IMG/VR virus record: IMGVR_UViG_3300003690_000059
Coordinates: 1-52,664 of that record
Length of the DNA stretch: 52,664 bases
Source: a virus
Direction: 5' to 3' (one strand)
Position 1 is the stretch's first letter. Every line of letters begins with the position of its first letter. Of this stretch, positions 1-52,664 are shown one piece after another. The notes beneath the pieces were generated by a model. That model was not told the DNA's origin. It saw only the letters and a program-made list of their open reading frames with translations, and did no database searches. Both the position numbers and the translations under genes were made by a program.

Positions 1-99
1 CTCATCGTATTCTGCTCCATTAGCTACGGAGGAGGTGTATTCTCGCTGAGATTCCCCTAATCCAACTAAAGCTACCGATGATCCTTTGAGATCAATCAT
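1..99 (-). CDS. 5' end of a small late gene, cut by the window edge
   Basis: An ATG at 97-99 opens a frame that runs off the left edge after 33 codons. The visible start (MIDLKGSSVALVGLGES) has the hydrophobic-strand plus Gly-x-Gly look of a Rossmann-like N-terminus, but too little is present to name it. An AAGGT lies about 11 nt upstream of the ATG. It directly follows the adaptor gene on the same strand. If the window is circular, the frame continues exactly into 52664 and ends at 52587, giving a 58-residue product, which would be short for a Rossmann protein. Confidence 0.6.
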   Translation of the reverse strand, partial: MIDLKGSSVALVGLGESQREYTSSVANGAEYDE

Positions 100-136
100 A
101 AATTACTATACCTTACACAATAATTTTCATAAAGGT

Positions 137-781
137 TTATTGTACAGGGCGCCTAATACTGTCATAACGATATTCATCCTGAGTTTGCTTACCCTCCCCA
201 AAATTCTTTAAAGTCTGTATTGCCTCTATATATCTATCATTATATTGTTTTAATAAATCTGCTTCCCCCTTCATGAAAGTATAGGCTTCCACCAAGGCGC
301 CATACAGAAGGGCTAACTCCGCATTATCCCCAAGCCAACTAGTTCCATCGCTAGATGATGTAATTGAAGTTGGTCTATAAAAATAATGTAATTCAACGGA
401 ATAATCATCATCTGGTGTTGGAGCTACTAATAAAGTTGCATCATTCCAATCCCCATAATACAAAGGTTCTCCTGTAGTGGCGGGATTTGGCGTATAATCC
501 TGTAAAAAAGTTATATGCTTATACAGAAGAAACTTATTTTCAGAACTTACAACTACACTCAAGGAAAAGGGGGCTAAAAAAGCATCCGGTTTTGCTAAAA
601 ACTTATTTGAAGTAGTTAGGTTTCCAGACACATTCCTACGAAAAACATCAAGCTGGCATTCTTTTAAAATCCGTTCTTCAGAATTTAAAATAAACCTGGA
701 TAATTGATCAGTAAAAGTTGATTCAGTATTATCTGTATACTCCTGAATAGCAGCTTTTAATGTTGTAAAAGTATAAGCCAT
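137..781 (-). CDS. Head-tail adaptor-like protein
   Basis: 214 residues. The helical N-terminus (FTTLKAAIQEYTDNTESTF, residues 5-23) followed by an acidic and aromatic middle (TLLVAPTPDDDYSVELHYFY) resembles the SU10-type phage adaptor family, which docks below the portal and links it to the tail. No catalytic motif is visible, as expected for a structural protein. The stop of the next upstream gene is 2 nt away, so it is translated as part of the late operon that also holds the capsid and the 299-residue adaptor-like gene. The family call is from sequence feel and position; the structural role is fairly safe, the exact ring assignment is inference. Confidence 0.65.
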   Translation of the reverse strand: MAYTFTTLKAAIQEYTDNTESTFTDQLSRFILNSEERILKECQLDVFRRNVSGNLTTSNKFLAKPDAFLAPFSLSVVVSSENKFLLYKHITFLQDYTPNPATTGEPLYYGDWNDATLLVAPTPDDDYSVELHYFYRPTSITSSSDGTSWLGDNAELALLYGALVEAYTFMKGEADLLKQYNDRYIEAIQTLKNFGEGKQTQDEYRYDSIRRPVQ

Positions 782-782
782 A

Positions 783-1283
783 TTAGGCGCTCACTGTCAC
801 AGGACCAGCCGAAGCTGCTGTACCCCCACCTGACACACTTCCTGTAGTAGCGGTGCCACTAGCGGCAGAAAAAGTATACCTATTGTCATCCACTTTAGTA
901 ATTGTATATCCCTCTGATTCTTCTATTGTGCTTGCTGTAAAGCTATCAAAACCAATAAGATTTCTGAAACGAACGATATCATCAGTACTTCTGCCATGAC
1001 CTGCCTCTGTTACAGTTATTACTGCGGAACCTGAAGAACCTGATTTAAAAGCATTTTGTTTTAATAGAACTTCTACTGCGGGTTCTGTTCTATCCGTAGA
1101 AGCATTTTTAAGAGCTTCGGGATCTACTATATTTTTAGCAATATCTAATTGTGGCTGCTTCTCCTCAAATTCTGAGGCAGCAACTCGAGATCCGTTCCAC
1201 TCAATACGCATTTCTCTATATGGAAAAGCTACTCCACTTCTATCGGAAATAAATAGAGCATATTTCCCAGAAGCATATGCCAT
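783..1283 (-). CDS. Virion protein with a Ser/Thr/Gly-rich beta module
   Basis: 166 residues, no recognised enzyme motif. Residues 1-75 look like a compact unit (ALFISDRSGVAFPYREMRIE). The C-terminal half (about 78-166) is a repetitive beta-type module with VITVTEAGHGRSTDD, GYTITKVDDNRYTF and a GSVSGGGTAASAG tail. A closely similar module occurs near residues 100-190 of the nozzle-like protein at 50302-52584, so the two virion proteins share a domain. The position between two adaptor-like genes implies a head-tail connector or neck-decoration role; function is otherwise unknown. Confidence 0.6.
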   Translation of the reverse strand: MAYASGKYALFISDRSGVAFPYREMRIEWNGSRVAASEFEEKQPQLDIAKNIVDPEALKNASTDRTEPAVEVLLKQNAFKSGSSGSAVITVTEAGHGRSTDDIVRFRNLIGFDSFTASTIEESEGYTITKVDDNRYTFSAASGTATTGSVSGGGTAASAGPVTVSA

Positions 1284-1286
1284 TTA

Positions 1287-2186
1287 TTAAACCCTTAAAT
1301 AAGAAGCTGAAGGAACAAAATGTAATGCAACCTTTTCTCTATCTTCAAGTGAAGCATTCATAAATTCTTCATCATAAATTGCTTTTAACATTGGTACCAT
1401 TTGTGGCTTTCTTTTCACAGCAATATAATAAGCCAACCCTGAAGCCAGACAGGGCAAAAATCTAAACGGTACATTTGCATTATTAACCGAAGCATCAATA
1501 TCTTCAATTTTAATGAATCTATAATAAATAATTTGATCTGTGGAATTTTCTGGTGTTGGCCAAATTGTAATAGTTGGTGTTATTTGTCTATTTATGAAAA
1601 ACTTATTTGGCCTAGCTTGCTCAGTTTTTTTAGGAATATGTAAATATTCGGCACGGCCTATTCTTTCAATCTCAATATCCGTACTGTCCCTACGAATAAC
1701 TGCAGATAATACATCAACTGTTGATTGAACATCTACTAAACTAGGGTCTGAGGAAATAGTTGTACTTGCTGAGCTGCTAGAGCCAGTAATAGTTTCAGCA
1801 GCTGTGAACGAACCAGAAGGAACAGTGATGGTAATTGTTGTAGAAGTTGGTTTTGTTATAATTGAGGCCGTTGTTCCACTAGTTCCGCCAGTAATAGTTT
1901 CCCCAACGCTTAAATTTGTAGAAGCTCCTACTGTAGCAGTTATAGTACCAATTGGATATTCAGCTATAGAAGAAGTGCTGGAAAGTTGAGCTAAAGTTTG
2001 AGTAACTTCTTTTATTCTCCAAAGATTTATTCCCCTATTTGCCCAATCTGCTAACATTAAATTCAATGAGCGACGAGCAGTTCGAGCATCGTAACCAGTT
2101 CTTAATTCTAAGCCACACCGTTCAAATGCTTCTTCAATAATTTCTGCAGTATCTATAGTGAAGTCCGTAGACCCTGAGGTAGCCAT
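1287..2186 (-). CDS. Tail tubular protein A/gp4-like head-tail connector
   Basis: 299 residues. The N-terminal helices (AEIIEEAFERCGLELRTGYD, about 13-32, then ARRSLNLMLADWANRGINLW) and the C-terminal part (ITIWPTPENSTDQIIYYRFI, then ASGLAYYIAVKRK) resemble the connector family of T7 gp11 and P22 gp4. Residues about 75-150 are a low-complexity Ser/Thr/Ile/Gly insert with repeated TITG and TTIS patches, likely an added beta domain facing outward. The stop overlaps nothing downstream and the start touches the stop of the next gene at 2186. Role: seals and extends the portal after packaging. Family assignment is inferred from pattern and order. Confidence 0.6.
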   Translation of the reverse strand: MATSGSTDFTIDTAEIIEEAFERCGLELRTGYDARTARRSLNLMLADWANRGINLWRIKEVTQTLAQLSSTSSIAEYPIGTITATVGASTNLSVGETITGGTSGTTASIITKPTSTTITITVPSGSFTAAETITGSSSSASTTISSDPSLVDVQSTVDVLSAVIRRDSTDIEIERIGRAEYLHIPKKTEQARPNKFFINRQITPTITIWPTPENSTDQIIYYRFIKIEDIDASVNNANVPFRFLPCLASGLAYYIAVKRKPQMVPMLKAIYDEEFMNASLEDREKVALHFVPSASYLRV

Positions 2187-2374
2187 TAAGTTACCCTTGT
2201 TTTATAACGATTAAATTTATCTCCTGTGGCAACAACCGTTTTCTGTTGTTTTGCTCTAGGATCTACTCCCATATTTGTTTTAGAAGTTTGTACAGGGCCT
2301 CCCCTATGATAGCGGGAAAGAGATTGATACCGTGAAGACTTCTTTTTAGGCGGTAACTTTATTGATTTCGGCAT
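2186..2374 (-). CDS. Small very basic protein
   Basis: 62 residues with a Lys/Arg-rich N-terminus (MPKSIKLPPKKKSSRY) and further basic and polar residues throughout; no hydrophobic core or transmembrane stretch. AAAGGA lies 8 nt before the ATG. It sits between virion genes in the late operon with 1-2 nt junctions on both sides, so it is very likely expressed. A DNA-contacting or capsid-interior role fits the charge but is only inference. Confidence 0.55.
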   Translation of the reverse strand: MPKSIKLPPKKKSSRYQSLSRYHRGGPVQTSKTNMGVDPRAKQQKTVVATGDKFNRYKTRVT

Positions 2375-2375
2375 A

Positions 2376-2777
2376 CTAGAAATCCTTTATACACTCTACG
2401 ACGATAACATAAACATCTCCACTAGTATGTCCAGTTGTTGTAAACTGAACATCCCCTGTTTTGCCACCACCAGAATAATTTCTTAGTCCATCAAAACTAG
2501 AGAAATCAATAAACCCAGTATCATCTATTTTACAATCCCAAGCTGCAACATCAGTGGAAGCATCCCACAAAATTCGAACAGACATTCCTACTGTTCGCCA
2601 CCAAATTTTATTGATACGAACCGCTGAACAACTTCTGCCTTTATTGGTTGAAGCAAGAGCAGAAACGTCAATTTTAGTTACCGCAGATTCACCTGAGCCA
2701 TCACTAGTATTGGTGAATTGGGCAATATAAAACCGGCTCCCGTCCTCAATGACTGTTGTAGATACCGCATCAGCCAT
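2376..2777 (-). CDS. Conserved-looking virion-operon protein, function unknown
   Basis: 133 residues, predicted mostly beta (FYIAQFTNTSDGSGES, then VQFTTTGHTSGDVYVIVVEC). A strong AGGAGG lies 5 nt before the ATG. A GC-rich hairpin at 2793-2820 precedes it. It lies just downstream of the decoration-like gene in the capsid part of the late operon, so a minor capsid or neck component is the natural guess; I do not recognise the family. Confidence 0.55.
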   Translation of the reverse strand: MADAVSTTVIEDGSRFYIAQFTNTSDGSGESAVTKIDVSALASTNKGRSCSAVRINKIWWRTVGMSVRILWDASTDVAAWDCKIDDTGFIDFSSFDGLRNYSGGGKTGDVQFTTTGHTSGDVYVIVVECIKDF

Positions 2778-2792
2778 AAAAACCTCCTATTA

Positions 2793-2820
2793 GGATGGAG
2801 GGGGCAAAGCCCCCCCATCC
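2793..2820 (-). other. GC-rich hairpin between two late genes
   Basis: An inverted repeat with arms GGATGG and AGGGGGC pairs with GCCCCCC and CATCC around an AAA loop. There is no U-run on the minus-strand side, so it is not a classic intrinsic terminator. It lies just before the AGGAGG of the 133-residue gene and could attenuate or process the capsid-region mRNA. Confidence 0.5.
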
Positions 2821-2832
2821 AATTACTCAAGT

Positions 2833-3348
2833 TTAACTATCCGCGAAAGGAGTTGCGATTGTTCCAGAACCAATTAGAACGCCCTGAACAAGATATTCAT
2901 CATCTTCAATAGCAGTGATTTCAAGATAAGAAAACTTGTCTCCACCCAGCGTTGAGCCATTCATAGAAATTACATCATTCGATGCAGCGGGTATGAAAAC
3001 TTTATAGCTTCCATCAGTAACACCGATAGCTAGAGAACCGAGGAATTTATCGGTGCCATCTGTTTTGATATCAAGATCGGTAGCGTCCGTTCCGATGAAA
3101 AATCTATAAACAGCCCCCATGTGACTATTTACATTTGGATCATCTGGTCCAGCAGCTGAACCCGTAGCATCGTCTTTGATAGTTGGTAGAGTTACTGCGC
3201 CATCAGCATCATTTATTTCCATGATACGACCAGCATGAGCAGCGAATGTAAGGGTTGTTTCAGAAGTAATGTTAATAACTGCGTCTGGTCCCGCTGTTAT
3301 AAATCCGCGCAGTGAGCGTACTGGTCCGGAAAAAGTCGATCGAGCCAT
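2833..3348 (-). CDS. Capsid decoration-like protein
   Basis: 171 residues, beta-rich and without enzyme motifs (TFAAHAGRIMEINDADGAVT; VYRFFIGTDATDL; FSYLEITAIEDDEYLVQGVL). It is the first gene after the major capsid gene, where small beta-sandwich head-decoration proteins are usual. It has its own leader of about 120 nt, holding a terminator-like hairpin (3434-3461) and two interleaved 8-bp stems (3363-3422), and GAAGG sits 9 nt before the ATG. The leader suggests its amount is set separately from the capsid protein. The decoration role is inference from position and composition. Confidence 0.6.
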   Translation of the reverse strand: MARSTFSGPVRSLRGFITAGPDAVINITSETTLTFAAHAGRIMEINDADGAVTLPTIKDDATGSAAGPDDPNVNSHMGAVYRFFIGTDATDLDIKTDGTDKFLGSLAIGVTDGSYKVFIPAASNDVISMNGSTLGGDKFSYLEITAIEDDEYLVQGVLIGSGTIATPFADS

Positions 3349-3362
3349 AATATAGTATCCTT

Positions 3363-3422
3363 CTTACGAAAGGTTTAACCCTAGAGTCTTCGTAAGTGTC
3401 TGCTGGATCAGTCGCTAGGGTT
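3363..3422 (-). promoter_or_regulatory. Predicted H-type RNA pseudoknot in a 5' leader
   Basis: Two perfect 8-bp inverted repeats interleave. On the transcript (minus strand), AACCCTAG (3422-3415) pairs with CTAGGGTT (3384-3377), and CTTACGAA (3396-3389) pairs with TTCGTAAG (3370-3363). Order A-B-A'-B' is the topology of an H-type pseudoknot or of two mutually exclusive hairpins. It ends 14 nt before the ATG of the decoration-like gene, near the GAAGG, so it could control that gene's translation. The pairing is read directly from the sequence; folding and function are inferred. Confidence 0.55.
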
Positions 3423-3433
3423 GTGAATTCCAG

Positions 3434-3461
3434 AAAAGGGGGAGGAGAATTTCTCCCCCCC
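3434..3461 (-). terminator. Intrinsic terminator after the capsid gene
   Basis: On the minus strand GGGGGAG (3459-3453) pairs with CTCCCCC (3444-3438), followed by four U residues from 3437-3434. It sits 9 nt after the capsid stop codon. It is probably leaky, since more virion genes follow; partial termination would keep capsid mRNA in excess. Confidence 0.6.
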
Positions 3462-3469
3462 AATTTTTA

Positions 3470-4378
3470 CTACGCTCCTGGAGACCCGTAAATACCGCGA
3501 GGGTCAGACCATCCAAAACTGTAACGCTCACGGGCTTTATACCGTACATTACCAGTATCGAAATCACCTTCCATTGCCGTACGAATCGGAGTTCTCTGGA
3601 AATGCTTCAATCCATTTGGAGCATCTGTCATTAGAAACCAAGCGTCAGTGTCGGTGAGAAAATGATTCACAGCGTAACCCTGTGGAACCATTCCTATATT
3701 ACGGATAGCATTGATATCATTATCCGCAGTTCCAACACGAAGTTGGGATGAAAGAAGACGATCCACTACGAATTGAAGATTAGCAGGAACAATTAGTTTC
3801 ATACCTTTGAGAGCAACATTGAGTCCTCGCTCATCGACAAAATCGCTAATATCGATGAGTCCGTTTTCAAGAGAAGTCTCATTCAAGTCAGCTGCCGTAG
3901 AGGGTTCATTACGAAATGTATTACCGCTCTGAAGAGTATGAGCAGTAGAACAAAGTTCCAAACCATCGCCGCCAGTGTAAGTGCTATCAAATGCATTATT
4001 CAGCACAGAAGCACCTTTGACTTGTTTAGTATGAGCCATTGAACGCGCAAGCGCCCGCGTATACCGAGAAGAAAGGCGATCATAGAGATTATCTTCAACC
4101 GCTTCTTCAGTGAGAGCAAAAGCAAGAGCAATTGTCTCATTTGTATAACGAGCAGTATAGACTTCTTGTGCACTATCGAAAGTGACAGCAGAACCCTCAC
4201 TTTTGGTAGGTGCAGATCCGAAACCTGCCAACATAACCTCTTCTTCAAATGCACGATCTGAAGATTCAGTTATGAAGATTTCTGCGTGTTCGTTTTCGTA
4301 CCTAGCATACTCAAGGCCAAAGAGAGCATTGAGACCAGGCTCTAGTTCTTTTACGAGTTGTGCTCGTGAAATAGCCAT
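3470..4378 (-). CDS. Major capsid protein (HK97-fold type)
   Basis: 302 residues. The N-terminal helix (LVKELEPGLNALFGLEYARY), the central DGLELCSTAHTLQSGNTFRN loop region, the GLNVALKGMKLIVPANLQF segment and the C-terminal FDTGNVRYKARERYSFGWSD, with a short RGIYGSPGA tail, match the pattern of phage major capsid proteins with the HK97 fold. AGGAGG stands 8 nt before the ATG. It lies downstream of the scaffold gene and is followed by a terminator, the usual arrangement for a highly expressed shell protein. No separate prohead protease is visible in the operon. Confidence 0.85.
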   Translation of the reverse strand: MAISRAQLVKELEPGLNALFGLEYARYENEHAEIFITESSDRAFEEEVMLAGFGSAPTKSEGSAVTFDSAQEVYTARYTNETIALAFALTEEAVEDNLYDRLSSRYTRALARSMAHTKQVKGASVLNNAFDSTYTGGDGLELCSTAHTLQSGNTFRNEPSTAADLNETSLENGLIDISDFVDERGLNVALKGMKLIVPANLQFVVDRLLSSQLRVGTADNDINAIRNIGMVPQGYAVNHFLTDTDAWFLMTDAPNGLKHFQRTPIRTAMEGDFDTGNVRYKARERYSFGWSDPRGIYGSPGA

Positions 4379-4390
4379 TTCTCAATCCTC

Positions 4391-5035
4391 CTATACGCCA
4401 GCTGAATCGGTTGTACCAGCTACAATAGCACCATTCGGACTATTGAAGTGGTTATTCAACCTAACTATAGCACCAACCCCCGCAGCAGAAAAATCATTGT
4501 TTGAGGGGTCTTCTTCCCAACCCATGATACGCAAATTCAGCGTCTTGGTTGCGGCGATTGTACTAATAGCCAAAGCTGCCGAAGACATGCCAGTGGTTGT
4601 GCTACCACTTGTTCCGCTAGAGAAATTTGCATTAGCAAATACCCCAGCTCTGGCAGTCGCTTTACTAGTCCATGAGGCATCCGTTGCAACTACAAAAAGT
4701 TGCATCGGATCATCTGCTACAAATGCTTCCACCGGATGGCTAGTATTTGCACCAGATCCAGGCCAATAGTTACTCCATGTGGGTTTCCCCGTGGTGCTTG
4801 AGACATATTTACAACCCATGAAACTACCAACTATACCAACAGTACCACCCGCCGCAGCACCCACAACGTCAATATATCCTGTAGAAAGAGGAATGACTGG
4901 AGTGCCGAAGTAGATGACATTGCTGTTACCACTAGCAATTTCATATTGCGTATATCCCGAAACACCCATGGAATTGGAATTCTGTCCCACTTTAGCAACA
5001 GGACGAAGCCCAAATGCTCCATTAATGTTCGCCAT
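4391..5035 (-). CDS. Capsid-associated structural protein
   Basis: 214 residues, beginning ANINGAFGLRPVAKVGQNSN, a start common to a group of marine phage head proteins next to the capsid gene. The rest is Gly/Ser/Thr-rich and beta-type. The gene ends 12 nt before the capsid gene start. AAGGAG lies 5 nt before the ATG, directly against a 9-bp hairpin (5047-5069). Probably a head-decoration or vertex protein; this is inference from position and composition. Confidence 0.6.
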   Translation of the reverse strand: MANINGAFGLRPVAKVGQNSNSMGVSGYTQYEIASGNSNVIYFGTPVIPLSTGYIDVVGAAAGGTVGIVGSFMGCKYVSSTTGKPTWSNYWPGSGANTSHPVEAFVADDPMQLFVVATDASWTSKATARAGVFANANFSSGTSGSTTTGMSSAALAISTIAATKTLNLRIMGWEEDPSNNDFSAAGVGAIVRLNNHFNSPNGAIVAGTTDSAGV

Positions 5036-5046
5036 TTAACGCTCCT

Positions 5047-5069
5047 TAGAACTATTTTCCATAGTTCTA
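5047..5069 (-). promoter_or_regulatory. Hairpin abutting a ribosome binding site
   Basis: TAGAACTAT pairs perfectly with ATAGTTCTA around a 5-nt loop. On the mRNA the last base of the stem touches the AAGGAG of the 4391-5035 gene, and the stop codon of the upstream gene lies inside the stem. It could stabilise the 5' end of a processed capsid mRNA or tune initiation. Confidence 0.5.
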
Positions 5070-5528
5070 TTCTCTAGATGTTCCACCAAAAGATACTCTG
5101 CTGCTTCTCTCTCTCGAAATAGGCATAGCAGGATGCTGCTCTCGCATAAGATCATTATCGACGGCTGTCATTTGATCACCCGTTTTTGCTTTAAAATAAT
5201 CTGTGCGAGATTTAGCGACTTCAATGGGAAGTCGAGCCAGTATTAAGCCACCAACTCCAATAACCCCTTCAAACCTACCTTCGTCAATAGTTGCACATTC
5301 AAAATCTGGATATTCGTCAGCCCTGACAGGTTCATATCCTTCTCGAATTCTTTTAGAAACATTAGGTTTATCATCTTTACCTAAAATTTCAGTGCGAATC
5401 CAACGATGAATATACCCATCTGGAGCTGGCGGTGCATCCAATATTGAAGGAGGTCGCCATGATGTGGGTCTTGTAGACTTTTCTCTAGTTGTGGCAGCGC
5501 GAGGTGGTGCTTTGGGGGTATCAGGCAT
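5067..5528 (-). CDS. Conserved-looking head-region protein, function unknown
   Basis: 153 residues from the ATG at 5526-5528, which has AAAGGAAA about 10 nt upstream; a TTG three codons earlier touches that site and is less likely. The N-terminus is Pro/Ala/Arg-rich and disordered-looking; the folded part includes YIHRWIRTEILGKDDKPN, GRFEGVIGVGGLILARLPIE and AKSRTDYFKAKT; the C-terminus is Ser/Arg-rich. It sits between scaffold and capsid genes, where head assembly factors are found. No known domain recognised. Confidence 0.6.
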   Translation of the reverse strand: MPDTPKAPPRAATTREKSTRPTSWRPPSILDAPPAPDGYIHRWIRTEILGKDDKPNVSKRIREGYEPVRADEYPDFECATIDEGRFEGVIGVGGLILARLPIEVAKSRTDYFKAKTGDQMTAVDNDLMREQHPAMPISRERSSRVSFGGTSRE

Positions 5529-6444
5529 GACTTTCAATTTCCTTTACTTGCCTCGCGTATTCTTCGAGGGGCACACCTAATTTATTAGCAATACTGACTT
5601 GGCTAGGTGTGAGTTTTATGGTGTTGCGTCCAGAGTTTTTTGCAGCGCGGTTGGCAGAAGCCACCCTTTGGACTGATTGGCGACCACTGTTTTTCGCTGA
5701 AGATGGAGTCACCTCTACTGCTGCTTCCTCTGAACCAGCAAATTTATGAGGAAACTCTTCACGGATCCTACTATCTATAGTTGAATAGTAGTGATCCGAA
5801 TTTGGGTCCATACCCTGCTCCACTAGTTGTTTGTGAATAGCAAAAGCAGTATATGTCATTGGTTCATCTGCTCCAAACCAAGAATTTCTTCGCGCCCATT
5901 CCTGAGATTTAGGATCAGGGGGCCGAAGTGGCATTGTTTGCATTTGTTGAGGAGCAGCTTTAAAAGCAGGTATTTGATTATTTAAGGTTGCATTTTCAAC
6001 TGAAAGACGAGAAAGGTCTTGCGTTGCACTTACTAATTCTTCAACATCTCCACTTTCATAAGCAGAACTGTACCGTTTTTTCGCTGATTCTAAATCAGTT
6101 GAAACCCGTCCGGCATATTCCTTACCGGCATATTCATTTAACGATTGGTGTTGTTTTTGTAAATTATCATTTTGAGATTTGATACTTCGTGCATAATCTA
6201 AAGCTGCTTGTTCCCGTCTTTCAGATTCACGAAACTTAGCGGTCAGCTTATCAATCCGTTTACGAACTCCTACACTATAGGTTTTTAGTTCTTCTTCGGA
6301 AGGCAGCTCATCAGAATCAACATCAAATTCCGCATTTCTCATAGAATCTTCTACAGAAGATTCCTCATCTTCAGACGATTCCGCAGAAATATCGATCTCT
6401 ACAGAAGATTCTTCTTCTAATTCAATCATATTCTCTTTTGGCAT
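5521..6444 (-). CDS. Capsid scaffolding protein
   Basis: 307 residues. Residues 1-50 are strongly acidic (Glu/Ser/Asp), 55-160 are predicted coiled coil (KRIDKLTAKFRESERREQAA; LESAKKRYSSAYESGDVEEL), and the C-terminus is basic and ends in a short helical region (TPSQVSIANKLGVPLEEYA). This acidic-coiled-basic plan is typical of scaffold proteins that guide procapsid assembly and bind the shell through a basic C-terminal helix. It lies between portal-side genes and the capsid gene, as expected. No protease signature is present. Confidence 0.75.
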   Translation of the reverse strand: MPKENMIELEEESSVEIDISAESSEDEESSVEDSMRNAEFDVDSDELPSEEELKTYSVGVRKRIDKLTAKFRESERREQAALDYARSIKSQNDNLQKQHQSLNEYAGKEYAGRVSTDLESAKKRYSSAYESGDVEELVSATQDLSRLSVENATLNNQIPAFKAAPQQMQTMPLRPPDPKSQEWARRNSWFGADEPMTYTAFAIHKQLVEQGMDPNSDHYYSTIDSRIREEFPHKFAGSEEAAVEVTPSSAKNSGRQSVQRVASANRAAKNSGRNTIKLTPSQVSIANKLGVPLEEYARQVKEIESHA

Positions 6445-6502
6445 GGTTCCTGTTCCCCATGTTTCATGCTAAAATAAACCCACATATTTTAAAAGTAAAG
6501 TA

Positions 6503-6904
6503 TTATGTATGTACTAAATATGTAGGATCATCAATAGTTCCTAAAATTTCATCCTCATTCAATATTCGTAATTCTCCTCCTTCAATTTTTAATCTAGACC
6601 CAGCATATCTGGCAAAAATTACCCAGTCATTCTTTTTACACCAAGCACCATTTGGGTAACGCTCTTTATCAGAATATGCATCTGGGCCAATGGCAAGAAC
6701 ACAACCCACTACAGTAGCTATGCGTTCTCGTTCTAAAACATCATCGGGTATTTCTATCCCACCTTTTGTAGTTGAAGGAGATTCATAAGGCATGATAAGA
6801 AGCCTCCAACCCACAGGGACTGGAAGTTTTTTTGAATCTGTCTCAGTTTTTTCTTTCTCACGCATCTTGATCAAACGCTCTGGGACGTATAACATGGCGG
6901 TCAC
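6503..6904 (-). CDS. Phage GroES-like co-chaperonin
   Basis: A Cpn10/GroES-type fold is visible: VGWRLLIMPYESPSTTKGGI covers the first strand and the mobile loop that binds the chaperonin, followed by IATVVGCVLAIGPDAYSD, KKNDWVIFARYAGSRLKIEG and LRILNEDEILGTI. By analogy with T4 gp31 and related proteins it would work with host GroEL to fold the capsid or another virion protein. The start is probably the GTG at 6902-6904, since AAGGAG ends 6 nt upstream of it and lies directly against the ATG at 6908-6910. It overlaps the upstream gene by about 47 nt. The family call is strong; the client protein is inferred. Confidence 0.85.
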   Translation of the reverse strand: MTAMLYVPERLIKMREKEKTETDSKKLPVPVGWRLLIMPYESPSTTKGGIEIPDDVLERERIATVVGCVLAIGPDAYSDKERYPNGAWCKKNDWVIFARYAGSRLKIEGGELRILNEDEILGTIDDPTYLVHT

Positions 6905-7091
6905 TTTCATCTCCTTTCTTTAAAAATTCTTTTATCTCTTGGTCAACAAGACCTAGAGCCGAAATTTCACCCATTAGATTTCTGTATTGTGCCATATCAG
7001 AAAGTTCATTATTAAGCAAAATCTCGCTTATTTGAGATTCTCTATCTCTAATAACTTTTAGTAGTCTGTCACAAAACCAAAGGTCATCCAT
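6858..7091 (-). CDS. Small helical protein, function unknown
   Basis: 77 residues, charged and predicted helical (LLKVIRDRESQISEILLNNE; LVDQEIKEFLKKGDESD). GGAG lies 7 nt before the ATG, and the start overlaps the previous stop as TAATG, so translation is coupled. Its 3' part overlaps the start of the co-chaperonin gene. No family recognised. Confidence 0.55.
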   Translation of the reverse strand: MDDLWFCDRLLKVIRDRESQISEILLNNELSDMAQYRNLMGEISALGLVDQEIKEFLKKGDESDRHVIRPRAFDQDA

Positions 7092-7306
7092 TAAAGAACT
7101 CCTTCAAATTTCAGACCTTTAGTAGCGGCTCCCCCCCCACGAGCTTTTCTTTTTGAACCGCCTTTGGGTTCAGGGTTGAAAGTTTTTGATTTAACATTTT
7201 CCCCTACTTCCATGGGTTTGGGGGAAAGAACACGCATACCATCAACTGTAAATCTTTCAGTTTGGTAAATTATAGGTACTGCACTTACTTGCTTAATATC
7301 AGACAT
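7091..7306 (-). CDS. Small protein with basic C-terminus
   Basis: 71 residues from the ATG at 7304-7306, chosen because AAAAGGAGG ends 4 nt upstream; an in-frame ATG 17 codons earlier has no ribosome binding site. The N-terminal half looks beta (VSAVPIIYQTERFTVDGMRV); the C-terminal half is basic and Gly-rich (PKGGSKRKARGGGAATKGLK), suggesting nucleic-acid contact. It lies between the holin and co-chaperonin genes. Function unknown. Confidence 0.55.
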   Translation of the reverse strand: MSDIKQVSAVPIIYQTERFTVDGMRVLSPKPMEVGENVKSKTFNPEPKGGSKRKARGGGAATKGLKFEGVL

Positions 7307-7357
7307 CCGACCTCCTTTTGCACTTACAACCAGTGCATTTACATGGGTTACATCCAC

Positions 7358-7768
7358 TCATTTTGATATTCCCTTAAATTTTTCAAAAGTCCGTAATCCA
7401 CCTAATCCTAGCATACCAAGTAGAACTGGCATCATTAGAGCCATATCTACTTCTGGTAACTGTACTAAATGACCTGTTTGCCCTAAAATAAAAGAGACTA
7501 TAGGTTGAATTACATAAGCATACGCCAGAGCGAAACCGCAAGTCCAACCTATGAACGGCCTCCAACCAGCAACAAAAATAGATCTATGTTGGCCCTCCGC
7601 CTTATTGATTTCAAGTTGGGCAAGATCTATCTTTGCTAAATGATCTGTCAGACTTGATTCAATTTCTCGTCTAGCCTTTTCAGCAGCTTCTTTGTCCTCT
7701 GGTAAAAATCGTCCTATAACATCACTGATGATAGGAAGTATCATGGGGAGGAGCGCAGCAATCATCAT
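7358..7768 (-). CDS. Holin with 3 transmembrane segments
   Basis: 136 residues. A hydrophobic N-terminal segment (about 2-20), an acidic/basic amphipathic stretch, then two membrane segments around GWRPFIGWTCGFALAYAYVI and MALMMPVLLGMLGLGGLRTF. The HRSIFVAGWRPFIGW signature is typical of the 3-TM holin family also used for gene-transfer-agent release. It would form membrane lesions that let the M15 endolysin (38548-38943) reach the peptidoglycan. The start (ATGATG) overlaps the portal stop as ATGA. Unusually, it lies beside the portal, far from the lysin on the linear map. Confidence 0.8.
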   Translation of the reverse strand: MMIAALLPMILPIISDVIGRFLPEDKEAAEKARREIESSLTDHLAKIDLAQLEINKAEGQHRSIFVAGWRPFIGWTCGFALAYAYVIQPIVSFILGQTGHLVQLPEVDMALMMPVLLGMLGLGGLRTFEKFKGISK

Positions 7769-10170
7769 TGAACCCGTATTTTTTCACGTTGCACTGATAT
7801 ACGTTCCGCTTCTTGAATTGAATCTTGATTAATTTTTGTTTCTTCTAGAATCGTTTTTACCTGTTCTTTTTTAGTGTCAAAAGCTAGTCTAGATTGAGAC
7901 TCCGCTTCCTTACGCTGTAAGTCACGTTCTTTAAGTTCAAGTTCCTTCATACGAATTTGTAGTAATGGATCAATACCCCCCTCACCTTGTTGCGCAGCAA
8001 AAGCCTGAGACTGTTGACTAATTTGGGCAGTGGCTTGTGCGGCTGCCTGTGCAATTTGATTTTCAAGTTCGGGGGGCACTTGCTCTCCCTCCACTGGTAA
8101 AGGTTGTCCAATCATTTGTTCAACTTGTTGACGATACTGCATTGCAAAATGTTCTTGAATATGCGTTTGTAAAACAAGCATTGCTTGTTGATTATTTTGG
8201 AATATTGGATTTTGCATAAATGCCATATGAGTAGCTATGTGTGCTTCATGGGCTTGGTGTATAAATGCTTTAAGAGGGGCACCTATAAGAGCATCTGCAT
8301 TTTCAGTTGCAGGGTCTTTTGAATTTTCTGGTTCATCAGGGGGCAAAATATCATTAATATTCTGAGTCCCTAAAGCCTGATACATTCTAAAATAGGATTG
8401 TCGTAAATTATGAATTTGTGGTGCAGAAGTAGCTAATTGAAGTTGTGTCTGGGCCAACATGACACGTTGTGCCATTGAAAAAACATTCGGGTCGCTATGC
8501 GGAATAATGTCTATTTGATCACTAAAGTCACTCGCCATTATAACACGTTCCCCACCTGCGATTTCGTAGGGATATTCTTCAGGTAGGTATTCAGCAAATG
8601 TATTTGATAAAAGAGTGAACTCTAATTTCTGCGAATAATGCAACCTTTTATGAATTGCAGACATCACCTGCATCCCACGTTCTAACAAGGCCACTGTAGT
8701 TCCAACAGGCATTGCTTCATTCATGTCGCCTGTTTGAAGTTCAGTAATGGACGCGAACCTTCTACCAGAATCTACTAGCACACTTAATAGATTTAAAAGT
8801 GTTCCAGATGGTTCTTTATAGGGTAACGGTAAAAGAGAATCACGAAGGGAGCCTCCTGGGGCATCAACATCTCGCCATTCCCCAGGTTGTAAAGGCTCAT
8901 CATCATTACGAACCCTTAACCCTCTTGCTTTAAAACCTGCGGGTAAATTTGCTAAAGTTCCTGCATCTATCAATTGACGCAAAAGACTTGTTGCTGATTT
9001 ACATAGCCCCCCAATCATATGGATTAAACCAAAACCATAAAATCCAAGTCCAGGAAGGAATTTATAATGAACAAAATATTGTTTCTTCTGTTCAGTTTCA
9101 TCATTTTCTTCCCAATTCCTACGAATGGAAAGAATTTGTGAACATCCCTCTTCTAGAGTAACAATATAAGGAGATTGTATACCTCCAGATTCTTCTTCAT
9201 TTGCTTCTAGGTCTAAGTCTACATGACATTCTAAAATTGTCATAACTTCAGGCGTCATGTAACTTGTTTTTTGAACTCCTTGGAGTTCATCAATCTTTTC
9301 TCTAACCTGTGAAATCTCAGGGGGAGAAGGTTCTAACTCTATGTCTCTATAAAATCCAGAAAGTTGTAATTTACGCACATCATTTGTTTTCATTTTTATA
9401 ACATGCGTAATGCGATTAGCTGATTGAAGATCTGTAGTTTCGTAAGGAACTATTAAATCTTCAGAAGTGACAAATTTAGAAACAGCTCGTTTTAAATTTT
9501 CATCATAATATATTTTCTTAAATGCTGAACCAGATAATGGGAGGTAAAATAGCATCTGATCAAGTTCAGGGTCGAATTCCTTCATTACCTCCGTAATTTG
9601 ATAATTCATAAACTCCTTTACCCTACTGGCCTGTTGGGTCTTATCGGGGGAATCTTTCCCAATTACTCGTGTGTCAACAGGGCCGCCCGCAGGTAAAAGC
9701 TCTTTATATGCTGAAGATTGAAATTGAGCCACAGCTTCTGAAAGAAGAGGATGGTACACTCCTGACGCGCCCTGAAACGGTTCAGTCCTGTCAGAAGTTC
9801 CCATTCCTAATAGACTAAGTCCCTCGCTATAAGTACGCTCCCAATCCTGACGAGTTTCTTTATCTTCTTCATAACTTTGTAAAAGTTCTGCAGCTAATGC
9901 AGAAAGTTCAGCCTCGTCCATTGTTTCTGCGAGGTTTTCATAAAAATCTTCAGAAGTTTCAGATATCTCTTCTGCACCAAAAGCGATAGTAACTGACCCA
10001 TCTTCATCAGTTCCCAATACTTCTGGGTCTTCTAATTCAACGAATTCTTCAGAAAGTTCTCCGTTAGAAAAATCTTCAATATTTGCAAAAACCTCATCTT
10101 CAGCCAACGGAATATCCGTTCGAATAGGACGTTCTATTTCTAAAGGAGGTATAAGGGGATTATTAGCCAT
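7765..10170 (-). CDS. Portal protein
   Basis: 801 residues, in the size range of large podovirus portals. Acidic N-terminus (1-85), portal core from about 95 (TRQDWERTYSEGLSLLGMGT; FQGASGVYHPLLSEAVAQFQ; KEFMNYQITEVMKEFDPELD), and a Gln/Glu-rich coiled-coil C-terminus (about 700-801) that may form the barrel. SYMTPEVMTILECHVDLDLE and GDMNEAMPVGTTVALLERGM fit the family. It forms the dodecameric DNA entry ring and terminase dock. The gene lies between TerL and the scaffold gene; its ATG overlaps the stop of a 31-residue gene as TAATG. Confidence 0.9.
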   Translation of the reverse strand: MANNPLIPPLEIERPIRTDIPLAEDEVFANIEDFSNGELSEEFVELEDPEVLGTDEDGSVTIAFGAEEISETSEDFYENLAETMDEAELSALAAELLQSYEEDKETRQDWERTYSEGLSLLGMGTSDRTEPFQGASGVYHPLLSEAVAQFQSSAYKELLPAGGPVDTRVIGKDSPDKTQQASRVKEFMNYQITEVMKEFDPELDQMLFYLPLSGSAFKKIYYDENLKRAVSKFVTSEDLIVPYETTDLQSANRITHVIKMKTNDVRKLQLSGFYRDIELEPSPPEISQVREKIDELQGVQKTSYMTPEVMTILECHVDLDLEANEEESGGIQSPYIVTLEEGCSQILSIRRNWEENDETEQKKQYFVHYKFLPGLGFYGFGLIHMIGGLCKSATSLLRQLIDAGTLANLPAGFKARGLRVRNDDEPLQPGEWRDVDAPGGSLRDSLLPLPYKEPSGTLLNLLSVLVDSGRRFASITELQTGDMNEAMPVGTTVALLERGMQVMSAIHKRLHYSQKLEFTLLSNTFAEYLPEEYPYEIAGGERVIMASDFSDQIDIIPHSDPNVFSMAQRVMLAQTQLQLATSAPQIHNLRQSYFRMYQALGTQNINDILPPDEPENSKDPATENADALIGAPLKAFIHQAHEAHIATHMAFMQNPIFQNNQQAMLVLQTHIQEHFAMQYRQQVEQMIGQPLPVEGEQVPPELENQIAQAAAQATAQISQQSQAFAAQQGEGGIDPLLQIRMKELELKERDLQRKEAESQSRLAFDTKKEQVKTILEETKINQDSIQEAERISVQREKIRVQ

Positions 10171-10265
10171 TATGTCTTCTTTCCCTTACTTTTGGTTTTT
10201 TTATTTTTCTTTTTCTTTGGCGGACGACCAACTTTTTTACCATAAGTTCCTGGACCACGGGGCAT
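10170..10265 (-). CDS. 31-residue Lys-rich microprotein
   Basis: The sequence starts MPRGPGTYGKKVGRPPKKK and ends in a Lys-rich tail, with about half the residues basic. GRPPKKK resembles an AT-hook. The stop shares bases with the portal start (TAATG), so the two are translationally coupled, and an AGGAT lies upstream. Such tiny basic proteins beside the portal gene are, from memory, frequent in marine phages; a DNA-compacting or packaging role is a guess. Confidence 0.65.
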   Translation of the reverse strand: MPRGPGTYGKKVGRPPKKKKNKKTKSKGKKT

Positions 10266-10304
10266 AATCATTTATCCTAAACTAAAGTTGTTACTTTGAA
10301 AAGT

Positions 10305-10553
10305 TTATTTTGTCCCACCATTAAACCTTTCACGCATCTCATCCATTTTATTCCACAGATCTCCAATACTCTTTCTAGCGACCTCCATTTCAACTTCAAG
10401 TTTCACCACGCGGATGTAAGCTTCTTTCTTCTCTAAATCCCTCACATCTCGTTTCAAACCCTTAACTTCTGATTGAAGTCGAACGGCTACGATAAGCGCA
10501 CCAACACCAAAAATAACTACAGGGAGCAGTGTTTTGAGAAGTGAAAAATCCAT
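10305..10553 (-). CDS. Small membrane-anchored coiled-coil protein
   Basis: 82 residues: one N-terminal transmembrane helix (LLPVVIFGVGALIVAVRL, about 8-25) and a long charged coiled coil (KGLKRDVRDLEKKEAY to the end). This plan is compatible with an inner-membrane spanin subunit or a lysis regulator, but no partner lipoprotein or Rz1-like nested frame was recognised. It lies 6 nt after TerL with little sign of its own ribosome binding site, so coupling is likely. Confidence 0.55.
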   Translation of the reverse strand: MDFSLLKTLLPVVIFGVGALIVAVRLQSEVKGLKRDVRDLEKKEAYIRVVKLEVEMEVARKSIGDLWNKMDEMRERFNGGTK

Positions 10554-10559
10554 CAGTCA

Positions 10560-12068
10560 TTAATAATAGTTATACTGATGCCTCTTTCGATAGCCACTGT
10601 CCTCTTCTTTATAGTCATCAGGGTGACCAATAAACCCTCCTTGACGAAAACGAAGCAGGGCTTGAGTCATAGAATCAACTAAATCGTCATGTTCGCCATT
10701 AGGAAATTGTGCACATTCCTCTATCATATCTTCCGCAAAATTTTTCTCCGGTGCCCATATCATACCGCTTTCAAAAAGGGGGGCTACTGAATTTATTCGT
10801 GCGTGTTTATCTTGCCCTCGTCCAGGAGAAAAGTTCATCACTGGAATACCCATAGCCCGCAGCTCTTGAGTTAAGGGGGAGCCGCTGGCCTTTGCTTCAA
10901 TTATAACTATGTCGGGTTCCCAATAGTGATAATTTTTTAATGCCACACGTTTTAATTCTGGAAATTCATACCGCCCCCTTATACAATCTAGAAGCATCAA
11001 ATTTGGGCCACTGTCCTCGTCAGGGGTGAAAACACCCCATGTTGAAATAGCGGAATAGTCAGCGTGCTCATGTTTAAGAAATGCTGTGTCATAAGATTGA
11101 ATAATGTATTCTAAATTGGGTATTTGTTCCTTTTCCCACGGTTTCCACCAGGTGCGTTTGATGATACTTATTGCATCGGCAGTGGGTTTTTGCAACCATT
11201 GTGCGCTCCACTTTTGAGAACTCAAAGAAGCCCTCACACCTTCAAGTTCTTCAAGTTTCCAAAATTCTGGCCAAAGGGGTTTAGACTCCCCATCTTCAGT
11301 CTCTAGAATAGCGGGAAATTCAACAACTTCCCATTGGTCCGCTTTTTCAGAAAACGCCTGTTGCTTCAAAACTTTTGCGGTAAGGTCACGCTCCCCCCAG
11401 CGAGTCATCACTATTACGATGCTTCCTCCAGGTTGGAGCCTTTGCCGGGGTCCGGAAGTATACCACTCATACGCATTTTCCATAGCGGCTTCACTTAAAG
11501 CATCCTGCTCACTATGGGGGTCATCAATAATCAAAAGATCCGCGCCGCGACCCGTAATTGCGCCCCCTACCCCACTAGCAAAATATTCACCCCCCTTAGT
11601 AGTAGTCCACCGGCCAGCAGACTTACTGTCGGGGCTTAGGCCGGACTCTGGAAAAATTTTCCTGAACTCATTCGAAGCAATCAAGTTACGCATCTTTCTA
11701 CCAAAGGTCATGGCTAATTCGCCGGTATGCGTTGTTTGAATAATCTTTAATTTTGGATTTCGGCCTACCAGCCATGCGGGAAAAAGGTAGCTCGCAAATT
11801 CAGATTTTGTATGCCGAGGGGGAAGGTTGATAATCAGTCGCTTCAAAGAACCGTCTGCGACGGCCTGGAGTTTTTCGGCGTAGACTCTATGGTGGGCGCC
11901 CTCAATAAAATCTGGCCAAACGTACTTGACAAATTTTAAAAAAGTTTGGTGGCCCTCTTCACTTTCAGATATTTCCTGTAATCTTGTTGTTAAAGCGAGG
12001 TACTCTTCGAGCAATTCCTTACTTAAACTTTGTAAACGGGCATTGAGCTGTTTATCTTTTAAAATCAC
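10560..12068 (-). CDS. terL: Terminase large subunit
   Basis: 502 residues. ATPase: divergent Walker A PPRHTKSE (83-90), Walker B LLIIDDPH (178-185) and coupling motif VIVMTRW (218-224). RNase H-like nuclease: IIQSYDTAF (acidic D327), IVIIEAKASGSPL (E391) and GEHDDLVDS (D461). It pumps and cuts DNA at the portal. The start is a GTG with AAAGG 8 nt upstream. The small subunit gene is not adjacent but 3 kb away, separated by microgenes and repeats, which is unusual. Confidence 0.93.
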   Translation of the reverse strand: MILKDKQLNARLQSLSKELLEEYLALTTRLQEISESEEGHQTFLKFVKYVWPDFIEGAHHRVYAEKLQAVADGSLKRLIINLPPRHTKSEFASYLFPAWLVGRNPKLKIIQTTHTGELAMTFGRKMRNLIASNEFRKIFPESGLSPDSKSAGRWTTTKGGEYFASGVGGAITGRGADLLIIDDPHSEQDALSEAAMENAYEWYTSGPRQRLQPGGSIVIVMTRWGERDLTAKVLKQQAFSEKADQWEVVEFPAILETEDGESKPLWPEFWKLEELEGVRASLSSQKWSAQWLQKPTADAISIIKRTWWKPWEKEQIPNLEYIIQSYDTAFLKHEHADYSAISTWGVFTPDEDSGPNLMLLDCIRGRYEFPELKRVALKNYHYWEPDIVIIEAKASGSPLTQELRAMGIPVMNFSPGRGQDKHARINSVAPLFESGMIWAPEKNFAEDMIEECAQFPNGEHDDLVDSMTQALLRFRQGGFIGHPDDYKEEDSGYRKRHQYNYY

Positions 12069-12437
12069 TACTAAGCCTTTTCCGCTTGAAATTTAAATAA
12101 TTTCTTCACTACTCATAAAACACTGTACCTATTGCTGTCATACTAGCTTCATATTTCTGAGGAAGATACCCCTTATGTATTGGATCGTCGCCACAATTAA
12201 TCTTTATAAACCTTTTTTAAACCATGAAAGTAAAGAACAAATTTCAATAATTTCTGATTAAGAACTATTTCGAATGTACAAAACTGGACCCATCTTAGGG
12301 GCGGCGCATATAGGGGGGGTGCCCCCCCTTGGTGGGCTTGGGCTAATAGTTGCTTTGCTAATAGATTTCCTCTACTTGGTAGGGGGCTTGGTGGGGGCAG
12401 CCTGTGGGCTGCCCCCCATGTTGGACTAGTTAGCTTG
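12069..12437. other. Non-coding stretch upstream of terL
   Basis: 369 nt without a convincing gene. The left two thirds are AT-rich; from about 12297 the base composition shifts abruptly to G/C runs. It contains a perfect 10-bp hairpin at 12393-12416. A minus-strand frame near 12095-12230 reads like protein (KINCGDDPIHKGYLPQK) but has a stop and no start codon at its 5' end, so it may be a gene remnant. The terL promoter could lie here; none is clear. Confidence 0.4.
12393..12416 (-). other. Perfect 10-bp GC hairpin
   Basis: GGGGGCAGCC pairs with GGCTGCCCCC around a 4-nt loop. It lies 22 nt beyond the stop of the 60-residue gene on the minus strand. There is no U-run, so factor-independent termination is doubtful; an mRNA 3'-end stabiliser is possible. 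Confidence 0.5.
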
Positions 12438-12620
12438 CTAGTATAGTTCGCCTTGGTACACTTGCTCGGCCTCAGCTATGGCAGGAATAGCTAGCCCCCT
12501 AATCGAAAGCATGTCGCCCCTTCGACTAGTAGTGGGCTGCCATTCATCTAGCAGTATATCCCATATGACCGTAGCCTTGGGCGCATGGGTGTAGCCTTTG
12601 GGTCGTTCTATAGGTTGCAT
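12438..12620 (-). CDS. MQPI-type microprotein, copy 1
   Basis: 60 residues starting MQPIERPKGYTHAPKATVIW. The N-terminus matches that of the neighbouring 47-residue frame (MQPIKWPKGY), and both share a 27-bp identical leader over the start codon, so they arose by duplication. AAGGGG lies 7 nt before the ATG. The region has much higher G/C than its flanks. Function unknown; coding status is moderately supported by the paired start region. Confidence 0.45.
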   Translation of the reverse strand: MQPIERPKGYTHAPKATVIWDILLDEWQPTTSRRGDMLSIRGLAIPAIAEAEQVYQGELY

Positions 12621-12751
12621 TGGTTTACCCCTTGAATAGTTGGTTTGCTATAGGTCTTGCCACTAGTCGAGTATCCACTATGTAGGGCCATCATTAGGTC
12701 TAAGTAGGCTACCCCCGGTACATACCCTTTGGGCCACTTGATAGGTTGCAT
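12608..12751 (-). CDS. MQPI-type microprotein, copy 2
   Basis: 47 residues starting MQPIKWPKGYVPGVAYLDLM. The start region (12741-12767) is a perfect 27-bp direct repeat of 12610-12636, including ribosome binding site and ATG. The last 13 nt overlap the start of copy 1. After the shared start the two proteins diverge, so either this is a decayed copy or only the leader was duplicated. No function can be suggested. Confidence 0.4.
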   Translation of the reverse strand: MQPIKWPKGYVPGVAYLDLMMALHSGYSTSGKTYSKPTIQGVNQCNL

Positions 12752-12770
12752 TGGTTTACCCCTTGAAGTG

Positions 12771-12792
12771 GCGGGGGGCATATGCCCCCCGC
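12771..12792. other. Perfect 22-bp palindrome after a small gene
   Basis: GCGGGGGGCA followed by TATGCCCCCCGC is fully self-complementary. It lies 14 nt beyond the stop of the 117-residue gene on the minus strand. No U-run follows on that strand. It may be an mRNA end structure or a protein-binding palindrome. Confidence 0.5.
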
Positions 12793-12805
12793 TTTAGTTA
12801 GCCGC

Positions 12806-13159
12806 CTATGCGGTAAGCGTAAAGGCAGGCTTGCCCCAAGTCTTGGAACTTGGGCTGTAGCCCCCAAGCAACCCTGCCACCATGTCAGGGTAGCCGCCAC
12901 CTAGACGCTTGGCCGCTGGCAAAAACTTAGCCACGGGCATACCCTTGACCATCATTATAACTATATCGGCACGCTTGCCAGTGGCCCTATGGATATACGG
13001 CGGCAAGCCCCCTTCAGCCACTACGCCCGCAATGGGGTTTATGGTGGCGCCAGGGTTGGCGGCAAGCCATACGTGCAACATTACGTTCTGCACTTTGGGC
13101 AGGGCTTGTATGAAAGCGTCCGTTACTTCGAACGTTAGCTTAGTAGCTAATTTAGCCAT
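12806..13159 (-). CDS. Small protein with repeated C-terminal GM-FL-GG domain
   Basis: 117 residues. The C-terminal half (KRADIVIMMVKGMPVAKFLP, then GGGYPDMVAGLLGGY and FTLT) aligns with the ends of the proteins at 22701-23069 and 31810-32052: all share R-x(4)-I-x(3)-x-GM-x-V-x(2)-FL, then GG-x(2)-D, then a Gly/aromatic strand. The pattern suits a small winged-helix DNA-binding domain, but that is inference. GGAAGG lies 8 nt before the ATG. It resides in the G/C-rich patch. Confidence 0.55.
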   Translation of the reverse strand: MAKLATKLTFEVTDAFIQALPKVQNVMLHVWLAANPGATINPIAGVVAEGGLPPYIHRATGKRADIVIMMVKGMPVAKFLPAAKRLGGGYPDMVAGLLGGYSPSSKTWGKPAFTLTA

Positions 13160-13292
13160 TTGTAGTACCTTCCGGTTACGCAGCCCTTATTGACTGCCCC
13201 CTGATCATGCGCTTGCCGACCCGGTAGTACTAGCCCATAAATGGTATACCTGCCATGCACTATACGCAGGGCTTGACCCCCTTGCTTATTTG

Positions 13293-13337
13293 CTTAGTAA
13301 GCTAAGTAAATACGGCTTACTTAGTAAGCTAAGTAAA
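13293..13337. repeat. Two 18-bp direct repeats, each with an inverted repeat
   Basis: The 18-mer CTTAGTAAGCTAAGTAAA occurs at 13293-13310 and 13320-13337, 27 bp apart. Each copy contains CTTAG and CTAAG as an inverted pair around TAAG, as expected for a dimeric protein's binding site or an iteron. Confidence 0.65.
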
Positions 13338-13418
13338 CCTGGGCGTGGGCGGCGTGGGCGGCCTGGGTGGGGCGGCGTGGGCGGCGTGGCGTGGGTGGCG
13401 TGGGTGAGAGTCGTCAGA
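13338..13418. repeat. G-rich GGCGTGGGC-type array
   Basis: About 80 bp made of imperfect GGGCGT, GGCGTGGGC and GGGTGGC units with G-runs of 3-4 on the plus strand, a composition able to form G-quadruplex structure. It lies between the paired 18-bp palindromic repeats and the 18-bp tandem array. Confidence 0.55.
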
Positions 13419-13439
13419 TGTACATGATCTTTAAGATCA

Positions 13440-13543
13440 AAGCGACAAGCGACAAGCGACAAGCGACCTAGAAGCGACAAGCGACCTAGAAGCGACAAGC
13501 GACCTAGAAGCGACAAGCGACCTAGAAGCGACAAGCGACCTAG
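13440..13543. repeat. 18-bp tandem array (five perfect copies)
   Basis: Two AAGCGAC heptamers are followed by five perfect copies of AAGCGACAAGCGACCTAG at 13454-13543. The unit is itself two heptamers plus CTAG. The preceding 18 nt (13435-13452) also occur at the edge of the second repeat region (14549-14566). A minus-strand frame through the array would encode a six-residue LLGRLS repeat, but it has only a TTG start and is probably not a gene. Confidence 0.8.
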
Positions 13544-13634
13544 AAGGAAGGAGGTAACCAACCTCCGAGGTATTCAGTTACAAACGATGCGCCACAACAC
13601 AATCACCATATCCTCACACCCTTTTTAGTGGTGC

Positions 13635-13952
13635 TTACTCTACAATCACATTTACCTTTTGACCTGCTGGCAGCGTTATCTTTAAAGTGATCGTTATCTC
13701 GTTAATTTTGGGGTTGTTCTCAGTACCCCGCCGCTGACGTAAGGGGTAGTCTGTGTTGGTCTTCTCGCAGTACCTTACTAGAGCATGCTGGGCTGAAGAC
13801 TGTCGCCAAGAGCCCCCCTGTTTGGTTACATGCCCTATTTGAGTTAAGTGATCAGTGATCTTAGACCATATAGGCTGACCGCTTTGAGTACCCTCGTAAG
13901 TGTCAATAAACTCACAGATCAGCTCACCTGTTTTTAAGTAACTTTTACGCAT
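13635..13952 (-). CDS. Small accessory protein, function unknown
   Basis: 105 residues. N-terminal helical part (ELICEFIDTYEGTQSGQPIW; LTQIGHVTKQGGSWRQSSAQ) reminiscent of a small helix-turn-helix unit, then a basic segment and a beta tail (EITITLKITLPAGQKVNVIV). AGGGGG lies 8 nt before the ATG. It is preceded by leader copy 1. A DNA-binding role is possible only as a guess. Confidence 0.55.
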   Translation of the reverse strand: MRKSYLKTGELICEFIDTYEGTQSGQPIWSKITDHLTQIGHVTKQGGSWRQSSAQHALVRYCEKTNTDYPLRQRRGTENNPKINEITITLKITLPAGQKVNVIVE

Positions 13953-14005
13953 CGTCTTACCCCCTGGTTAGTAACCGTTTAACCCTTATAACCCCTAAAG
14001 TATAA
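13953..14005 (-). repeat. Accessory-gene leader, copy 1
   Basis: Holds GGTTAGTAACCG and the core CCCCTAAAGTATAA (plus-strand writing; core 13992-14005) found before eight small genes. Read on the minus strand the core gives TTATACTTTAGGGG, with TATACT as a possible -10 element. Confidence 0.6.
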
Positions 14006-14051
14006 CGGGGCGAGTTTAATACACCCGCCCCGTTTACTCTTTTTACTCCCC

Positions 14052-14282
14052 TTATTTAGGGTACACCAGTTCACAATAACTAGTCAAGTCGAAAACTTGA
14101 TGGTCGTGAGTTATACCATTTACCTCGTCAATTACCCCTACGTTTAGGTAAATAGCTTTAGGATCTAGCTTAATACCCTGCTCGTGATGAGGGTCGTCAA
14201 ACCTACCCTTAGTAATAAAGATCTCATAAGAGAAGCCGTCAATGACCTCCGTACGGGCCATCATTTTCACTGAATCATCCAT
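14052..14282 (-). CDS. Small accessory protein, paralogue of 17829-18140
   Basis: 76 residues. SYEIFITKGRFDD and IYLNVGVIDEVNGITHDHQV align with YITQGLPYP and TYLTLAWVDEENGITNENRV of the 103-residue protein at 17829-18140, so the two are diverged copies. AGGAGG lies 8 nt before the ATG, behind leader copy 2. The shared motif IDEVNGIT with two flanking strands suggests a small beta fold. Function unknown. Confidence 0.6.
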   Translation of the reverse strand: MDDSVKMMARTEVIDGFSYEIFITKGRFDDPHHEQGIKLDPKAIYLNVGVIDEVNGITHDHQVFDLTSYCELVYPK

Positions 14283-14336
14283 TTCTTTGACCTCCTGGTT
14301 AGTAACCGTTTAACCCTTATAACCCCTAAAGTATAA
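14283..14336 (-). repeat. Accessory-gene leader, copy 2
   Basis: Nearly identical to copy 1 over CTGGTTAGTAACCGTTTAAC and the core at 14323-14336. Upstream of it on the minus strand lie the repeat arrays and the TerS-operon terminator, so this copy must drive transcription or follow read-through. Confidence 0.6.
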
Positions 14337-14426
14337 GCCCCCAGTAAAATGAACACCCGGCCTTAATACTCTAATTACTGGTGCTAATCCCAATGCGGCT
14401 ACTCAGATCTGGAAGATCCTTTAGAT

Positions 14427-14504
14427 GGTTAGGTTAGGTTAGGTTAGGTTAGGTCAGGTTAGGTCAGGTTAGGTCAGGTTAGGTCAGGTTAGGTTAGGTT
14501 AGGT
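14427..14504. repeat. TTAGG/TCAGG telomere-like pentanucleotide array
   Basis: Fourteen consecutive 5-bp units AGGT(T/C) fill 14431-14500. Four TCAGG units alternate with TTAGG between 14451 and 14490, giving a 10-bp higher-order period. It lies in the gap between the TerS-operon terminator and leader copy 2. Confidence 0.85.
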
Positions 14505-14521
14505 ATGGTCAGGATGGGTCA

Positions 14522-14557
14522 GATCAAAGCGATCAAAGCGATCAAAGCGATCAAAGC
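14522..14557. repeat. 9-bp tandem array GATCAAAGC x4
   Basis: Four perfect copies start at 14522, 14531, 14540 and 14549. The last runs into GACAAGCGA, so 14549-14566 is an 18-nt exact match to 13435-13452 at the other array. Each unit carries a GATC. Confidence 0.85.
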
Positions 14558-14570
14558 GACAAGCGATGAC

Positions 14571-14597
14571 AAAAAAAGACCCCACCGGAGTGGGGCC
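14571..14597 (-). terminator. Strong intrinsic terminator of the TerS operon
   Basis: On the minus strand an 8-bp stem (GGCCCCAC with GTGGGGTC, one G-U pair) closes on TCCG, a UNCG-class tetraloop, and is followed by seven U residues. It lies 25 nt after the nuclease stop codon, so it ends the TerS-nuclease transcript before the repeat arrays. Confidence 0.88.
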
Positions 14598-14621
14598 AGT
14601 TTCGCGTAGTCAGGGAGGGAT

Positions 14622-15029
14622 CTACGCGGTAGATCTACAGTCCTTCTCTATCGTGCTTATCAACTTCGCCCAATCATATGGGTAAGGGATCTTAACCATC
14701 GGTGGGATCTGAGAGACTTTGTTATCAGCAAGGTCTTTTGCTTGATTTCCAGAAAACAAAAAGAGGGGTTCTTTACTCACCTCCCTTGCTAAGATGTATG
14801 AACGACCCGAATACCGTGCTCTTGTAAGATGCCAAGATATCTGATGAGGCGACAGAGTGATTCGATTACTTTTCGTTACTTTGAGTTCTATCCAAAATTC
14901 CCCGAAATCACCACACCCATTGACATCTGGGACTCCAGGCGACGTCCATGACTCAATCCTGACCCAATGAATCCCCGTAACTCCGTCGCGTAACGCCTTC
15001 CACAATCTAGATTCAGGCTTCGGTGACAT
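14622..15029 (-). CDS. PD-(D/E)XK nuclease (VRR-NUC/resolvase-like)
   Basis: 135 residues from the ATG at 15027-15029, which has GGTGAG 8 nt upstream; another ATG 15 nt earlier lacks a binding site. Core: ESWTSPGVPDVNG gives the catalytic Asp (D35), FWIELKV gives E48 and K50, and SPHQ gives Q63, the classic PD-(D/E)XK order with a small basic context. This family includes Holliday-junction resolvases and VRR-NUC nucleases. Co-transcription with TerS suggests trimming branched DNA before packaging, or a cos/pac cleavage role. Overlaps the TerS stop by 17 nt. Confidence 0.8.
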   Translation of the reverse strand: MSPKPESRLWKALRDGVTGIHWVRIESWTSPGVPDVNGCGDFGEFWIELKVTKSNRITLSPHQISWHLTRARYSGRSYILAREVSKEPLFLFSGNQAKDLADNKVSQIPPMVKIPYPYDWAKLISTIEKDCRSTA

Positions 15030-15522
15030 TCTTATACTCACCATTTATAACTGTGGAAAGTACACCTTTGGATTCTTTATTTAATTGTTCAAGACGACGA
15101 ATCAGATCTTCTTTGGACATCGCATTAATATGAGCATAAAGAACTTCTTTACGATCAACATACAGCCCCCCAACTTTACCACGATTAGTTTCAGCAGATA
15201 TCGCCGCGCTGAACTGATTGTTGGCAGCGGCCCTATCACGTAGATCACCTAGGTCTCTGACATGACCTTCATATGTGACTTCGTATTTCCGAGCCATCTC
15301 TTGATAAAGTTCATTGACATAGGTGGCGACATGGGGGAATTTACCAACGTCAAGAAGTTCACACGCCCGAACTTTGGCTGAGCTGTCGGCATAGCCCGCC
15401 CGTCTAGCAGCTTCAGCATTGGAGCATCTACCAAGAACTATTTCTTCGGCGAATTTCTTTTGGCGAGCAGTCAGAGATTTAGATAGCACCGGATTGGTAG
15501 TTTCATTCTTCCTTCGCGGCAT
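15013..15522 (-). CDS. terS: Terminase small subunit
   Basis: 169 residues. LTARQKKFAEEIVLGRCSNA (17-36) followed by EAARRAGYADSSAKVRACEL is the DNA-binding helix-turn-helix of the Terminase_2 family; the middle is a helical oligomerisation region and the C-terminus (EDLIRRLEQLNKESKG) a short coiled region that may contact TerL. It recognises the packaging start on the concatemer. GGAGGAGG lies 6 nt before the ATG. The upstream gap carries CCAATA boxes, and the repeats between this gene and terL are candidate binding sites. Confidence 0.85.
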   Translation of the reverse strand: MPRRKNETTNPVLSKSLTARQKKFAEEIVLGRCSNAEAARRAGYADSSAKVRACELLDVGKFPHVATYVNELYQEMARKYEVTYEGHVRDLGDLRDRAAANNQFSAAISAETNRGKVGGLYVDRKEVLYAHINAMSKEDLIRRLEQLNKESKGVLSTVINGEYKNVTEA

Positions 15523-15615
15523 TTCGATCCTCCTCCCTTATAATATACCTCGAGATTCAATACAGTTATAGAAATTTGATTTTCCCGGTGGGGTGAACAC
15601 ATATTGATACTGATG

Positions 15616-15706
15616 TTCCAATACCATGCCAATATGAACCACCAATATAGAACAACCAGTTATAATTCAAGAACTTAGCTCTTTAGTTATTGGCATATTG
15701 GTAATA
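15616..15706. promoter_or_regulatory. Cluster of CCAATA boxes upstream of terS
   Basis: Direct boxes CCAATA at 15618, 15629 and 15642 are spaced 11 and 13 bp, about one helical turn; a further pair lies in the opposite direction within TTATTGGCATATTGGTAATA (15687-15706). The same box appears in the divergent gap at 36.9 kb. The 262-nt gap has no gene. Likely operators for a phage regulator; the -10 TATAAT-like string at 15538-15545 may be the terS promoter. Confidence 0.5.
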
Positions 15707-15784
15707 ACTCCTAAAAAGTTTTTTTTAACTTACCCTTTCTCGAGTCGTATATATAGCACCCTCAATAATACTATTTGAGTCAAG

Positions 15785-16045
15785 TTAGGTGTGAGAGTAG
15801 CCATCTTTTTCGATTCCTAGCCACATTCCCTGCCATTTTACCATCACACAGTCGTCAAAGGACAATTTAAAAACATTATCCACAAAGTCAGGAAAGCTCA
15901 TACCCTGAGAATGTTGCTCCCATTTTTGAAGTAGAGTATTTTCCTGAGCTATGGTCGTACCTAACTGTTTAAATTTATCATGCGAAAGATGTATTTGAAA
16001 AACGCGGCGCGGGGTTGGTTCTACACAAACTTCATCATCACCCAT
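15785..16045 (-). CDS. Small accessory protein, function unknown
   Basis: 86 residues, AAAAGGAGG 5 nt before the ATG. Mixed alpha/beta: RRVFQIHLSHDKFKQLGTTI, MSFPDFVDNVFKLSFDDCVM and VKWQGMWLGIEKDGY. It has no paralogue that I can see in the window. It stands between a hairpin-containing gap and the terS regulatory gap. No domain recognised. Confidence 0.5.
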   Translation of the reverse strand: MGDDEVCVEPTPRRVFQIHLSHDKFKQLGTTIAQENTLLQKWEQHSQGMSFPDFVDNVFKLSFDDCVMVKWQGMWLGIEKDGYSHT

Positions 16046-16071
16046 GGCATCCTCCTTTTAGTGTGAGGGAT

Positions 16072-16113
16072 GGGCGGTAGATAGAAGGTAACCTCCGTTG
16101 GTATCTACCGCCC
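16072..16113. other. 12-bp inverted repeat with large loop
   Basis: GGGCGGTAGATA pairs perfectly with TATCTACCGCCC around an 18-nt loop. Downstream on the plus strand comes TTTGTTTT, so it would work as a terminator for plus-strand transcription although every nearby gene is on the minus strand. On the minus strand it lies in the leader of the 86-residue gene. Confidence 0.55.
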
Positions 16114-16167
16114 TTTGTTTTCGGGATGCCCTGAACCACCCTATAACCATCCAACGGAGTAACCGTA

Positions 16168-16596
16168 TTACTTACTCTTTTGTTCTTTGACGACAGAATT
16201 CTTTAAAGGACCACGACAGAACTCTTTAAAGGACCATGTTTGAATAGGAGCCACTTTATTTTCTATTTCTTCAGGCGTAGGATGTATGATTTCGAGTTTT
16301 ACTTGTTGATCACCAAGGGAAATAGTAATCAATTTCTCAATGTCGGAGTGAAGAACTGTACCAATACCAAAGCCATCCTCACTGGGGAGACGGTTACATT
16401 GAGGCCAGAAGCTTCGCCCACCAAGAGAATCAAGAATAATACGCGCTAAGTATTCAGAGTCTCTCCATCGCTCCTTCCCTTGTACTAAGCCAAAAGCTAC
16501 ATCATTTTCAAGAGTTCCCGCCCCCCAGTGAGTATAAAGGTATATATCAGGAGCGCCCTTTTGTTCAGTTACTACGACTTGTGCTCGACGACCCAT
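16168..16596 (-). CDS. Accessory protein with duplicated 3' end
   Basis: 142 residues. N-terminus RRAQVVVTEQKGAPDIYLYT followed by HWGAGTLENDVAFGL and ARIILDSLGGRSFWP gives a mixed fold I do not recognise. AAGGAGG lies 8 nt before the ATG, and the start overlaps the stop of the upstream gene as TAATG. A 23-bp tandem duplication (16190-16212 and 16213-16235, one mismatch) near the 3' end is out of frame with itself, so it replaced the original C-terminus. Confidence 0.55.
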   Translation of the reverse strand: MGRRAQVVVTEQKGAPDIYLYTHWGAGTLENDVAFGLVQGKERWRDSEYLARIILDSLGGRSFWPQCNRLPSEDGFGIGTVLHSDIEKLITISLGDQQVKLEIIHPTPEEIENKVAPIQTWSFKEFCRGPLKNSVVKEQKSK

Positions 16597-17057
16597 TATT
16601 TTCCCTCCTTGATTGGCCGTATAATAATAGGACTAAGAGCTTCCCACTCTACCGTATACCAACCATCACCGAGACGGGAATTCCTATACGCACTAACACT
16701 TTCGTAAGGTTCAAAATAATCGAGATAGAACCACCTGGCCCAATCATCCGGATATTCTTCCGTGTTACCAATATTACTAGGCCAGAATTCCGTATTCTGT
16801 TCTTCTACTGGACAGTAAATCTTTAATTCGTCGGGGATAGGTGGAGGTGAATCAGTTTCTGAATCAAAGTATTCAAGACCTTTACCCCCCAATCCTAAAG
16901 AAAAAAGATCCATGACAATTCGATCTTTTATAGTCGATTGGCGGATCAACCCGGCACCGGCTATTGCCTGGGCGTCGCGGATTAGGCCGCCGGTGCCGAT
17001 TTCATCTTTAAGAAAGAACGGGTAGGTAGTGAGGTCAACCTTTTTCCAGTCAGCCAT
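16596..17057 (-). CDS. Accessory family B protein, copy 1
   Basis: 153 residues, clear paralogue of the 148-residue protein at 19117-19563: shared LEYFDSETD, IPDELKIYCP, QNTEFWPSN, RLGDGWY and a IIIRPIKE C-terminus. Rich in Trp, Tyr, Asp and Glu with net acidic charge, typical of small phage inhibitors or mimics but without a known motif. It has leader copy 3 upstream and a GAAAGG 7-8 nt before the ATG. The last codons plus the next gene's ribosome binding site are conserved between the two copies, so the duplicated unit extends past the gene. Confidence 0.6.
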   Translation of the reverse strand: MADWKKVDLTTYPFFLKDEIGTGGLIRDAQAIAGAGLIRQSTIKDRIVMDLFSLGLGGKGLEYFDSETDSPPPIPDELKIYCPVEEQNTEFWPSNIGNTEEYPDDWARWFYLDYFEPYESVSAYRNSRLGDGWYTVEWEALSPIIIRPIKEGK

Positions 17058-17101
17058 TTTTAAACCTTTCTATGGTTAGTTAGCCTTACCCCTAATAGTA
17101 A
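17058..17101 (-). repeat. Accessory-gene leader, copy 3
   Basis: Begins TTTTAAACCTTTCTATGGTT, then TTAGCCTTACCCC; the core is altered to CCCCTAATAGTAA (17089-17101). Confidence 0.5.
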
Positions 17102-17139
17102 GCGCCCACTTTTTTAAAAACCCGCCCCGTTTACTCTAA

Positions 17140-17373
17140 TTACTCGTCATTGATACAAGCCACGTACCAATCGCCCGTATCGCCCATGCCCGCATAAATA
17201 GCATCGGGTGAGTTTTGATCAGCAACACTATCTGCCAGCCAGTCTGATATTTCTGATGGGCTGAGGCCCAGATCTTTGACCCACGCCGCATCTGGTATGG
17301 GTGAGTAGCCCCCATCCTCGGGACTGAGAATCACATTAATAATATGCCCCTTTAATTTACTTAGATTTCGCAT
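17140..17373 (-). CDS. Small accessory protein, function unknown
   Basis: 77 residues: a basic N-terminus (MRNLSKLKGHIINVILS), a helix (SPSEISDWLADSVADQ) and an acidic Gly-rich tail (GMGDTGDWYVACINDE). AGGAGG lies about 8 nt before the ATG behind leader copy 4. No paralogue in the window was found and no family is recognised. Confidence 0.5.
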   Translation of the reverse strand: MRNLSKLKGHIINVILSPEDGGYSPIPDAAWVKDLGLSPSEISDWLADSVADQNSPDAIYAGMGDTGDWYVACINDE

Positions 17374-17417
17374 TTCTATAACCTCCTATTAAGTACCATT
17401 TAACCCTTAAAGTATAA
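17374..17417 (-). repeat. Accessory-gene leader, copy 4
   Basis: Contains the variant core CCCTTAAAGTATAA (17404-17417) followed by CGGCCCACTTAAAG, close to the other copies but shortened. Confidence 0.5.
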
Positions 17418-17438
17418 CGGCCCACTTAAAGAGGACCC

Positions 17439-17750
17439 TTACTCTTTTATCGCTTCGAGACACATTATTTCCGAGGCAATAAAGAGTACGGCTTCTGATC
17501 CAAACCCCTTTTTTAAAGCGAGGCGCACTAATTCACATTGAAGAAATTTATTCCATTCTTCGCTAGAATCATATTCTGAATAAATATCATCTTCTGTATT
17601 GTATTGACCAAGAACTATCCACCCCGCTTGAGTTTCGGCGTGGTAGGTATCTTTGACCCCAGGATTGGTAACAGCTAGTAAAAACCATCCTATAACCCCG
17701 CCCCCAAAATTAGAGGGGGGCGCCCACATAATTTTTGATGGATCAGTCAT
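17439..17750 (-). CDS. Accessory family A protein, copy 1
   Basis: 103 residues. Family A signature: GWFLLAV, then GWIVLGQYNTEDDIYS, EEWNKFLQCELVRLALKKGF and a hydrophobic strand (AVLFIASE). Two further copies stand at 18133-18513 and 18807-19124. Aromatic and acidic residues dominate and there is no membrane or enzyme motif. AGAAAGG lies 7 nt before the ATG behind leader copy 5. Possibly a host-takeover protein; unproven. Confidence 0.6.
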   Translation of the reverse strand: MTDPSKIMWAPPSNFGGGVIGWFLLAVTNPGVKDTYHAETQAGWIVLGQYNTEDDIYSEYDSSEEWNKFLQCELVRLALKKGFGSEAVLFIASEIMCLEAIKE

Positions 17751-17830
17751 TTTTAAACCTTTCTATGGTTAGTTAGCCTTACCCCTAAAGTATAAGCGCC
17801 CACTTTTTTAAAGACCCTTACTCTTTTATC
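17751..17830 (-). repeat. Accessory-gene leader, copy 5 (long form)
   Basis: Full form: TTTTAAACCTTTCTATGGTT, TTAGCCTTACCCC, core at 17782-17795 and then AGCGCCCACTTTTTTAAAGA and CCCTTACTCTTTTAT. The last 35 nt match copy 8 with a single change. Confidence 0.65.
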
Positions 17831-18140
17831 AGCTACCGTGATATCCTTTCAGCATAAGGGGCCAAGAACGAGTTTCGGGAGAATCACCACCCAAGCCCGT
17901 GAGTTCCATTACCCGATTTTCGTTAGTGATTCCATTTTCTTCATCAACCCAAGCAAGGGTGAGGTAAGTTTTTTGAGGATCATAAGTAGGTTTATAAAAC
18001 CAGCCCTCTTTCCCTTCGCCATTTATAAAGTCAGGATAGGGTAGTCCTTGAGTGATATAACCTTCCCATCGGTTTTTCTCACCATTTCCACTATCTATTA
18101 CGGGAGTGGTGAATTCTTCTATGAGTGTATATTCAGCCAT
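17829..18140 (-). CDS. Accessory protein, paralogue of 14052-14282
   Basis: 103 residues. TYLTLAWVDEENGITNENRV and the preceding YITQGLPYPDF align with the 76-residue protein at 14052-14282; this copy has an extra acidic N-terminus and a C-terminal extension (TRSWPLMLKGYHGS). GGAGGG lies 8 nt before the ATG, inside the 3' end of the upstream family A gene, with 8 nt of overlap. Function unknown. Confidence 0.6.
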   Translation of the reverse strand: MAEYTLIEEFTTPVIDSGNGEKNRWEGYITQGLPYPDFINGEGKEGWFYKPTYDPQKTYLTLAWVDEENGITNENRVMELTGLGGDSPETRSWPLMLKGYHGS

Positions 18141-18513
18141 TTTTAACCCTCCATTCCCCAGCTTTTAAGGGGCCATCATCTTTTTCAGCTTTATATCCCA
18201 TGACTTTATATCCCATGATTTGGCTCCCATAAAACCCTTCTTGACAGCAAATAAGAAGCCCAGTATTTTTAGGAGTGAGACCTTTTTCTTCGGCGAGGCG
18301 CACTACTTCGTCTTGAAGAAAAGCGGCCCATTCATCCCACGGTTCGCCATAATTATAGTCTAAGCGATAAATATCTTCTTCTGTATTGTATGTTCCTAGG
18401 ACTTCCCATTCATCACTGATTGAAAGAAGTACCCAATGAGTTACCGCCCCAGAATTCTCAGTGGCATAAACCCCGTTTTTGACTTCCCAGTTACGCCAGC
18501 TAGTATCAGCCAT
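18133..18513 (-). CDS. Accessory family A protein, copy 2
   Basis: 126 residues. THWVLLSISDEWEVLGTYNT, EEDIYRLDYN and EWAAFLQDEVVRLAEEKGLT match the family A pattern. A direct in-gene repeat (YKVMGYK) and a C-terminal GEWRVKNG echo its own N-terminus (NWEVKNGVYAT) and that of copy 3 (KWKVKNGTYVT). AGAGGGG lies about 8 nt before the ATG. Confidence 0.6.
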   Translation of the reverse strand: MADTSWRNWEVKNGVYATENSGAVTHWVLLSISDEWEVLGTYNTEEDIYRLDYNYGEPWDEWAAFLQDEVVRLAEEKGLTPKNTGLLICCQEGFYGSQIMGYKVMGYKAEKDDGPLKAGEWRVKNG

Positions 18514-18531
18514 TTTTAAACCCCTCTATGG

Positions 18532-18711
18532 TTAGTTAACCCTACCACTGGAAACTTTTCCAGTTGAACCACAGCGCTCGCACGGCCAGTTTTCGAATTC
18601 GAGCGTTACGCTCCATCCATCCTGGGAAACAGTCTCTTTCTCATTATGTACGATAGTACCGTCGCCCCCGCAGTTTGGACATTTAGCAGTGGGCAGTTTC
18701 CAGTCAGTCAT
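18532..18711 (-). CDS. 59-residue zinc-ribbon microprotein
   Basis: Two CXXC knuckles, CPNCGGDG (11-18) and CERCGSTG (44-51), 33 residues apart, resemble the Cys-rich half-modules of DnaJ-type zinc fingers; the middle (GWSVTLEFENW) is a beta hairpin. A gene this short is easily overlooked, but it starts behind leader copy 6 with AGAGGGG in the usual place. Likely a nucleic-acid- or protein-binding zinc protein. Confidence 0.65.
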   Translation of the reverse strand: MTDWKLPTAKCPNCGGDGTIVHNEKETVSQDGWSVTLEFENWPCERCGSTGKVSSGRVN

Positions 18712-18800
18712 TTTTAAACCCCTCTATGATTAGTTAGCCTTACCCCTAAAGTATAAAGGCCCACTTTTTGAAAGACCCTTTCTCTTTTTAAAAGACCCTT
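18712..18800 (-). repeat. Accessory-gene leader, copy 6
   Basis: TTTTAAACCCCTCTATGATT, TTAGCCTTACCCC and core at 18743-18756, followed by a duplicated AAAGACCCTT segment (18772-18800), so part of the distal leader is itself repeated. Confidence 0.6.
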
Positions 18801-18806
18801 ACTTTT

Positions 18807-19124
18807 TTATCCGTATAATATGTTACCCGTAAACGCCTCATCATCTTTTACAATACTTAGGATAGTATTTTTTGATGTTAACCCTTTTTCTTCGGCGAGC
18901 CTCACCGCTTCATCTTGCAGATAACAATTCCATTTATTTTCATCATCAAGCCAACAACACTCAGGATCTTCAGTAGAATAGGCATTTAACACTGTCCATG
19001 GTGGATTAGTTAAGGGAGAGTAGCTAATAATGTACCATCCGGATACATTATCATAACTGCTATGACTGTCTGTCACATAAGTGCCGTTTTTGACTTTCCA
19101 TTTTCGATTGCTAGAGTTAGCCAT
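18807..19124 (-). CDS. Accessory family A protein, copy 3
   Basis: 105 residues from the ATG at 19122-19124, chosen for its AAGGAGG 7 nt upstream. WKVKNGTYVT, SGWYIISYS, WTVLNAYSTED and CYLQDEAVRLAEEKGLTSKN place it in family A, closest to copy 2. Overlaps the stop of the family B gene by 8 nt. The same ribosome-binding segment precedes the unrelated gene at 16168-16596. Confidence 0.6.
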   Translation of the reverse strand: MANSSNRKWKVKNGTYVTDSHSSYDNVSGWYIISYSPLTNPPWTVLNAYSTEDPECCWLDDENKWNCYLQDEAVRLAEEKGLTSKNTILSIVKDDEAFTGNILYG

Positions 19125-19563
19125 TATTTTCCTCCTTGATTGGCCGTATAATAATGGGGAAAAGATTCTCAAACTTTACCAAATACCAACCATCACCGAG
19201 ACGAAGATTCCTATACCCACTAACAATTGTATGGTGGGAAGAGCTATGATTGAGGTGGAACCATTTGTCCCAATCATACGGGTGAACCCCTACCAAATCA
19301 TAAAAAAATGTTAACATATTAGTTGGCCAGAATTCAGTATTCTGATCATCTGTGGGACAGTACATCTTTAATTCGTCAGGGATACGCGGCACTCGATCAG
19401 TTTCAGAGTCAAAGTATTCAAGATTTTTACCCTCCAATTCTAAAGAAAAAATATCCATTAGAATTTGATTCTCTTTAACTGTCCGCCATGTATCTTGACC
19501 TTTAATAAAGAATGGTAGGGTAAGGTCAATCTTTTCCCATTCGCCCCATTTATATTCAGTCAT
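19117..19563 (-). CDS. Accessory family B protein, copy 2
   Basis: 148 residues, about half identical to copy 1 at 16596-17057 (NLEYFDSETD, IPDELKMYCP, QNTEFWPTN, YRNLRLGDGWYLV, IIIRPIKE). N-terminus MTEYKWGEWEKIDLTLPFFI. It begins 4 nt after the stop of 19567-19902, so the two are co-translated; that spacing lacks a repeated leader. Function unknown. Confidence 0.6.
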   Translation of the reverse strand: MTEYKWGEWEKIDLTLPFFIKGQDTWRTVKENQILMDIFSLELEGKNLEYFDSETDRVPRIPDELKMYCPTDDQNTEFWPTNMLTFFYDLVGVHPYDWDKWFHLNHSSSHHTIVSGYRNLRLGDGWYLVKFENLFPIIIRPIKEENNG

Positions 19564-19566
19564 TTT

Positions 19567-19902
19567 TTAGTCCCCCCTAATTAAAAGGTATAGCGGGGGG
19601 AGTTCCGTAACTCCCGGATAACATTCACGAACAATTAAAAGCATAGCGCCGTCTTTTTGTTCTTTACGAGCAACCCGGTGATATTCATCACGGCTAGTGT
19701 ATTCAAAGTATTCATCCCAAAGTTTATCGGGCGCATCATCTAATACCCGCAGGTATTCGTCGGGTTGATCATCGCTTACTTCAGGGTCGTAGATATAGAT
19801 TTCTTCTTTTCCAGAATTCCACAATTTTGTGAAGAAAGAATTTAGTACGGTTGATTGAGTCTCGTAATAATCAGCGTCTTTTACCCAGTTTACGTCAGTC
19901 AT
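19567..19902 (-). CDS. Acidic accessory protein, function unknown
   Basis: 111 residues, strongly acidic centre (EEIYIYDPEVSDDQPDEYLR, DDAPDKLWDEYFEY) followed by a basic-acidic helix and a hydrophobic strand (GAMLLIVREC). The order strand-acidic loop-Trp helix-hydrophobic strand recalls family A (WDEYFEY versus WNKFLQ) but identity is too low to join them. AAAGGGG lies 7 nt before the ATG behind leader copy 7. The charge pattern fits a DNA-mimic inhibitor, as a guess. Confidence 0.5.
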   Translation of the reverse strand: MTDVNWVKDADYYETQSTVLNSFFTKLWNSGKEEIYIYDPEVSDDQPDEYLRVLDDAPDKLWDEYFEYTSRDEYHRVARKEQKDGAMLLIVRECYPGVTELPPLYLLIRGD

Positions 19903-19947
19903 TTTTTAGCCCCTTTATGGTTAGTTACCGTTACCCCTAAAGTATAA
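19903..19947 (-). repeat. Accessory-gene leader, copy 7
   Basis: TTTTTAGCCCCTTTATGGTT, TTACCGTTACCCC and core at 19934-19947, followed by a shorter distal part. Confidence 0.6.
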
Positions 19948-19976
19948 AGGGGGAGCTAAAGAATACCCCCCCCTTT

Positions 19977-20261
19977 TTACTCTTCTGGATGAGGAACCAT
20001 GTGACAGCCCATGTCTTTAGCGGGGTTTGATTCATAAAGGCAGTTCTCCCAATGTTGAGCCAATGTGACCAGCTCCCCAGTTTCGCCATTAGTACGCGCA
20101 TATTGAGGGTCGCTACCGCAAGATTCACAAAATTCGAAGAAAAGCCCATCTTCTGCTGTCTTGAATTTAGAGGTTTCTTGAAGAAGCATCAGCCGCGTAC
20201 CACATGGATAATCCGCCGTAACCGTAGGATAGCGCGTTTTACAATAGGAACATTGAGCCAT
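19977..20261 (-). CDS. Small zinc-binding protein
   Basis: 94 residues. CSYC (4-7) and FCESCG (about 43-48) form a likely zinc site, with further Cys and His (WENCLYES; MGCHMVPHP) that could make a second one. It belongs to the group of Cys-rich microproteins in this region. Leader copy 8 precedes it. No family recognised. Confidence 0.55.
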   Translation of the reverse strand: MAQCSYCKTRYPTVTADYPCGTRLMLLQETSKFKTAEDGLFFEFCESCGSDPQYARTNGETGELVTLAQHWENCLYESNPAKDMGCHMVPHPEE

Positions 20262-20338
20262 TTTTTTACCCCAGGATTAAGTTACCGTTACCCCTAAAGT
20301 ATAAGCGCCCACTTTTTTAAAGACCCTTAGTCTTTTAT
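20262..20338 (-). repeat. Accessory-gene leader, copy 8 (long form)
   Basis: AAGTTACCGTTACCCC, core at 20291-20304, then AGCGCCCACTTTTTTAAAGA and CCCTTAGTCTTTTATCC, nearly the same as copy 5. Confidence 0.6.
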
Positions 20339-20577
20339 CCACTCTTTAAGATGTGAGTAACCGCATTGGGATTACCTTCTGGGATAATATATTTTCCATC
20401 AATATTTAGTAAGATTTCGCCCTCATCAGTGCAAACATCAAACTTGGATACTCCCATTAAAGAGCGACCACAGATTGTTCCATGTGTGGCCTTTTTTGAA
20501 TAATAATTATTTATCACACAGCGAGTAGGATTATCAGAGTCTAGTTTTTTATCGGCGAAATGCTTTTTATATTCCAT
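20335..20577 (-). CDS. Small accessory protein, function unknown
   Basis: 80 residues from the ATG at 20575-20577, which has GGAGGA 6 nt upstream; an earlier ATG overlaps the previous gene more and lacks a site. MEYKKHFADKKLDSDN, CVINNYYSKKATHGTICGRS and EGEILLNIDGKYIIPEG show an alpha/beta fold with three Cys but no paired knuckles. Overlaps the gene upstream by 11 nt. Confidence 0.5.
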   Translation of the reverse strand: MEYKKHFADKKLDSDNPTRCVINNYYSKKATHGTICGRSLMGVSKFDVCTDEGEILLNIDGKYIIPEGNPNAVTHILKSG

Positions 20578-20854
20578 GATGATCCTCCATTGCCCTTTCT
20601 TCAAGTACAGCCCAATCTTTATTGGTTAAGCGATCCTCAATCCAACGGGCAATTTCCCATCTTGGACCCTTATTTTTTCTTTCTTTTTTAATAAGGATCC
20701 ACATATCTTCAATATAGTCACTCGTAATACCAACGTCCGGTTCGGCCTTTAAGACTTCATAACAAATTGTGACGGGAAGGCCGTTAAGAACTGTCGTATC
20801 AAACCCCCTCGATAGATAATAGCAGCAGCTGAACCTGGTTTTTTTATACGGCAT
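20567..20854 (-). CDS. Small accessory protein, function unknown
   Basis: 95 residues from the ATG at 20852-20854; a TTG seven codons earlier is less likely. Features: KKTRFSCCYYLSRGFDT, VTICYEVLKAEPDVGIT, SDYIEDMWILIKKERKNKG and an acidic helical C-terminus. It overlaps the regulator gene upstream by 11 nt, so the two are probably translated together. No family recognised. Confidence 0.5.
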   Translation of the reverse strand: MPYKKTRFSCCYYLSRGFDTTVLNGLPVTICYEVLKAEPDVGITSDYIEDMWILIKKERKNKGPRWEIARWIEDRLTNKDWAVLEERAMEDHHGI

Positions 20855-21410
20855 TATCCATATGCCTTTTCCCAACCTTGGTTAACTGAAACAAAAACCT
20901 ACCTGGTTGACCCTTATTTGTGGTTTTGCGAGCAAGCAATCCGGTGCCAAAAGCGTAGCTTGCCATCTTACTTACTTTATCTTGAGTAAGTTCAGGGATT
21001 AAGTTGCCCAATTCTAAAACAGTGAGTGGCTCATTCATCTGATAAAGTGCATTTATAACAAGAAAAAGTTGTGACTTTCTCGACATCCGCCTTGACCGTG
21101 GCCTGGTCGGGGAAGCTATCCACGGATTAAACTCAATTTCTTCGGGTTTATCTGGCTCTGAGTCCCACGGGGGGTCCGGCGGCATCCTAGCTTCTAGAAT
21201 CTCACCCAGGCTCTCGTCACCATATTCAACATTGGACTGTTGGTCAATATTGGGCTGTTCTTTTATTTTCCGGAGAATGTAGGGGGGTGCATTCTTCTTG
21301 GTCAGCCAACGAACTTGACCGCTTACCGTGCGACATTCCTGGCTGGCCCAAATTTGAAGAATTTCCCAAGTTTCATGGTCAACAGCTATTGACTTATTTC
21401 CTGCATCCAT
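20844..21410 (-). CDS. Two-domain DNA-binding regulator (RHH-like plus winged helix)
   Basis: 188 residues. Residues 5-40 (KSIAVDHETWEILQIWASQE, then CRTVSGQVRWLTKK) look like a ribbon-helix-helix unit: a short strand followed by two helices. An acidic/Pro linker follows. Residues about 112-183 (QLFLVINALYQMNEPLTVLE; LTQDKVSKMASYAFGTGLLA; GRFLFQLTKVGKRHM) form a winged-helix domain with a basic wing. It is the only clear transcription-factor candidate among the accessory genes and could read the CCAATA boxes or the repeated leaders. The targets are inference. Confidence 0.65.
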   Translation of the reverse strand: MDAGNKSIAVDHETWEILQIWASQECRTVSGQVRWLTKKNAPPYILRKIKEQPNIDQQSNVEYGDESLGEILEARMPPDPPWDSEPDKPEEIEFNPWIASPTRPRSRRMSRKSQLFLVINALYQMNEPLTVLELGNLIPELTQDKVSKMASYAFGTGLLARKTTNKGQPGRFLFQLTKVGKRHMDNAV

Positions 21411-21675
21411 TAGTTGGTCCTCCTATTGTGGTTAGTAGGGTCATATATGATAGATTCATTTCATTATCCCAAATAGAAATTAAATCGGCAGCGTCCCGGA
21501 AAGAGGCAAATTCCTTTTCCACAACGCTACCGTTAAAGCAAACTGCCCAATTATTTGGTTCAATGAAAATAGGACAAAAACCTAAATCCCAATATTCAGG
21601 TTTTTCGTAAAAATTACAATCGGCGCAAGGTTGGCCAATTTCGTAATTTTTATTATCGCAATTAGGGCAACTCAT
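21394..21675 (-). CDS. Zinc-ribbon protein
   Basis: 93 residues: CPNC (3-6) and CADC (17-20) make an N-terminal zinc ribbon, followed by FCPIFIEPNNWAVCFNGSVV and a helical stretch (FRDAADLISIWDNEMN). GAGGAGG lies upstream of the ATG. Overlaps the regulator gene by 17 nt. Binding partner unknown. Confidence 0.6.
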   Translation of the reverse strand: MSCPNCDNKNYEIGQPCADCNFYEKPEYWDLGFCPIFIEPNNWAVCFNGSVVEKEFASFRDAADLISIWDNEMNLSYMTLLTTIGGPTNGCRK

Positions 21676-21791
21676 AACCCCCTCCTCTCTCTAACTTTCT
21701 ACTTACTAACTAATTATAACCGCTCAGATTAAGAAAGACCCCGCTTTATTTATCTTTTATCTCTACTTTATTGGTCCGATTTGGTATTCAG

Positions 21792-21986
21792 TTATAGTGG
21801 CTCTCCTTGGTAAAGCATGCTCAAAGTTTTTTGAAAAATCTTTTTAAGTTCATCTTTATACCCGGGATATTTTTCTCCCAAGTTGTTGATCATATATTCA
21901 ACACCTTCGGTTTCACCCATGCCCGCAAGGACAGCTTCCTCCGCGAGCTCTTCCATAGCCATCCCCCATTCTTTAACTTTCCCCAT
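21792..21986 (-). CDS. Small helical protein
   Basis: 64 residues from the ATG at 21984-21986, chosen for its GGAGGAAG; a longer reading would lie largely inside the upstream gene in another frame. Acidic and helical (WGMAMEELAEEAVLAGMGET; KDELKKIFQKTLSMLYQG). It overlaps the upstream gene by 14 nt. Function unknown. The gap 21676-21791 to its right is non-coding. Confidence 0.5.
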   Translation of the reverse strand: MGKVKEWGMAMEELAEEAVLAGMGETEGVEYMINNLGEKYPGYKDELKKIFQKTLSMLYQGEPL

Positions 21987-22278
21987 TTTCTTCTTCCTCC
22001 GCAGGTACGCGCCAAACCCTGAGTCCGGCGATATCTTTTTCAACCCATTGGCGTTGCGTGAACTTAACTTCAGTCCCCTGCCTTGCCATACGCTTTTGAT
22101 AAGATTGCCTTGCTTGAGCAACACGGTTACCCACTCGTTTAACAGTTTCATCTTCATATTCAGGGACGATAAAAAAGCTGTCGCCTATTTCCATTTCATC
22201 AAACGGATACTTAATATCCGTACTACGATAGTCTGTAGGAATAGGGACACTTTTATCTAATTCATAACCTTTGGCCAT
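21973..22278 (-). CDS. Conserved small phage protein (IGDSFF type)
   Basis: 101 residues. YPFDEMEIGDSFFIVPEYED followed by RVAQARQSYQKRMARQGTEV and GLRVWRVP matches a widespread small phage/bacterial family in which a beta strand (IGDSF) precedes a basic helix, recalling DUF7303-type proteins. The basic helix suggests nucleic-acid binding. AAAGGAGG lies 8 nt before the ATG. Biochemical role unknown. Confidence 0.6.
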   Translation of the reverse strand: MAKGYELDKSVPIPTDYRSTDIKYPFDEMEIGDSFFIVPEYEDETVKRVGNRVAQARQSYQKRMARQGTEVKFTQRQWVEKDIAGLRVWRVPAEEEENGES

Positions 22279-22403
22279 TCTAGGCCTCCTTTCTTTTTTA
22301 CTACTATAGTAAGTTTAAAGTAACATAACTCAGAATAAAGGTAAAGTTTATCTTTCACATTGAAGAGTACATCCAATAAATTATTAAAAGAACTAAGACT
22401 CCA

Positions 22404-22637
22404 CTAAGAATTTCCATACTTCTTCCTCCCTAAAAGAGTTTGCATTTCTTTTGAAATAGCAATTCCAAGTTCATAAAGATCTTCACTGATGCCAAAATCA
22501 TTAGCTCTTTTACCCCGTCTACTAAAAAATACTTCATAAGTTACACCTGTTTCTGGATCATATCCCAATGAAGCAATAAATTTACCAACTTTCACATTAA
22601 CTGTGGGGCGACGGTCAGGGGGTTTGTACGATGACAA
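22404..22637 (-). CDS. TSCPD-domain-like protein
   Basis: 77 residues: RRPTVNVKVGKFIASLGYD, TYEVFFSRRGKRANDFG and LYELGIAISKEMQTLLG follow the order of the TSCPD domain (found at the end of class II ribonucleotide reductases and as stand-alone phage proteins): two strands, EVF, a Gly-Lys turn, then a helix ending in a MQ. No reductase gene is in the window. The start is a TTG at 22635-22637 without a strong site, so the true start may differ. Confidence 0.5.
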   Translation of the reverse strand: MSSYKPPDRRPTVNVKVGKFIASLGYDPETGVTYEVFFSRRGKRANDFGISEDLYELGIAISKEMQTLLGRKKYGNS

Positions 22638-22660
22638 ATTTTGTTATAACCCTTAAAACT

Positions 22661-22690
22661 GGGTGGCGTAGGGCTGATCCTACGCCACCC
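22661..22690 (-). terminator. 12-bp hairpin terminator
   Basis: GGGTGGCGTAGG pairs perfectly with CCTACGCCACCC around a 6-nt loop; AG and then four U residues follow on the minus strand. It lies 10 nt after the stop of the 122-residue gene. Confidence 0.65.
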
Positions 22691-22700
22691 TCTCTTTTGG

Positions 22701-23069
22701 TTAAGCAATAGTTATATAGCCCTTGTCCAAAGCAATTTGAATATCCGGGCTACCGCCATGAAGTTTACGGGCAGTACTCAAAAAATCGGAAACTCCCATT
22801 CCATCTTGAAATAGCGCGAAGATTTCTGCGCGACGAGTACCTTTGCGAACAGGAAGTTCATCCCCAATAACATGAATTGTGTTACCCGGAAACTTATGGC
22901 GTACCGAACCAGACGATTCTGGTTTGGGCACCTTTGTCGCCTGTTTGATCTTAGGAGAATGTGAAGATTTTCCACTAATGGGCTTTTTCTTAGTGGCGGT
23001 CCCATCCTTAATATTCACAATTCTTTTTTCGATAGCTGTCTTTAAGTCTTTAGGCTGAACGATATCCAT
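22701..23069 (-). CDS. Basic protein with repeated C-terminal GM-FL-GG domain
   Basis: 122 residues. Residues 1-70 are Lys/Ser-rich and disordered-looking (KKKPISGKSSHSPKIKQATK). The C-terminal domain (RRAEIFALFQDGMGVSDFLS, then GGSPDIQIALDKGYITI) is the best example of the module shared with 12806-13159 and 31810-32052. The pattern fits a winged helix with a basic tail, so DNA binding is likely but not proven. GAAGG lies upstream; the gene is framed by terminators on both sides, so it is its own transcription unit. Confidence 0.6.
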   Translation of the reverse strand: MDIVQPKDLKTAIEKRIVNIKDGTATKKKPISGKSSHSPKIKQATKVPKPESSGSVRHKFPGNTIHVIGDELPVRKGTRRAEIFALFQDGMGVSDFLSTARKLHGGSPDIQIALDKGYITIA

Positions 23070-23125
23070 GACAACACCTTCTTTCTTTCTTTAGTTAACC
23101 TATAGCTAATTTTATAAAGTACCAT

Positions 23126-23158
23126 AAAAAAAGGGACAACCGCTAAGTTGTCCCTTTT
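23126..23158. terminator. Bidirectional intrinsic terminator
   Basis: GGGACAAC (23133-23140) pairs with GTTGTCCC (23147-23154) around CGCTAA, with seven A before and four T after. On the minus strand it gives a stem followed by U7, 5 nt after the DUF932 gene. It ends that transcript. Confidence 0.88.
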
Positions 23159-23163
23159 CTCTT

Positions 23164-24177
23164 TTACGCTGCGTCAGCATATTCCGTAGCTAACCCAAGA
23201 GCTTTCCTTTTGGTTGCCGCCCCCTGACCTAACCAACTTGAGTATAACGCTCCTCCGAGGATACGTTCGTTCTCACGCTTTTTATGGTCAATGAAGTAGG
23301 TTACTCCATTGAAAACTCCCCACCAAGTATCCTTTGCGGAACTTAAATCTGACCCAGGTGAGTTGTATATAGACTCATATACTTGGTCAGCGGTTCGAGA
23401 GAATTCGTCAGATAACGGCATGTCATTAGCGATTTCCATCTTACCGCGTTCAATGAGAAGTTTTGGTTGAAACAACTCAGCGACATAGTTCTGAACTTCT
23501 GTGTGCTTTGCTGTTCGGGAACTAAGGAATTCCGTTTGAATACGAAAATCTTCCATTAATTCAGAACTTATCCCTAGTGCTGTTTCAGCGGCCTTTATAA
23601 TATCACCATCAAAAGCCTGTAGGTGCAGTACCCTGAACTTGTTACCATCAGTGTTTAACGCCATAGCTATCGTATTAGCACAAACGACCCGTATAGGCGT
23701 AAACATAATAGTAAGGGCTATTCCTGAAACGTGGGGAGAATCAATTAGTAGATATCCTTCTACTTTATCTCCCCCAGCAAGTTCAAAGCTGCACTCAAGT
23801 TTTGCCAGCCCCCAAATATCTTGGCCATTCTTCAATGAACCTGCTGTTTCCATTTTCATATCCCCTGCCGATACAAACTTTTTGAAGAATTTAAAAGTAT
23901 CGGCATTTTGAAAAGGAACGTAGTCATTTCCACAAGCGGAAAGAACGGTATTATCTGAGTCCCTTACAATAAAGTAATGGCCTTCAGTTTGCATTACCGT
24001 AGTTTCATCTGACCATTCTGGGCTTGTGAGGGTATATGCAGGTCGTTTAGAAACGGTCCAATTTAAATCAGCCGCCTCTAACATTTCTTCAGGGGTCATA
24101 GTGTCCTCTACCGGAACCCCCAGGCCATGCCAAGGAACTCTCCCGGCATATGCCATAGTTTCAACTTGAGCACTCAT
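23164..24177 (-). CDS. DUF932 phage/plasmid-like protein
   Basis: 337 residues. The N-terminal VPWHGLGVPVEDTMTPEEML is the signature of the DUF932/TIGR03299 group of large phage and plasmid proteins; TPIRVVCANTIAMALN and DTWWGVFNGVTYFIDHKKR fit the rest of the family. Usual length about 330-350 residues, so complete. Its biochemical role is not established; association with anti-restriction and recombination loci has been noted. Starts with a GGAAAG site and ends at a terminator. Confidence 0.8.
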   Translation of the reverse strand: MSAQVETMAYAGRVPWHGLGVPVEDTMTPEEMLEAADLNWTVSKRPAYTLTSPEWSDETTVMQTEGHYFIVRDSDNTVLSACGNDYVPFQNADTFKFFKKFVSAGDMKMETAGSLKNGQDIWGLAKLECSFELAGGDKVEGYLLIDSPHVSGIALTIMFTPIRVVCANTIAMALNTDGNKFRVLHLQAFDGDIIKAAETALGISSELMEDFRIQTEFLSSRTAKHTEVQNYVAELFQPKLLIERGKMEIANDMPLSDEFSRTADQVYESIYNSPGSDLSSAKDTWWGVFNGVTYFIDHKKRENERILGGALYSSWLGQGAATKRKALGLATEYADAA

Positions 24178-24250
24178 CTTTCTTTCCTTTCTCTAATAAG
24201 TTTCTAACGCTAACTATTATAAAAGCCCAGTTAAAAAGATTAAGGTTTTT

Positions 24251-24592
24251 TTAATCTTCTAAAGATACTCTATCCAAGCGTTCAAATAGGTCCATATCTA
24301 CGTCAACAAGAATTTTAGGTCCAGTAGGTCCCAAAACTATTTGGCAACGCATATGTGGTTCACAAGGCTCTCCGGCCCTGTGCTCATGGAGAAAAGATAA
24401 AAGTATTGGGAATCTGATATCTTCGCTATAATTATCTAGAAGTTTTTCTAAAGGAGCAATTTCCACAGCCCTGTTATAGCCTACGTTAATGGCCCATTGG
24501 TTTGCCTCTACAAGCTGATTTTTAGTTATGACTGGAATAGGGAGTATGTCTTCACTAGGCTCAAATCCAAAAGGGTGTTCCATTTCCTGCAT
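24251..24592 (-). CDS. Hypothetical protein
   Basis: 113 residues. Helical N-terminus (VITKNQLVEANQWAINVGYN), middle SFLHEHRAGEPCEPHMRCQI with two His and two Cys, and a beta/acidic end (GPKILVDVDMDLFERLD). AAAGGA lies 9 nt before the ATG. The His/Cys set could bind a metal. No family recognised. Confidence 0.5.
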   Translation of the reverse strand: MQEMEHPFGFEPSEDILPIPVITKNQLVEANQWAINVGYNRAVEIAPLEKLLDNYSEDIRFPILLSFLHEHRAGEPCEPHMRCQIVLGPTGPKILVDVDMDLFERLDRVSLED

Positions 24593-24677
24593 AACTATTT
24601 TCCTTTAACATGAATTATATAGTAGCTTTATTATAAAGTATGATTTTATAGAGAAAACGCCTCTTTACTCCTATTGC

Positions 24678-24917
24678 CTATTCTGGCCACTTCGGTGGGT
24701 AGCCTTTAAGTCCAACATTGCTACGAATGGGAAAAACTGGAATGCTGTGACTTCTTTTTTTCGCATTTTTTGGTTTGCTGTGTTGATGGTGTTCTAGTGA
24801 ATCTACAGAAACCGTTATATTGTATCCACGATTACGCCAGTAATAATGGATTGAATTGCATAAGCTATCGGCAAAATTCCGTTCAAACGAAATTGTCTCT
24901 TGGTGTCGATTTGTCAT
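24678..24917 (-). CDS. Small basic protein
   Basis: 79 residues: an N-terminal helix (FERNFADSLCNSIHYYWRNR) then a strand (YNITVSVDSL) and a His/Lys-rich disordered segment (EHHQHSKPKNAKKRSHS). AAAAGG precedes the ATG. Basic character suggests nucleic-acid contact. Function unknown. Confidence 0.45.
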   Translation of the reverse strand: MTNRHQETISFERNFADSLCNSIHYYWRNRGYNITVSVDSLEHHQHSKPKNAKKRSHSIPVFPIRSNVGLKGYPPKWPE

Positions 24918-24933
24918 ATTTTACCTTTTATCT

Positions 24934-25179
24934 TCAACTGATGATGCGTTTACATAAGTCACATTCAAAAGATCCCATTTTATAAGTAGCAAAGCACTCA
25001 TCAGGGTCAATTAAATCATCACACCATTTACAAGTTTTCCATGGAATGGGTAAATTTTGGGAAATTTCTCCTGAACAGCATTCATCTGTAATGCTGCCGC
25101 AATTAGTACATTGGTAATGGCCATGAACAAATACTTCTTGTCCATGGCCACACCATAGACATTTTCTATCAAAAAACAT
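24934..25179 (-). CDS. Multi-zinc-finger protein
   Basis: 81 residues with knuckles CLWC (7-10), CTNC (24-27), CC (34-35), CKWC (50-53) and CDLC (about 73-76), so two zinc ribbons are likely. His residues lie between the first two knuckles. It lies directly downstream of the small membrane protein and DNA polymerase genes, overlapping the former by 11 nt. A replication- or RNA-polymerase-associated role is conceivable. Confidence 0.6.
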   Translation of the reverse strand: MFFDRKCLWCGHGQEVFVHGHYQCTNCGSITDECCSGEISQNLPIPWKTCKWCDDLIDPDECFATYKMGSFECDLCKRIIS

Positions 25180-25354
25180 CCTTTTCTTTTAGCACAAATG
25201 CTATGGCAGCTCCTGCCAATCCTATGTAAACCATTACATCCATGCCAATAAAGAGGCCGACAATACTAACTGTTCCTCCTATAGCGCACCAAGTAGAAGG
25301 TTCACAAAGGCGATTCAACAACCAATTTAACATACCATTCACCATTTTGCTCAT
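25169..25354 (-). CDS. Small membrane protein
   Basis: 61 residues with two hydrophobic segments (CAIGGTVSIVGLFIGMDV and VYIGLAGAAIAFVL) separated by a short turn and a charged C-terminus (KEKDVF). The two-helix hairpin resembles class II holins, but the phage already has a 3-TM holin in its late operon. It starts 2 nt after the polymerase stop. Could be a membrane anchor for replication or an early lysis modulator. Confidence 0.55.
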   Translation of the reverse strand: MSKMVNGMLNWLLNRLCEPSTWCAIGGTVSIVGLFIGMDVMVYIGLAGAAIAFVLKEKDVF

Positions 25355-25356
25355 GA

Positions 25357-27276
25357 TTATACCTGCATTTTACCGCTACCATTTTCAATACTACGTTGCC
25401 AAGGTTTATCTGTAAATATTGTTTTTGCCTCCCCCCAACTATTGCCATACTCAATATCAACTTGAGAAGGTACTTCAAGTTCGATACAATTTTCCATGAT
25501 CTCAGCTATTTCTTTGATTTCATTTGTATCTTTTGAAGAAAAACAAAGTTCATCATGTACCTGCAATAATGGAATCATACCCTTTTTAAAAAGAGCGCTC
25601 ATTGCTGCTTTTGTCTGATCTGCTGCGGACCCCTGTATTAAACGATTTAGAGCTTTATAGGTAAATGCTCTTTTTATATTGGGTCCAAATTCAGATTGGG
25701 CTTTTTCAAATTGTGCCAATTTACCTGTGCCGTATTGATGGGGTTCCCATAAATCAAAGCGACATTTACGACCAAGAATTGTGCGTATAGTTCCTTTGTG
25801 CATTGCCCTATTTTTACAATAATCACTTAACATTTTTACAAACGGAACTTTTTTATGATATCTCTGAAATAACTCACGAGCTTCATCTATAGAAATATTT
25901 AATTGGTCAGCTAATTTTTTTTCTCCCATAGAATAAAATAATCCAAGATTGATATCCTTGGCTTGACGACGTGGGATAGAAGCCATTTCAGCTACAATAG
26001 AATGGAAATCGGCTTTTCCCTCTTTATATGTTTTAACAACAGTATCAACTCCAGGAAGTTTCAAAAGCGATGCATAATGAACAACCAACCTTGGTTCTTG
26101 TTGGGAATAGTCAATTGAATACCATTGTTCATCTAATTCAGGGACAAAGATGGAACGAATTAAGGGTCCGAGAACTTTATGCCTTGATGGTATTTGTTGT
26201 AAGTTTGGATTACTGTAGCTGAAGCGACCCGATACTGTACCGCCTCTGTCAGAACGTAAAGAATGTATTTCTCCATGAATACGGCCATTACATTGATATC
26301 TTATAATAGAATCGATAAAAGTGGTATTTGATTTATTGAGTTCACGTGCCTCTAGTATCATTCTTGGAAGTTCATGAGGATGGTTTTGTAAGAATGCTCT
26401 ATCTATTTTAGGGGCTTGTGTTTTTTCAGTATAGTCATAAGTGATTTTTGCTTTATCAAATACTTCTGATATAGAGCGTGAATTCCAAATTTCAACATCA
26501 CGATTGTATTGTTTCTTTATTTTTTGTAAAATATTTTTTTCTCGTCTTTCCAGATCTTTTTTAATCTTTTCTGCTTTTTCAAGATCAACCCTTATACCTC
26601 TCCAACGCATTTCTATTAGTAACGGTATAAGTGATAGTTCTAGGTTTAGGATGAAATCTAAATCGTTTTTTTGAATTTCTCTTTTCAATACCTTCCAAAG
26701 TTCTAATGTAGCTTTAGCATCTTGCTCTGCGTATGGACCAACATACATGGCAGGAAGTTTCCACATTTCACCTTTAGCATCAATCCCCCATTCTTGTGCA
26801 GCTGCGCGTAAGATTTTTTCATCTTTTGAAGAAGCTATATAAGTTTTGGCAAGTGCATTAAGAGAATAGGAAAAACGATTTTCATCTAATAATGGGGCGG
26901 CAATTAAAGTATCTTTTATCTCACCTTTGACTTCGACCCCTTCGCGTCTTAACCAACCTACATCATACATCGCATTATGGAATACTTTGTCACAATCTGT
27001 AGACAATTGTTCTTTAAGCCAATTTAAAATTAAAGTGGGGTCTAAGTTGCTCCCGTTATCGTGCCGTATGGGAAAATACCCTGACCATCCATCTACCGCG
27101 ATTGAAATTCCAATAATATATCCATCATTGGTAGCCCATCCTGAACCTTTCGTTAAAAGATTAGGGTCACGAGTTTCAAGATCTATTGCAATACAGTCAG
27201 CGTTTTTTAGATCGGGTAGTGTTTCCGGTGGACACCACGGGCTTTCTGTTTGCAGTAGGGGGATTTGATAACTCAC
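25357..27276 (-). CDS. polA: DNA polymerase I (family A) with 3'-5' exonuclease
   Basis: 639 residues. Exonuclease: IDLET (D32, E34), HNAMYDVGWL (D105) and YAEQDAKAT (D186). Polymerase: RFSYSNPNLQQIP, motif A SIDYSQQE (D389), motif B RRQAKDINLGLFYSM (436-450) and motif C QVHDEL (D575). The residue equivalent to E. coli Phe762 is Leu444, and the Gly after the motif B Tyr is Ser449. The start is a GTG with GGGAG 6 nt upstream. No 5'-nuclease domain is present. It replicates the phage genome together with the primase and helicases upstream in the operon. Confidence 0.93.
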   Translation of the reverse strand: MSYQIPLLQTESPWCPPETLPDLKNADCIAIDLETRDPNLLTKGSGWATNDGYIIGISIAVDGWSGYFPIRHDNGSNLDPTLILNWLKEQLSTDCDKVFHNAMYDVGWLRREGVEVKGEIKDTLIAAPLLDENRFSYSLNALAKTYIASSKDEKILRAAAQEWGIDAKGEMWKLPAMYVGPYAEQDAKATLELWKVLKREIQKNDLDFILNLELSLIPLLIEMRWRGIRVDLEKAEKIKKDLERREKNILQKIKKQYNRDVEIWNSRSISEVFDKAKITYDYTEKTQAPKIDRAFLQNHPHELPRMILEARELNKSNTTFIDSIIRYQCNGRIHGEIHSLRSDRGGTVSGRFSYSNPNLQQIPSRHKVLGPLIRSIFVPELDEQWYSIDYSQQEPRLVVHYASLLKLPGVDTVVKTYKEGKADFHSIVAEMASIPRRQAKDINLGLFYSMGEKKLADQLNISIDEARELFQRYHKKVPFVKMLSDYCKNRAMHKGTIRTILGRKCRFDLWEPHQYGTGKLAQFEKAQSEFGPNIKRAFTYKALNRLIQGSAADQTKAAMSALFKKGMIPLLQVHDELCFSSKDTNEIKEIAEIMENCIELEVPSQVDIEYGNSWGEAKTIFTDKPWQRSIENGSGKMQV

Positions 27277-27400
27277 TTTCTACTCCCAAAATAGTAAAAG
27301 GTTTATTGCAAGAACATTTTGGCCATTTAAAATCTGTGAAAAGACTTTCAGGTGCATCGAAAGATTCTTCTTCGCAAAGACACTTAAATTTTACAGCCAT
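27197..27400 (-). CDS. Small Cys-rich protein overlapping polA
   Basis: 67 residues from the ATG at 27398-27400. FKCLCEEES and WPKCSCNKPF form a likely zinc ribbon; the C-terminus is basic (VSTGNTTRSKKR). It overlaps the polymerase start by 80 nt, which is unusual, and the ribosome binding site is weak. The 41 codons before the overlap look protein-like, so I keep it with moderate confidence. Confidence 0.45.
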   Translation of the reverse strand: MAVKFKCLCEEESFDAPESLFTDFKWPKCSCNKPFTILGVESELSNPPTANRKPVVSTGNTTRSKKR

Positions 27401-27423
27401 GTCCAACTCTTAAGCTTTTCAGA

Positions 27424-27825
27424 TTAAAGTCCGCGCTCAGGTGAATACCTGGTCCCCTCCACGCGGGTTCCTAGGGGGTTACTCCCCGGAACCCGCTCCT
27501 TCGCTTCAGGGGCCTCCTGAGGAGCTGCTAGGGCGAAACCGCCTAATTCTTTCCGTATTTCAGCCTCAACTAGGAATAAATAACGTCTCAGGTCTCCAAT
27601 ATCATCCAAAATCCCTTTAGGGGAAGGGTCGTCGTAGATTGCTTTAAAAATATCATAGTTAAATTTCTTAACTTGATTTTCAAGTCTGTCCCATTTACGG
27701 GCCAGCATCATAAATGCGCCAACTCCACCGCGTTTCTTCCAACTGTCCCCATAACTTTTTTGTGAACTTTCCAGTGCTTCTGCATCATAGAGGGCTACTT
27801 CTTCGACTTCTTGTTTAATTCCCAT
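27424..27825 (-). CDS. DUF1599/Nmad1-like protein
   Basis: 133 residues from the ATG at 27823-27825 (AAGGAA upstream). YGDSWKKRGGVGAFMMLARK, then WDRLENQ, and GILDDIGDLRRYLFLVEAEI match the order DYGdsW...K..Rl...DD..DL..Y of DUF1599, which Iyer and co-workers named nucleotide-modification-associated domain 1. A Gly/Pro-rich tail follows. It overlaps the ThyA-like gene by 31 nt, so it is co-translated with it. In this context a role in modified-nucleotide metabolism is plausible; activity is unproven. Confidence 0.6.
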   Translation of the reverse strand: MGIKQEVEEVALYDAEALESSQKSYGDSWKKRGGVGAFMMLARKWDRLENQVKKFNYDIFKAIYDDPSPKGILDDIGDLRRYLFLVEAEIRKELGGFALAAPQEAPEAKERVPGSNPLGTRVEGTRYSPERGL

Positions 27826-28940
27826 TTTTCTTTCCTTCTTTCTAACCATTCAACTGAGGCTTTCTTCCAGTCTAACGCTTTTACTTTTTCTAGCCTAGAA
27901 AGTCCTTCATCATATCGTTTTTGTTTAAATGATTGCCATGCTAGCAACATAGGAATTGCGGTCTCCTCAAAAAAGCTATTTTCGTAATAATGTGTTATCG
28001 GCGTATCAATAAATTTATTTACATCTTTGTCAATATGTTCTGGCGCAGAAAACATCGGCTCTGGTGTATAGTGCATTCCTTGATTCCACCCTAGATAAGA
28101 GTCATACCAAAGAGTACCTCCTGTATTTTTCTGATGCAATACATCTAACGCTTTATTATATACCTTTTCGTAAGCATGGTAGCTGTCGCTCAAGTGGTAG
28201 TATGTTCCAATGGGAACTCCCACTCTTGCCGCTATGTATTCTTGTAATATCGAGAAATGAACAGCGTTGGCTCCATATGTCCCCCAAATAATATCGTTAG
28301 ACCTGCAGGACACTGTCATCTGCAGCCTTCCTTTTCGTATCTTAAAATAAACTTGCGTGTTACAAGGTACATCTTTACAACTTGGGTTGTCTGTTGCCTT
28401 TAATAAATCTTCAGGCGACCACATTTGAAGAACTGCACGGCGCGAATCAGGTTCTTTCTTTAAATGCTCTACAATTAAATTAAGTTGATCCTTTGAAAAG
28501 TGTTCTCGCCACCTGTACCCGTAAGCACCGTGTAGAGAAATACCGTCGTCTGAAAAAGAACTTATATGAGAATTAAACTTAGAAACATACTCGACATCGT
28601 TTCTTCCAGCTAACATCCAAAAAGATTCAAACAAATGAAAAAAGGGATTAGCATCTCGAGACGGGTAAAACAAAACTCTTTCTTCTGGTCTTTTATAAAT
28701 ACTCATTACTGGATTAGGGGCTTCTATCACAAGTCCCGAACGCGAAGAACTCCAGGTGCCCTCTTTCTCTAAATATTGTAACCCAAGATATAGTGCTTCC
28801 GAGACATTCCTTGCGTATATATTCACTACCTCATCGTTCCCACGGGCGAGCGACTGCAGTAGTGTACGAGTCTCCCTTGAGGGCGTGTTCAATGTTCCGG
28901 AGATCGTCGCCAGTGGGTTCGCCATACTCTTCTTTCCCAT
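27795..28940 (-). CDS. ThyA-like enzyme (thymidylate synthase or dUMP hydroxymethylase)
   Basis: 381 residues. Core: FFHLFESFWMLAGRNDV, LHGAYGYRWREHF, PDSRRAVLQMWSPEDLL, catalytic Cys in DVPCNTQVYF (C193), RSNDIIWGTYGANAVHFS (N225, retained as in dUMP-using enzymes, not Asp as in dCMP hydroxymethylase) and LSDSYHAYE (H255, Y257). The WGTYGAN segment differs from the usual LGLPFN of cellular ThyA, as in phage 5-hydroxymethyl-dUMP makers. The start is uncertain: the ATG at 28938-28940 lies about 110 nt inside the upstream gene, and a GTG at 28826, just after that gene's stop with GAGG before it, would still keep the whole core. Confidence 0.82.
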   Translation of the reverse strand: MGKKSMANPLATISGTLNTPSRETRTLLQSLARGNDEVVNIYARNVSEALYLGLQYLEKEGTWSSSRSGLVIEAPNPVMSIYKRPEERVLFYPSRDANPFFHLFESFWMLAGRNDVEYVSKFNSHISSFSDDGISLHGAYGYRWREHFSKDQLNLIVEHLKKEPDSRRAVLQMWSPEDLLKATDNPSCKDVPCNTQVYFKIRKGRLQMTVSCRSNDIIWGTYGANAVHFSILQEYIAARVGVPIGTYYHLSDSYHAYEKVYNKALDVLHQKNTGGTLWYDSYLGWNQGMHYTPEPMFSAPEHIDKDVNKFIDTPITHYYENSFFEETAIPMLLAWQSFKQKRYDEGLSRLEKVKALDWKKASVEWLERRKEKWELNKKSKK

Positions 28941-29832
28941 TTTTATCAGGCAATAATCCAGGTCGATAGCTTAACGCATCACAACCATCGCAAGGCCCAA
29001 AGTCTCGTTGCCCATGATAAAGTTTCTTACGCGCTGCTTGAAAGGGGCCGTTTTGCCAAAGTTTTTCTATCGAAGAGTGGCCTAAAACATTACCGCACTT
29101 ATAGGTTCCTCGCCAATCGTTACAGCAAATAGCGACATTACCATCCCACCTTATAGATATTTCTCTAAATACTTTAGCACATCTTTTCCCTTGCCCCTTT
29201 TCATTAGGGGGGAAAGCTGAACCAGCGTGATTATTTAAAGTAGAATGATTACCTTGGCTGGCTGATTCAATATCTTGAACGATCACAATATCGTGTTGGC
29301 TGGGTTTACGTCTTCTATGGGGATTAGCCTTTTTGTTTAAAGGATATTCGAAAATACTAAAAGGTCCATCATATTTTTCTTTGACTTTATCACATATTTT
29401 TATTCTCTCGTAATTATCCAGTAAAAGAACATTTAATCCTCCAGTTAGAAGTTCATTAATATTTTCAGTTAAGTTTCCTCGCAATAATCCTGCACCATTG
29501 GAGGTCATTTGTAGGGGGGTATTTGGTAAATACGATCGGAATAGTTTCACAATTTCCTTATATTCAGGGTTAAGGGTTGGCTCCCCATGCATAGCCATTT
29601 CTATACGGGGGTTCCATTTATTTTCTTCACAAGCCTGTTTTATTTTTTTAGCAAGCGTTTCAGCATTCATATAAGAAAGGTGCTTATAGGGAGATGATCC
29701 TTTACCTGTTGTATTTTCTGGACCATTAGCCCCGTTATCTCTTATACCCGCGATGCCACAAAAAGAACATGCTAAATTACATCCCTCAGTAAGTTCTATT
29801 TGAATACAAAATGGAGGTGGTTGTTTGTTCAT
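28831..29832 (-). CDS. Radical SAM/SPASM-like enzyme
   Basis: 333 residues. CNLACSFCG gives the CX3CX2C cluster site (C18, C22, C25); MAMHGEPTLNPEY is the Gly-Glu SAM-binding strand; LQMTSNGAGLL follows. A C-terminal Cys set (RCAKVF, VAICCNDWRGTYKCGNV, GPCDGCD) matches a SPASM-type auxiliary cluster domain. It overlaps the glycosyltransferase gene by 4 nt. Radical SAM enzymes occur in phage thymine hypermodification clusters, where they rearrange or substitute the side chain; the substrate here is inferred from neighbours only. Confidence 0.85.
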   Translation of the reverse strand: MNKQPPPFCIQIELTEGCNLACSFCGIAGIRDNGANGPENTTGKGSSPYKHLSYMNAETLAKKIKQACEENKWNPRIEMAMHGEPTLNPEYKEIVKLFRSYLPNTPLQMTSNGAGLLRGNLTENINELLTGGLNVLLLDNYERIKICDKVKEKYDGPFSIFEYPLNKKANPHRRRKPSQHDIVIVQDIESASQGNHSTLNNHAGSAFPPNEKGQGKRCAKVFREISIRWDGNVAICCNDWRGTYKCGNVLGHSSIEKLWQNGPFQAARKKLYHGQRDFGPCDGCDALSYRPGLLPDKNGKEEYGEPTGDDLRNIEHALKGDSYTTAVARPWER

Positions 29833-30869
29833 ACGACAGCCCTTACATATCTTGCAGCTATTCTAACTGCATCATGTTTAACCAAAAGTTTCACACTATT
29901 GCTTCTTATAAAAGTTGATAAATGCTGTTGTATTTTTCCTCCTAGAAAATTAGCTACATATTTCCAGTCAGAAAAAGAAAGGCAATTTTGATTTTCCCCT
30001 GTATCCTTCATAGAGTCGTTCCGCCTAATCCAATTTTTATGTAAAAGACAAATAGTTCCTGCATCAATAGCTTCTAAGAAGGTATATTGAGTACCACCGC
30101 CATCACCTTTGATAACTGAAAAATCAGTCATATAACGCGCAGTTTTACAAAGATCAATAGCCCCTCTAAAATCTAATTTAAAAATAGCCCGATCTTCCTC
30201 TAAACGATCACTATCTTGTACATACTCAGGGTACTTAGGAACTATCCTAGTTTTCGTATACATTCTATTTTCAGAGCCACGAATAACTATTTGTTTATTT
30301 AGGGGAAGCTTTCTGTTGGCCTCAAATAACCAATGACTATTTTTATCAAAATCTAAACGAGAAATACTTATGGCATTTAATGGCCTATCATCCCATTCTT
30401 TGAAGTCTAATGGATCTGTTCTATTTAGAGCCATATATGGATGGGGGATATAAGTAGCCTCGGGCATGTGTTTAAGCATTGATTTACGAATAACAATCAC
30501 TTGTTTAGGATCTATAAATTCTCGAAATTCAGGATTGCGTAATTCTGTAGGATCGTGAATAACTATATAGGCTCCTTGCTCAAGAAGTTTCATAGCTAAT
30601 TCACGATGATGTTTATCAAGAGCTGTTATGAGAATTGGCTCTTCAATCTCAAAAACATCTTCTTCGCACATATTTCTGTAGGGGACGTAGTTTCCCATGT
30701 CTCTTTGAGTTTTTTCACTGCGCCCAGTAATTCGAACCACTTCATGGACTTCAGAAGTTTGAAAACGATCATGGGAAGTAGGCGGTCTGCCTAAAAGTCC
30801 ATGGTATAAGTGACTTGTAAATGTTACCCATCCCCCATAGCGCGACCTACTTAGGTACAGCAGTTTCAT
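29829..30869 (-). CDS. GT-B fold glycosyltransferase-like protein
   Basis: 346 residues. N-terminal YLSRSRYGGWVTFTSHLYHG; linker and C-terminal Rossmann unit AISISRLDFDKNSHWLFEAN, KQIVIRGSENRMY, and GDGGGTQYTFLEAIDAGTIC, which has the Glu-x(4)-Gly-type donor-binding turn of GT-B enzymes. GGAG lies 9 nt before the ATG. Being inside the base-modification block, it is a candidate DNA-base or modified-nucleotide glycosyltransferase. The exact family and sugar donor cannot be told. Confidence 0.7.
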   Translation of the reverse strand: MKLLYLSRSRYGGWVTFTSHLYHGLLGRPPTSHDRFQTSEVHEVVRITGRSEKTQRDMGNYVPYRNMCEEDVFEIEEPILITALDKHHRELAMKLLEQGAYIVIHDPTELRNPEFREFIDPKQVIVIRKSMLKHMPEATYIPHPYMALNRTDPLDFKEWDDRPLNAISISRLDFDKNSHWLFEANRKLPLNKQIVIRGSENRMYTKTRIVPKYPEYVQDSDRLEEDRAIFKLDFRGAIDLCKTARYMTDFSVIKGDGGGTQYTFLEAIDAGTICLLHKNWIRRNDSMKDTGENQNCLSFSDWKYVANFLGGKIQQHLSTFIRSNSVKLLVKHDAVRIAARYVRAVV

Positions 30870-30904
30870 CCCAGCTTTCTCCGCTCCATTGCTCCTAGTG
30901 AAAA

Positions 30905-31774
30905 TTAGGAAGGCGAGTATTTGGACCTTGGTTGTCCTTGTCCATTTCTCACCCTTTCATATTTATCAAATTCACATAAACTGTGTTCAATTTCCCTCAG
31001 TTCAAGCTTGTTTGGGTGCTCGTCTTTTAGTCCAAATTTATTTGAATATTTACTCGAATATTTAAAATGTTCATCAGATTGTTGCAATAGTTCACGCATC
31101 TCTTTACACCAATCATGTCTTTTTGAGGTGTACTCTAAAGGACGATCATATATTCTATTTAAGCCGCGCATGGCTCCTGGACCTGCGTTAGCCCATGTAA
31201 GAAGATCATTGGCCGTTTCACCAATATAAGTATGTCGTAAATCAGTGGCTATTTCATAAGCTAAAAATGGCCCAAAAAAAGGATAACCTTCCAGGTAGTT
31301 TGTCATTTTTTCTATGGATTGCCAAGGACATTTATCCAAAAATCCTTGTCTGTAGTTCCAAACAGTCGTTATCGTTTGACAAATACCCCTTACCTTATTT
31401 TTACCTGTGGGGCTTTTTATCATATACGCCCCTGTTATCCATTTCTTCTGAGGAGTTATTACCTCATAGGCTTTTTTAGGGTCCCATTCTTTTATCAGAT
31501 TATGGGCAATTAAAGTTTCCCCTGTTTCAATTAAATTGAACCAGCGAAATATAATTGTCGCCATATATACATCACTACTGTCCTTTAATGGTCCACGAAT
31601 ATTCTCACGGAACCAAACAGTAGTTTTGTCATTTTCTCGGAAAGCGTTGGTGAACTTAAATTCTCTAAGAATTTTATCTTCAGTCCAGGGCCAAGGGTCT
31701 CCTCGATCTTTTTTAATTTGGATGAGCGTTCGTTCGTTCATCCAATAAAAAAATCTTTCTACACTTTCTTGCAT
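30905..31774 (-). CDS. aGPT-Pplase/HMUDK-helical-like base hypermodification protein
   Basis: 289 residues. GDPWPWTEDKIL (25-36), EFKFTNAFREND (38-49), GPFLAYEIATDLRHT (168-182) and TWANAGPGAMRGLNR (193-207) follow the all-helical, HhH-glycosylase-related superfamily that includes the alpha-glutamyl/putrescinyl-thymine pyrophosphorylases and the helical part of 5-hmdU DNA kinases. These act on pyrophosphorylated 5-hydroxymethyl-uracil in phage DNA. No P-loop kinase domain is fused here. The family call is from memory of the motif order. Confidence 0.72.
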   Translation of the reverse strand: MQESVERFFYWMNERTLIQIKKDRGDPWPWTEDKILREFKFTNAFRENDKTTVWFRENIRGPLKDSSDVYMATIIFRWFNLIETGETLIAHNLIKEWDPKKAYEVITPQKKWITGAYMIKSPTGKNKVRGICQTITTVWNYRQGFLDKCPWQSIEKMTNYLEGYPFFGPFLAYEIATDLRHTYIGETANDLLTWANAGPGAMRGLNRIYDRPLEYTSKRHDWCKEMRELLQQSDEHFKYSSKYSNKFGLKDEHPNKLELREIEHSLCEFDKYERVRNGQGQPRSKYSPS

Positions 31775-31809
31775 GTTCTTCCTTTCTGAACATTGGTGGG
31801 TTGAACTTT

Positions 31810-32052
31810 TTAAGTCACTTCAATATGGCCAGTCTTAACCAAAATTTCAAGATCTTTAGTTCCACCTTTAAATTCCGAAACAGAATTTAAGAATTGTTCT
31901 ACGGTCATACCCTCTAGTATGGCCGCAAAAATCTTATAACGATTAGAACCCTCGCGCCTTGGGTTTTCTGGGTTGAGGATATGAATCCCCTGATTTCTCT
32001 GGTAAAGACGAGTTTTCCTTTTACGCTTATCAGTCACTTTCGATTCAGTCAC
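31810..32052 (-). CDS. Small basic protein with GM-FL-GG domain
   Basis: 80 residues, GTG start with AAAGGAG 6 nt upstream. Basic N-terminus (TDKRKRKTRLYQRN) and the repeated C-terminal module (NRYKIFAAILEGMTVEQFLN, then GGTKDLEILVKTGHIEV). A 15-bp tandem duplication over the start region doubles the start (GTGACTGA twice). Likely DNA-binding and possibly regulating the modification genes it precedes; this is inference. Confidence 0.6.
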   Translation of the reverse strand: MTESKVTDKRKRKTRLYQRNQGIHILNPENPRREGSNRYKIFAAILEGMTVEQFLNSVSEFKGGTKDLEILVKTGHIEVT

Positions 32053-32138
32053 TTTCGACTCCTTTATGAAGAGAACTTTCTACAACTAGTAGGCTATATT
32101 TTAATTAATGATTTAATAAAGTAAAGTAGATTTAACTC

Positions 32139-33632
32139 CTATAAAATAAATGCACGGGAGGTTGTGGGCTGTATAATATGTAAGTTTTCTTTTACCCTGG
32201 TAAGAGCCACATAGAAAACTCTTATTTCATCATCAGGGTCTTTTTGCATCTGCAACCAACTTTTTTGACCTATGTCTGTTAATACAACTACGTTATCGGC
32301 TTCGCTTCCTTTAGCACCGTGAATAGTCGATATTTTAATTCTAGGCTCTTTTGTAAACTTTTCTCCGCGCCGTAAACAAGCAATCAAATATTGTTTCTCT
32401 TTATCAGACACTTTATCGAAGGCTTCGTGCCAGATTGCCATAGTTAATAATCCATACGAAGAAGAAAGATCTTGTATATTAACAAGTGTATCATCAAATA
32501 TGGCCTTAAGACCTTTATGAGATTTAGAAACCCCTTTATCAGCAGTCATGTATTTATAGATATTTCTTACTTGAGCAATAGTAATTTTTCCTTGTTTTCT
32601 TAGTTGCTCCCAATCTAAAATAGCGTTTAGCAGTAGTTCTGAAACACTTTTCCTATTGTTTCTTTGATAAAAAAATCCCTCCAACCGACATTGTTGTTCA
32701 ACAGTAGAGAGCATATAGTTGTTTCGGGCCAGTATTAACCATTGCCCTTTCCGCATATCAATGTGTTCAATATTAGTATGCCAATACAACTTGCCCTCTC
32801 TTGGTTGTGGCTTCCAAAACTTTTCGCGTCTTCTTGATATTCTTTTAACTAGGGAATCTGCTAAATAGTGAGCATGCTGGGGTACACGATATGATTGATC
32901 TAAAATTTTCAAATTCCCCTCAAGCGAAAGAAAGTGATCTACATCTGCTCCTGCCCATCTAAAAATAGCTTGATCATCATCTCCGGCAATATATGTATAC
33001 TTTGATTTTTCCTGTAGTTTATTGACAAGTTGCCATTGTAGAAAACTTAAATCCTGTGCTTCATCAATAAAAATAACGTCTAAATTTGGGGCTACATCTT
33101 GAGTCACAAATAAAGAGAGCATGTCAGTAAAGTCATACAAGTGTCTCTGTTTTTTAAATTCTGATAAACCTCTTTCAGCTCTATCCACTTCATACCAACT
33201 AATATCTAAATTATCTTTTAACCATTGGCTGTGTGCACTTACCCCCCGTACCCTAGCAACTTCAATAGTGCCAAGTATTTGATCCCCCTTCTTGGAAAAA
33301 GCAAAAGAGCCTTCTTCAAAAGAAGATTTACCAGTTATTTGAAGACCCATAATATCTCCAAACTCTTTTTTCTGGTCTTCGTTAAAAACTTGTGAACGAC
33401 TCAATCCTAGTTGTTGAAAAGCCAAACTATGCAAAGTCCGAAAAAAAGGAAGATCATCAGAATCAAAGTTAAATGTATCATACGCTCTTTCCTTTGCTTC
33501 GTTGGACGCTCTATTTGTAAAAGCAAAATACCCAATTTTATCTGGTGGTATGCCCTCTTGAACATGCTTTTCTACTAACGAAAGCAGTTGTGATGTTTTA
33601 CCAGTTCCTGGAGGCCCAATGATAATATTCAC
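32139..33632 (-). CDS. UvrD/Rep-like superfamily 1 helicase
   Basis: 497 residues. Motif I GPPGTGKT (6-13), Ia FTNRASNEAKERA, II IFIDEAQDLS, III YIAGDDDQAIFRWAGA, IV LDQSYRVPQ, V ISTIHGAKGSEAD and VI VFYVALTRVKENLHI are all present. It is a 3'-5' type DNA helicase, smaller than UvrD (about 720), so accessory subdomains are reduced. GTG start overlapping the primase stop as GTGA. It would unwind DNA at the fork with the primase and PolA. Confidence 0.9.
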   Translation of the reverse strand: MNIIIGPPGTGKTSQLLSLVEKHVQEGIPPDKIGYFAFTNRASNEAKERAYDTFNFDSDDLPFFRTLHSLAFQQLGLSRSQVFNEDQKKEFGDIMGLQITGKSSFEEGSFAFSKKGDQILGTIEVARVRGVSAHSQWLKDNLDISWYEVDRAERGLSEFKKQRHLYDFTDMLSLFVTQDVAPNLDVIFIDEAQDLSFLQWQLVNKLQEKSKYTYIAGDDDQAIFRWAGADVDHFLSLEGNLKILDQSYRVPQHAHYLADSLVKRISRRREKFWKPQPREGKLYWHTNIEHIDMRKGQWLILARNNYMLSTVEQQCRLEGFFYQRNNRKSVSELLLNAILDWEQLRKQGKITIAQVRNIYKYMTADKGVSKSHKGLKAIFDDTLVNIQDLSSSYGLLTMAIWHEAFDKVSDKEKQYLIACLRRGEKFTKEPRIKISTIHGAKGSEADNVVVLTDIGQKSWLQMQKDPDDEIRVFYVALTRVKENLHIIQPTTSRAFIL

Positions 33633-35134
33633 AGTACTTCTTCGCCAAAACTTGGCAAGTTAAAGGGATCTGTTTGAGAATCAAAAGATGGTATTCCCCA
33701 TAAATTTACGAACCGACCCTTTATATTAACCCCCGAGTGAACCGCATCCAAATCTCTAAGACGAGCAGTTATTTTGGGCCTTGAAAAATATCTGAAGTTA
33801 TGTCTTTGTAAATACGCTTCTAAGTCAGATAACCTGAAAAAAGTTTGGTTATCCTCTGTGAACGGCTTACCTAATAAAATTTCTTCTTTAGTTTGAGCCT
33901 GTGCCCTATCAGTGCAAAAGACCTCAACAAGATCAAGAAACTGACCTTCAATAGAAGCATCTTTGGGAACATCAATAATTGTTACATTGTCTAATAGATT
34001 TTGAATAAGCCCCTGCCACGCTCGTTCGCTCATTTTAGGTGGCATCTTATTGATTGCTTCCATACAAACTCTTTGAAATCTAGTTTGGTTTTGAAGATCT
34101 TCAGTTGACATTTCTAAACGATTGACCTCAACATCAAGAAACCAAACAGGTGGATTTGAGTTTTGTTTTGTTAGCGATCCAAAAGAAGGAATTGCCGCTG
34201 AAGGGGAAATACCGTACTTGCGAGTTTTACATAATCCCGAATTGCAATGACTGCAAATAGGTTGGTCATTACATTTATAGTTATAATCTTTGGTACGGAG
34301 TTGTTTAATAATTGTTAGCACTTCACTTGCAGCTAAAGGTGGTGAAAGAAATTCACGGTTATACTCTTCCATTTTAGTTTCCCAATTATCTGGGTTAGAT
34401 AATTTAGCGTAAATTCCCAAATTAAACAGTCCATTGTTTCTTGTCCCTAATGGAAATCCTTCAGTTATTAAATGTTGAAGACAGGGGGGTCCGTCTTTTA
34501 AAGATTTAGTAGTTCCTTTGACAGATAAATTTTCGAGGTTCTTTATACTGAGGGCATAACTATCAGCAAGATCCAAAAATTGTTCAACGGAATTGACTTC
34601 CCCTTCTTTATCTAAAGAATAACGAGTGGTTTTATCACCTCCAAAATACGGTAAGTTTAGGAAATTTCCAGTATCACCGCGTTCCGCTAATATTTGAGTT
34701 TGTTTAGGAAAAATTTCATGTGAAGCCATACCTAAAGAAGCTGCAACCTCAACTAACTTTAGCCGCATTGTTGCAGCAGGTACAAATTCAGTTGTGAAAA
34801 GAAAAATATGCGCTCCCCCTGATTTACTACGACAAAGAATCAGGGGGAGCTTCTTTTCTTGTATTTTTGAGTTTAGTTCCTTTAGGTTTATAGAAAAATC
34901 ATCAACATCTATACAGCCCCATTTACAGGCATTATCGTCAGTTATGGGGATGATGCCCAGGGATGGCTCTTCGCCGTCGAGGTGCTTTTCCCATAATTCG
35001 GGTACGGGTTTACCTCTTTGAACCCTTGATGCAACCTTCTTTTTACCGTCCTCTCTCAGTCCGATAATTTTGGTTGTTCCGTAAGCTCGATCTTGGCCGG
35101 AAAATCTTTCTATAAACCTCTCTAAGACAGTCAT
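33629..35134 (-). CDS. AEP/TOTE-type DNA primase
   Basis: 501 residues. WGCIDVDDF gives the metal-binding DxD (D76, D78) of the archaeo-eukaryotic primase superfamily, and RSKSGGAHIFLF gives the conserved His (H109); LNLPYFGG and TTRYSLD follow as in TOTE-like primases. A PriCT-like helical region and a four-Cys knot (CNDQPICSHCNSGLC) come next, then a C-terminal winged-helix-like part. No helicase domain is fused; the separate UvrD-like gene follows with a 4-nt overlap. Confidence 0.82.
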   Translation of the reverse strand: MTVLERFIERFSGQDRAYGTTKIIGLREDGKKKVASRVQRGKPVPELWEKHLDGEEPSLGIIPITDDNACKWGCIDVDDFSINLKELNSKIQEKKLPLILCRSKSGGAHIFLFTTEFVPAATMRLKLVEVAASLGMASHEIFPKQTQILAERGDTGNFLNLPYFGGDKTTRYSLDKEGEVNSVEQFLDLADSYALSIKNLENLSVKGTTKSLKDGPPCLQHLITEGFPLGTRNNGLFNLGIYAKLSNPDNWETKMEEYNREFLSPPLAASEVLTIIKQLRTKDYNYKCNDQPICSHCNSGLCKTRKYGISPSAAIPSFGSLTKQNSNPPVWFLDVEVNRLEMSTEDLQNQTRFQRVCMEAINKMPPKMSERAWQGLIQNLLDNVTIIDVPKDASIEGQFLDLVEVFCTDRAQAQTKEEILLGKPFTEDNQTFFRLSDLEAYLQRHNFRYFSRPKITARLRDLDAVHSGVNIKGRFVNLWGIPSFDSQTDPFNLPSFGEEVL

Positions 35135-35147
35135 TCTATTGACTATT

Positions 35148-35924
35148 CTAGAATGGTACGTCGTCTGAAGCTTCTTTTTCCTCTTCTTGAGGAGCTGTAG
35201 TTATAACACCAGACATTACCGTTCCATGAAAGGAAGCCCCTAGCTTAAATTCTTCGGGTGTTACGGGCCGTTGGTTCAAAACTTCATAGCCAAACCAACT
35301 TCCTAAAGCATTTTTCTCAGGCGCAGTTTTAATAGTGTATGCGTAAGCGAATGAAGGGTAGGGTTTAATACTACCATCCTTTACCGTGACTGTTTGTGAC
35401 ATCATTTGCGTATTCCAACGCCGAGACTTCTTTAGTTGAGTCCCCTTCATTGAGAGTATCGCTTGAACAGCCCCGTGTTTCGTACCTAAAAGTAAGACAA
35501 AATGTTTAGCCGTATTTACGATATAATTTCCAGTAGGCAGAATATCTTGTCCTTTTTCATTTTTTGTAGTAGTCGATAGAATTGTGCTTTCAATACTATG
35601 GGCGAAAACAAACCCCCCATCCTGTTCGCGGGGAATCCATTCATCCAGTTCCCTCTTATAAGCACAAGGAATAACTTCAATGCCTTTTTCACCATCAAAA
35701 ATTTCATTGGTGACGCTATTGAAAATCATCCCTACTTCTGCCCCCTCTATATACTTTCCATCACGCTTACTAGCTTGTGGAGAGTTGCTTTGAATAATGT
35801 TTATATAGGGGATAGCTATGTCGTCTTTCTTAACCTCTTCAACACCTGCTCCAGCAAAGTTTGCTAGATCGTCTAGAGAAACGGCAAGAGGAGCGTCCTC
35901 TTTCTTCGCAACTTGATTAGCCAT
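35148..35924 (-). CDS. Single-stranded DNA-binding-like protein
   Basis: 258 residues. The middle is beta-rich (GIEVIPCAYKRELDEWIPRE; VLLLGTKHGAVQAILSMKGT; PYPSFAYAYTI) and the acidic C-terminus ends DDVPF, the tip shared by bacterial SSBs (DDIPF) that recruits partner proteins. Located just before the primase in the operon. The OB fold is assumed from the tail and the context. Confidence 0.7.
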   Translation of the reverse strand: MANQVAKKEDAPLAVSLDDLANFAGAGVEEVKKDDIAIPYINIIQSNSPQASKRDGKYIEGAEVGMIFNSVTNEIFDGEKGIEVIPCAYKRELDEWIPREQDGGFVFAHSIESTILSTTTKNEKGQDILPTGNYIVNTAKHFVLLLGTKHGAVQAILSMKGTQLKKSRRWNTQMMSQTVTVKDGSIKPYPSFAYAYTIKTAPEKNALGSWFGYEVLNQRPVTPEEFKLGASFHGTVMSGVITTAPQEEEKEASDDVPF

Positions 35925-35935
35925 TTCAAATTCTC

Positions 35936-36511
35936 CTATTTAATGTTGGCTCTTTCGCCGATGAACAAGTTGAACAAATCATCGGGCAGGTCTTTACCGC
36001 CCTCAATTTGTTCACGAGCAAAACCCCTTAGAGTTGAAGGTTCTACCCATTCTTTATCGCTAGGATGGAGACCTCTTTCTGACAATTCCTCTTTAAGAGT
36101 AATTGCTTGGTCATCCTTATCTCGCGTAAAGTCCACAATGACCCGGTGTTTTATCAAACTTTCATGGCCGTTGTCTCTTAACCATTCAAAAGCTGATGAA
36201 GTCTTTTCAGCGGGGATAGTACAACTGTAGAATTTCTTAACAGAAACTTCTTTCCCGTCACTAAGGATTATCGTAGTTAAACCGTATTCCGTCATTAAAG
36301 CAGGAAGCAGGTCTTCGGCTAATTTTTTTCTAGCTGTTTTTTGATCTTTTAAGGTTCTTTCAACCTCGGCTATTTCTTCATCATGTTCTATTATTTGATT
36401 TGCTAACGCAGCAACACGCCCAAGTTGGCTATCGTCAAACATGGAAACTTGATTGTCTGCATCAAAAAAGGCAGCAATTTCATCTTTTGTGACACTTAGT
36501 TTGGGATCCAT
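35936..36511 (-). CDS. Coiled-coil replication-block protein
   Basis: 191 residues. Acidic N-terminus, a coiled coil (IIEHDEEIAEVERTLKDQKT; ARKKLAEDLLPAL) and a C-terminal domain (TTIILSDGKEVSVKKFYSCT; NGHESLIKHRVIVDFTRDKD; GLHPSDKEWVEPSTLRGFAR). It lies 11 nt upstream of the SSB-like gene and is probably co-expressed. Possibly a DNA-end or SSB partner; the family is not recognised. Confidence 0.6.
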   Translation of the reverse strand: MDPKLSVTKDEIAAFFDADNQVSMFDDSQLGRVAALANQIIEHDEEIAEVERTLKDQKTARKKLAEDLLPALMTEYGLTTIILSDGKEVSVKKFYSCTIPAEKTSSAFEWLRDNGHESLIKHRVIVDFTRDKDDQAITLKEELSERGLHPSDKEWVEPSTLRGFAREQIEGGKDLPDDLFNLFIGERANIK

Positions 36512-36526
36512 TTACTCACCTCATTA

Positions 36527-36832
36527 TCAGTTGATTTGGATTTTAACGGGATAATAGGTTTTTTCAATGCGATCCCATTTAAGAATGGAAAATTTTCCAA
36601 TTGAATATTCACTCGCTATAATACAGGCTATACCTATAGCAGCAGGATCGCCCATTAAAAGTAAAAAATCATCACTGGAAAAATTCTTCAGGGATTTTCT
36701 CAGCCTTAAAATTGTCGGGGAGGGGCTTAAAACTATATTAATATTTGAGGGCAGGAGTACTTGGAGATCACCGTACTTCCTTGCCCCAAGTATATTTCTA
36801 CCAGGCACTTCCTGAACAACGTATACAGTCAA
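36527..36832 (-). CDS. Conserved-looking small protein at the head of the replication operon
   Basis: 101 residues, TTG start with AGGAG about 6 nt upstream. YVVQEVPGRNILGARKYGDL, NIVLSPSPTILRLRKSL, FLLLMGDPAAIGIACIIASE and KFSILKWDRIEKTYYPV show an alpha/beta fold with a hydrophobic core. It is the first gene of the replication block and so would be among the earliest expressed. Function unknown. Confidence 0.6.
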   Translation of the reverse strand: MTVYVVQEVPGRNILGARKYGDLQVLLPSNINIVLSPSPTILRLRKSLKNFSSDDFLLLMGDPAAIGIACIIASEYSIGKFSILKWDRIEKTYYPVKIQIN

Positions 36833-37108
36833 AACTTTCTCCTGCTCTTTCTTTTTCTATTAGCTATTTACCTATTATATATATACGGTTCATGAAAGCT
36901 AGTAAAAATATATCTTTTGGCAGCCAATAAGCAATATACCAATATGATTTTTATCAATCCTTTGAAAGATATAAAGAATGTTTATATTGGTGATTATTGT
37001 TCTTTCTGTTCAGCCCACCGTGATGTTTTACTTTTTAGATAAAAAACAACTTTATATAGCTATATATAGAAGGTAAACTATAAATTACTCAGAAAGATAA
37101 GAAAGAAA
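36833..37108. promoter_or_regulatory. Divergent regulatory gap
   Basis: 276 nt, very AT-rich, between the divergent replication operon and the SNF2 gene. It contains GCCAATAA (36923-36930), ACCAATATGA (36938-36947) and ATATTGGTGA (36984-36993), the same box as in the terS gap, and A/T strings such as TATATATA near 36879 and 37070 that could be -10 or unwinding elements. Both divergent promoters must lie here; exact positions cannot be fixed by eye. Confidence 0.55.
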
Positions 37109-38551
37109 ATGCAAAACTATAGATTCCGAATTAAACCATATGAGCACCAACGAGTTGCTTTGGGTGCAAGTTGGGACAAAGAAGAATTTGCCTACTTCAT
37201 GGAAATGGGGACAGGTAAGTCAAAAGTTCTGATTGATAATATTTCAATCTTATATGATAATGGCCATATTGATTCTGCACTTATTATTGCCCCAAAGGGA
37301 GTCTATAGAAATTGGGTTGAGTCAGAAATACCTAAACACATACCCGATCATATATATCATAGAATTATAGCGTGGGTGCCAAACCCTAATAAAAAAGAAA
37401 AAGAAGAACTGATCAGCCTTTTTGAAATCACCCCTGATCTCGTATTTTTCGTAATGAATATTGAAGCATTTAGTACAAAGAAGGGGACAACTTTCGTTGA
37501 GAAATTTCTACTTTCTCATAATGCCCTTTTTGCCATAGATGAAAGTACATCAATAAAAAACTCTAGTGCACGAAGAACGAAAGCTGTGACAAAACTTGGC
37601 AAAATGGTCAAGTATAAAAGAATTCTTACGGGACTCCCGGTAACTAAATCCCCCCTTGATCTGTACAGCCAGTGTGCTTTTCTCAGTGAAGATTTGTTAG
37701 GGTTCAGCTCATTTTATTCTTATAAAAATCATTTTGCAATTATTCAAAAAAGATCTGTTGCCACCCATAGTTTTCAACAAATTGTAGGATACAGAAATCT
37801 AGAAGAATTAAAAGATTTAGTTAAAAACTTTTCTTATCGGATATTGAAAAAAGATTGTCTTGATTTACCAGAAAAAACATATTCTATTCGTACTGTTGAA
37901 TTAACAAAAGAACAAAAGAAAATCTACAGAGAACTACAAGATTATGCTCTCGCTGAACTAGGAGATTCTGAGATAGTAACAGCGGCCTCCGTCATCACTC
38001 AAATACTAAGACTACAGCAGGTGGTGTGCGGTTTTGTTCGTTCAGATCAAGGAAAAGTTCTAGAAATTCCCAGTAACCGTATAACCGAACTTTTATCTAT
38101 TTTTGAGGAATTGGATAATAAATGTATAATTTGGGCAAACTACCAATACGATATTCGTAAAATTGAATCTGAAATAGCCAAGATCTATGGCCCAACTTCA
38201 GTAGCTTCTTACTATGGAGAAACCCCCCCTAAAGAACGACAAGGTATAGTCAGTCGTTTTCAAGACCCAGACTCTGAACTTCGATTCTTCATAGGTCAGC
38301 CCAGGACTGGTGGATTTGGGCTTACGTTAACGCAAGGAACGACAGTTGTCTATTATTCAAATAGCTATGACCTTGAAACACGCCTTCAATCTGAAGACAG
38401 AGCGCACCGTATAGGGCAGGAGAATAAAGTTACATACATAGATCTATGTGTACATAAAACAGTTGATGAAAAAATAATTAAATCACTTCGATCAAAAATT
38501 AATATGGCAACTCAAATTCTAGGAGAGGATTATAGAAAGTGGCTACTTTAA
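37109..38551 (+). CDS. SNF2-family (SF2) helicase
   Basis: 480 residues, the only plus-strand gene. Motif I MGTGKSKV (33-40), II DESTSIKN (DEST in place of DEAH/DEGH), III LTGLP, V GGFGLTLTQGT and VI QSEDRAHRIGQ. Phage SNF2-like proteins are dsDNA translocases, thought to act in replication, recombination or remodelling. Weak AAGAAAG before the ATG. The 3' end overlaps the convergent lysin gene by 4 nt, leaving no room for a terminator between them. Confidence 0.9.
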   Translation: MQNYRFRIKPYEHQRVALGASWDKEEFAYFMEMGTGKSKVLIDNISILYDNGHIDSALIIAPKGVYRNWVESEIPKHIPDHIYHRIIAWVPNPNKKEKEELISLFEITPDLVFFVMNIEAFSTKKGTTFVEKFLLSHNALFAIDESTSIKNSSARRTKAVTKLGKMVKYKRILTGLPVTKSPLDLYSQCAFLSEDLLGFSSFYSYKNHFAIIQKRSVATHSFQQIVGYRNLEELKDLVKNFSYRILKKDCLDLPEKTYSIRTVELTKEQKKIYRELQDYALAELGDSEIVTAASVITQILRLQQVVCGFVRSDQGKVLEIPSNRITELLSIFEELDNKCIIWANYQYDIRKIESEIAKIYGPTSVASYYGETPPKERQGIVSRFQDPDSELRFFIGQPRTGGFGLTLTQGTTVVYYSNSYDLETRLQSEDRAHRIGQENKVTYIDLCVHKTVDEKIIKSLRSKINMATQILGEDYRKWLL

Positions 38552-38943
38552 TAAACGTAAATAATCTGGGGGAGGTCAGTATAATCAGACCTTCTATCTA
38601 AGTGGACAAAGGTGGAAGCAACACCAATTGTCCACCCTTCATTGAGAGAAATTTTAATAAGATCACAACGATAACCACTATTGGGGATATGTATGTCAAC
38701 GGCGCAGGTATCAGTATTGTATTTAGGATTGTCAATAAGGTGAAAGCTGTTTTTAGATGCAGGATACCCCCTTTTAAGAAGCCAATTAACATGAGCCGTT
38801 GACCGGCATCCACTGTTGACTTGCATAGGCTGGCCCAAAGAGTCTCGAAGTTTATCTAATTTTTCTCCAAAACCTTTTGCCAACTTCACCTCTTTAGAAG
38901 AAGGACACATCAATTCCTTTTCAGTGAAATATTGTAGCATCAT
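38548..38943 (-). CDS. M15-type peptidase endolysin
   Basis: 131 residues. SGCRS (44-48), SFHLI (H68), AVDIHI (D83) and FVHLD (H114) form the zinc site of the Peptidase_M15_3 (L-alanyl-D-glutamate/D,D-carboxypeptidase) fold; the length is right for a single catalytic domain. There is no signal peptide or cell-wall-binding domain, so export depends on the holin. Its start overlaps the stop of the big virion gene as ATGA; it is the last gene of the late block. Confidence 0.87.
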   Translation of the reverse strand: MMLQYFTEKELMCPSSKEVKLAKGFGEKLDKLRDSLGQPMQVNSGCRSTAHVNWLLKRGYPASKNSFHLIDNPKYNTDTCAVDIHIPNSGYRCDLIKISLNEGWTIGVASTFVHLDRRSDYTDLPQIIYVY

Positions 38944-41900
38944 TCTAGTATACGCTCAATAGCCTCATTAACAGACTCTTCTTTACTTTGAATAGGTATA
39001 GGTTGACGATTACCTTGGGCATCTGTAATTGTATAATTATCTAATAATTCTTCTATATCACTTTCGCTCCAGGGGCCTCGTCCCAATAGCACAGAACCAA
39101 GAGCATTAGCCGTTATAGGGTTAACTTTTGATGCCCGAATTTTCAACGCTTGATCAAGAGCTTTTGGGTCAGATAACAACCGAGTAAATGCTCTTTCCTC
39201 TCCAGACATCCATATCTTAGTTCCTAGATTCAAGGCTCTTGCTTTTCTATTTAAAACACCTACCCAAATTTTTGCTACAAATCCAGGAAGTCTTTTGATA
39301 TCTTGCCAAAGACCACTTTCACCAGCCCTTATAGGATCTGCACGATACATTGCGGCACGCCCCGCCACTCCCATTTCTCTTGGGTTTGCAACCTCATTCA
39401 TTTCTTTAAACAACAAGCGTAAATTATCAAAATGTTCTGGTCCAAAAACTTCAGCCAACGCAGTCCGCTCTCTATTCAAAAATTCCACACTACTTTCCGT
39501 AATATCTCGAGCTGAAAGCTGTTTCCCTGAAGCGGCGGTAAATTGTACATCTGGGTTGTAGATTTTGCTAAGAGTGAGGGTTTTGAACCTTGCTTGCGCA
39601 AGAGAGTACTCATCTGATGAAAGACCCCGCTTCAGTATTCGGTTCAATTCTCTAATAGATTTGGTATTGTCAGTACTCGACCGGCCTGTTTGCCATATAA
39701 GATCATACAATTTATGGGGTTCGTGAATAGCTAATTGTTGCAAATCTCCTGTACTGAAGCTTCTCAAGAATGGAAGGTCTTTTAAGGCTTTTTCCATTTT
39801 CTCTATTCTTGCATAACGACTTTTTAATGTGTCACTACGCACGATCTTTTTAGCAAACTCTTCTAATTTGGGGTCGTTTGGAAATAATTGCCGAACCCAT
39901 GGTCCATAGTCATTAAGGAATTGATCAAATTTGGCGCCAGTAACAGTTTCTTCGGCAAATCGAAGACCACCCATCTTTACAGTTCGCGTTGCTCCACTAA
40001 TTTCTACGCCTTCTCCTGGTTTCAATTCTCTTAAAAGAACGTTTCGTAATCTTGTTCTAAGAACGTTTCTTAAAAGGTCTTCTTGTTCACGACCATACAG
40101 CCCAAAACCTTTAAAGGTGCTAAGGATTTCTGAAATAGTTGTGTCATCGTTCATTGATTTCAAAAATTTATTTGCGAGTTGATCAGTATTTAGATCAGTC
40201 ATCCCTTGATCAAATTGTTTTTTCCAAATAGAGTGGAATGCTCTTAAATCTTTGTGAGCAACTTTCCATTTTTTATATAGAACAGGGTCAAGTCTTTTAA
40301 GACCTTGACCTTCCACCTTTTTTAACATTTCCTTCAGATTGAGCAACCTCCTTTTGTTTTCGCCAGTAGCTTTTCCTACCGCTTCAGTGATTCGATCACT
40401 AAGTTGTCTTATTTCAGAATAAGTTACAGCAACTCCGTCTTTTCCTGCTGCTGCGTCACGCAAATCTAGAAATAGCTTTTTGAGTTCTACTGGGTATGCG
40501 CTAGCGTCTCCCTTAAAAGCAGGACTTAAAGAACCAAGATCTGATTCGAATTTCTTTGAGACTCTTGTTATGTCAAATATTTTTGCGTTGAATTTTTGAG
40601 CGGCTGCTCGTACTAAGTTCAAGCTGCCATAAATTCCAGTTAGGGTCTTCGAAGCAGGAACACCATGGGCAGTGCCGAGAGCTACTTCAGCGGCTTCCCT
40701 TATATTACGACCAAAAGCAGCTTCCGTACCTTCTCCTGTACCTTTAAAGGCTAGCCTCCAATCTTCTATTAATTGTCGGTTGGCGACAGTCATGCTGTCA
40801 AGAAGGTTATTTATTCTTGTACCATCGCCTGAGCGTATTGCAGCTTGTACTTGTGATCCGAACTCAGAGGCGTCATCGTAATTTGCGGGACGAATTATGG
40901 TCCCATCAGGTAGTGTTCGAGTACCTTCGTCTAGACTGTGGAGCATCTGCTGACGAGCGACTTGTGCCTCAGGGAGAATATCCTCCATTGCCCGAAACTG
41001 CGAAGCGGAGGCATCCATTCGATCCGCTCGTTTAACTAACTCCCTGCTTTCTTTTCCAACAGTTGTGCTCGCTAGTTCTCTTAATTCTCTTGCAGCTCTT
41101 TCTAAAATTAAAGCTGGAGATTCGATACCCTCACTCGCAAACTTTTTACCAAATTTACTTTCACCCCATCGGCGATAGGCATCGTCCCAATCTTCTTTCC
41201 GTACAAAGGATTCAGCTTCTGAACCGCCTTTGGTAAAAATGGCCTTACCTATTCTAAAGATAGTACTTCCTAATACAGCACCTCCCGCAGACCAAGCAGC
41301 TTCACTTACAAGTTCGCCCATCCAATTAGTGAGAGGGATAATTTGCTCTTTTCCAGTTTTGTGAGAAACCCATGCGTTTTTTGAACTATCTAATGTAAAA
41401 CCACCTATACGAAAAGCTTCTTCCATAACCAAAAATTTAGAAACTGTCGCACCAACCGCACCACCTGCGGTTGCTCCTCCAAAAGCTGTTACTGGCCCTG
41501 CTAAACCACCAGCCACACCACCAGCTATTGCCCCTGCTACATCACCAAATATTATATAAGCTTCAGGGAGGACATCAATTACATCGCTCCAATCAAATGT
41601 AATTGGATCAATAGGTTGGTTACCTTCTGTTGGATGATCAAAAGTTAGGCGTGGCCCATCAGCCGTAGGTTTCATTTGTAAGTTAAGATCTTCAAGAGTC
41701 CAGCTTAAATCATCAGTCCCATATTTTATGTTAATATCTGTGAGAAGAATCTGTCCAATCAGATCTTCAGCCACAGAGTATTCTTTTCCGCTGGCGTCCT
41801 CACCTTTCGGTAATTGAGCCAAGAAACGAATTGCGTCATTTGCTCGTTGAGTTACTTCCTTAAATTCTTCAGGTTTTTTTACAGGAACGCGGCCATACTC

Positions 41901-42539
41901 TCGGAAATCCACAAATAGCTTGACCGGATCAGTCCGAGGGTCATAACCATACCTTTCGTAAAGAACTGTTTCTGCTGGCGAAGCTCCTTCTGGCGGATCT
42001 CCTCTTATTTCTGCTGGAGTAGGCACGTAATCGTCTAATTTTTCCCTGAAATATCGACTGAAAAAGCTAGCCGTACCTCCTCGCGCCGAGGCTATTTTTT
42101 CAGCTTCTAGTTCAGATTCACTGGGTAAACGACCTATAAGAGGAACGGCCACATTACGGGTAAACCAACTTGCATCTTCTCGAGGAATGTCTACTTCTGG
42201 TGCACCATAGTATTTTTCAATTAAATCAAGATGTTCGGGTCCAAGCAATTCTTCAACTTCAGTAGGGAACACCTCTCCTCGTGTCAATCTTTCCAGTGTA
42301 CTTCCTAGAAACCCTACGGATCCCTGACCAATAGTGGGTTCATATACTTTATGGATTATGGGCATCCCCGTTTTATCCAATCCTGCGTCAAGAAGCAACC
42401 TTATCCGTTGTGCTTGTACTTCCGCTGATTCTGCAGGAGGTTCCGGTAGTTGGTGTCGTCCACCTCTCCCGCCTCTCCCGCGGGGTGCTTGGATTGGCTC
42501 AACATCTGGATCTAAGAAAGAAAAATCAGGTTCGGCCAT
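38940..42539 (-). CDS. Large internal virion (ejection) protein
   Basis: 1199 residues. Disordered Pro/Gly/Arg-rich N-terminus (GRGGRGGRHQLPEP), a Gly/Ala-rich hydrophobic segment (about 335-370; IIFGDVAGAIAGGVAGGLAG and GGATAGGAVGATVSKF) able to insert into membranes, and long helical regions (KKFESDLGSLSPAF; RLLNLKEMLKKVEG; KKIVRSDTLKSRYARIEKM). No transglycosylase motif is evident. Size, helicity and position before the lysin fit an ejected core protein as in T7 gp16 or P22 gp16/gp20. AGGAAAA precedes the ATG. Confidence 0.6.
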   Translation of the reverse strand: MAEPDFSFLDPDVEPIQAPRGRGGRGGRHQLPEPPAESAEVQAQRIRLLLDAGLDKTGMPIIHKVYEPTIGQGSVGFLGSTLERLTRGEVFPTEVEELLGPEHLDLIEKYYGAPEVDIPREDASWFTRNVAVPLIGRLPSESELEAEKIASARGGTASFFSRYFREKLDDYVPTPAEIRGDPPEGASPAETVLYERYGYDPRTDPVKLFVDFREYGRVPVKKPEEFKEVTQRANDAIRFLAQLPKGEDASGKEYSVAEDLIGQILLTDINIKYGTDDLSWTLEDLNLQMKPTADGPRLTFDHPTEGNQPIDPITFDWSDVIDVLPEAYIIFGDVAGAIAGGVAGGLAGPVTAFGGATAGGAVGATVSKFLVMEEAFRIGGFTLDSSKNAWVSHKTGKEQIIPLTNWMGELVSEAAWSAGGAVLGSTIFRIGKAIFTKGGSEAESFVRKEDWDDAYRRWGESKFGKKFASEGIESPALILERAARELRELASTTVGKESRELVKRADRMDASASQFRAMEDILPEAQVARQQMLHSLDEGTRTLPDGTIIRPANYDDASEFGSQVQAAIRSGDGTRINNLLDSMTVANRQLIEDWRLAFKGTGEGTEAAFGRNIREAAEVALGTAHGVPASKTLTGIYGSLNLVRAAAQKFNAKIFDITRVSKKFESDLGSLSPAFKGDASAYPVELKKLFLDLRDAAAGKDGVAVTYSEIRQLSDRITEAVGKATGENKRRLLNLKEMLKKVEGQGLKRLDPVLYKKWKVAHKDLRAFHSIWKKQFDQGMTDLNTDQLANKFLKSMNDDTTISEILSTFKGFGLYGREQEDLLRNVLRTRLRNVLLRELKPGEGVEISGATRTVKMGGLRFAEETVTGAKFDQFLNDYGPWVRQLFPNDPKLEEFAKKIVRSDTLKSRYARIEKMEKALKDLPFLRSFSTGDLQQLAIHEPHKLYDLIWQTGRSSTDNTKSIRELNRILKRGLSSDEYSLAQARFKTLTLSKIYNPDVQFTAASGKQLSARDITESSVEFLNRERTALAEVFGPEHFDNLRLLFKEMNEVANPREMGVAGRAAMYRADPIRAGESGLWQDIKRLPGFVAKIWVGVLNRKARALNLGTKIWMSGEERAFTRLLSDPKALDQALKIRASKVNPITANALGSVLLGRGPWSESDIEELLDNYTITDAQGNRQPIPIQSKEESVNEAIERILE

Positions 42540-42551
42540 TATTCTATTTTC

Positions 42552-42746
42552 CTATTGAAAAAGATTTTTATCTCTTAGCGACTTAACATGGGCACGATAT
42601 GTGTTTTTTTGGACATCAGAAAGAGTGGCCCACCATGTTTGTAAGCTGGCAGCGTTTCTTTCAACTCCAGCTTCTTCCATAATCTTTAAAGCAACTTGTT
42701 CACCCTCAGTTAACGGAGCTCCTGTATAAGGTACTGTCTGACCCAT
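42552..42746 (-). CDS. Small virion-operon protein
   Basis: 64 residues, helical after a short Pro/Gly start (EGEQVALKIMEEAGVERNAA; WATLSDVQKNTYRAHVKSLR). It sits between two huge virion genes with short gaps. Possibly a chaperone or core-assembly partner; no family recognised. Confidence 0.5.
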   Translation of the reverse strand: MGQTVPYTGAPLTEGEQVALKIMEEAGVERNAASLQTWWATLSDVQKNTYRAHVKSLRDKNLFQ

Positions 42747-42769
42747 GTATGTATAGCTAGATTCTTCTG

Positions 42770-45445
42770 CTATAGGCTCGGGGGTTGGTGCTCCACCTGC
42801 GGCACCGGTGCCAGTTGATGGATTACCGCTGTTTCTGGATCAGAGGCACTTGCGATTCTTCTCAATAATTGTTCGACAACATCCCCTTTACCCTTCGTGA
42901 TCAAGTCCACATGTTTTGCAATGTCTTCATCAGTCATACCCAATAGTGCATCTGTAACGTAACTGTTGCTTGCTTCTTGAACCGCTCCTCTTAAAGTAGA
43001 GAGCAGACGCTCTGGCGTTTGGGTCCAAGACTTACCATTCCAACCCAAAGTCTTCAAAGCATTCTCAACATCAGTATCAGTAAGTTTACCTCCTTCTCTT
43101 GCGCTTGCTAACGCAAAAGCCAGGTTTACAAACATCGACTCTACTTGGCCACGTTTAGCATCGGTATCTATCGCAACACCGCCAAATAGCAACCCTTCCC
43201 CATTTCGAAGAACAGCTAGTGCTTTATCCATCCTTTCTATTCCATTGGATGAAAGTTCAGATGTGATTGTCTCCCCACCAACCGTTAAAGTTCCCTTTCG
43301 AATTAAAGTATTGAGATGACCTGTGGGTCTTACACCGCCCTTAAATAGCCCACTTATTAGACGAGCACCCGACTCCAGGAAACTTACAGCTGCTGTTCCT
43401 CCAGAAACAATATACTTTCCATCTGGCGTCCTCACATATCGATCTATTTCATAGGCCAGCCTATTGCGTTGAACTATTCCACTACTTCGCTTCTTCCATA
43501 GAGCAGCGTCCTGATCAGAAGACAGACCTCTGACCAAACCCACAGCATCTGGACCCGTTGCCGATACCATAGAACCATCTGCGCTAATAGTCCATACCGT
43601 TTCATCTTTTTTAATACTCATGGGGGATCCAATATAATTCCCCAACCCAGCTTCTATAATCTTTTGAATATAATTGTCTTTGCTTGGATCAATTTTGTTA
43701 GCATTTATGGCTTGGGCCAAACCCCTTTTATCATAATTAAACATTCGTTTCTGATTTGCATCATCACCATAACCTACCGTTATTGTGACCATTTCAGGCT
43801 GCAATTTAGAGTAGTCTGTTATTGTCCCGCCAAGAATTTTACTGTATTTACTGGGGTTTTTTAGAACAGTACTGAGCGTAAGCTTAGGATTAGTTCTTCT
43901 AGCAGCATCAAAAGCGGCTTCATTTATATAATATTTTGTGACTTTACCATCTGCAGCAGTAAATGTCCGCTCTACAAAATTAGGCGCACTCGTCACATTT
44001 GTTCGAACAACTGTCCGCCATGTATCTTGCGCAGCTCTTATTTCAGCAGGAGTGGGATCTCTTTGATTGGTTGCTCTAAACTCTGTTTGCCAATTAGCAA
44101 GTGCTGCTTTATCCACTAAAATATGATCAGTTACTGATGTACCATCAGCGTTCACGCGAGGTTCTGTCCTAAATTCACTATTAGGCGCACGTGCGCCAAT
44201 CACAAGAGCTTGATAATTTGCGACAGAAGGATCCTTAGCAATTATCATACTAAGAAGTTCCGAAGAATGGGCTAGTTGTGCGTTAGGGTTAGCTTTGTTA
44301 TAGGCGTTCCATGCAGACACCAATGCTTTAGGATCATAAGAATAGTCTACTCCACCTACTGCGGTGGATTCCATTTTCATTTTAGGATCAGAAACTCCTA
44401 TTTGACTAGCTGCATACGCTCTAACAAATTGTCCTACTTCAGGGCGCATCAGTCCCTGATCAGTCACTCCGGCTGCTCTTAAATCTCTAATAGCACTATA
44501 TACCGCATTCATACCACGGAGTCTTCGTACATCATGTTCTGGGCCTTGCGCAGTACCTGCTAGAGTAGAAACGGAAGTTGCAATTTTTTCCCAGTGGTTG
44601 CCTAGATCAACACTTAATTTCAATGCAGAGGCCTGTCTTCCTTTCCAAGCGTCTAATATGATCTTCTTCCTTGAAGCATCAGCCCCTTCTAATTGCATAG
44701 TTACAGTAGCGATAGCCGCTCTTTGTTTTCTCTTCCTTGCCCTTTCAACAGCTATTAACGGGAATGCCTCCTCCCCCGCCACACCCACATCACTTAAAAA
44801 TCCTCCTAGTAAAGAGCGGCCTTCGATTTTTCCTGTAACTGGGCCTTTCATAAGTTTTAGTCCAAACATGAACATAGGCGCGGCCCACTCAGGTACGTCT
44901 GCTTCCTCTTCGTCTATACCAAGCAACTCTTTAGCTTGCGATTTCCATCTAGTGTAGTCAATTTCTGAAGGTCCAATAGCTGCAAGCAATTTTTCAAAGT
45001 CGTCTTCACTCTCCACTTCTGTTGTCAAAACTGCGGCAAGGCCTTCTGCTTCACTTTTTTTCTCCACTGCGTCGTCAAGGGTAACCTCTCCCCCCTCTAC
45101 TGCAATGAGAGCTGCTTTATCAGCAGCAGCTTTAATCGTCGCTAGATCGTCAGGTATTATATCTGTTCGAGCTCCATAATTCACATCGGTGCTATAATCG
45201 TCTGGTGAAGACCTAGCGGTGGGTTGATAACCGACCTGTATCGGTTGCCCAGCTACTTGCTCAGTAACTGCCTCTTCATCCGATAACAAAGCATCTTCTG
45301 GACTCCACCCCAAGGGTCGCGAAGGGTCAGTAGCTACATTATGCATTATCCCCAGAGGATTTGTGGATTGATAACCGACCCGTATCGGTTGCCCAGCTAC
45401 TCGCTCATTTGAAAACAGTGGCCTTCGAAGAACTGGAGTTACCAT
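42770..45445 (-). CDS. Large virion protein, probably internal
   Basis: 891 residues. The N-terminus carries two copies of VAGQPI(R/Q)VGYQ(S/P)T (about residues 17-28 and 64-75), encoded by near-identical DNA at 45370-45400 and 45226-45256. Then comes a mix of helices and Gly/Ser loops (PMFMFGLKLMKGPVTGKIEG; AFPLIAVERARKRKQRAAI; TMQLEGADASRKK). No catalytic motif seen. Located with the other ejection-type proteins. GGTGAAA precedes the ATG. Confidence 0.6.
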   Translation of the reverse strand: MVTPVLRRPLFSNERVAGQPIRVGYQSTNPLGIMHNVATDPSRPLGWSPEDALLSDEEAVTEQVAGQPIQVGYQPTARSSPDDYSTDVNYGARTDIIPDDLATIKAAADKAALIAVEGGEVTLDDAVEKKSEAEGLAAVLTTEVESEDDFEKLLAAIGPSEIDYTRWKSQAKELLGIDEEEADVPEWAAPMFMFGLKLMKGPVTGKIEGRSLLGGFLSDVGVAGEEAFPLIAVERARKRKQRAAIATVTMQLEGADASRKKIILDAWKGRQASALKLSVDLGNHWEKIATSVSTLAGTAQGPEHDVRRLRGMNAVYSAIRDLRAAGVTDQGLMRPEVGQFVRAYAASQIGVSDPKMKMESTAVGGVDYSYDPKALVSAWNAYNKANPNAQLAHSSELLSMIIAKDPSVANYQALVIGARAPNSEFRTEPRVNADGTSVTDHILVDKAALANWQTEFRATNQRDPTPAEIRAAQDTWRTVVRTNVTSAPNFVERTFTAADGKVTKYYINEAAFDAARRTNPKLTLSTVLKNPSKYSKILGGTITDYSKLQPEMVTITVGYGDDANQKRMFNYDKRGLAQAINANKIDPSKDNYIQKIIEAGLGNYIGSPMSIKKDETVWTISADGSMVSATGPDAVGLVRGLSSDQDAALWKKRSSGIVQRNRLAYEIDRYVRTPDGKYIVSGGTAAVSFLESGARLISGLFKGGVRPTGHLNTLIRKGTLTVGGETITSELSSNGIERMDKALAVLRNGEGLLFGGVAIDTDAKRGQVESMFVNLAFALASAREGGKLTDTDVENALKTLGWNGKSWTQTPERLLSTLRGAVQEASNSYVTDALLGMTDEDIAKHVDLITKGKGDVVEQLLRRIASASDPETAVIHQLAPVPQVEHQPPSL

Positions 45446-45451
45446 TTAATT

Positions 45452-46531
45452 TCACCTTGCTCCTTGCGCCGCACCCATGAGATTCTGCCCACCTTGGCCA
45501 AACAGATACCCAGTACCAAAGCCCCCTGATCCAAATATACCCGCCAAACTTATTCCGGCTCCTAAAATCTGAGATAATGGATTAACGCGCGGATCGGTAC
45601 TTTGGGTCAATGTTGAGGCTGTGCTAGGCTGCCCTTTTAGAATATCACTCATAAATCCAATTCTTTGGTAAGGCTCATAAGTCTGTTTCAAAATATTACC
45701 TTGTTCAACATCCAACGCCCTTTGTGCTTGTTGCTGTTGTTGGCTGCCAATCTGGCTGAGTAACGCTAAATCTGCGGCGGGGAGTTGCTGAGCCGATGTT
45801 GCAAGGCCACCGTACTCTCTCCCGAGTTGCTGTTGACTTGCTGCGAATGCTTGTTGTTGGTTCGCAACTCCTCCTGGGAGTGAGTACTGAAGTTGCTCAA
45901 TCCCAGTTAACTGTCCTGGAAGAGCGGCAAATCTACCCGCTTCTCTTTCAGCCGCACCAAGCGCAGTTTGATACCCTTGCTGACGTATGGCTGCTTGTTG
46001 CTGCTGAAGAATTTGCTGTAATCGACCTTCAGCTTCAGCTTCTCCTATAAACCTACCCGATCCACCGAAAGCTCCTTGCTGCTGAGCGGTATCCCTTAAC
46101 CTTTGTTTTGCCAGTTCATTTTGACGAGTAGCCTCAGTTGAAAAAGCGTCTATTACCTGTTGTTGATAAGGACTTTGAAAAGCCTCAATACGACCTGTTA
46201 TATCTCCTGTTGCGCCGAGGGCTGCTAACCGAGCTTCTTCTAACCGCTGGGGAGTTCTTTCCGCCAATCCCCCTAATATACCCCCCGCTGAAGTAAGGGG
46301 AGCTGCCGAAGCAGCAACTTGCTGTTGCGCTGAAGCAAGAAATGGCTGGTAAGCACCTAATCCCTGTTGCCCAAGACCAAAGGCTTGCTGTGTAGCTGAT
46401 GAAAATGGTGCTAATTGTTGTTGAGGTAAAGTAATAGGTACTTCAGCGAGACCTGTTGCACTCGCCAATAACTTTTGTCTTGCTTCTTCAAGAAACGGAG
46501 CTTCACGAACAATTGATGTTTCAGTAGCCAT
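45452..46531 (-). CDS. Gln/Ala-rich internal virion protein
   Basis: 359 residues with long Gln-rich helices (QQQAAIRQQGYQTALGAAER; QQAFAASQQQLGREYGGLAT; IGSQQQQQAQRALDVEQ) and a Gly-rich hydrophobic C-terminus (ILGAGISLAGIFGSGGFGTG). This composition is, from memory, common in marine podovirus core or DNA-transfer proteins. Starts 1 nt before the end of the next gene. Inferred to be an ejected pore-forming component. Confidence 0.6.
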   Translation of the reverse strand: MATETSIVREAPFLEEARQKLLASATGLAEVPITLPQQQLAPFSSATQQAFGLGQQGLGAYQPFLASAQQQVAASAAPLTSAGGILGGLAERTPQRLEEARLAALGATGDITGRIEAFQSPYQQQVIDAFSTEATRQNELAKQRLRDTAQQQGAFGGSGRFIGEAEAEGRLQQILQQQQAAIRQQGYQTALGAAEREAGRFAALPGQLTGIEQLQYSLPGGVANQQQAFAASQQQLGREYGGLATSAQQLPAADLALLSQIGSQQQQQAQRALDVEQGNILKQTYEPYQRIGFMSDILKGQPSTASTLTQSTDPRVNPLSQILGAGISLAGIFGSGGFGTGYLFGQGGQNLMGAAQGAR

Positions 46532-49500
46532 TACGCAGCCCTCGCTTCTAATTCTTTCATAGAATCATACATTCTTTGTGCTCCGCGCATACGATTATCC
46601 AACCCTAACGGATCGGCTCCGCGAGTAGCAGCTTCAGTCATTACAAATTCGCCATTAGAAACAAGAGCTAAGTTTGAATCACTTTTAGGAGTACCCATAC
46701 CGTTTATATAACCGCCTCCGGCTGCTTGAACAATTGGATTTATCCCAAGTTGTGTCAGTTGTGGCATTATGGGCTGCTGGGGTGGCTGCTGGGGTGGCTG
46801 TATGAACTCATACCCAGGAGTACCCCCAATAGTTTGCGCGACATTAATTTGTTGATTGGGAAGATATACATCCGTATAGAAGGCATATAGATCCCCAGGC
46901 GAAGGAGTATAATTATACCGTTCGTTCCAAGCGGCCATCACATCAGCTTCTTGATCTCCAGGAACGGTCATCATATTTTGAATCATGGGTTCGGCATAAC
47001 TTTGTGCTGCCCCTGCGGCGGCCCCTCCCAATGCTGAACTTACAGACGTACCTAAAAGTTGTTCAATAGGAGTACCAACAGCATAGGAAGGAGCAGTTCC
47101 AAGGACACTACCTATACCAGGTCCAGGAAGCATAAATTGAGATGCTGTACCTATTGCTTGCCTAAAAACACCTCCTGTTGTTTGTTTTATAGCCTCTGTC
47201 GCAAGATTTGAAGCCATTTGTTTAGCAACATCCCCCCCAAGTTGTGTTGCTAATGCAGGACCGGTAACGAAGCCCAAACCTGAAGCAGCTGCTGTTGTCA
47301 TTGGAGCCGACATACTCTGGAGAGCTGCTTCAGCTCCTGCCTGTTGCAGTGCAGCACCAGTCAGTCCAGCACTCGTGCCCTCTATTACAGCGTTTGTTGC
47401 AGCTTTACCCGCTTCTGTCAGTACTTGCTTCCCTGCCATACCGGATATCCCTGCTTTTGTAATCGCCTGACCACCCCACATTGTCGGCGTAGCGGCTCCA
47501 AGAGCCTCACCTACTGAAGATGTTCCGAAACTAGGTATAACACCTGCTATTTGTTCACCAAGCCAAGGCCCAACCCATTTAGTTGCTACAAAACTCATCC
47601 CTGCACTAATTAGCGCACCTTTAATACCCTTGCCTTCAATAAGCGAACCAATTCCTGACCCCAGAGCCGCCAACCAAGGATTACCCGTCATGGCTCCTGC
47701 GATACCGAGGATAGTTCCTGCATTATTTTTAAGAAATTTTCCTACTTTTTTAAATGCTCTTCCAACTTTTTTCCGAACTTTACTAAAGAAACCAAAAGCA
47801 GGAAGACCAGTCATTTCATTAAGAATATTGGCTGCATTTCCTACTGTGGCTGAATCAGGATCTATACCCGCAGTTTCTAATGCTGCTAGTAACATTCGTT
47901 GGTCAGGTTCATTTAAACGACTTGGGTCGAAAATCAATTCTCCTGGAGCGGCATGAACTAACCCTTCTTTACCAGCATCCACTAGTTGTCTATTTATTCC
48001 TTCTAAAGAACCAATGCCCGATAGATCTTCCTCAGTAGCCGGAACCGCCTCAACAGTTTGCATAATGCCACTGTCCATGACATTGTCATTCGCGGGAACT
48101 TCAATATTTTGGGCTACTGTTTCCATAGCTCCAGGATCTATACCTGCTTCCTGTGCCATGTTTTGAAGAGTTTGCATGAACTCTCCTTCACCAATAGGAG
48201 CCGTAGGGGGTACTAACCCCCCTTCAGCCGCCGCCATTATTCCTTGCGGAGGAGCTACGGGCCTTCCAGCGGCAACCTGCGGGGCTTGGGGAGCCGGGAT
48301 AGTAGGTAAATTACGAACTTCAATATCCCCTTTTGGTGGGGAATTTCTTCCTTCTTCTTGTTTAATTTGGTCTTTTATGATTTGATCAACTGCATCCGGC
48401 CCCTTTGCAGTTCTAATACTATCTAAATATTCTCCCCAAGTTAGATTAGGCGCCCACGGAACTGCCTCCCTCTCATTTATAAGAAGCCAATTACCTATCT
48501 GTAGGTTTTCCTCAAACTCCTTCTGCCGTTTATATTCTTCTGGTCCAAGCCCTTCACGCAGCAACTGTTCAATAGGAATATCAGTCCCCCCACCTTCAGC
48601 GGAAGGAGGCATTGCCTGTGCAGTTTGAACACCAGGAGGTTGGTTCAAACTTTCCATTGCTTGAGGAAGACCCTGACCCCGTGATAAAGTTTCCATAAGC
48701 TTACTGGCAATTTGCGTTTTTTCTGGGGTTTGTTCTCCCATTAAAATCGCAGCTTGTGCCTGTGGGTCTGTATATACTGTATTTGGATCTATCATCTGAG
48801 TTGACTTCCTATAATTCCAATAATTAGTCATATACTTATCTATAGCAGACAAAGAATTACTGGAAAGAGATGTGGGAAACTCTGTCCGAATCCCTTTTTC
48901 TGTTAACTTACGAGCCGCTGCCTTGTTTACTTTTACCACCAAGTCCGCTAATTGTTGTTCATAAGGGGAGAGGCTTATAATTCCATCAAATTGGTCGTGT
49001 CCTTGTGTTAAAATAGCCATCGCCACTGCTGGATAATTCGCTCTTCCTTTACCCCACATTTCAGATTGAGTCTTATCCCCCTGACCCGACCACTTTGCCC
49101 AAGCTGAAAGAGGATCCACGTTGCCTTCCATATCTGCGTAACGTAGAAAATCCATTACCTCTATTACATCTTCTCCAAAAATAACTTTTAATTCATCCGC
49201 CTCGCCTTGATCCCAAAGTTCTTTTAAAGTCATATGCGCAAGTTCATGCGCTAAAACTTGGTCGCCTCCCCCCTGGTCCTGAGCTTTACGGAGGAGGGGA
49301 AAATTACCTCTTTTAAATGCTTCTTCGCCAAACTTCTCCATCCGGTCTGTAGCTTGTACTCTTATGTTGCCGCCTTCACGTCCCTGAGGTCCAAGCTGTC
49401 CATAACGAATAGTCCCCCTTCTAGTAGTTCCATATATAGGGTCTTCTGGATCGTCTCCACGAACCTCTCCAGTTTCCACGTTACTCATAAGATATTTTAT

Positions 49501-49713
49501 TATCTGAGAAACATCTCCTCCGGTTCTTTTTCTAACCGTCTCATATCCCCATTCGGCTAATGGACTAGTTTGCAGTTCCTTCTCCAACCCTATTCTAAAT
49601 TCAATGTCCGCCATTCTTTGATTCATAGCTTCATTGGATAGAGGGGGCGCTGCACTGACGGCAGGATCCATAACTGTATTTGGCTCTAGGAGAGAAGACT
49701 CAAGTTCGGCCAT
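46531..49713 (-). CDS. Internal virion protein with metalloprotease motif
   Basis: 1060 residues. Residues 100-200 contain VLAHELAHMTLKELWDQ, a zinc-protease HEXXH (HELAH at 156-160) with an acidic helix 25-35 residues on (VIEVMDFLRYADMEG) that could supply a third ligand. Middle: Pro/Gln-rich linker. About 660-760: basic amphipathic and Gly-rich segment (SKVRKKVGRAFKKVGKFLK; AGTILGIAGAMTGNPWLAAL). C-terminus: SDSNLALVSNGEFVMTEAA, a motif that recurs in phage virion proteins. A particle-bound protease would be unusual; activity is not shown. Confidence 0.65.
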   Translation of the reverse strand: MAELESSLLEPNTVMDPAVSAAPPLSNEAMNQRMADIEFRIGLEKELQTSPLAEWGYETVRKRTGGDVSQIIKYLMSNVETGEVRGDDPEDPIYGTTRRGTIRYGQLGPQGREGGNIRVQATDRMEKFGEEAFKRGNFPLLRKAQDQGGGDQVLAHELAHMTLKELWDQGEADELKVIFGEDVIEVMDFLRYADMEGNVDPLSAWAKWSGQGDKTQSEMWGKGRANYPAVAMAILTQGHDQFDGIISLSPYEQQLADLVVKVNKAAARKLTEKGIRTEFPTSLSSNSLSAIDKYMTNYWNYRKSTQMIDPNTVYTDPQAQAAILMGEQTPEKTQIASKLMETLSRGQGLPQAMESLNQPPGVQTAQAMPPSAEGGGTDIPIEQLLREGLGPEEYKRQKEFEENLQIGNWLLINEREAVPWAPNLTWGEYLDSIRTAKGPDAVDQIIKDQIKQEEGRNSPPKGDIEVRNLPTIPAPQAPQVAAGRPVAPPQGIMAAAEGGLVPPTAPIGEGEFMQTLQNMAQEAGIDPGAMETVAQNIEVPANDNVMDSGIMQTVEAVPATEEDLSGIGSLEGINRQLVDAGKEGLVHAAPGELIFDPSRLNEPDQRMLLAALETAGIDPDSATVGNAANILNEMTGLPAFGFFSKVRKKVGRAFKKVGKFLKNNAGTILGIAGAMTGNPWLAALGSGIGSLIEGKGIKGALISAGMSFVATKWVGPWLGEQIAGVIPSFGTSSVGEALGAATPTMWGGQAITKAGISGMAGKQVLTEAGKAATNAVIEGTSAGLTGAALQQAGAEAALQSMSAPMTTAAASGLGFVTGPALATQLGGDVAKQMASNLATEAIKQTTGGVFRQAIGTASQFMLPGPGIGSVLGTAPSYAVGTPIEQLLGTSVSSALGGAAAGAAQSYAEPMIQNMMTVPGDQEADVMAAWNERYNYTPSPGDLYAFYTDVYLPNQQINVAQTIGGTPGYEFIQPPQQPPQQPIMPQLTQLGINPIVQAAGGGYINGMGTPKSDSNLALVSNGEFVMTEAATRGADPLGLDNRMRGAQRMYDSMKELEARAA

Positions 49714-49809
49714 TAGTCTATTTCATTTGTTTCCATAATTGTTAAAACATCTTGTTCAACAATCAAAACCGTTTATACTCCGTTTTACACCATAAAGGTA
49801 GTCTATACA

Positions 49810-50133
49810 TCAAGTTGTTTCCAGATAGCTGCCAATTACATGCAACCGGTTTGCATTCGCAGCTGTTACCTTCAGTACCTCGGATTCTTGAATAACCAAA
49901 GGCTGCGTCAAAAGCTCCGCCGTTCCATTCGCCGTCGTCGCTTTTACATTATAAAGCACAAACACTGCCGAAGCAGAATCAGTGATAGTCACCGTTATAG
50001 TGGACGTTGAACCACTATCATCAGCCACGACCAAAGACCTAAAAACAGCGGTTGTTGCTGCGGGAGCCGTATAGAGTGTTGTCACATCGGTAGAGGTTAG
50101 GTCTACTTTAGCGTTTTTATAGAAACTAGCCAT
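49810..50133 (-). CDS. Small beta-rich virion protein
   Basis: 107 residues with alternating strands (VTTLYTAPAATTAVFRSLVV; STITVTITDSASAVFVLYNV; VIQESEVLKVTAANANRLHV), a compact Ig-like or jelly-roll type unit common as a tail or head decoration. Starts right after the 55-residue gene. Exact location on the particle unknown. Confidence 0.6.
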   Translation of the reverse strand: MASFYKNAKVDLTSTDVTTLYTAPAATTAVFRSLVVADDSGSTSTITVTITDSASAVFVLYNVKATTANGTAELLTQPLVIQESEVLKVTAANANRLHVIGSYLETT

Positions 50134-50134
50134 C

Positions 50135-50302
50135 TTAGGTCAAAAACCATGTTAAAGCGTTATTTTCATCCTTACCCTCTATTTCAGAAGGAATTTCCTT
50201 TTTAGTTAGAGATATTTCCATATCTCTCAAAATTCTTTGAAATATAGAATATTCATAATCTACTGGAGCATCTGGAAAACTGTGATCTAATAATCTTCCC
50301 AT
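50135..50302 (-). CDS. 55-residue gene between two virion genes
   Basis: Short gene starting MGRLLDHSFPDAPVDYEYSI and ending ENNALTWFLT, mostly helical and acidic. Its ATG overlaps the nozzle stop as TAATG and its stop is 1 nt from the next ATG, so it fills the gap exactly and is very likely translated. Function unknown. Confidence 0.6.
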   Translation of the reverse strand: MGRLLDHSFPDAPVDYEYSIFQRILRDMEISLTKKEIPSEIEGKDENNALTWFLT

Positions 50303-52584
50303 TATCTTCTACCATCCGGTCTTGCATCTAATCTTAAATCCCCTAGAGTCCACGATATATCAGTAGATGAACTTTCTACTCTTATTACAGCTTGTCTAGT
50401 TCTTGCTCTAATAAACGCTTGTTGTGTTGTGCTGCTTACTGAATTAGTGGAATTAGTTATTAAAGAATCTCCTGGGAAATTTCGAGTTTTTAGAATATAA
50501 TCAACACTATTTCCCGTTGAACTTGTTATATCTATATCCGGAACTAAGCGTTTAATAAACATGAATTGATCACCATCGCCAACATCAAAATCTGCTGACT
50601 CTACAAAAGAAGTCATAGCACTCCCGTTATCATCATCCCCAAGTTCTTGTTGGTAAATAACAGAATTTCCGCTTGATGCTTCTGTTGCACGTGGGTATTG
50701 ATGGATACCAAAATCTACCCAAGCTGTACGACTTAAAGTTCCTATATCCCAAGTATTTTCGGTATAGTTATATTTAACATATCTATCTATTTCAGCGGGA
50801 TCAGCGTCACTTGAAACATAAAACCAAAATATTTCATCAAACATTTTATTGGAAGCAGCAAAAATTTTATTTGATTGATCCAAATTAATATCATCAAATA
50901 TATATCTCAAAACAGTACAAGGCACTAATTCAACTCGGCCTACATATGCATAAAAGTTTTCTTGATCCATCCAAAATGTTCTGTCTCCTACTGAGACAAG
51001 CGCATTAGGGGCAATTAGAGAAGTATTACTCGCCAATAAAGAAAACCCAAATGTAAAAGGTGCTCCAACAAATCGCATTGCATGTAAATTAACGTCCGTC
51101 CAGATTAAAATTTCTTGCCTTGTTCTCTGGGCAGCTATAATTTCTGAGCCAGAAGATATTCGTTGTCCTCCAGCAGTATTAATAGCCGAAGGCGTCCAGT
51201 CAAAAGGACTTTCTTGATCGGACCATCTGACTTGAAGCAAATCTTGAGCTGTTTCATTTAAAGGATTACATCCAAGACAAATTATATGCCTATCAGTGCC
51301 AGAAATCATGATTTTACGAGTTATCGTCGGAGTATCAGAAGCCCCTGTTTGAGAAGCAAAAGTTGTTGCTCTAGCACCTAGACCCAATGTTTTATCCCAA
51401 TAATACGGAGCAGCATCTATTGCACAAAAGACTAAATCCTCTCCCCAGTTGTCCTGCGACCATAGACGAAGTTTCGTTGTAGTAGATATAGAATGAGCTC
51501 CTCCCCATCCGATAAAATCATTAGCTTCTAAAACATTTACTCCGTCGCTGTGAGATGCAGCTGTTGTTCCACGAGCTCCTCTAACAACTCCTGCATCTAT
51601 GGTATCCGAGCTTTTCCCCGTATATTGAATAAGTTCATCATCTATTTGAATTAATCCGACAAATGTAATTGCTGCTCCACTGCTATGCGCCGTTGTGGTA
51701 GTTCCATCAGTACCTCGTATTAAAGTACCAAGAATATTACTCTCGTTAGTTTCGTAACGGATTTTCTCGCTTCCTATAAGAATGGTTCCCTTGCTGGGAA
51801 AAGCAGTTGAACTTGCTAGAGGGAGCGATGCCGCATTCAAAGCAACATTTGCAGAAATGGTGCTGGCCGCCGTCTCAAAATCAGAAGCACTAGTTAGTGT
51901 AAAAGATGTGACAGAGTCGTTAATACCCCCGCTATCATTAAGCGTGGTTTGGGTATACCCAGACGAAATGCCACCCCATAATCCAGCACCCCACCCAACT
52001 CCAGATACTTCAACATTGAGTCCTATACTAAGCTGATAAGTCGCAATAACAGCACTCCCGCCACCAGCAGTAGACCCGGAAGAAGCACTTCCCCCGGTAT
52101 CAATAGTATAAGAGTTAGAATCTATAAGAGTTATTTGATGCTCTATATTTAATTGGGCCGCTGTAATACCGTCAGTAGTTGTAGCACCACTAAATGTAAC
52201 AAAATCATTATCAACAGCTCCATGAGCTGGTGCAGTTACAGTTACTATACTACTTGCTGCACTTCCCGTTTTAAGGGGATTTGAACCAAGAGTTGTAGTG
52301 ACTCGTATGGGTGTTATATCGTAATAGCTGCCACCTTCTTCAATATAAAATTTTGATTCTGTTGCAGTTCCCATATATTTTGAACCATCTAAAGCGGCCC
52401 ATATATGTAACGAACGGGTGATACCTGTTGGAGTATTGCCACTTAATTGTGTCCAACCTCCCATTTTTTCTGGTCGACCTTTACGGAACCGTATTAAATC
52501 AGAATTATACCACCCATTTTCATTTCCATAGGAAGTGGTTTCTCTATTTATTCCTGGTCGAAAAGCTAATTTAGATAAAGGCAT
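50302..52584 (-). CDS. Tail nozzle/DNA-stabilisation protein-like
   Basis: 760 residues. LAFRPGINRETTSYGNENGW with SDLIRFRKGRPEKMGGW, and later blades (IAAQRTRQEILIWTDVNLHA; LVSVGDRTFWMDQENFYAYV), match the beta-propeller nozzle proteins of short-tailed phages (T7 gp12/P22 gp10 type). Residues 100-190 hold a beta module shared with 783-1283, and 250-345 a tandem duplication (GTILIGSEKIRY...RGTDGTT; GLIQIDDELIQY...RGARGTT). GAGGAGG lies 13 nt before the ATG; only 2 nt separate it from the upstream stop. Confidence 0.72.
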   Translation of the reverse strand: MPLSKLAFRPGINRETTSYGNENGWYNSDLIRFRKGRPEKMGGWTQLSGNTPTGITRSLHIWAALDGSKYMGTATESKFYIEEGGSYYDITPIRVTTTLGSNPLKTGSAASSIVTVTAPAHGAVDNDFVTFSGATTTDGITAAQLNIEHQITLIDSNSYTIDTGGSASSGSTAGGGSAVIATYQLSIGLNVEVSGVGWGAGLWGGISSGYTQTTLNDSGGINDSVTSFTLTSASDFETAASTISANVALNAASLPLASSTAFPSKGTILIGSEKIRYETNESNILGTLIRGTDGTTTTAHSSGAAITFVGLIQIDDELIQYTGKSSDTIDAGVVRGARGTTAASHSDGVNVLEANDFIGWGGAHSISTTTKLRLWSQDNWGEDLVFCAIDAAPYYWDKTLGLGARATTFASQTGASDTPTITRKIMISGTDRHIICLGCNPLNETAQDLLQVRWSDQESPFDWTPSAINTAGGQRISSGSEIIAAQRTRQEILIWTDVNLHAMRFVGAPFTFGFSLLASNTSLIAPNALVSVGDRTFWMDQENFYAYVGRVELVPCTVLRYIFDDINLDQSNKIFAASNKMFDEIFWFYVSSDADPAEIDRYVKYNYTENTWDIGTLSRTAWVDFGIHQYPRATEASSGNSVIYQQELGDDDNGSAMTSFVESADFDVGDGDQFMFIKRLVPDIDITSSTGNSVDYILKTRNFPGDSLITNSTNSVSSTTQQAFIRARTRQAVIRVESSSTDISWTLGDLRLDARPDGRR

Positions 52585-52586
52585 TT

Positions 52587-52664
52587 TTATTCAGAAGCCT
52601 CCTCATCGGTGAGCGGCACATGCCACCCATCGCCACTCTGAACGGGCTGCGTACAGCCATTTGG
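52587..52664 (-). CDS. 3' end of a small late gene, cut by the window edge
   Basis: Twenty-five codons enter from the right edge and end with TAA at 52587-52589 (ending DGWHVPLTDEEASE). An acidic tail; no domain can be read. In a circular map it joins in frame to the 33 codons at 1-99. A GAGGAGG inside it serves the nozzle gene. Confidence 0.55.
   Translation of the reverse strand, partial: PNGCTQPVQSGDGWHVPLTDEEASE

Follow-up and report, generated by a model that had tools for sequence, protein, structure and literature searches.

What chemistry is encoded by a block of five genes embedded among the replication genes of the virus record IMGVR_UViG_3300003690_000059? The whole stretch of 52,664 nucleotides analysed is referred to here as the window. 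A first-pass annotation had read the block as a thymine hypermodification and glycosylation set within a replication operon. All five ORFs are found at the annotated coordinates on the minus strand, where they overlap or are separated by short gaps, and the block is flanked, also on the minus strand, by genes for a UvrD/Dda-like helicase (32139..33632; PF00580, 7e-29; phrog_1967, 2.8e-80) and a primase (33629..35134; phrog_21866, 5.8e-94) on one side and by a family A DNA polymerase gene (PolA, 25357..27276; PF00476, 3.2e-62) on the other. Gene order and content are kept in five relatives (protein identity, ~51-76%), and the block is therefore not a chance arrangement. Promoter and terminator scans gave match numbers at chance level. 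With moderate confidence, we interpret the cassette as a thymine-replacement DNA glycosylation system, in which 5-hydroxymethyl-dU would be glycosylated directly in DNA and a radical enzyme would then oxidise or epimerise the attached sugar.

The ThyA homologue and the HMUDK_hel protein

The ThyA-family gene (27795..28940, minus strand) encodes a predicted dUMP 5-hydroxymethylase. The product matches Thymidylat_synt (PF00303, 2e-22) and, as had been noted from the sequence, keeps the dUMP-type Asn (N225), together with C193, R213, S214, and D216. Its closest homologues are the ThyA proteins of phages M6 and PaMx11 (5.8e-96 to M6 gp58), and its nearest solved structure is the CMP hydroxymethylase MilA (1.6e-23, compared with 4e-14 for thymidylate synthase). 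The ATG at 28940 is located 110 nt within the radical SAM gene, and the alignment of the M6 homologue begins only at approximately residue 37, so translation may actually begin near 28829. By homology, this enzyme would generate 5-hydroxymethyl-dUMP, which would enter phage DNA via the neighbouring PolA.

The gene at 30905..31774 (minus strand) encodes a 289-aa HMUDK_hel (aGPT-Pplase1) protein. A profile check on this product had been fixed beforehand as the point at which the prediction of an aGPT-Pplase/HMUDK-helical-like protein could fail, and the check found similarity to the HMUDK family above the cut-off (PF18723 HMUDK_hel, E = 6.6e-48). The AF2 model (pLDDT, 90.4) weakly resembles base-flipping HhH DNA glycosylases in fold, and a PDB sequence search with the protein gave no match. 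A set of invariant residues (R15, R46, D49, R77, F170, D178, G198-P199-G200, C267-E268, and K271) is identical across kinase-type, GT-type, and methyltransferase-type relatives and is kept even in the absence of a kinase. The protein is all-helical and is predicted to be a DNA-binding or base-presenting partner, and in the proposed route it would bind or present 5-hydroxymethyl-dU in DNA. Because the P-loop protein of M6 is encoded by a separate gene matching PF18748, we do not apply the kinase label to the window protein, which is the helical partner only. Its similarity to the amino acid:DNA transferase (AADT) is not significant in profile-profile comparison and is weak at the fold level.

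The fifth gene (27424..27849, minus strand) encodes a conserved small protein of 141 aa. Close relatives have it between ThyA and PolA, and its invariant residues are S36, G41-G42, R51-K52, D54-R55, and D86-L-R-R-Y90. Its earlier designation as a DUF1599/Nmad1-like protein has to be withdrawn: a PF07659 search of the window stayed empty at a threshold as loose as E <= 10 (controls positive), and the profile matches 0 of 23 members of the small-protein family.

The glycosyltransferase and the radical SAM enzyme

The product of the gene at 29829..30869 (minus strand; 346 aa) is a glycosyltransferase (GT) predicted to be retaining and DNA-acting. The proposed GT-B assignment is borne out by the predicted structure, which exhibits a two-Rossmann GT-B fold (AF2 pLDDT, 92.6; pTM, 0.91), and Foldseek matches include HepE (8.7e-10) and T4 alpha-glucosyltransferase (2.6e-8; TM, 0.64). 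Although the T4 enzyme is among the best fold matches, most top matches are GT4 enzymes that do not act on DNA, and the acceptor cannot be read from a GT-B fold. At the sequence level, the window GT has no Pfam match and no match in a PDB sequence search; in its family of 37 members, at most 2 match any single Pfam GT model, and only weakly. R171, K176, H105-D106, and Q261 are invariant and E266 is near-invariant among the 37 members. Comparison with the T4 alpha-GT sequence profile was not significant (hhalign probability, 0.3%), and there was no match to PF20691 (TAGT), a family that occupies the same slot in many relatives. Classification of the window GT as T4 AGT or TAGT was thus ruled out on sequence, and the resemblance is retained as a fold analogy only.

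The adjacent gene (28831..29832, minus strand; 333 aa) encodes a radical SAM enzyme whose auxiliary-cluster domain is of the BtrN-like (twitch) type. Matches to Radical_SAM (PF04055, 2.1e-8) and to a SPASM-type domain (PF13186, 2e-9) agree with the first-pass annotation of a radical SAM/SPASM enzyme. The family profile matches BtrN at E = 3.1e-26, whereas the next solved enzyme scores ~1e-6, and the CX3CX2C core (C18-C22-C25) and all four auxiliary-cluster cysteines (C218, C236, C281, and C284), invariant in 36/36 members, align with those of BtrN. The cysteines of the full SPASM second auxiliary cluster are absent: outside the core, only C218, C236, C237, C281, and C284 are invariant in the family, with no invariant Cys beyond C284. 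On these sequence grounds, we regard the enzyme as BtrN-like. BtrN itself acts on an aminocyclitol, one hydroxyl of which it oxidises (PMC9012708). A relation to the 'photolyase-like' radical SAM protein of M6 was ruled out, as the M6 profile matches nothing in these loci.

The company kept by this enzyme in other viruses is highly constant. All 37 distinct viral loci (counted on single-linkage clusters, as are the other neighbourhood counts) that contain both the radical SAM and HMUDK_hel genes also have a GT-like gene, which is directly adjacent in 34/37. The GT slot beside the radical SAM gene is filled by non-homologous GTs, namely the GT-B of the window, a PF20691 TAGT (22/23 members of this slot family match PF20691), or a second GT-B-like family, and such interchangeability suggests that the sugar is the common element. 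Because the radical SAM enzyme is BtrN-like and is constantly accompanied by a GT in HMUDK_hel loci, it points to sugar chemistry. The radical SAM and GT families of the window also adjoin TET/JBP dioxygenases, producers of a different hydroxymethyl base, in other loci (TET-GT directly adjacent in 25/27), and TET and HMUDK_hel were found together in none of the loci compared. Three loci with GT and HMUDK_hel (L019, L062, and L022) have no detected radical SAM gene, although L022 is counted as radical SAM+GT in the tree, whose labels are slightly blurred also in that L143, L149, L161, and L166 carry GT+FkbM but are labelled as the MTase group.

Proposed route and competing explanations

In the third step of the proposed glycosylation route, the GT, whose fold is predicted, would move a sugar from a nucleotide-sugar to the oxygen of the hydroxymethyl group; like T4 alpha-GT acting on 5-hmC, it is probably a retaining enzyme. 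In the fourth, the radical SAM enzyme, assigned to its family by profile, would abstract a hydrogen from the DNA-linked sugar, which would be oxidised to a keto-sugar or epimerised. Phage DNA would then contain a modified glycosyl-oxymethyl-uracil that shields it from host nucleases. The order of the last two steps is a guess, and the sugar could instead be edited before transfer. As a tentative extension, held with less assurance than the route itself, the radical SAM family may be a virus-specific sugar dehydrogenase or epimerase that edits DNA-attached sugars in 5-hydroxymethyluracil phages and TET/5-hydroxymethylcytosine phages alike.

The most serious competitor, though we consider it unlikely, places the radical chemistry on the free donor (a nucleotide-sugar or sugar phosphate), with the GT then transferring the edited sugar to 5-hydroxymethyl-dU in DNA. 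BtrN, the nearest solved relative, acts on a free cyclitol, and three relatives carry a nucleotidyltransferase-cupin gene of sugar-nucleotide type (CTP_transf_like plus mannose-6-P-isomerase-type cupin), which under our preferred route may supply a special donor sugar. However, several unrelated GT families paired with the same radical SAM enzyme would all need one edited donor, and the radical SAM family hardly occurs outside viral DNA-modification loci.

It is improbable that the radical SAM enzyme rearranges the base substituent in the style of M6 tailoring, with the GT adding a sugar to the product. A radical SAM gene (annotated as DNA repair photolyase) does neighbour HMUDK_hel in M6 and in Rhizobium phage RHph_I72, and radical SAM isomerases are reportedly known in thymidine hypermodification from Lee et al. 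2022. Against this, the M6 radical SAM profile has no match in these loci, the window-type enzyme is also found with TET systems, and no amino acid would be attached, as the AADT is missing.

That 5-hmdU is phosphorylated in DNA by an unrecognised kinase and then subjected to nucleophile displacement, as in the M6/ViI route, is slightly more doubtful still. The HMUDK_hel fold forms part of the 637-aa SP10 5-hmdU DNA kinase, and in M6 and PaMx11 the HMUDK_hel gene comes immediately after that of the P-loop kinase. However, the 5-hmdU DNA kinase (PF18748; controls M6, PaMx11, and maane positive) and the AADT (PF18724; controls M6, PaMx11, maane, and L214 positive) were both missing from all records examined (the window and 31 related ones), any of which may be an incomplete contig, and a divergent kinase might escape the PF18748 profile, with which PaMx11's own kinase scores just E = 9e-5. 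Classical P-loop motifs in the window occur only within the helicase. Since a kinase (M6 gp54 type) and an AADT (M6 gp51 type) are lacking, activation by the M6/ViI route cannot be taken for granted and is ruled out as the default, and no kinase step would be needed in the proposed route. Of the components of M6/ViI-type thymidine hypermodification, HMUDK_hel and a ThyA homologue with the dUMP-type Asn are present in the window, but these two enzymes are not.

Finally, it is very improbable that the GT and radical SAM enzyme have a virion protein or a host glycan as their target and are in the replication operon by coincidence: GT4-like enzymes, prominent among the fold matches, mostly use small molecules, lipids, or polysaccharides as substrates, but a variety of phages have these genes tightly packed beside HMUDK_hel and ThyA, and other phages have them beside TET/JBP.

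The core of the initial proposal, in which an uncharacterised set of enzymes makes a glycosylated or rearranged 5-hydroxymethyluracil, is supported by homology, by synteny, and by the predicted structures, whereas the DUF1599 component falls away. A protective DNA chemistry based on a GT and a BtrN-like radical SAM enzyme, probably involving sugar attachment, is not described in the literature searched. If the glycosylation reading is true, the DNA base would arise via a route outside the characterised ones, by direct 5-hydroxymethyl-dU glycosylation and radical sugar editing, and new DNA sugars would offer targets for modification-dependent restriction as well as new enzymatic tools.

Comparison with known systems

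BtrN (2-deoxy-scyllo-inosamine dehydrogenase) differs from the window enzyme in being a bacterial antibiotic-pathway enzyme that works on a free aminocyclitol instead of on nucleic acid. SP-15 and YerA41 carry sugars on a thymine-derived base, as predicted here, and a word search of the papers describing them found no radical SAM enzyme named (PMC5977210, PMC9023294); the SP-15 gene cluster differs in containing UDP-Glc dehydrogenase and teichoic-acid-type genes. The combination of TS, aGPT-Pplase1, and glucosyltransferase has already been reported in HTVC023P-type pelagiphages, for which the main text names no radical SAM partner and gives no mechanism (PMC9599517), and the window GT is a GT-B without a PF20691 match.

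In T4, as proposed for the window, a ThyA-family hydroxymethylase feeds a DNA-acting GT; the GT-B fold is shared, alpha-GT is among the top fold matches, and the T4 genes for beta-GT, hydroxymethylase (gene 42), and polymerase (gene 43) are near one another. However, the T4 base is cytosine, HMUDK_hel and the window-type radical SAM enzyme are lacking, and there is no significant sequence similarity to alpha-GT. Phage TET/JBP-GT clusters contain the GT-B and radical SAM families of the window beside TET/JBP and ParB-like genes, but there a dioxygenase acting on DNA, not ThyA, installs the hydroxymethyl group.

M6 and PaMx11 share the ThyA homologue, HMUDK_hel, and PolA with the window, in the same order and with similar sequences. 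Both phages have the 5-hmdU DNA kinase and the AADT, whereas the window has neither, and their extra genes (PLP-type and radical SAM in M6; FAD and acetyltransferase in PaMx11) are likewise absent from the window, which carries the GT-B and the BtrN-like radical SAM enzyme in their stead. HMUDK_hel and ThyA thus look like a hub that takes different tailoring chemistries, namely kinase/amino acid, GT/radical SAM, GT/FkbM, and methyltransferase.

Gene content and order of the cassette

Five genes of the 52,664-base IMG/VR virus contig, all on the minus strand and all found where the first-pass annotation had placed them, follow in transcript order: HMUDK_hel (31774-30905), a glycosyltransferase (GT; 30869-29829), a radical SAM protein (29832-28831), ThyA (28940-27795) and a small protein (27849-27424). 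The block is flanked by a helicase/primase pair on one side and PolA on the other. Its gene content and order are common to five near relatives, as far as their contigs extend, with identities to the window of 69-74% (GT), 68-72% (radical SAM) and 51-65% (small protein). Gene content, conservation, folds or families, the absence of a kinase and an amino acid:DNA transferase (AADT), and the constant radical SAM-GT pairing in HMUDK_hel loci were computed directly; the block is best read as a cassette for glycosylation of 5-hydroxymethyl-dU, in which the radical SAM enzyme would alter the sugar.

In a Pfam search, HMUDK_hel (PF18723, E = 6.6e-48), the radical SAM protein (PF04055, 2.1e-8; PF13186, 2e-9) and ThyA (PF00303, 2e-22) matched the families first proposed for them. 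The GT and the small protein had no Pfam matches, and the DUF1599/Nmad1 label of the latter was not recovered in the profile search.

Elsewhere in the window, PolA (25357-27276) matched the NCBIfam model of aminoadenine-incorporating DpoZ at 9.7e-98, well under the cut-off (328 vs 500 bits). A DUF932 protein (23164-24177; 2.2e-40) is kept in many relatives of the phage group. An SNF2-type helicase (37109-38551), on the plus strand opposite to neighbouring genes, weakly matched Zorya ZorD, below cut-off.

Predicted enzyme functions

Because the top solved-structure match of ThyA is the CMP 5-hydroxymethylase MilA (1.6e-23; thymidylate synthase behind at 4e-14), because it matches M6 gp58 (5.8e-96) and PaMx11 gp51 (2.5e-89) of two Pseudomonas phages, and because it retains the Cys, Arg-Ser-x-Asp and the uracil-type Asn, which had been noticed previously and is present in the alignment, ThyA is a likely, though not proven, hydroxymethylase that would act on dUMP.

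The predicted GT structure (pLDDT 92.6, pTM 0.91; from a 37-sequence alignment) is that of a GT-B enzyme, so that the original GT-B label stands by structure but not by Pfam. In fold comparisons, the top matches of the model included HepE (8.7e-10), T4 alpha-glucosyltransferase (2.6e-8, TM 0.64) and structures of T4 alpha-GT bound to HMU-containing DNA; sequence similarity to T4 alpha-GT was below significance. An HD pair (H105-D106; H114-D115 in T4 alpha-GT) was co-aligned in two alignments. R171, K176, H105, D106, E109, H143 and Q261 are invariant in 37/37 members, with either E or D at position 266. The acceptor of this GT would be DNA.

The 36-member radical SAM profile matched BtrN at 3.1e-26 (next solved enzyme, 1e-6). 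C18-C22-C25, C218, C236, C281 and C284 are invariant in all 36 members, C218 and C236 aligning with BtrN residues 169 and 187 as counted along the printed alignment. BtrN itself oxidises an aminocyclitol by two electrons and has a single auxiliary cluster bound by four cysteines (PMC9012708). Good family matches in the genome collection were only two, both Patescibacteria MAG contigs, versus 75 viral loci. The substrate is probably a sugar, because one radical SAM family pairs with several unrelated GT families and accompanies two different hydroxymethyl bases, and because the ring oxidised by BtrN, the closest solved enzyme to this family, resembles a sugar. The order of the steps is putative, and the modified DNA may be protected from nucleases.

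Partner genes of HMUDK_hel

HMUDK_hel looks like a hub for different partner genes, by which about 100 distinct HMUDK_hel loci were sorted. In 55, a class I methyltransferase fills the slot that radical SAM and GT occupy in 37 (two of which have FkbM as well). GT and FkbM occur together in five loci, GT by itself in one and kinase/AADT in one; another two loci are truncated. A GT-like gene occurs in 37/37 distinct radical SAM + HMUDK_hel loci (36/36 under an alternative de-duplication key), as the immediate neighbour in 34. The slot is filled by the GT-B family of the window, PF20691 TAGT (matched in 22 of 23 group members) or a second GT-B-like family with weak Pfam support only. M6-type kinase, AADT, PLP and radical SAM profiles had no matches across these loci. 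Of 27 other loci with the window GT family, 25 have a TET/JBP dioxygenase immediately next to the GT gene; seven TET loci contain the radical SAM family.

Three near relatives additionally carry a CTP_transf_like + mannose-6-phosphate-isomerase-type cupin gene, and one the cupin alone; neither occurs in the window or the related record L004. Several loci (L108, L113, L117, L127, L129 and L132), TET/JBP loci among them, encode another radical SAM protein of about 420-476 aa close to the first, and a 260-aa protein adjoining TAGT and radical SAM (L096:6214-7005, L113:7213-7995) appears sulfotransferase-like by eye, without a Pfam match.

In about 55 distinct HMUDK_hel + ThyA loci (L140-L213, e.g. 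L173:7144-7995), GT and radical SAM are replaced by a class I SAM methyltransferase (Methyltransf_23/11) whose gene immediately precedes HMUDK_hel; no kinase was detected in them, and a methylated 5-hydroxymethyl-dU system is possible. Another locus class (L143, L149, L161 and L166) combines HMUDK_hel, an FkbM-type methyltransferase, a 445-aa GT-B-like protein and ThyA, which suggests an O-methylated sugar.

Identical HMUDK_hel residues are invariant in all three locus classes compared; HMUDK_hel is therefore not a decayed remnant. On its tree, a minimum of five changes over well-supported branches is required to explain where the radical SAM + GT label occurs, and tailoring modules thus seem to have been exchanged repeatedly, with some long branches leaving single placements unsure. 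The predicted fold (pLDDT 90.4) matched HhH DNA glycosylases (MjaOgg, probability 0.87; viral EndoIII, 0.84) and AADT (0.98) only weakly, a result that fits base flipping without proving it.

Comparison with known hypermodification systems

In profile searches, M6 carries PF18748 kinase (gp54), PF18723 (gp55) and PF18724 AADT (gp51), whereas the window has HMUDK_hel without either kinase or AADT. A classical P-loop motif scan of the window matched only inside the helicase. Neither PF18748 nor PF18724 was found in 31 related viral records (19 of them >50 kb), and among the positive controls M6, PaMx11 and Kuttervirus maane matched both and the record L214 matched PF18724. In M6 (gp54, L007:8393-8956), PaMx11 and many further RefSeq phage records, the P-loop protein with the 5-hmdU DNA kinase match bears the annotation 'terminase small subunit'.

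The T2/T6 PF20691 protein attaches a second glucose to already glucosylated hmC (PMC13216743). Pelagiphages are reported to carry TS and aG/PT-PPlase1 near PolA, with a PF20691-type glucosyltransferase in some (PMC9599517); the main text of that report mentions no radical SAM gene, whereas the window cassette has one. The combination of radical SAM, GT and HMUDK_hel may already figure in metagenome surveys of the primary thymidine-hypermodification papers, and phages SP-15 and YerA41 are known to have glycosylated thymines (PMC5977210, PMC9023294).
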